The position numbers and the translations under genes are program-made. DNA of 20,971 bases from a virus. The notes beneath the pieces were generated by a model, which was not told the origin of the DNA, did no database searches, and was given only the letters and a program-made list of their open reading frames with translations. This document shows, one piece after another, positions 1 to 20,971 of this stretch; the stretch's first letter is position 1, and every line of letters begins with the position of its first letter. The DNA lies in IMG/VR virus record IMGVR_UViG_3300034072_001307, positions 1 to 20,971 of that record; one strand, given 5' to 3'.

Positions 1-3000
1 ATCCACCCCTCACCAGCCACCAAAGCAATCGGCTCAGCGCGTTTTTTCAGGATCACAATGTCGGTAACAACAGACGTCCCCGCATATTGCTCAAATGCAC
101 CAGACGGCAAGCGAAACGCCGCGACCAACTCCGCTTTTTTCGCCATTTCTGTGCGAATATGCGCTGATTTTTTGTCGAGACTCCCTTTGCTCGTGATACC
201 AATAACCAGCCCGCCCGGGCGAACTTGGTCCAATGTTTTCAGGAAAAAGTAATCGTGCAACATCGGCGTGAAACGGTTATAGCGCCGGTCTGCAATAGGG
301 GTATTTTCGAAAGGCCAGTTACCGATGATCAAATCATAGAAGTTATCCGGCGTGTTCGATTCCTGATAACCTTTAATCTGGATATTCGCGTCAGGGTACA
401 GCTTTTGTGCAATGCCACCGGTTAAAGGGTCCAGCTCAATCCCGGCCAGTTGGCTACGGTCTTTGAGGTCTTTTGGCATCATGGCAAAAAAGTTACCGAC
501 ACCGAGCGACGGCTCCAACACCCGCCCGCCCTGAAACCCCATCCGGCGTACCATATCCCACATAGCCAGCACTGTCGGCGGGTCCGTATAGTGCGAGTTC
601 GTGATCGAGCGCTGCAAACCTTCCCATTCAGCTTGCCCTAAATGTTCACGCAACCACGCATCACGTTCTTCCCAACCAGCTTTGGGGTTTTTCCGCGCCC
701 AAGTCCCCTGGAACAGCTCTTGGCCAAAAGAACCCCAGCCACTGTACGCGGCTAATACGGCTTGTTCTTCAGCCGTAGGCAGGCGATTTTCGTCGCGTAA
801 CAGGTTGTAGAGTTCGATTGCAGCTTTGTTTCGTTCAAAGCGTTTGACGGGAGTGCCGCCAACCACTGCCAGCGGGTCATTCAGATGGAAATTGCCTACG
901 CCCGGGTTCGCGGGTGATACGGCCTCGGGATCTTTCGGAGTTACGCGGCTGCTGGTGCTTCCAGCATCAGGTGATTTCTTTCGGCTTGCTCTCGGGCGTC
1001 GGTTACTGGCATCCCCTGGGCTATCAGTTGGTCCATTTCCTGAAACATCCGTGCTTGCATCACGAATGCTGTTTTGTCCAGAATCCCCGCCAGTTCCAGT
1101 ATTTTCACCATCTTTGGACTGTCTGCCTTCCAATTCTGCAGGATCTGCTTGTGCAGCACCTGATTGTGCAGGTGATTTTCGTCCTCGACCAGTTGTTGAT
1201 ACTCGGTCTTGATCTGGCTCACCCAACTCTGTGGTAGTTTCATCGGTAGTTCCTTGCGTCGCTTCGGTTAAGATAGCATCGATATCGGTTTTACGGACAT
1301 CTTTTGGATTGTCCAGCGCATCGGCCAGTTCATCGGTAATACCGTACTTTTCAGGGTTTGCACCGATGGCACCATAGGCTTCTTTTAAAAATGGTTTTAC
1401 ATCGTCATCCGCAATTCCGACCGCCCGGGTTGTCGTCATCACATCACGCACCCACTGAGCAAACTTAACTGCTCCTTCCGCAATCGATAACGCACCCACT
1501 TCAGCCACTGCCAACATCACTTCGGGATCAATCCCGCTGTTTAGTTGGCCTTTGCGTGATTTAATTAGCGTCGCCAGCTTTTCAGCTGCAGCAAGTTTTT
1601 TATCGCTAATGGCTTGAGCTGCAGTATCCAGCTTATTTGGCGCTGGGGCTTTCGTCTGTGGCGCCGGTTCGGCTTTTTCTTTCGGGCGTTTAATCGCTTC
1701 CCGCTTTTCGTTGAGTGCAACCTGCTTTTCATACTTATCAAGCTGAGTTTGCACCCGGCCAGCATCAAAACTGGCGTCTTGCTCTGGCGGCAATACGGTT
1801 TCAATACGCTGTGCTAAGTCAGCATCATGGACTCTGGCACGGGTGGCCAGTTCATTCTGGCGCTGGTAGGCTACAGTAAACAGATCAGGTTTTTCGGCTT
1901 CAGGGGCCGCGCTTAACTGCTCGTTTTCTTTACGGCGTTCGTCTCGCTGTACAATGCCAGGTAATGCTTTGGTCAGCTCGTCCAAACGGGCCTTACCAAA
2001 CACCCACCCCTCACCGCCTTTCAGGCGCGGGTTAAACGTCCCTTTCAGGTTTTTCAGCTGGTCCCTGTAGGCTTTGGTATCACCCCGCACCACAACCGAT
2101 TTTTCACTGTACGGCTCGATGCGCAGTTGGCCAAAATCAGCCAGTACGTTTTGCGGGGCATCATCAAAGCGAGTCAATGGGGCTTTGGTGTCACCGGTTT
2201 TCAGCCAGTCCTTAAATTCATCGACCGACATTTCTGCCACCGGGCCCACGTTCCAGCCGGCGCTATAGTTGCGAGAATAGGTTTCAATGGCATCATCAAG
2301 ATCATTGGCGCCAAACACCACCTTATGCTCGTCAAAGCTGCCATCGGCTTTGTACTGGTCCACCACAAACACTTTCTGACTGGCCGGGTTCTGGCCAATG
2401 AAAACGTCCACATGGTCCCCGTCCGCGCCTTCAGTGCGTTTGATATAGCCGTAATGGTCCTGCATATCGACAGACCATTCTTTGCCCTTGGCATCAGTGC
2501 CACTGCGCTTAGAGCCGGCTGGGTTCTCGATGGCAATATCTAAGCCATGTATCCGGGTATGGCCTTTACGATAATTGCCGGCTTCCTTTTGGGCTGCAGT
2601 GGGTTCTGGTAAGTCATTTTGCGTTGATAGCGCAGCTTCGGCAGCGGCGCTGTCTATGGCCGCTTTGATTTCATTATCGTTTTCTGAGTTACCCACGGTT
2701 TTTGTGGATAACTTTTCCCACGGCATCAGCTCTAATGCCTGGTCATCATCAATACCAAAGGTATCTTTGAGCATTTGCTTTGTGACTTTGCCGCGCTGGT
2801 CAATGGGTAAGCTGCGGACATATGTACTGGCTTCTTTATACGCATCCACGGTGTCTACTTCTGCTGCAGGGGCTGTTTCCGCTACCGCGTCGACATTCAT
2901 TTGATCAGCACTGAGGGCCGTTTCAAAATCAGCTGCTTGCTGTGCATAGGCCAGGCTATCAATATCAGCCTGTGCATCGGCATCCGACGGGATATTCCCG

Positions 3001-4679
3001 ATCGGCATTTCTTCACTGAGCTGATCAGCGATTGCAGGCTGTTGTTCAGCATTGGCCACAGGCTGGCTTTGTTGCTGCAGGTAGTTTGCTATCTGCGTTT
3101 CTGCTTTTGGCCGGAACTCCGGATCAGCCAGGTAACGACTGGCCACCGTCAGCGCTAAGGTTGTTTTCGCCGGGTTCTGCTCCACATAGGTTTTTAGCTG
3201 CTGCGCCATGCCTTCATCTTGCCGGCCAATCACGCTGATCAGCGACTGCACATCTTGCTGCTCTTGGGCGTCTGGCTCTGCGGTTGCAGCAGGGTCACGC
3301 ATATACTCGGCCATCCGCGCCACGGTACGGCGGGCAAAGTCCGGGCTGGCCATAAAGTTATCCAGTACAGACACTGCCGCCTTGGCTTTCTCAGGCTCCG
3401 CTAAAGCGATTTCCCCAATCACATCCACGACATGCGGGTGCGTTTTGCTAACTTCCGTCGCCTTTTGCGCAAAAGCACCCATCGGATCTTGCCCCGGGTT
3501 TAGCGGCTCATACAACTCCGGGTCTTCCTGAATGTCTGGCAGCACAGACGCCGCTGGGGCAGCTTCAGCTACTGGCGCCGGCGGCTGTTCTTTCTTCAGT
3601 GCGCCCTGGGCTCTTTGATACAACGCACCGGCGCCTGCAGTTGCGGCGCCCATGCCGGCACCCATTACGCCCTCATTGAGCGCTGCAGCGGTCATGCCTT
3701 CATCTAAGGCCTGCGTCGGGTCAATGTTTTCCTGAACTACTTGGTTTTTGGCGTATTGCTCGATACCGCCTTGTGCGGCCTCGGTGGCAAACTCAGCACC
3801 TACACCGGCGCCTTTTGGCATTGCGCCGCTGAAAATCCGCGTCAGCGCAGCAGTACCCAGACCGCCGACCAGCAGGTTACTGGTCAGCAATGCCGGGTTC
3901 GTTTTTACAGCAGTCCGGCTAATCTCGGCCAACTCACTGCGCGATTGCGCCAACAATTCTTCGGCTGGCATGCCGGGGTTCATCTGCTTGTTCTGTTTTA
4001 CCAGCCGCACAAACTCGGGTGAATCGACAAGCTCGTCAAAGTCCATCGATTCAACTTCGGCGCCAATATCAATTGCGCCAAGGCCACCGCTGACGGCATG
4101 GCCAGCAGCACCAAACGCCAGCGTATCGCCGGCGTAGCCACTGATCATGTCGGCCTTATCACCAAACTGCTTTTTCATAAACGACTGCGTAGCGGCCGCT
4201 GCAGCTTCATCAGCAAGCACTTTGTCGCCAGTCTGCGCCAACATCCGTTTGCGGGCCTCTTTGGCCACAGACGTTACAGCCATTTTGCCGGCCTTAAGCG
4301 CTCCGCCGCCCATCAAAATGTCTGCGTTTAAGCCCAGCGTATGGCCAAACTGCATCGCAATGGCTCGCGGATCTGTCCACGCGTCCCCCATGGTGACGGT
4401 GCCAGGTGTATTTTCATCAAAGAAGGTTTTCTGCATGGCCTGCTGGCCCACTGGGGAGATGGTGCGCAGCTGCTCGGCCGCACCTTCTTGCCCCCAGTCC
4501 CGGACAGAATCAAGCCCGACCATTTCGCCAATCCCGGCCGCGCCGTCATATAGGCCTTTTTGTGTCGCATCAACAACGTCTGCCAATGCACCTTGAGGCG
4601 GCAGCGGGTTACGGGCTTGTTGTTCAGCAAGTTTTTGTTGGCGGTAGGTCTCAAGTGCCTGTAAATCTAGTTTGCTCAT
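1..4679 (-). CDS. Giant polyvalent virion protein with pyrophosphatase-like and DarB-like methylase domains (3' end outside window)
   Basis: The frame is open from ATG at 4679 to the left edge (1559 codons, no stop), so the C-terminus is missing. Domains seen: residues about 1-360 are Ala/Gly-rich with hydrophobic stretches (near 262-350), as in ejected internal proteins; about 695-835 resemble an inorganic pyrophosphatase, with YGYI at 743-746 and Asp 753, 755 and 758 in a DGDHVDV motif; a short FNPRLKGGEGW motif lies at 882-892; a segment beginning SGID at 1048 is typical of phage polyvalent proteins; a low-complexity linker covers about 1140-1250; a DarB-like N6-adenine methylase follows, with motif I LEPSLGVGNF at 1388-1397 and catalytic-type NWPF at 1454-1457. 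A helicase domain often follows in such proteins but would lie outside. Inferred role: ejected with phage DNA to modify or shield it from restriction. The start follows the previous stop by 3 bases; the only AGGA is 12 bases upstream, so translational coupling is likely. Confidence 0.88.
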   Translation of the reverse strand, partial: MSKLDLQALETYRQQKLAEQQARNPLPPQGALADVVDATQKGLYDGAAGIGEMVGLDSVRDWGQEGAAEQLRTISPVGQQAMQKTFFDENTPGTVTMGDAWTDPRAIAMQFGHTLGLNADILMGGGALKAGKMAVTSVAKEARKRMLAQTGDKVLADEAAAAATQSFMKKQFGDKADMISGYAGDTLAFGAAGHAVSGGLGAIDIGAEVESMDFDELVDSPEFVRLVKQNKQMNPGMPAEELLAQSRSELAEISRTAVKTNPALLTSNLLVGGLGTAALTRIFSGAMPKGAGVGAEFATEAAQGGIEQYAKNQVVQENIDPTQALDEGMTAAALNEGVMGAGMGAATAGAGALYQRAQGALKKEQPPAPVAEAAPAASVLPDIQEDPELYEPLNPGQDPMGAFAQKATEVSKTHPHVVDVIGEIALAEPEKAKAAVSVLDNFMASPDFARRTVARMAEYMRDPAATAEPDAQEQQDVQSLISVIGRQDEGMAQQLKTYVEQNPAKTTLALTVASRYLADPEFRPKAETQIANYLQQQSQPVANAEQQPAIADQLSEEMPIGNIPSDADAQADIDSLAYAQQAADFETALSADQMNVDAVAETAPAAEVDTVDAYKEASTYVRSLPIDQRGKVTKQMLKDTFGIDDDQALELMPWEKLSTKTVGNSENDNEIKAAIDSAAAEAALSTQNDLPEPTAAQKEAGNYRKGHTRIHGLDIAIENPAGSKRSGTDAKGKEWSVDMQDHYGYIKRTEGADGDHVDVFIGQNPASQKVFVVDQYKADGSFDEHKVVFGANDLDDAIETYSRNYSAGWNVGPVAEMSVDEFKDWLKTGDTKAPLTRFDDAPQNVLADFGQLRIEPYSEKSVVVRGDTKAYRDQLKNLKGTFNPRLKGGEGWVFGKARLDELTKALPGIVQRDERRKENEQLSAAPEAEKPDLFTVAYQRQNELATRARVHDADLAQRIETVLPPEQDASFDAGRVQTQLDKYEKQVALNEKREAIKRPKEKAEPAPQTKAPAPNKLDTAAQAISDKKLAAAEKLATLIKSRKGQLNSGIDPEVMLAVAEVGALSIAEGAVKFAQWVRDVMTTTRAVGIADDDVKPFLKEAYGAIGANPEKYGITDELADALDNPKDVRKTDIDAILTEATQGTTDETTTELGEPDQDRVSTTGRGRKSPAQSGAAQADPAELEGRQSKDGENTGTGGDSGQNSIRDASTDVSGNGPTDSPGDASNRRPRASRKKSPDAGSTSSRVTPKDPEAVSPANPGVGNFHLNDPLAVVGGTPVKRFERNKAAIELYNLLRDENRLPTAEEQAVLAAYSGWGSFGQELFQGTWARKNPKAGWEERDAWLREHLGQAEWEGLQRSITNSHYTDPPTVLAMWDMVRRMGFQGGRVLEPSLGVGNFFAMMPKDLKDRSQLAGIELDPLTGGIAQKLYPDANIQIKGYQESNTPDNFYDLIIGNWPFENTPIADRRYNRFTPMLHDYFFLKTLDQVRPGGLVIGITSKGSLDKKSAHIRTEMAKKAELVAAFRLPSGAFEQYAGTSVVTDIVILKKRAEPIALVAGEGW
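941..1243 (-). CDS. Nested overlapping gene, 100-residue predicted helical protein
   Basis: This complete ATG-to-TAA frame lies wholly inside the giant polyvalent gene, on the same strand but shifted by +1. AAGGA at 1255-1251 sits 7 bases before the ATG, an ideal ribosome-binding site. Ten of its eleven leucines use CTG, and the protein has a balanced, helix-friendly composition: acidic, Gln/Met/Leu-rich and amphipathic, with segments such as ILELAGILDKTAFVMQARMF and a C-terminal Ala tail. It has no signal peptide, membrane segment or cysteine. Over the same bases the host frame (residues about 1146-1247) is Gly/Ser/Asp/Thr-rich and uses rare codons (CGA, AGA, GGA, TCA), unlike its flanks. 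I do not recognise the family and assign no function. A role linked to the polyvalent protein (partner, regulator or small anti-defence factor) is only a guess from position. Fairly sure that it is a real gene. Confidence 0.72.
   Translation of the reverse strand: MKLPQSWVSQIKTEYQQLVEDENHLHNQVLHKQILQNWKADSPKMVKILELAGILDKTAFVMQARMFQEMDQLIAQGMPVTDAREQAERNHLMLEAPAAA
1251..1255 (-). promoter_or_regulatory. Ribosome-binding site of the nested gene
   Basis: AAGGA reads on the minus strand 7 bases before the ATG at 1243. It matters because it supports independent internal initiation within the giant gene, at a site where the giant gene itself needs no such signal. Confidence 0.65.
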
Positions 4680-4682
4680 GCG

Positions 4683-6452
4683 TTACTGGTTTCCTAATAC
4701 AACTTGCCGTTGTTCCGGTGTCAGGTTACGAATATTGTTTTTGATCCACTGTTGGCGTTCAGCACCTTTTAGGCTCGTATGTGCCCCAGCGTTGAACTCT
4801 TCTTGTGTTTTTTGCCAGTCGCTTTGGATTTGTCGCTGTTCACCCTTTCTTGCTGCTATTTGTTTGGCCTCTTCTTGCTGGCGCTGGGCTTTGAGGTGGG
4901 CAATACGCTGGCTAGCCTGCTCAGGCGTCATTCGGCTAACTTGCTCTTTGGTGATCCCATCCGCGAGGAACCAATTCGGATCTTCCGGGGCTTGTTCTGT
5001 GGCAGGTTTATCTGCTGTGATCTTGTCAACCAGCTGTTGTGATTTGCCGTCCACGGCATTACGGTTAGAGTTTTTCCCTTTTTGAGATTGCAGGCTAAAC
5101 AAGGCCTCTGGGTCATCAATGTATTTTTCTTGTAGCCACTTCTCCGCCTCTTCCGTATCACCTTCAGAGCGGAGGCGCTGATACTCCTGCATCACCACTT
5201 TGTTTTCTTTGGCCACACCTTCTAAGAATTTCAGCTTATCCGGCTCGCCTTGTGTCCATTCATAATCAGCCAGGCTCACGTACTGTACGCCGGCCTCAGC
5301 ATCACCAAAGGCCGGGTTCTCTTTAAAGCGCTTATAAACAGAGTCCGTTTTTTGCGGACGGCCAGCCCATTGAATTTCGTCAGACTGCAGGGCTCTTTTC
5401 CCTTTGGCATCGCCACTGGATAATTGCGCACTACGGGCTTTAAGCCAGGCCACGCCTTCCGGATTGGATTGCACTGCATTTGCAAACATACTTTGCGCAT
5501 TGATGCGGCCAACAAACTGGCCAAAATCCATCGGTTGCAGCGGGTCGTCCGGGTTACTGCTACGGCTTTGAGTTACTGGGGCGCGGTATGTGTTGCCATC
5601 TTCGTCGGTCATTTCCAGCTCAACGAACATCTTGCCCGGGATCTTCTGGCCAGCACCGTCGACCGCCGGACGAACCCCGACGATTTTCTTATCAACAATC
5701 GGCTTGCCGGTTTGCGGATGCACACCGCCGTTATTGAGTTCCTGCTTTAGCAGCACGTTGGCCACTTCAAACACTTTGCCGTCCGCGTATGGGTTGGCCT
5801 GTTGGTTGCGTGGGTCAAAATAGTTTTTCGCTTGGGTAAGCGCATCGGTATATGCCGGGTCCAGCGCGTGAAACGGGCTTAATGGCGTATCCGCACTTTC
5901 ACGTAAGAACGTGTCGCTAAACTTGCCGGTGCGCTGGAACCGGGCATATTCAATCGGCGCCATCTCCTGCACTCGCTGCAGGCGCTCTTGCTTTTGAGCT
6001 TTAACTTTGGTCTCTGCGCGGTCGGCGTCCGCTTGGCCATCACGCTTTTTCGCATGGTCCAGCTCAAAGCGTCCTGCTTCCACACCTAAACGCTGGCTCT
6101 GCAGTTCCAGCGGGCGCAGCGACTTGTTGTGCGCGGCGGTCGCTTGGAGTTCTGCCAGACCTAATTCTGATTCCTGCAACTGCAGCGGGCGCAATTTTGC
6201 ATTATGGGCCGCGCTATCTTTGGTTTCTTGCAGCTGCAGCGGGCGCAGCTCCCGGTTGTGCTGGACACTGCTTTCTAAATCAGACAGGCCTAACTGAGCT
6301 TCTTTGAGCTGCATCGGGCGTAGTCGGGCCTGATGCTGTGCATCTTCAGCCTGACGCTGCAGCCACAGTTTATGTTCGGCTTCTTTTCGCGACTCTGCCC
6401 GAGCGCCCCGGCTTATTTCTAAGCCAAGGCCTACGCCTTGTGCAATTCCCAT
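4683..6452 (-). CDS. Internal virion (ejection) protein candidate, 589 aa, with N-terminal coiled-coil repeats
   Basis: No enzymatic family is recognised. Residues 1-140 are strongly helical and contain four imperfect copies of a unit built on HN..LRPLQLQE..LGL..L (about residues 40-128), predicted to form a long coiled coil. The middle (about 150-450) is mixed, with short aromatic motifs, and the C-terminal 120 residues are again charged and helical (Gln/Glu/Arg-rich). There is no signal peptide or obvious transmembrane helix. The gene lies directly before the giant polyvalent protein and after small Ala-rich proteins, the place where podoviruses keep their internal core proteins; that role is inferred from context and helical composition. 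AAGGGG precedes the ATG by about 6 bases. The stop codon is 3 bases before the next start, so the two are probably coupled. Confidence 0.85.
   Translation of the reverse strand: MGIAQGVGLGLEISRGARAESRKEAEHKLWLQRQAEDAQHQARLRPMQLKEAQLGLSDLESSVQHNRELRPLQLQETKDSAAHNAKLRPLQLQESELGLAELQATAAHNKSLRPLELQSQRLGVEAGRFELDHAKKRDGQADADRAETKVKAQKQERLQRVQEMAPIEYARFQRTGKFSDTFLRESADTPLSPFHALDPAYTDALTQAKNYFDPRNQQANPYADGKVFEVANVLLKQELNNGGVHPQTGKPIVDKKIVGVRPAVDGAGQKIPGKMFVELEMTDEDGNTYRAPVTQSRSSNPDDPLQPMDFGQFVGRINAQSMFANAVQSNPEGVAWLKARSAQLSSGDAKGKRALQSDEIQWAGRPQKTDSVYKRFKENPAFGDAEAGVQYVSLADYEWTQGEPDKLKFLEGVAKENKVVMQEYQRLRSEGDTEEAEKWLQEKYIDDPEALFSLQSQKGKNSNRNAVDGKSQQLVDKITADKPATEQAPEDPNWFLADGITKEQVSRMTPEQASQRIAHLKAQRQQEEAKQIAARKGEQRQIQSDWQKTQEEFNAGAHTSLKGAERQQWIKNNIRNLTPEQRQVVLGNQ
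6075..6341 (-). repeat. Four imperfect LRPLQLQ coding repeats
   Basis: Four consecutive copies of a unit with the core H(N/Q)..LRP(L/M)(Q/E)L. Three copies are 25 residues long; the second is 18, exactly one heptad shorter, as expected where coiled-coil register is preserved. At DNA level the core CAGCTGCAGCGGGCGCA (plus strand) recurs. Confidence 0.8.
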
Positions 6453-6461
6453 ACAATCCCC

Positions 6462-6974
6462 TTATAAAAATGAATAAAGTGCCAGGCCGGCCAATGCTGC
6501 CCAACCAGCCGGGCCCATTGTGGCTAACGGGCCAGTCGCTGCAGGCGCAACGCCGGCCGCAACTGGTGCAGCGACTGTTGGCGCTACCGTCGTTGCAGCT
6601 GCTGTTGCTTCTGTTACTGCCGCTGCATCTGCTACCGCTTTGGCGCCAGCCACCGCCTCTTGTGTTGCGGCCACGGTCTGCGCCGTTTCCGCTGCAGCAA
6701 TCGCGTCAGTAGCAACAGCAGCTTTTGCGTTTAATGCGGCTTGGGCTGCATCTGCTGCTTTGGTGGCCTCTGCTGCAGCGTAATAAGTATTGAGGCCGGC
6801 ATCAGCGGCAACGGTCGCTGCGGTACCAACCAAGCTGCGTTTCTCTGCCGCTTCGGCATCATCAATTTGCTGATTGAGCCGGTTGCGCTGGTGTTCTGCA
6901 TCGGCGGCTTGTCTTAATCCACCCCGGGCCTGCCCTTCGACTGAGCTGGCTAAATCCATTAATCCGTATGACAT
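6462..6974 (-). CDS. Small Ala-rich virion/ejection protein candidate, 170 aa
   Basis: About the first 55 residues are polar and helical. From residue 65 onward the protein is dominated by Ala, Val and Thr, and it ends in a hydrophobic stretch (PAGWAALAGLALYSFL) that could insert into a membrane. This layout, polar head then Ala-rich body then hydrophobic tail, fits the small ejection proteins that podoviruses place in the cell envelope during DNA entry; that function is inferred. GGGAG lies 6 bases before the ATG. The start follows the previous stop by 2 bases and the gene is followed at once by the 589-residue internal protein gene. A long Ala-rich frame on the opposite strand is only its mirror image. 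Confidence 0.83.
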   Translation of the reverse strand: MSYGLMDLASSVEGQARGGLRQAADAEHQRNRLNQQIDDAEAAEKRSLVGTAATVAADAGLNTYYAAAEATKAADAAQAALNAKAAVATDAIAAAETAQTVAATQEAVAGAKAVADAAAVTEATAAATTVAPTVAAPVAAGVAPAATGPLATMGPAGWAALAGLALYSFL

Positions 6975-6976
6975 GG

Positions 6977-7438
6977 TTAGCTCCCTGTTGTCGGCATTGG
7001 TGCGCCGGCAATCGCTGCAACAGCGCGTTCTTTGGCGTGTTGCCGGATATTGTTTTCAGCGCCAGACTGCGAAAGCGCCATCGACAGATCAGCCCGGCCC
7101 ATATCAGCTTCCGCCAGGCCCATCCGCTGCATTCGCATATCCGCGTTTTGTTTTGATGCGGCGTAAGCGTTGTTGATGTTGCCAGGCACCCGCGCCAGCT
7201 GTTCATTCACTAACTTGTCGCTCATGACCGTATCTTTGAATAAGGCATGTACCGGCATGAATGTTTTCTGGTAATCGTCCCAGTCACGCCGCGCCAGCTG
7301 CGCATTGGTCTTACTGGCGAAGTCTTTGTCGTTCGGGTTGATGTAGGCATAACCGCTGCTATTGGTGGTCGGTTGCCGGCCAAAAATGCGGTCCATGGCA
7401 TCCGATAAGCCATAACTGACTGTCTCTGTATTCACCAT
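6977..7438 (-). CDS. Internal virion protein candidate, 153 aa, paralogue of its upstream neighbour
   Basis: Mostly helical, with a short Gly/Pro-containing N-terminus (to about residue 45). Residues 53-67 read WDDYQKTFMPVHALF, which matches the position-by-position pattern YDYFEKNLMPVRQVF in the 189-residue protein encoded just before it; both then continue into Asn/Ala-rich helices. Many podovirus virion proteins of unknown detailed function share an aromatic-D..Y..K...P pattern of this kind. GGGG stands 8 bases upstream of the ATG; a GTG directly after the ATG could also serve but is not needed. The neighbours on both sides are of the same internal-protein type. Confidence 0.85.
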   Translation of the reverse strand: MVNTETVSYGLSDAMDRIFGRQPTTNSSGYAYINPNDKDFASKTNAQLARRDWDDYQKTFMPVHALFKDTVMSDKLVNEQLARVPGNINNAYAASKQNADMRMQRMGLAEADMGRADLSMALSQSGAENNIRQHAKERAVAAIAGAPMPTTGS

Positions 7439-7450
7439 CTGCTGCGCCCC

Positions 7451-8020
7451 TTACGTTTTGCGGCCGTTTAATGCCGTGTCCAGTCCAATGGTCCCGACAG
7501 TGGCGAGCCCGGTTTTCACATCATCGCGCCGCTGCAGGCGGGAATTGACCGACTGCAGGGCATGGTCGGCGCTTTTCGCCGCCACATCTGACAGTCCATC
7601 GATAGCCTGCGTGGCTTTTTTCTCACCCATGGCTATCACGTTGCCAAGGTTGGCCACGTAGTTATCCTGCTGTTGGGACTGCGCACGGTTAACGGTATCG
7701 CTCGTGATCTCAGCGGCAGACTTGGCCGCTTCACCAACGCCAGCGGCATAACGGCCAGAAGTCGGGTCAATGCCGGCAGATTTCATGCTGGCTTCTGCAC
7801 CGTTTAAATGGTCGTTCAACATGGTTTTGGCGTCGGCCTGCACGGTACCGGCCAGCTTCTGGTAATTGGCGGCGTTGTTGCTATCGAGTGCTTCATCGAT
7901 AAACACCTGACGCACCGGCATCAGGTTTTTTTCAAAATAGTCGTATCGTTCTGCAGCTATCGCCGCGAGTTCTTTCTGTTCTGCCGTTTCTTCAATTTCC
8001 GGCTTGCTACCTTTACCCAA
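7451..8020 (-). CDS. Internal virion protein candidate, 189 aa, TTG start
   Basis: The protein is helical and Ala/Asp/Lys-rich. Residues 26-40 hold the motif shared with the following gene, and SAGIDPTSGR at 81-90 resembles the G.DPSSGR motif common in small podovirus virion proteins. It begins with TTG: no ATG occurs until residue 34, which would remove the shared motif, and GGGAG sits 7 bases before the TTG. The start overlaps the end of the 116-residue gene by 8 bases, so translation is probably coupled. The C-terminus is basic then hydrophobic (VGTIGLDTAL). Function in the ejection apparatus is inferred from context and similarity to its neighbour. Confidence 0.84.
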   Translation of the reverse strand: MGKGSKPEIEETAEQKELAAIAAERYDYFEKNLMPVRQVFIDEALDSNNAANYQKLAGTVQADAKTMLNDHLNGAEASMKSAGIDPTSGRYAAGVGEAAKSAAEITSDTVNRAQSQQQDNYVANLGNVIAMGEKKATQAIDGLSDVAAKSADHALQSVNSRLQRRDDVKTGLATVGTIGLDTALNGRKT

Positions 8021-8363
8021 GTTGTTTCTCCCACGTTTGCCCGTCTGGCAGTAACTGCCAGCCTTGCTTTGGCATCACCCGGCGATAGCCAGGGCGTTTA
8101 GACCTAAAGCGGATAACCTTTAACCCAATGCGCTCTGCCAGCTGCTCTATCACTGGCGAGTAACGCGCAATGGACTGTTGGCCACCGCTGTACGCGGCAA
8201 CAACCAGCAGATGACGCACAGGCTTTGTCAGCGGCTGAACTACAAACCAGCCGTCCGGCGCAGAAAAACAAAAGGCGCGTCGTAACCGACACGCCTCTAT
8301 CACGTCATTTACCAATGTTTGGTCGCCTTCGCGGGTTGCGATGGCCTGCAGTTGCTGCAACAT
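8013..8363 (-). CDS. Small conserved-looking phage protein, 116 aa (GNAT-like fold possible)
   Basis: The protein shows alternating strands and helices. VRHLLVVAAYSGG and the later pattern GLKVIRFRSKRPGYRRVMPK followed by GWQL look like the second half of a small GNAT-type fold, as suggested for some phage internal-virion genes placed at this site (T7 gp13 is a positional analogue). The acetyl-CoA-binding loop is not evident, so I do not call it an acetyltransferase. GGGGGCGAT precedes the ATG. It is the first gene after the dyad and promoter-like sequence at 8376-8418, so it may head a separately controlled transcript with the ejection genes and the giant protein. Confidence 0.8.
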   Translation of the reverse strand: MLQQLQAIATREGDQTLVNDVIEACRLRRAFCFSAPDGWFVVQPLTKPVRHLLVVAAYSGGQQSIARYSPVIEQLAERIGLKVIRFRSKRPGYRRVMPKQGWQLLPDGQTWEKQLG

Positions 8364-8375
8364 ATCGCCCCCGTT

Positions 8376-8412
8376 CAGCTCATTTTGATATATTACGAAA
8401 CAAAATGAGCTG
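8376..8412 (-). repeat. Perfect 12-bp inverted repeat, operator-like
   Basis: Arms CAGCTCATTTTG (8376-8387) and CAAAATGAGCTG (8401-8412) are exact reverse complements, separated by a 13-base AT-rich spacer. Allowing one bulged base, the match extends by three more pairs (GTT with AAC). No T-run follows on either strand, so it is unlikely to be a simple terminator. It lies between genes and overlaps the promoter-like sequence. Confidence 0.8.
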
Positions 8413-8418
8413 TAACAA
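8390..8418 (-). promoter_or_regulatory. Possible sigma-70 promoter inside the dyad
   Basis: On the minus strand TTGTTA (8418-8413) and TAATAT (8395-8390) are separated by exactly 17 bases; each matches four of six consensus positions. The -10 element falls in the dyad spacer and the dyad arms cover the spacer and the expected start site, a classic operator arrangement. Transcription would run into the 116-residue gene and everything downstream. Prediction only. Confidence 0.45.
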
Positions 8419-8424
8419 GAGCGA

Positions 8425-8592
8425 TTATGCCGGCGTTATTTTCTGTAGCGCCGGCATGATTTCCTGAAAACTCTGCACCTTGAGCTGCAGGGCAATTTGC
8501 TGCAGCAGCTGCTGCATAATTTGGCTTTTCTGCTGCTCAGCAACCAGCAGATCGAATGCCTGCGCTTTGGCTAAAATCAATTCGTTATTCAT
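8425..8592 (-). CDS. Small Gln-rich helical protein, 55 aa
   Basis: A complete ATG-to-TAA frame of 55 residues between the tip-protein gene and the dyad. Its ATG shares one base with the stop of the preceding gene (TGATG), the usual sign of translational coupling in this operon. The product is helical, rich in Gln, Leu and Ala (QQLLQQIALQLKVQ), with an N-terminal half that could form a short coiled coil. There is no signal peptide or membrane helix. Composition and position suggest a small virion or chaperone-like protein associated with the tip protein, but no family is recognised. It is the last gene before the promoter-like region. Confidence 0.7.
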   Translation of the reverse strand: MNNELILAKAQAFDLLVAEQQKSQIMQQLLQQIALQLKVQSFQEIMPALQKITPA

Positions 8593-11500
8593 CATCGTTT
8601 TCCTATATCCACAACTAACCAGCCTTCGTGTTCTGTGGTGACTAGCCCCAAGTTATCAGCGGCCCAGTAAGAACCCACCGCCCAGACATGCACCGAAAAC
8701 CGCCGCGTCACATTCGTCGTAGCGTAGGTGTACTCAAGCACTGTCCGGCCTGTCAGTTGTACTGTGTTTAAAATGTGTGATTTACCATCTTGTGACCAAA
8801 ATGGCGGCTTGATCCGGAACGTCTGAAGGTAAAACCCTAAAATCTCGTCATAAATGCCGGCCTGGAATTCCAGCATCCGCTTATCGTGATATTCACAATA
8901 AAACCGCACTTCAAACGTTATATCGAGCAAAGTGCCAGGCACCACGGAGTCAATAACTACTTCAGCCGTCGCTTTTGATACCGCCGAGCCGTTTGGAGGG
9001 ATATTGACCGCATTGGCCTGAGCAATCTTTTTCAGGTTGACTGACTGGCCTTTAATCTTAAACGCGTCGACAGACAGGTCTTTGATGTACGTGCCGTTTA
9101 AGTTCCCCATCGAATCGAGCATGACATTGCCATAGATGTCATAAATGGTGATCCCCTTGGCGTACACCTGCCCGTTGTTGGCCACGGCAAAAGCCGCGTT
9201 CTGCGCGTTTCTGGATACGCCGACAGGGCCAGCCCACAGCATGAAGTTCTGATATGGCTGCAGGAACGTCTGATAGCCGCCACTGGTCAGCACCAAATCG
9301 GCAGCGGTGATACTGCCGCCGACAATCACCGGCGCGGTTAGGCTGGCATTGACCTTGACTGTATCTGCAACGACTGTACCGGCCACCAGCTCCTGTATCG
9401 TCGCGGCTTTAATCAGTGCCGTATCAATCAGCACCTTGCCATCGACCACCATAAACGGATTGACCGCCCCACTTTGCCCCAGGATCAAAAACTGCTGCGC
9501 GTTCACGGCAAACTGCGTCATGCTGCCGTTGTTATACAAACCAAAGCCGGCCGTCAGTCCGCCTATCGTGCTTTTCACGCCCCACATGGTTTCGAACTTG
9601 TTACCGGTACTGGCTGACGCCAGGGCCAGCTGCTGCAGCGAGACATTAAAACCGTTGTAGTCGACGGTGTAATCCCGGATAGATGTCGCTATCGCGCCGT
9701 TCGGCCCCGTCAGAGATTTATCTAGCTGGGTAATTGCGGCGGCAGTCGTATCAAGTTTACTGCTCAATGTCGCAAAGCGCTGCGCCAGCGCCGAACCATT
9801 GGCCACACCGCTTAACGTCAGAATATCTGCCGCCATCGATTCGGCATTATCCGCATCGATTTGCGCCCGGTTAATCGCCTGCATCAGTGCCGATGATGCG
9901 CTTAGCGTCATCGTCGTGACCTGATCGAGAATAGCCCGGGTTTTCGCAAGGCCCGTCAGGGGGTCTTTGATTTCAGCGGACAGCTGCCGGTATGACGCCA
10001 GAAATGCGCTATTGCTACCGGCCGTCATGTTAAACAGCTCACGCGCCTGCACGGCGGTCGTGTCGTATTCAACGCGCAGTTCTGACAGCCGCATGGCCGT
10101 CGCGGCCTCCTTGTTCGTTACAAGTACGATTTTATCTAGGTTCGACGCAATCGCATTGCCATGCTGCACCAACTGGTACCGTGCTTCTTCCAGCCGGGAG
10201 GCCTCTGCGTCAACCTTTGTGGTAATGCTTTGGTTAAAAGTGGCCTGCCCTACGCGATACCGCCCCTCTTCAACGGTACTATTCCAGCGGTCCAGCTCGG
10301 CTTTTGTAACCTGCTCAGTCGAGCGCCAAAGCTCTGACTGCAGATTCAGTACAATGCGCCCGACCGACACATTGTTATCGACATAGGTCGCCATCCACTG
10401 CTCGACCGTGGACAGGCGCAGCGTATTCGCATCAAAGGCCGCTTGGCTGACCTTCTGCTGGATTTGGCCGCTAACCGCGTTCAGCTGCTGCTGCACATCG
10501 GTAAATTTACCGACGATACTCCCGACAAAAGTCCAGTTGACCGGGCCTGTCCATGCTCCGGCGGTCGTCACTGCCTTGTAACAGCGGTAAAGCTGAAAGT
10601 TATAAATAACTTCATCACCAACGGCATAAGTTTTAGTGACATCAAACGGCGGGCCTACCAGCTGGCCAAATTCAGCGCGGGTCACTGACTGGCTGATTTG
10701 ACCGCTTAACGCGGAGATACTTTGCTCTGCGGCTGTCACCCGCGCATCGTTGGCGGTGCGGTATCCTTCCAGCGCTTCGAGTGTCACCGTGCCCGTTTCC
10801 GGATCTACGGTCAGCACCGCGTTATAAAACGCAGTCACTTCGTTACGCGTGGTCGTGATAAGGTTTGCCAGGTTCCCCAGCTGGTTGTTAAACGCGGTCT
10901 GTGTCTGCTCTAACAGATCAGCCCGGGATAGCAGTTGGTTTTTAACCGAATTCAGACTATTGAGTTCAGACCAGACATTCGCCAGTGCGCCGGCGGGCGC
11001 ATTCAAATCCGCGATGATCTGGTCCATCATCGTCAGATAGGTTTCTTCATTAATCAGCGTGACATCTTCGCGCAGCCAGCGCACCAGCGGCGATTCGTTG
11101 CCCTCTTGCGTGATTTTATCGATCAGCCAGCCAATATCGTCTTTGGTTTCGCCAAGTACGCCATTAGTGCTGTGGAAAGGGCCGCGCTCCCCTTTGCGGT
11201 TTACAAACCGCACCCAGTAATAAAACTTGCTGCCGGTTGCCACCAGATCGCTGTAAAGATTGCCCTTGGTAGTACCCACCATGGCGGCAGAACCCAGCAC
11301 ATCGATACTGCTGCGCCACACTTCCGCCTCAAAATGGCCTTTGTAACGGGGCACATTCCAGCTCAGCAAAATGGCGGTGAAACCACCGACGGCCTGCACA
11401 TTTTCAGGCGTTGTTGGCGCGTCGACATCCGCCGTATCATCACCGGTTTTCGGCGGTACCAGCTCACCACCGCCCGGGGCCAGCTCAATCAGGCCCATCT

Positions 11501-11663
11501 TTAACAGATCACGCGGCGTCAGCGCCCGGTCTAAACCTTCCCCGCGCCCGCCTGTTAAAACCTCAACGACTTGTGCCAGTGAACTGATTGCCTTGGCCGG
11601 ATCACGACCGCCGGCGGTCACTGCCGCGTATCGATGGCGCGGCTTAACCGGTACTGCTGTCAT
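8592..11663 (-). CDS. Tail tip/fibre protein, 1023 aa, with FN3-like and lambda J/DUF1983-like regions
   Basis: Regions in order: a short polar N-terminus (1-75) without the large beta domains of a full lambda J; a fibronectin III-like domain at about 82-170 (PTTPENVQAVGG, ILLSWN, FYYWVRFVN); alternating helical and coiled-coil stretches (200-335 and 380-690); a small aromatic patch at about 343-380 (YAVGDEVIYNFQLYRCY) resembling carbohydrate-binding modules of the chitin-binding type; a DUF1983-like part at about 695-800 (FAVNAQQFLILG, PFMVVDGKVLIDTALI, then Ile/Val-rich beta repeats) as at the C-terminus of lambda J; and a beta-rich C-terminal domain from about 890 that may bind the receptor. 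Inferred role: host recognition at the tail tip. Its ATG overlaps the previous stop by four bases (ATGA), with GGAAGAG 5 bases upstream. Confidence 0.9.
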   Translation of the reverse strand: MTAVPVKPRHRYAAVTAGGRDPAKAISSLAQVVEVLTGGRGEGLDRALTPRDLLKMGLIELAPGGGELVPPKTGDDTADVDAPTTPENVQAVGGFTAILLSWNVPRYKGHFEAEVWRSSIDVLGSAAMVGTTKGNLYSDLVATGSKFYYWVRFVNRKGERGPFHSTNGVLGETKDDIGWLIDKITQEGNESPLVRWLREDVTLINEETYLTMMDQIIADLNAPAGALANVWSELNSLNSVKNQLLSRADLLEQTQTAFNNQLGNLANLITTTRNEVTAFYNAVLTVDPETGTVTLEALEGYRTANDARVTAAEQSISALSGQISQSVTRAEFGQLVGPPFDVTKTYAVGDEVIYNFQLYRCYKAVTTAGAWTGPVNWTFVGSIVGKFTDVQQQLNAVSGQIQQKVSQAAFDANTLRLSTVEQWMATYVDNNVSVGRIVLNLQSELWRSTEQVTKAELDRWNSTVEEGRYRVGQATFNQSITTKVDAEASRLEEARYQLVQHGNAIASNLDKIVLVTNKEAATAMRLSELRVEYDTTAVQARELFNMTAGSNSAFLASYRQLSAEIKDPLTGLAKTRAILDQVTTMTLSASSALMQAINRAQIDADNAESMAADILTLSGVANGSALAQRFATLSSKLDTTAAAITQLDKSLTGPNGAIATSIRDYTVDYNGFNVSLQQLALASASTGNKFETMWGVKSTIGGLTAGFGLYNNGSMTQFAVNAQQFLILGQSGAVNPFMVVDGKVLIDTALIKAATIQELVAGTVVADTVKVNASLTAPVIVGGSITAADLVLTSGGYQTFLQPYQNFMLWAGPVGVSRNAQNAAFAVANNGQVYAKGITIYDIYGNVMLDSMGNLNGTYIKDLSVDAFKIKGQSVNLKKIAQANAVNIPPNGSAVSKATAEVVIDSVVPGTLLDITFEVRFYCEYHDKRMLEFQAGIYDEILGFYLQTFRIKPPFWSQDGKSHILNTVQLTGRTVLEYTYATTNVTRRFSVHVWAVGSYWAADNLGLVTTEHEGWLVVDIGKR

Positions 11664-13270
11664 ACTAACTCTTCCATGCTATCGGCCAGAATGATGCGCT
11701 CTATCTCACCGGTGCCGGTGACTTCGAACTGGTACACTTCCCCACGCAGCCCCGGCAACCGGGCACCCCGGGCGGCTTTACTGCAATCGCCCAGCATGTA
11801 CTTATTGACGCCATTGACCAGTATCGAGAGCGACATCTGATTAAGCTGATTGCCATCGATGCGGACACTGTTCGGCGCGGTATTACCAGCCGCGATAAAC
11901 GGCTTACTGCGCCACTTCAGCGGCATTGGTAAACCGGTACCAAAGGCGCAGATGTTGCTGCCATCCAGCACATAGACCTCACCCGATGCCAGGTCGGTAA
12001 ACATCGCCGGGTAATGCGCGGTAATCGGCTCTAGCGCTTTGCTTTGCGGGTTAAACACAAAGCCTTTTTTGTTGCCGCCACTGTCCTGATAAAACGCCAG
12101 GTAATTGCCATCATACGCACAGGCCTGAATGGTCGGCGGGTTATAGTTGGCTTTCCACTGGCGCGGCGAAATGATGTCTTCGGTGAGGTTCATCACCCGA
12201 TTGCCACTCACGCCTATCAGGCCTTCCGGACTTGCATAAATCACAAACTCGCCCATATCGACCATTGAGCGGGCCGACACACAGGCTGCATTGGTTTCAG
12301 TTCGCTCGCTCGCGGCAGAGTCTGGCGATACGCCTGTTACGATTTCCAGAAAACCCTCAGTCGCAACGACCAGCGCATTTGTAGTCGCAGCTATGGCCAC
12401 AATATTGTGCATCGTGGTCAGCCGGTATTTTTTCGGCCACGCGTAAGCCAGGTAGGCTTCTGACAGGTAGAGTGTGTTTTTCACAAAGCCGGCCAAAATG
12501 CCGTTGGCCATCATCGTCAGGCCTTTTAAATCCGACGGCGGCATATCGTAGTCGGCGGTGGCGAGTGGCGCACCGAGCGCATCGGACGCAACGGTATCCG
12601 TCAGGCTGGTCTGGTTGATGGGGATCTCTGCCACCAAAAAGAATGACGCACTATTGCTGCCGCTGGCCGTGCGGTAAACCCGGCACTTGGTAATGCCGTA
12701 CTGGTTCACCATGAGCCCCGGTAACAGCAGCTGAGCGGCCTGCTCGGGCTCGACCAATACCACACGGTTAGACACCGGCGACGGCGCACCTTCTTCGCCA
12801 AACTGATTGACGTAGGTACACACGTAGTACCGGGTTTCGTCATCGTCATAATCGGTATTGGTGCCACTGGCAGCGCCGAGCGTAACAATCGGCGCAGTTT
12901 CTGGCGCCGGCACTCCTAATAACAGACTGTTACTGGGGTACGGCGGGCTTAGTGTTGCAATTGCGGCATGGGTATAACGCGGCGCCCCTTGCCCGGTCCA
13001 ATACAGCCGGTCCCATGGGTCGGCCACCACTGGCGAACGGGTGATATTCACGTCCTGCTGCCAGGACATCCAGACAAGGTTGCTGTATCGGTAGATAGAT
13101 TTCACCGCCGACATCGAGAGCGCCGCAACAGGGCCAGATAAGCCACGAAGCGGAGCCAGTTTGCCCTCTTTGGTATACAGGTTCTGCGCCAGTGCTGCCG
13201 CGTACTCGGGCAAGTCTTGCCCTTTCATCACCGGTATTTCACCTTCAAAGCGCCTGAGTTCTAACTTCAT
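11660..13270 (-). CDS. Phage tail structural protein, 536 aa, nozzle-like
   Basis: The N-terminus (RRFEGEIPVMKGQDLPEYAA, then LAPLRGL) is the kind found in a widespread family of podovirus tail proteins that assemble below the portal and adaptor. A beta-rich FN3-like domain lies at about 135-235 (YYVCTYVNQFGEEGAPSPVS), followed by repeated short beta segments (about 245-460: GLTMMANGILAGFVKNTLYL, VVATEGFLEIVTG, FVIYASPEGLIGVSG), probably a beta-propeller as in P22 gp10-type tail nozzles. That comparison is by layout, not by proven homology. The C-terminal ~90 residues are a further beta domain. AGGAG lies 5 bases before the ATG. The stop overlaps the start of the tip-protein gene, so the two products are likely made in step and assembled together. 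Confidence 0.87.
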   Translation of the reverse strand: MKLELRRFEGEIPVMKGQDLPEYAAALAQNLYTKEGKLAPLRGLSGPVAALSMSAVKSIYRYSNLVWMSWQQDVNITRSPVVADPWDRLYWTGQGAPRYTHAAIATLSPPYPSNSLLLGVPAPETAPIVTLGAASGTNTDYDDDETRYYVCTYVNQFGEEGAPSPVSNRVVLVEPEQAAQLLLPGLMVNQYGITKCRVYRTASGSNSASFFLVAEIPINQTSLTDTVASDALGAPLATADYDMPPSDLKGLTMMANGILAGFVKNTLYLSEAYLAYAWPKKYRLTTMHNIVAIAATTNALVVATEGFLEIVTGVSPDSAASERTETNAACVSARSMVDMGEFVIYASPEGLIGVSGNRVMNLTEDIISPRQWKANYNPPTIQACAYDGNYLAFYQDSGGNKKGFVFNPQSKALEPITAHYPAMFTDLASGEVYVLDGSNICAFGTGLPMPLKWRSKPFIAAGNTAPNSVRIDGNQLNQMSLSILVNGVNKYMLGDCSKAARGARLPGLRGEVYQFEVTGTGEIERIILADSMEELV

Positions 13271-13278
13271 ACAGGCTC

Positions 13279-13620
13279 CTAAACTATGGGTGCCGGATTC
13301 TGTGCTGAAAGAGTCGTACCTGTAAGCTTGTATTGACCTGCTTGATTGAATGCTTCATCAGGCAAATCGCCTTTACGCTTTGCTGTTGTGCCATCCCACA
13401 ACACATACCATGATACGGTTTTGCCAGCAGGCACGTTAATGAACACATCTGCAGTTTGAGCCCGCACGCCTGCAGCAGCCGGGTTATATGCAATTGGGGC
13501 TCGGGAATAAGTGCCGCCTGACAGTTCATTGGCAGCCCCGGTGCCTGGATCGTCCGTATGCAGCGATACGTGAGTGACAGTGATAGCATTCGCCATCTGG
13601 TTTAAGGTGACATCAAACAT
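13279..13620 (-). CDS. Gp80-like phage tail fibre-associated protein, 113 aa
   Basis: The product begins with NQMANAITVTHVSLHTDDPG, followed by YSRAPIAY and VPAGKTVSWYVLWDG. This order (ITH.SLHT.DPG, then Y.R.P, then VPAG.TV..Y.LW) is characteristic of a widespread small phage family annotated as tail fibre protein or Gp80-like. The fold is expected to be a compact beta sandwich, and members are usually encoded near tail fibres, as here. GAGG lies 8 bases before the ATG. The gene follows the previous stop by 2 bases and is followed by the 536-residue structural gene after 8 bases. Family call is from recalled motif order. Confidence 0.85.
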   Translation of the reverse strand: MFDVTLNQMANAITVTHVSLHTDDPGTGAANELSGGTYSRAPIAYNPAAAGVRAQTADVFINVPAGKTVSWYVLWDGTTAKRKGDLPDEAFNQAGQYKLTGTTLSAQNPAPIV

Positions 13621-13622
13621 AG

Positions 13623-13949
13623 TTACAGCCTCGCTTTCGTTGCTTCAAATTTAATTTTTTCAGGGCGTTTCAGCACAAAAATGCTTTTGCCTTGCGGATC
13701 GCGCACCACACACTCATGGGCAAAAGTGCCGGTCAGGTTGAGTGTGTCTTGCTCGGTGAACTGGATGCGGATAACACCGCTGTCGAAGGTCAGGCCGAAG
13801 CCCAGGGTTTTAGTCAGCACCACGGCACCGTCTTCATCAAACATCTGATATTTGCCGGCAGAGATTGCCGCTAACGGCACTCCGGCAACTTTGTGATTGA
13901 TGATCAACATGGCGTCCGCAGCCTGGTCAAATTCAGGCGTTTGGGACAT
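13623..13949 (-). CDS. Small beta-rich phage virion protein, 108 aa
   Basis: No family is firmly recognised. After a polar N-terminus (MSQTPEFDQAAD) the protein alternates short hydrophobic strands, for example MLIINHKVAGVPL, VVLTKTLGFGLTF and IRIQFTEQDT, ending in a Lys-rich tail. The pattern (a strand pair, a 'gkyqmfdedg' turn, then 'V.LTKT') resembles small upper-baseplate or fibre-attachment domains of the BppU N-terminal type, which is an inference from layout. It lies between the repeat-containing 434-residue protein and the Gp80-like protein, so a role in fibre assembly is reasonable. The ribosome-binding site is weak (GAG 6 bases before the ATG). Confidence 0.83.
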   Translation of the reverse strand: MSQTPEFDQAADAMLIINHKVAGVPLAAISAGKYQMFDEDGAVVLTKTLGFGLTFDSGVIRIQFTEQDTLNLTGTFAHECVVRDPQGKSIFVLKRPEKIKFEATKARL

Positions 13950-13956
13950 AGATTTC

Positions 13957-15261
13957 TCAACTGTTGGTATGGATGGAATAAACTTGCTGCGACAGCGTAA
14001 AGAGTGTCGCGGATGGTTCTGAATTGGTTAAAACGGCAATGGCCGGTTGGCTCGTGGTAAAGATCACCCACTCTGCAACAGGCATCTGTATCGATGCGTT
14101 ATAGCCAAAAATGTTGGCCTGCACATGGCTTACTGCAGCAAAAGAACCATGCGCGACCTTCAAGCCGTTACCGGTACCGGTGGCCCTTGCCGGCGCGTGA
14201 AATGTCCCGGCTGCACGTTTAGTGCCGCTAACACTGCTATTGGCCACCGCTGACGCGGCAAAGCCGGAGAACCCGACTTTACTCCCCGTCATTGATACGC
14301 TAGCAACAGCGCTGGCTGAAAATGTACCGGTAATGATCAGGTCGTTGCCACTTGGCACATAAGCGGACGCAATAACCTGTGCAGAGAAACTGCCTTTGGC
14401 GATTTTTAAGGTTGTACCAAGGCCAAAGTACACATTGACTGCGGCCTGAAAAGTTGCAACACCAAGCTTGCTACCCGCAACACTGGCCAGCGCATTGGCA
14501 GCTGCAGTAAAGCTGGCAACAGCAATTTTGGTCCCCGATACCGATGCACCGGCCACCGCCGACGCAGAGAACGTCCCGCTTTTGACAGGCGTACCGGTAC
14601 CAGTGTCGTAGAAAATCCACTCTTCATTGCCTGTAGGCCAGGTTGATGTCTGGATAAAATCATCGCTGCCATCCCCACCTTCGCACACAAGGCGATCAGC
14701 TGGTGACACAATATCTTTACCACTCCAGCGGCGCGTTGGGCCCGCGCCGAACTGGGCTTCAAAGTATTCCAGCTCTAAATCTGCAACACCTGCTGTTGGC
14801 CCGACAGAACGCCGATACAGCGAGTTTAAAACCTGTGTTGACGTTGTAAAAGCGTTTGAAGCTGTATAAGCGCCTCGTGCTGCAACCTCGACATCATCGC
14901 GACGATATATCAACGTCCCATCACTTAGATGTTCAATCTCATACACATAGTCGGTCGATGAGTCTCTTAAAATAATTGCAGGCATTAAAATTACCTGACT
15001 GCCGCCTCGCGATAGTTGAATCTGACCGTTACCACCACCTGATGGGAAGTACATAGCAAAACCTGTCGCACTGCCGTTAGAAACTGCCTTGTTGCCAAAA
15101 AAACCATAAGTGCCAGCTCTTGTTTCATGCAGCTTGCCCTTCCATTTGATTCGCCAGTAATCAGTACCCGCATTAAATGAAATGCCAACATCCAGATCCA
15201 ATGCTTGAGGCGCAACACCTGACGTAAAGGTAATAACGGTCGGACGTAGCCTAAACCCCAT
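13957..15261 (-). CDS. Repeat-containing virion surface protein, 434 aa
   Basis: Residues 1-185 resemble a concanavalin/LamG-like beta sandwich (SFNAGTDYWRIKWKGKL, YGFFGNKAV, YVYEIEHLSDGTLIYRRDDV), a fold used for sugar binding. Residues about 186-225 are a linker. Residues 228-390 hold about eight tandem copies of a 20-residue unit with the pattern G(T/S)F.A.A.A.A.V.G.K(I/V/L)(A/G). The last 40 residues carry a shorter repeated pattern (FTTSQP, LTNSEP, FTLSQQ, HTNS). There is no signal peptide or enzymatic motif. Its place among fibre genes suggests an adhesin or decoration protein on the tail or capsid; this is inferred. The ATG follows the previous stop closely (TGATATG) with only a poor ribosome-binding site, suggesting coupling. 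Confidence 0.85.
   Translation of the reverse strand: MGFRLRPTVITFTSGVAPQALDLDVGISFNAGTDYWRIKWKGKLHETRAGTYGFFGNKAVSNGSATGFAMYFPSGGGNGQIQLSRGGSQVILMPAIILRDSSTDYVYEIEHLSDGTLIYRRDDVEVAARGAYTASNAFTTSTQVLNSLYRRSVGPTAGVADLELEYFEAQFGAGPTRRWSGKDIVSPADRLVCEGGDGSDDFIQTSTWPTGNEEWIFYDTGTGTPVKSGTFSASAVAGASVSGTKIAVASFTAAANALASVAGSKLGVATFQAAVNVYFGLGTTLKIAKGSFSAQVIASAYVPSGNDLIITGTFSASAVASVSMTGSKVGFSGFAASAVANSSVSGTKRAAGTFHAPARATGTGNGLKVAHGSFAAVSHVQANIFGYNASIQMPVAEWVIFTTSQPAIAVLTNSEPSATLFTLSQQVYSIHTNS
14092..14580 (-). repeat. About eight tandem 20-residue coding repeats
   Basis: The protein repeats have the core GTFSASAVA..SVSG.K followed by two small residues; copies are 19-23 residues long. The best-preserved copies are the first, fifth and sixth (SGTFSASAVAGASVSGTK, GTFSASAVASVSMTGSK, SGFAASAVANSSVSGTK). 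The DNA copies have diverged well beyond identity, so the array is old or under selection for the protein pattern only. Confidence 0.8.
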
Positions 15262-15262
15262 A

Positions 15263-15931
15263 TCAGGCCACCGAAACTACAGGGGCGATTGCGTATTCAC
15301 AGCGCCAGCGCAGCCGGCGCGAAAATCCATGGTAAGGCAATTCCGCCACGTATTGCCGCACCGCGCCAATATCGCGAAGCGTTGTGGCATGAACCCAGTC
15401 TGATTCCCCATCGCCGTAGTTTTCTTTCATCTGCACGACAATCAAAGTCGGCTCTGGCGTCGCTGTCAGCAGGCGTACTTTCAACAAACGGGCCTCTGTG
15501 GCATCGATTTCGTTCCAGATATTCCCGCCAAAATAGGCGGCGCAGTCTTCGCGGCTGACATTCAGTGCGGGCCGTTCATACTTGGCCAGGTCAATTAACC
15601 GAGTCGCAAATACCTGTGGCAATGCACCGACATCGATGCAGCGCTGATAGTGGTCCATCACTTCGTCCACATTGAAATTCACCTTAAAGTCATCGTTGGC
15701 CAGGTAGTCCGGGTCAAACGTTTCGTTTAAGGCGGTCAGCGCTGACTGCTTTTCGATGGTATCCGCTACAAAGATGTTTAGATGCAACCGAAGGCCTGCC
15801 GCCAAAACCGTTTTAATTTCCTGATAGTGCAGCTTTAACAAAGAACCCTGCACGGTTTCCCGCGGCTGCTTTGCCACAATTTCTGTATACGTCTTGCCGC
15901 GCTGGCTTTCCAGATATTCATTTTTTGTCAT
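15263..15931 (-). CDS. Hypothetical phage virion-region protein, 222 aa
   Basis: I do not recognise this family. The start chosen is the ATG of MTKNEYLESQRGKTYTEI because GGAG lies 5 bases before it; a longer frame begins at 15979 but would overlap the DUF1353-like gene and lacks a ribosome-binding site. The first ~80 residues are helical and charged; residues about 85-150 look mixed (YERPALNVSREDCAAYFGG); the C-terminal ~80 residues are more strand-like with aromatic and Arg residues (YHGFSRRLRWRCEY). There is no signal peptide or membrane segment. It lies between the DUF1353-like gene and the repeat protein gene, and ends 1 base before the latter. Confidence 0.8.
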   Translation of the reverse strand: MTKNEYLESQRGKTYTEIVAKQPRETVQGSLLKLHYQEIKTVLAAGLRLHLNIFVADTIEKQSALTALNETFDPDYLANDDFKVNFNVDEVMDHYQRCIDVGALPQVFATRLIDLAKYERPALNVSREDCAAYFGGNIWNEIDATEARLLKVRLLTATPEPTLIVVQMKENYGDGESDWVHATTLRDIGAVRQYVAELPYHGFSRRLRWRCEYAIAPVVSVA

Positions 15932-15945
15932 AACCACTCCGACAA

Positions 15946-16296
15946 TTAGCGATAAGCACCGCGTCCAAACATCGAACACAGCAGGTAAGCGGCAAAGGCG
16001 CGGACATACACCACACCAAAGGCCAGGGCGGTTTCTAAAAATGCCTTGTCGGCATAGGCCTTGGTGTTGATAGCGTGGACATACAGGTAATCATGCAAGA
16101 TGGCGGCTTCGAACAAACTGCCCCCGGGGCTCGCCAGTGGCCGCAATGCGCCAGAACTCACACCATCGGATTCAAAGCCGGCGCGAACCACGGCATAGGG
16201 CGTATGCCAATCTTCGATCACTTTCCAGCGGCGCGGCCCAATGCGCTCGGTGCGCAGCGGGCTGTAATGGTCTCTTTTATACCGGGGCATAGACAT
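15946..16296 (-). CDS. DUF1353-like protein, 116 aa
   Basis: The motif order matches small phage proteins of the DUF1353 type: a polar N-terminus, VIEDW, then AGFESDGVSSGALRPLASPG, then AAILHDYLYVHA. The conserved Asp after FES and the HDYLY motif are present. The function of the family is not settled; members usually occur near tail or lysis genes. The C-terminal ~25 residues (TALAFGVVYVRAFAAYLLCS) are hydrophobic enough for a membrane helix. Two starts are possible, MSMPRYK at 16296 (GGAG 4 bases upstream) or MPRYK at 16290 (10 bases); I take the first. Either start overlaps the end of the 130-residue gene. Confidence 0.83.
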   Translation of the reverse strand: MSMPRYKRDHYSPLRTERIGPRRWKVIEDWHTPYAVVRAGFESDGVSSGALRPLASPGGSLFEAAILHDYLYVHAINTKAYADKAFLETALAFGVVYVRAFAAYLLCSMFGRGAYR

Positions 16297-16669
16297 CAAA
16301 CTCCAACTTAGGCAATGAAACTCTGAACTGGGCACCAATTTCAGCCAGGCCAGCATTCAGCCGTTCGGCGCTGATGACATGCACCCGCGTCGCTTCTGGC
16401 GTAAAAATCAGAGTTAATTTCGAGTTCACAATCAAAGCCGGCCGGCGCAGTTCATCGACCACTACCTTGCTGTTCACCACCTGGTCAATGATGGTCATCA
16501 TTTCGCAGTTCGGCAGCGCCACATCAGCGGTGACAGTGATTTGATTGCCGCGCTCTACCCAGTACAGACTGCCAACCCGGCGTAGCGTTTGCCCTGCTAC
16601 CGCGATATTGGCAATCGGGATAATTGGATATTCAGGCTCGACAACAGGAGCATCGCTAATCAAAGACAT
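16277..16669 (-). CDS. Hypothetical phage virion-region protein, 130 aa
   Basis: No family is recognised. The protein has a Pro-rich N-terminus (VVEPEYPIIPIANI) followed by alternating strands (LYWVERGNQITVTADVAL; ALIVNSKLTLIF; RVHVISAERL), so it is probably a small beta protein. The start is ATG at 16669, which overlaps the previous stop by one base (TGATG), with AAGGA about 8 bases upstream; a TTG one codon earlier is less likely. Its end overlaps the DUF1353-like gene. A structural role near the tail fibres is plausible from context only. Confidence 0.8.
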   Translation of the reverse strand: MSLISDAPVVEPEYPIIPIANIAVAGQTLRRVGSLYWVERGNQITVTADVALPNCEMMTIIDQVVNSKVVVDELRRPALIVNSKLTLIFTPEATRVHVISAERLNAGLAEIGAQFRVSLPKLEFDVYAPV

Positions 16670-18132
16670 CAAGAAATCCTTATATGACTGAAACCAGTGA
16701 TAGGCGCGGAGCCGACTAACGAGACTTTCTCAAGGAATTTTGAATAGTCGGATGGGGCGAAAAAGATAAGCTTCCCCCCCTCAACGTATCCGGAGATAGC
16801 CGCCCTACTGTTGGTGGCAATAAATGACACCGGCCAAGTGGTGAACACCGAGTTGCCAAGTGCGGATTCCGATATGTCGAAATCGTAAAACGACACGTTG
16901 CTCGATGCTGAGTAGTTACTATATGAGTAGAACAGAACCTTGTTACTTCCCTTCAACCGGATCAGCTTCGTCGTTTTAAAAGCTGTCTGGTACGCATCCG
17001 AAGTAATCATGCCAAGCACTTTTGTATCGGTATTAAACAGTTTTAAAGCGCTGTAGCTGTAATAACCGGCATCTGGGTCCCATTGGCTAAAACTCTGATT
17101 GAACAGCACATATTTACCGAGACTAAATACATTGAGCACCAATCCTCTTGCCCAAGTAGTCCCTTGCCCGTCAGTAACCATTACCCAATCGGCACCCGCT
17201 ACGGAATACGCATAAGTGATTGCTCCGGCACTTTCCAGTTGCTGCGAACCACCAGCCTGACAAATAGCAAATAACACGTCGTTGGTCGGGTTATACCCAA
17301 GCCCGACGATATAAGTGGTCGGTAAACCAGTCGTAACATAAGTCGACCAAGTAGCACCGTTGTCCGTACTTCGCCGCACTAACTGCTGCAGGCCAATAAA
17401 CACCTTACCGTTCTTAGCGAAAATACTTCTTGCTGTAGTATTCGCATTTCCGGCGTATGTCGTGGCCGTGATCTCCGCGACAGTCGTACCATCGTTCGTA
17501 ATTTTTGTTAATCCGTTGCCAGAAGCCTGCAGCAGCCACAACGTATCGGTATCATCGTCATAGCAATAATCCACATAAACAGCGTTGGCGCTTTTAACAA
17601 CTGCCGGTGCTATCTTTGGATCTGTAAAGCTAACAACAGTGCTTAATGAGGTATTGAGCGGAAACGCGATTTTCTTCCCTGAGTTCAGGACAACGATTTC
17701 CCTATCGCCTGGTACTAAATTACCCGCCTTTTGCGACCACCCAGTATTCTGACCCGCGCTGGTAACTAAAGAGTATGGCCAATACCGGCTATCCCATTTG
17801 CTCGAGTCAGTCTCATACACTCCTGTTTTTAGCCAGCGGGAACCGTCGTCCATGGTGATGTCGGTCACGCCGGTATTGAACATGCGCAGTTCACCGATGT
17901 ATGAGCCGCCGTAGTAGTCGGAAATGCCTTGCGATAGAAACACCAGGTCTTTTAGTTCTGTAGCGCCTGTTACCGCGTCGCTTTTGGTGTTGCTTAGCGT
18001 GGTGATCTTGCTGGTGTTGAGATTCAGCTTCTTGCCTAACACCTTCAAAATACTCAGCTCCATGTTGGAGGTGGCTGAAGTTGCTGCGGCAATCCGCGCT
18101 GAGATCGCGGCTTTAATTGTGCTTAATGCCAT
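16669..18132 (-). CDS. Tail-associated beta-propeller-like protein, 487 aa
   Basis: Residues 1-60 are helical and Ala/Ser-rich, then the protein becomes beta-rich with many short strands. Residues 255-262 read STDNGATW, a textbook Asp-box (S.D.G.TW) as in sialidases and other beta-propellers; no second perfect copy is seen, although weaker related loops occur (DGQGTTW at 321-327). The order of strands and loops fits a propeller or sialidase-like domain that could bind or cut surface glycans. Catalytic residues cannot be assigned, so an enzyme activity is not claimed. Position after the tail fibre gene suggests a tail spike or fibre-tip subunit. AAGGA stands 6 bases before the ATG. Confidence 0.85.
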   Translation of the reverse strand: MALSTIKAAISARIAAATSATSNMELSILKVLGKKLNLNTSKITTLSNTKSDAVTGATELKDLVFLSQGISDYYGGSYIGELRMFNTGVTDITMDDGSRWLKTGVYETDSSKWDSRYWPYSLVTSAGQNTGWSQKAGNLVPGDREIVVLNSGKKIAFPLNTSLSTVVSFTDPKIAPAVVKSANAVYVDYCYDDDTDTLWLLQASGNGLTKITNDGTTVAEITATTYAGNANTTARSIFAKNGKVFIGLQQLVRRSTDNGATWSTYVTTGLPTTYIVGLGYNPTNDVLFAICQAGGSQQLESAGAITYAYSVAGADWVMVTDGQGTTWARGLVLNVFSLGKYVLFNQSFSQWDPDAGYYSYSALKLFNTDTKVLGMITSDAYQTAFKTTKLIRLKGSNKVLFYSYSNYSASSNVSFYDFDISESALGNSVFTTWPVSFIATNSRAAISGYVEGGKLIFFAPSDYSKFLEKVSLVGSAPITGFSHIRIS

Positions 18133-18141
18133 CGTGATTCC

Positions 18142-19917
18142 TTATAAGGCCAGCAATGCTAAGGCCATGGCCAGTTCTGCGGTTTCGTTTGCATTGGGCG
18201 CACTTTCCAACGCGGTGAGGCGATCGTTCGTGCTTGCTTTCGGCGCGGCCTGGGCAGCGATAGCCTGCTTTACGCGCTCAGGCGTCCATGCCCCCCGAGT
18301 CGTCGATGTGCCAGCCTCAGCATCAGTTTGTGTCACCGTGGCCGCTGACCACTCCCGCGCATCGCTAAGCCTTGCATCGTTCGCTGGTGCAGCATTCACA
18401 TCTGCAGCGCTGAGGGTAATGTCAGCAGTCAGTGCCTTGTTGTTGACTTTGCGGGTCGATGGCACGGCGTCGCTGATGTTGTAGCCGGCTAAGGTCGTCG
18501 GCTTTGATGTCACTTGCGCAAAGGTAGGAAACCACGTATCAGGCCGGGCGCTGACGTTGGCTGCAGTCAGCACAATGTCTGCGGCCAGGCTTTGGCCGTT
18601 GATTTTGCGGGTAGTTTTTACGGAGTCCGTGGCATCATCCAGATGCACCCACCCCGTCGCGGTCTTGATGATGTAATCGCCGGCAGTAACGTCTTTGGCG
18701 CCGTCTATTTCAAACGTCAGCGTTCCCGGACCTGTAAGTTTGTACTGATAACCCGTATCGGCACCAACCGGAAATCCTGACGCGGGGTTATGAAAACCCC
18801 GAAACGACAATCCGCCGGACACATTGGCAGCGGTCTGCTGGGCGTACCCCATCGATTTGAGCATGTAACTGCGGGAACTGTATAAGCCATCGGCAACAAT
18901 CACATCTTCAGCTTCAGCTGCCCAGCGCTGGGCAAGCGTGGCAGAGTTTTGCGCGTTGGTTGTGGCGGCGAGCATGTCGCCGTGCTTGGCTACGACATCC
19001 GCGTGTTTGGTACCGACGGTCGACTGCCAGCTGTCGACGGCGCTGTACCAAGTGCCCATTTGCGTATGTTTGGTCACGACATCGCCGTGCTTCGTCACCA
19101 CATCTGCGGCTTTTGTGACGACATCACCGTGTTTTGTCACGACATCAGCAGCTTTGGCCACTACATCGCCATGCTTGGTTGTGACATCACCTTGCCTTGT
19201 GGTGACATCGCCAAGCGCGGTATTCACGTTGCCATGCCAGGTAGAGATTTGTGTGTGCTTGCCAGTGACATCTGCCAAGGCCGTATTGGCATCATTGCGA
19301 TAACCCAGCGCTAAATCCCGGGCGCTTTTGGCTTCGTTGGCGCTGGTCGTGGCACTTTGCAATTTTGCATCGACGTTTGCCTGCAGGCCTGAAACGGTCG
19401 TGCTTAGGGTATTCACTCCTTGCTGCAGCGTCCCAAACAGGTTGACCGACTGCTCAGCGGTGGCCACCATCGTTTCTAAGCGGCTGCTTAAATCAGCTAA
19501 GCCGGCGTTGAGTTCGTACAGTGTTTTGTGGCGGTGCGTGACGCCAAAGGGATCAGTGACTGATACTTCCCCGGGTTTGTACCAGAAGTCATTGAGTGAC
19601 AGGAAAAACAGCCGCTGCTGCTGCAGCACCGCGCTAATTTCCGCAGAGATCCGCAGCGCCGGCGCGGCACTCACCACCGGCTTTACCATGTACCCAACAG
19701 CAGAGAGCGCAGCCGGGAATGTGCCGTGAACTTTTAACTGGCCATCGGCCAGAATTTCAGAAATTTCATACCACTTGTCGCCATCGAGCGAAAACGCATC
19801 ACCCGGTACCGGTGGCTGGATGGCAGTTAGCCAGTACGTGTTCACGCCTGTAACAACATTCCCGCCGGCGGTCACAGATACCGTGCCCTGCCGGTACCAA
19901 TACATTGAAGCAGCCAT
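18142..19917 (-). CDS. Tail fibre protein, 591 aa, with heptad coiled coil
   Basis: Residues 1-80 (YRQGTVSVTAGGNVVTGVN, then PGDAF, then WYEI) match the N-terminal attachment domain of many tail fibres. A long coiled coil spans about 135-330, including a run of exact heptads at 237-285 (VVTKHGD and VVTKAAD). Residues about 335-435 form a beta region. Two tail-fibre repeats follow, at about 436-455 (TRKINGQSLAADIVLTAANV) and 488-507 (TRKVNNKALTADITLSAADV), then a C-terminal segment with DAEAGTSTTRGAWTPERVKQ, common at fibre ends. GGGGGAACC precedes the ATG. Trimeric assembly and receptor contact are inferred from the family. It begins 10 bases after the T-run of an intrinsic terminator-like hairpin. 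Confidence 0.9.
   Translation of the reverse strand: MAASMYWYRQGTVSVTAGGNVVTGVNTYWLTAIQPPVPGDAFSLDGDKWYEISEILADGQLKVHGTFPAALSAVGYMVKPVVSAAPALRISAEISAVLQQQRLFFLSLNDFWYKPGEVSVTDPFGVTHRHKTLYELNAGLADLSSRLETMVATAEQSVNLFGTLQQGVNTLSTTVSGLQANVDAKLQSATTSANEAKSARDLALGYRNDANTALADVTGKHTQISTWHGNVNTALGDVTTRQGDVTTKHGDVVAKAADVVTKHGDVVTKAADVVTKHGDVVTKHTQMGTWYSAVDSWQSTVGTKHADVVAKHGDMLAATTNAQNSATLAQRWAAEAEDVIVADGLYSSRSYMLKSMGYAQQTAANVSGGLSFRGFHNPASGFPVGADTGYQYKLTGPGTLTFEIDGAKDVTAGDYIIKTATGWVHLDDATDSVKTTRKINGQSLAADIVLTAANVSARPDTWFPTFAQVTSKPTTLAGYNISDAVPSTRKVNNKALTADITLSAADVNAAPANDARLSDAREWSAATVTQTDAEAGTSTTRGAWTPERVKQAIAAQAAPKASTNDRLTALESAPNANETAELAMALALLAL
19063..19209 (-). repeat. 21-bp coding repeats (heptad array of the tail fibre)
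   Basis: Seven consecutive 21-base units encode VTTRQGD, VTTKHGD, VVAKAAD, VVTKHGD, VVTKAAD, VVTKHGD and VVTKHTQ. KHGD and KAAD units alternate. DNA copies differ mostly at third positions. Confidence 0.85.
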
Positions 19918-19927
19918 GGTTCCCCCT

Positions 19928-19953
19928 AAAGAAAAAGGCCGCTATTAGCGGCC
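19928..19953 (-). terminator. Intrinsic terminator-like hairpin inside the virion operon
   Basis: On the minus strand GGCCGCT-AAT-AGCGGCC forms a perfect 7-bp GC-rich stem with a 3-base loop, followed at once by TTTTTCTTT. The TAA stop of the DUF6682-type gene lies across the stem-loop boundary. The next gene starts only 10 bases after the T-run, with no room for an obvious promoter, so it probably acts as a partial terminator that lowers fibre-gene transcription. Confidence 0.75.
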
Positions 19954-20580
19954 TCTGGCAATGGCTTCATCAGCCGACATCTTAATCCCGAGGGCCGTGT
20001 TAAAGGCCTCAAGGTGGAAACGGGCGCGGCCGTTGTTGATAAACGCCTGGTCTTTTGAAAAGCCCCGAAACAGCACATAGTCCAGCACCGGGTTGTAATA
20101 GACATCATCAATCGGCAGTACCGCTGTGGGGAGGTCCGCAACTAATGTCGGCGTTGGCCGCAGGCTGTAACTGAGGCGAACTTTCACGCCGGCAGCAACG
20201 CCGGGGTACAGGTAGAAATTGCGCGGATCACGCTCGTCATACAGATAATGCTGCGCTTCAGAGGCGTTAACCGGGTTGTGCCAGTCTGGCCGGCTCCGGT
20301 CGAGCAATGCCATATCAATTGCGGTGATTGGCCGCAGGCTTCCGGCTTCGTTACGAATGACGCGAATAAGGCGCAGACCATCAGCCGGCAGACTCTGCAA
20401 CGTCCCGGCCACCGCATCGAGCGCGACTTGTTTAGCATGAGCATCAGGCCTTGCCGCAACAACAGCCAAGACCGCTGCGTTATACCAACCTAATAATTCA
20501 TCCTCAACCCAATACGTTTTATCCTTGTCGACCAACGTATGACGGGCTTGTTCTAACAAGGTGTTGACTAAAATAGCCAC
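19945..20580 (-). CDS. DUF6682-type phage adaptor/head-tail protein, 211 aa
   Basis: The overall pattern, with LLEQARHTLVDKDKTYWVEDELLGWYNAA, then LPADGLRLIRVIRNEAG, then WHNPVNASEAQHYLYDERDPRNFYLYPG, then DDVYYNPVLDYVLFRGFSKD, matches phage proteins listed as DUF6682, usually found between capsid and tail genes. The mixed helix-strand layout with a helical C-terminus fits a head-tail adaptor placed on the portal; this role is inferred from the neighbourhood. The start is GTG with GAGG 6 bases upstream; no ATG alternative occurs near. It begins 8 bases after the preceding stop and ends within the terminator-like hairpin. Confidence 0.88.
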   Translation of the reverse strand: MAILVNTLLEQARHTLVDKDKTYWVEDELLGWYNAAVLAVVAARPDAHAKQVALDAVAGTLQSLPADGLRLIRVIRNEAGSLRPITAIDMALLDRSRPDWHNPVNASEAQHYLYDERDPRNFYLYPGVAAGVKVRLSYSLRPTPTLVADLPTAVLPIDDVYYNPVLDYVLFRGFSKDQAFINNGRARFHLEAFNTALGIKMSADEAIARGR

Positions 20581-20588
20581 GGCTTACC

Positions 20589-20971
20589 TCAGTAAAATTG
20601 GTGTCTGGTTTGGGCTTCGTAAATGCGGTTCGCTCGGTTTAATGACCACTGCAACGCTTCGGCGCAGCCGGCTTTAAACTCGGTCTTGTACTCGGCCACC
20701 TGTGCTTTACTCAAAGCCCAGCCGTTTTTCTCGTCTTGGCCAAGCTCAGCTGCAGCGCCTTTACAAATCACCACCCGAAAGCGCTCGTACAGTTCATCAT
20801 CGACTTCGGTGGCTTCCTCCATCGGATACAAGGACAAGACCACGCGCAGCTGGCCAGCGCGAGGATTGAACACACGGATATATCCAGCGTCCAATTCAAA
20901 GTCTTGTCCCTGCACCAACGGCTTGCCGTCCAATGCAGCAGCAACAATCGAATTGACCTTGCTATCAAACG
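20589..20971 (-). CDS. Phage virion structural protein, C-terminal 126 residues (5' end outside window)
   Basis: The frame stays open to the right edge, so the gene begins outside; a TTG at 20933 is in frame but is not a convincing start. The visible part has a beta-rich first half (GQDFELDAGYIRVFNP, GQLRVVLSLYPMEE) and a helical second half (LYERFRVVICKGAAAELGQ, then AEYKTEFKAGCAEALQWSLN). This layout and the place just before the DUF6682-type gene suggest an adaptor or head-completion protein, but no named family is recognised. It ends 8 bases before the next start, so the two form an operon. Confidence 0.8.
   Translation of the reverse strand, partial: FDSKVNSIVAAALDGKPLVQGQDFELDAGYIRVFNPRAGQLRVVLSLYPMEEATEVDDELYERFRVVICKGAAAELGQDEKNGWALSKAQVAEYKTEFKAGCAEALQWSLNRANRIYEAQTRHQFY

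Follow-up and report, generated by a model that had tools for sequence, protein, structure and literature searches.

The closest described counterparts of the carrier gene studied here are P1 DarB and the DarB-like giants, with which it appears to share MTase and SNF2-type helicase regions (PMC5512222). Virions of the Bcep22-like phage JC1 contain its DarB-like giant, which was represented by 51 unique peptides (PMC9144972). Small helpers are required by P1 DarB, among them Ulx, a 17-kDa head protein that "aids DarB localization" into the head and whose ORF adjoins darB (PMC9024508), and Bcep22-like phages have been reported without known homologues of the P1 helpers (PMC9144972). Nested phage genes are already known as a kind, and Rz1 of the phage spanins, which lies wholly inside Rz, is a recognised class (PMC9144972). 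A further system for comparison is TnpV (PF14198) of Tn4451-type elements, a protein of similar small size for which a role in excision was postulated from homology with lambda Xis (PMC3158075).

The locus analysed here differs from each of these. No nested homologue was detectable in P1 darB. Ulx provides a functional precedent, but it is a separate gene. Rz1 is a lysis lipoprotein in a short gene, whereas here a folded helical protein is predicted in the linker of a gene of ~14 kb. The family of nested proteins found in our window (the whole 20,971-base stretch of a virus record, hereafter the window) has no direct match to TnpV, and some TnpV genes are free-standing. In the limited set of open-access papers searched, we found no description of the nested family, of its almost constant presence at one place in a single type of giant, or of the parallel with TnpV, and a term search of the polyvalent-protein paper (PMC5512222) returned no overlapping or nested gene.

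A small gene within the linker of a DarB-like giant

The giant ORF of the window matched phrog_10089 (DarB-like antirestriction; E 4.8e-149) in PHROGs. The carrier was expected to have an MTase fused to an SNF2-type helicase, which was supported by this match and by helicase matches in a relative (L044), as the window stops before the helicase. On these matches, the carrier is predicted to be a DarB-like polyvalent protein with MTase and SNF2-type helicase regions; the domain names LPD36 and MTase follow PMC5512222. A linker separates the N-terminal part of the giant from the MTase/helicase part, and its bases also encode the small ORF (Table 1).

A nested gene should be complete and lie wholly within another ORF, on the same strand and in a different frame, and both frames should be under selection. 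The positional requirements are met. The first-pass annotation had placed a 100-codon frame correctly, in the +1 phase relative to the giant and with AAGGA ahead of its ATG, without stating the strand, which is now fixed as minus. Its compositional claims also hold, as CTG encodes 10 of the 11 leucine codons of the nested frame and the giant frame opposite is rich in Gly, Ser, Asp, Thr and Arg. Opposite the nested frame, CGA, AGA, GGA and TCA together account for 18 of 101 codons of the giant frame; elsewhere they are scarce (15 of 1458).

The length of the nested frame alone is unremarkable, since 85,092 codons of sampled giants contain 31 other +1 ORFs that begin with ATG and reach 95 aa or more. 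They come from the part of the L037-L108 giants that follows the nested gene. What raises the nested frame above chance is the presence of homologues in the same frame and place, the avoidance of stops in the giant frame, a reversed codon-position pattern and the start signals.

Table 1 Coordinates of the features discussed (positions without a locus label refer to the window)
Feature	Coordinates	Strand	Remarks
Giant DarB-like polyvalent ORF	3..4679	minus (4679->3)	first 1559 codons inside the window; continues past its left end
InPase domain PF18823 of the giant	2199..2594	minus	E 4.1e-55; lies N-terminal to the linker
Linker of the giant, low in complexity (Gly/Ser/Asp/Thr/Arg)	938..1246	minus	same bases as the nested gene
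Start of the MTase region of the giant	3..893	minus	by position, LPD36 + MTase part of DarB-like proteins
Nested gene	941..1243	minus (1243->941)	100 codons + stop, +1 relative to the giant ORF; ATG is the complement of 1241-1243, stop at 943-941
Shine-Dalgarno-like AAGGA	1251..1255	minus	7 nt before the nested ATG
Upstream sequence available in L049	L049:1-335		335 nt, to the contig end
+1 ORF of Pseudomonas phage 8P	L116:4591-4905		in the MTase-proximal slot
Plasmid counterpart of the 8P ORF	L125:1774-2064		Cupriavidus plasmid
TnpV nested in methylase/helicase-type ORF	L123:3397-3735
TnpV nested in methylase/helicase-type ORF	L127:8001-8345
TnpV nested in methylase/helicase-type ORF	L128:8001-8348
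TnpV nested in methylase/helicase-type ORF	L129:7992-8345

Conservation among close relatives

Relatives of the nested protein were collected by a single-sequence scan of IMG/VR (5 loci), tblastn (2 P. aeruginosa phages, USP_18 and USP_25) and a profile scan (22 viral loci, including the first 5, and 7 bacterial loci). In all of these 31 loci the nested frame is in +1, and in each of the loci read the long giant frame remains open across it and is never closed. The homologues range from 94% through 48–53% down to ~30% identity with frame and place constant, and an alignment of 26 sequences has ten invariant residues and the motif TDAREQAERxHLMLEPE. No plasmid-encoded copy of the nested protein was detected by tblastn; for the window's own family, free-standing copies were looked for only within the loci returned by the scans.

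Because the nested protein itself served as the query for these loci, they give no measure of how often the giant occurs without it. IMG/VR was therefore scanned with the giant's own MTase region, via its homologue in L002, as an unbiased anchor. A match to the nested profile was detected in 70 of 72 giants, with strand and +1 phase unchanged and a position just upstream of the MTase domain, all with E <1e-14 after iteration of the profile on those same matches. In one of the other two (L105) the upstream region is rearranged. The remaining one (L049) has no nested frame and a Pro/Lys/Ala-rich linker in the short upstream sequence available; it groups within a clade of giants that bear the nested gene (support 0.975), and its condition thus looks like loss or replacement. 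The nested gene is near-universal at one slot in close relatives of the giant (70 of 71 assessable). The linker of L049 represents a natural single-frame control.

Selection on both reading frames

Selection was evaluated for 66 distinct nested genes, which are related and thus do not constitute 66 independent trials. Start signals scored at least 5.5 in 80% of them and in 11% of control +1 windows, on a combined start/Shine-Dalgarno (SD) scale where 5.5 corresponds, for example, to an ATG plus a 4-mer SD; the start codon was picked by the same score in both sets.

The wobble base is normally the fastest codon position. Summed by hand over 14 close pairs, differences at giant codon positions 1, 2 and 3 were 382, 237 and 183 within the overlap, and 302, 211 and 1205 in the downstream flank (13 pairs, with one pair excluded due to a misaligned flank). 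The third base of the giant is the slowest within the overlap because it is the second base of the nested codon, and substitutions concentrate on nested third positions, which are giant first positions. The giant frame is open in all 66 cases, compared with 7.9 expected when the nested codons are shuffled synonymously; for the giant frame of the window itself, stop avoidance has p = 0.006. None of the 66 genes leaves the third frame open. Codon positions and stop avoidance thus meet the remaining requirement for a nested gene, and we infer from them that both frames are selected, with amino-acid selection acting mainly on the nested frame.

The outcomes that the first-pass annotation had said would refute it were not observed: homologues are conserved in the +1 frame, no relative has stops within the nested frame (L049 lacks the gene altogether), and the variation is not of the single-frame type. 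Its core inference, that the nested frame encodes the selected protein, with the giant frame serving as a linker that has to remain open, is supported by these comparisons. A defence or regulatory role for the product, as that annotation suggested, stays a possibility. The giant frame is not free, however, since stops are strongly avoided and its disordered composition is kept.

More distant DarB-like phages

The comparison was extended to 12 named phages whose DarB-like giants are more distantly related. All but PBC5 (11 of 12) have a +1 ORF in the MTase-proximal slot. In seven it is a recognisable homologue of the nested protein (PEp14, SopranoGao, VvAW1, POI1126, Itty13, Atu_ph08 and Mwe-JY07; E 1e-5 to 1e-9), and in four (BcepIL02, 8P, vB_PalP_Y7 and BKO1-TP3) it has no recognisable sequence relation to the family. 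The ORF of BcepIL02 is conserved in DC1, with AAGGAGG upstream of the nested ATG in both phages, and that of 8P has 43% identity to a small annotated plasmid gene. This plasmid counterpart is itself in +1 of a methylase frame. The ORFs of Y7 and BKO1-TP3, for which there is no evidence of conservation, could be due to chance. In the Sinorhizobium phage PBC5 (L117; AF448724.1), the upstream orf33 continues in frame into the family sequence at its C-terminus, and the MTase part is read in a different frame; PBC5 is represented by a single old record, in which an indel or an error of sequencing is possible. No such nested gene is annotated in the corresponding regions of four relatives (BcepIL02, DC1, PEp14 and SopranoGao).

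Predicted structure and relation to TnpV

AlphaFold predicted five helices for the nested product (pLDDT 84.5, pTM 0.73). Foldseek returned no significant match to this predicted fold in PDB or BFVD, the best BFVD match (Q8W6J4_2, E 0.26) being possibly the PBC5 fusion, and the family has no sequence match in PDB. Only scattered weak matches were obtained for the window family in Pfam and PHROGs. A "holin" PHROG identity (E 0.005, only 2 of 26 members) was not taken seriously. Separately, PHROG 938 carries the label endolysin, and its C-terminal end gives a match to the nested family. The nested protein is conserved and has no curated family of its own.

The nested proteins of PEp14, SopranoGao and others form a bridging group. 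Profile comparison linked the window family to this group (prob 93, E 2.5e-7) and the group to TnpV (E 0.011), whereas the window family compared directly with TnpV gave nothing (0.43). The Pfam TnpV profile was matched by four of eight bridging-group members (best E 4.3e-4, 20.7 bits at best), below its cut-off of 27 bits, and by none of the window family. The BcepIL02/DC1 nested protein has only weak similarity to the bridging group or TnpV.

If TnpV occupied the same genomic slot, it would lie in +1 inside a methylase/helicase giant. This was the case in four of eight hand-picked TnpV loci (one Cohnella, two Subdoligranulum and one Monoglobus; Firmicutes plasmids), with a low-complexity, hydrophilic stretch opposite TnpV in each, and TnpV is free-standing in the other four. 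In the annotated records L123 and L129, the plasmid gene table has TnpV and no CDS for the giant. A one-sequence search of IMG/VR detected no TnpV relatives. PF14198 was absent from six bacterial genomes with the nested family and also from controls, so that this comparison was uninformative. The profile evidence for a relation between the nested family and TnpV is suggestive. Since free-standing TnpV genes exist, the word overprinted, used in the first-pass annotation, may reverse the order of events: the small gene is perhaps the older and the linker of the giant grew over it, which remains unresolved.

Discussion

At the level of sequence, the comparisons establish dual coding, i.e., a disordered linker of the giant and a separate small gene with its own putative start codon and Shine-Dalgarno site. 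That the nested gene is real, translated and selected we consider nearly certain, in the absence of expression data. The explanation that we favour overall, and think probably correct, is a selected, internally initiated nested gene whose product is a partner of the giant, with expression and function being inferred. The nested protein would be translated from the mRNA of the giant by internal initiation and would act as a dedicated partner of its MTase-helicase part. It might bind this part during its synthesis as a helper, assist packaging or folding to keep the giant fit for packaging and ejection, or restrain its DNA activity until the next cell is reached. Nesting would ensure that both proteins are co-produced and co-inherited.

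The partner role is proposed because of the near-universal linkage across host groups, the constant position just upstream of the MTase domain, the precedent of P1, and the presence of the giant in JC1 virions. It has no biochemical data behind it and is a tentative proposal, falling a little short of an even chance. The gene was dispensable at least once, as indicated by L049 (with only 335 nt upstream to judge from), the TnpV family can act alone in elements without an adjacent giant, P1 DarB has no detectable nested homologue, and in our literature search the nested product was not encountered as a component of virions.

The nested frame might be no more than an artefact of composition, open in +1 because the sequence is of low complexity and lacking any product, and chance long +1 ORFs do exist in these giants. 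The comparative data already contradict this reading, leaving it virtually no room, given residues conserved at ~30% identity, a confident predicted fold, the reversed codon-position signature and stop avoidance. Alternatively, a +1 frameshift could yield a truncated giant ending in a helical domain, with no separate protein, as would fit PBC5, where the upstream part reads straight into the nested frame (orf33, C-terminal match). However, the nested frame is open just 3–6 nt before its start in several loci, which leaves little space for a shift site, the ATG/SD signals are strongly enriched, and the single PBC5 sequence may contain an indel; we regard frameshifting as highly improbable.

Other alternatives accept the gene and differ on its function. 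A DNA-binding or regulatory protein resembling Xis, a role once postulated for the TnpV of Tn4451, is improbable: the Pfam matches of the bridging group favour it, but they remain under the cut-off and vanish in direct comparison with the window family, no solved DNA-binding fold was matched, and a late virion gene is an ill-suited carrier for an excision factor. A more serious possibility, though still an unlikely one, is that the nested gene encodes an independent, diffusible late protein (anti-defence, regulatory or host-takeover) for which the linker is a mere carrier. TnpV relatives that stand free beside conjugation genes with no giant adjacent are in line with this, as are at least two unrelated-looking types of nested ORF in the slot (8P; BcepIL02/DC1). 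Linkage to one giant type in nearly all assessable cases nevertheless exceeds what a free agent would need, and the gene keeps almost invariably to its place immediately ahead of the MTase domain.

Extending the partner explanation, methylase-helicase giants of phages and conjugative elements in several bacterial phyla may have a standing nested slot upstream of the MTase that holds a TnpV-like or analogous internally initiated partner, so that the giant would carry its own helper out of frame in a disordered linker. This generalisation is plausible at best, and we hold it with slightly more doubt than the partner role itself.

The nested gene is an old, widespread and hidden gene of well-sequenced phages (Bcep22-like, Lastavirus, Pavtokvirus and others) and is almost never annotated; at loci of this kind, automatic annotation may drop one of the two genes, be it the giant or the small one. 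It provides a natural case of a disordered linker hosting a predicted folded protein out of frame. TnpV, usually taken as a transposon gene, is suggested as a possible nested companion of methylase-helicase giants, and the nested protein is a testable candidate for the missing helper of DarB-like anti-restriction giants.
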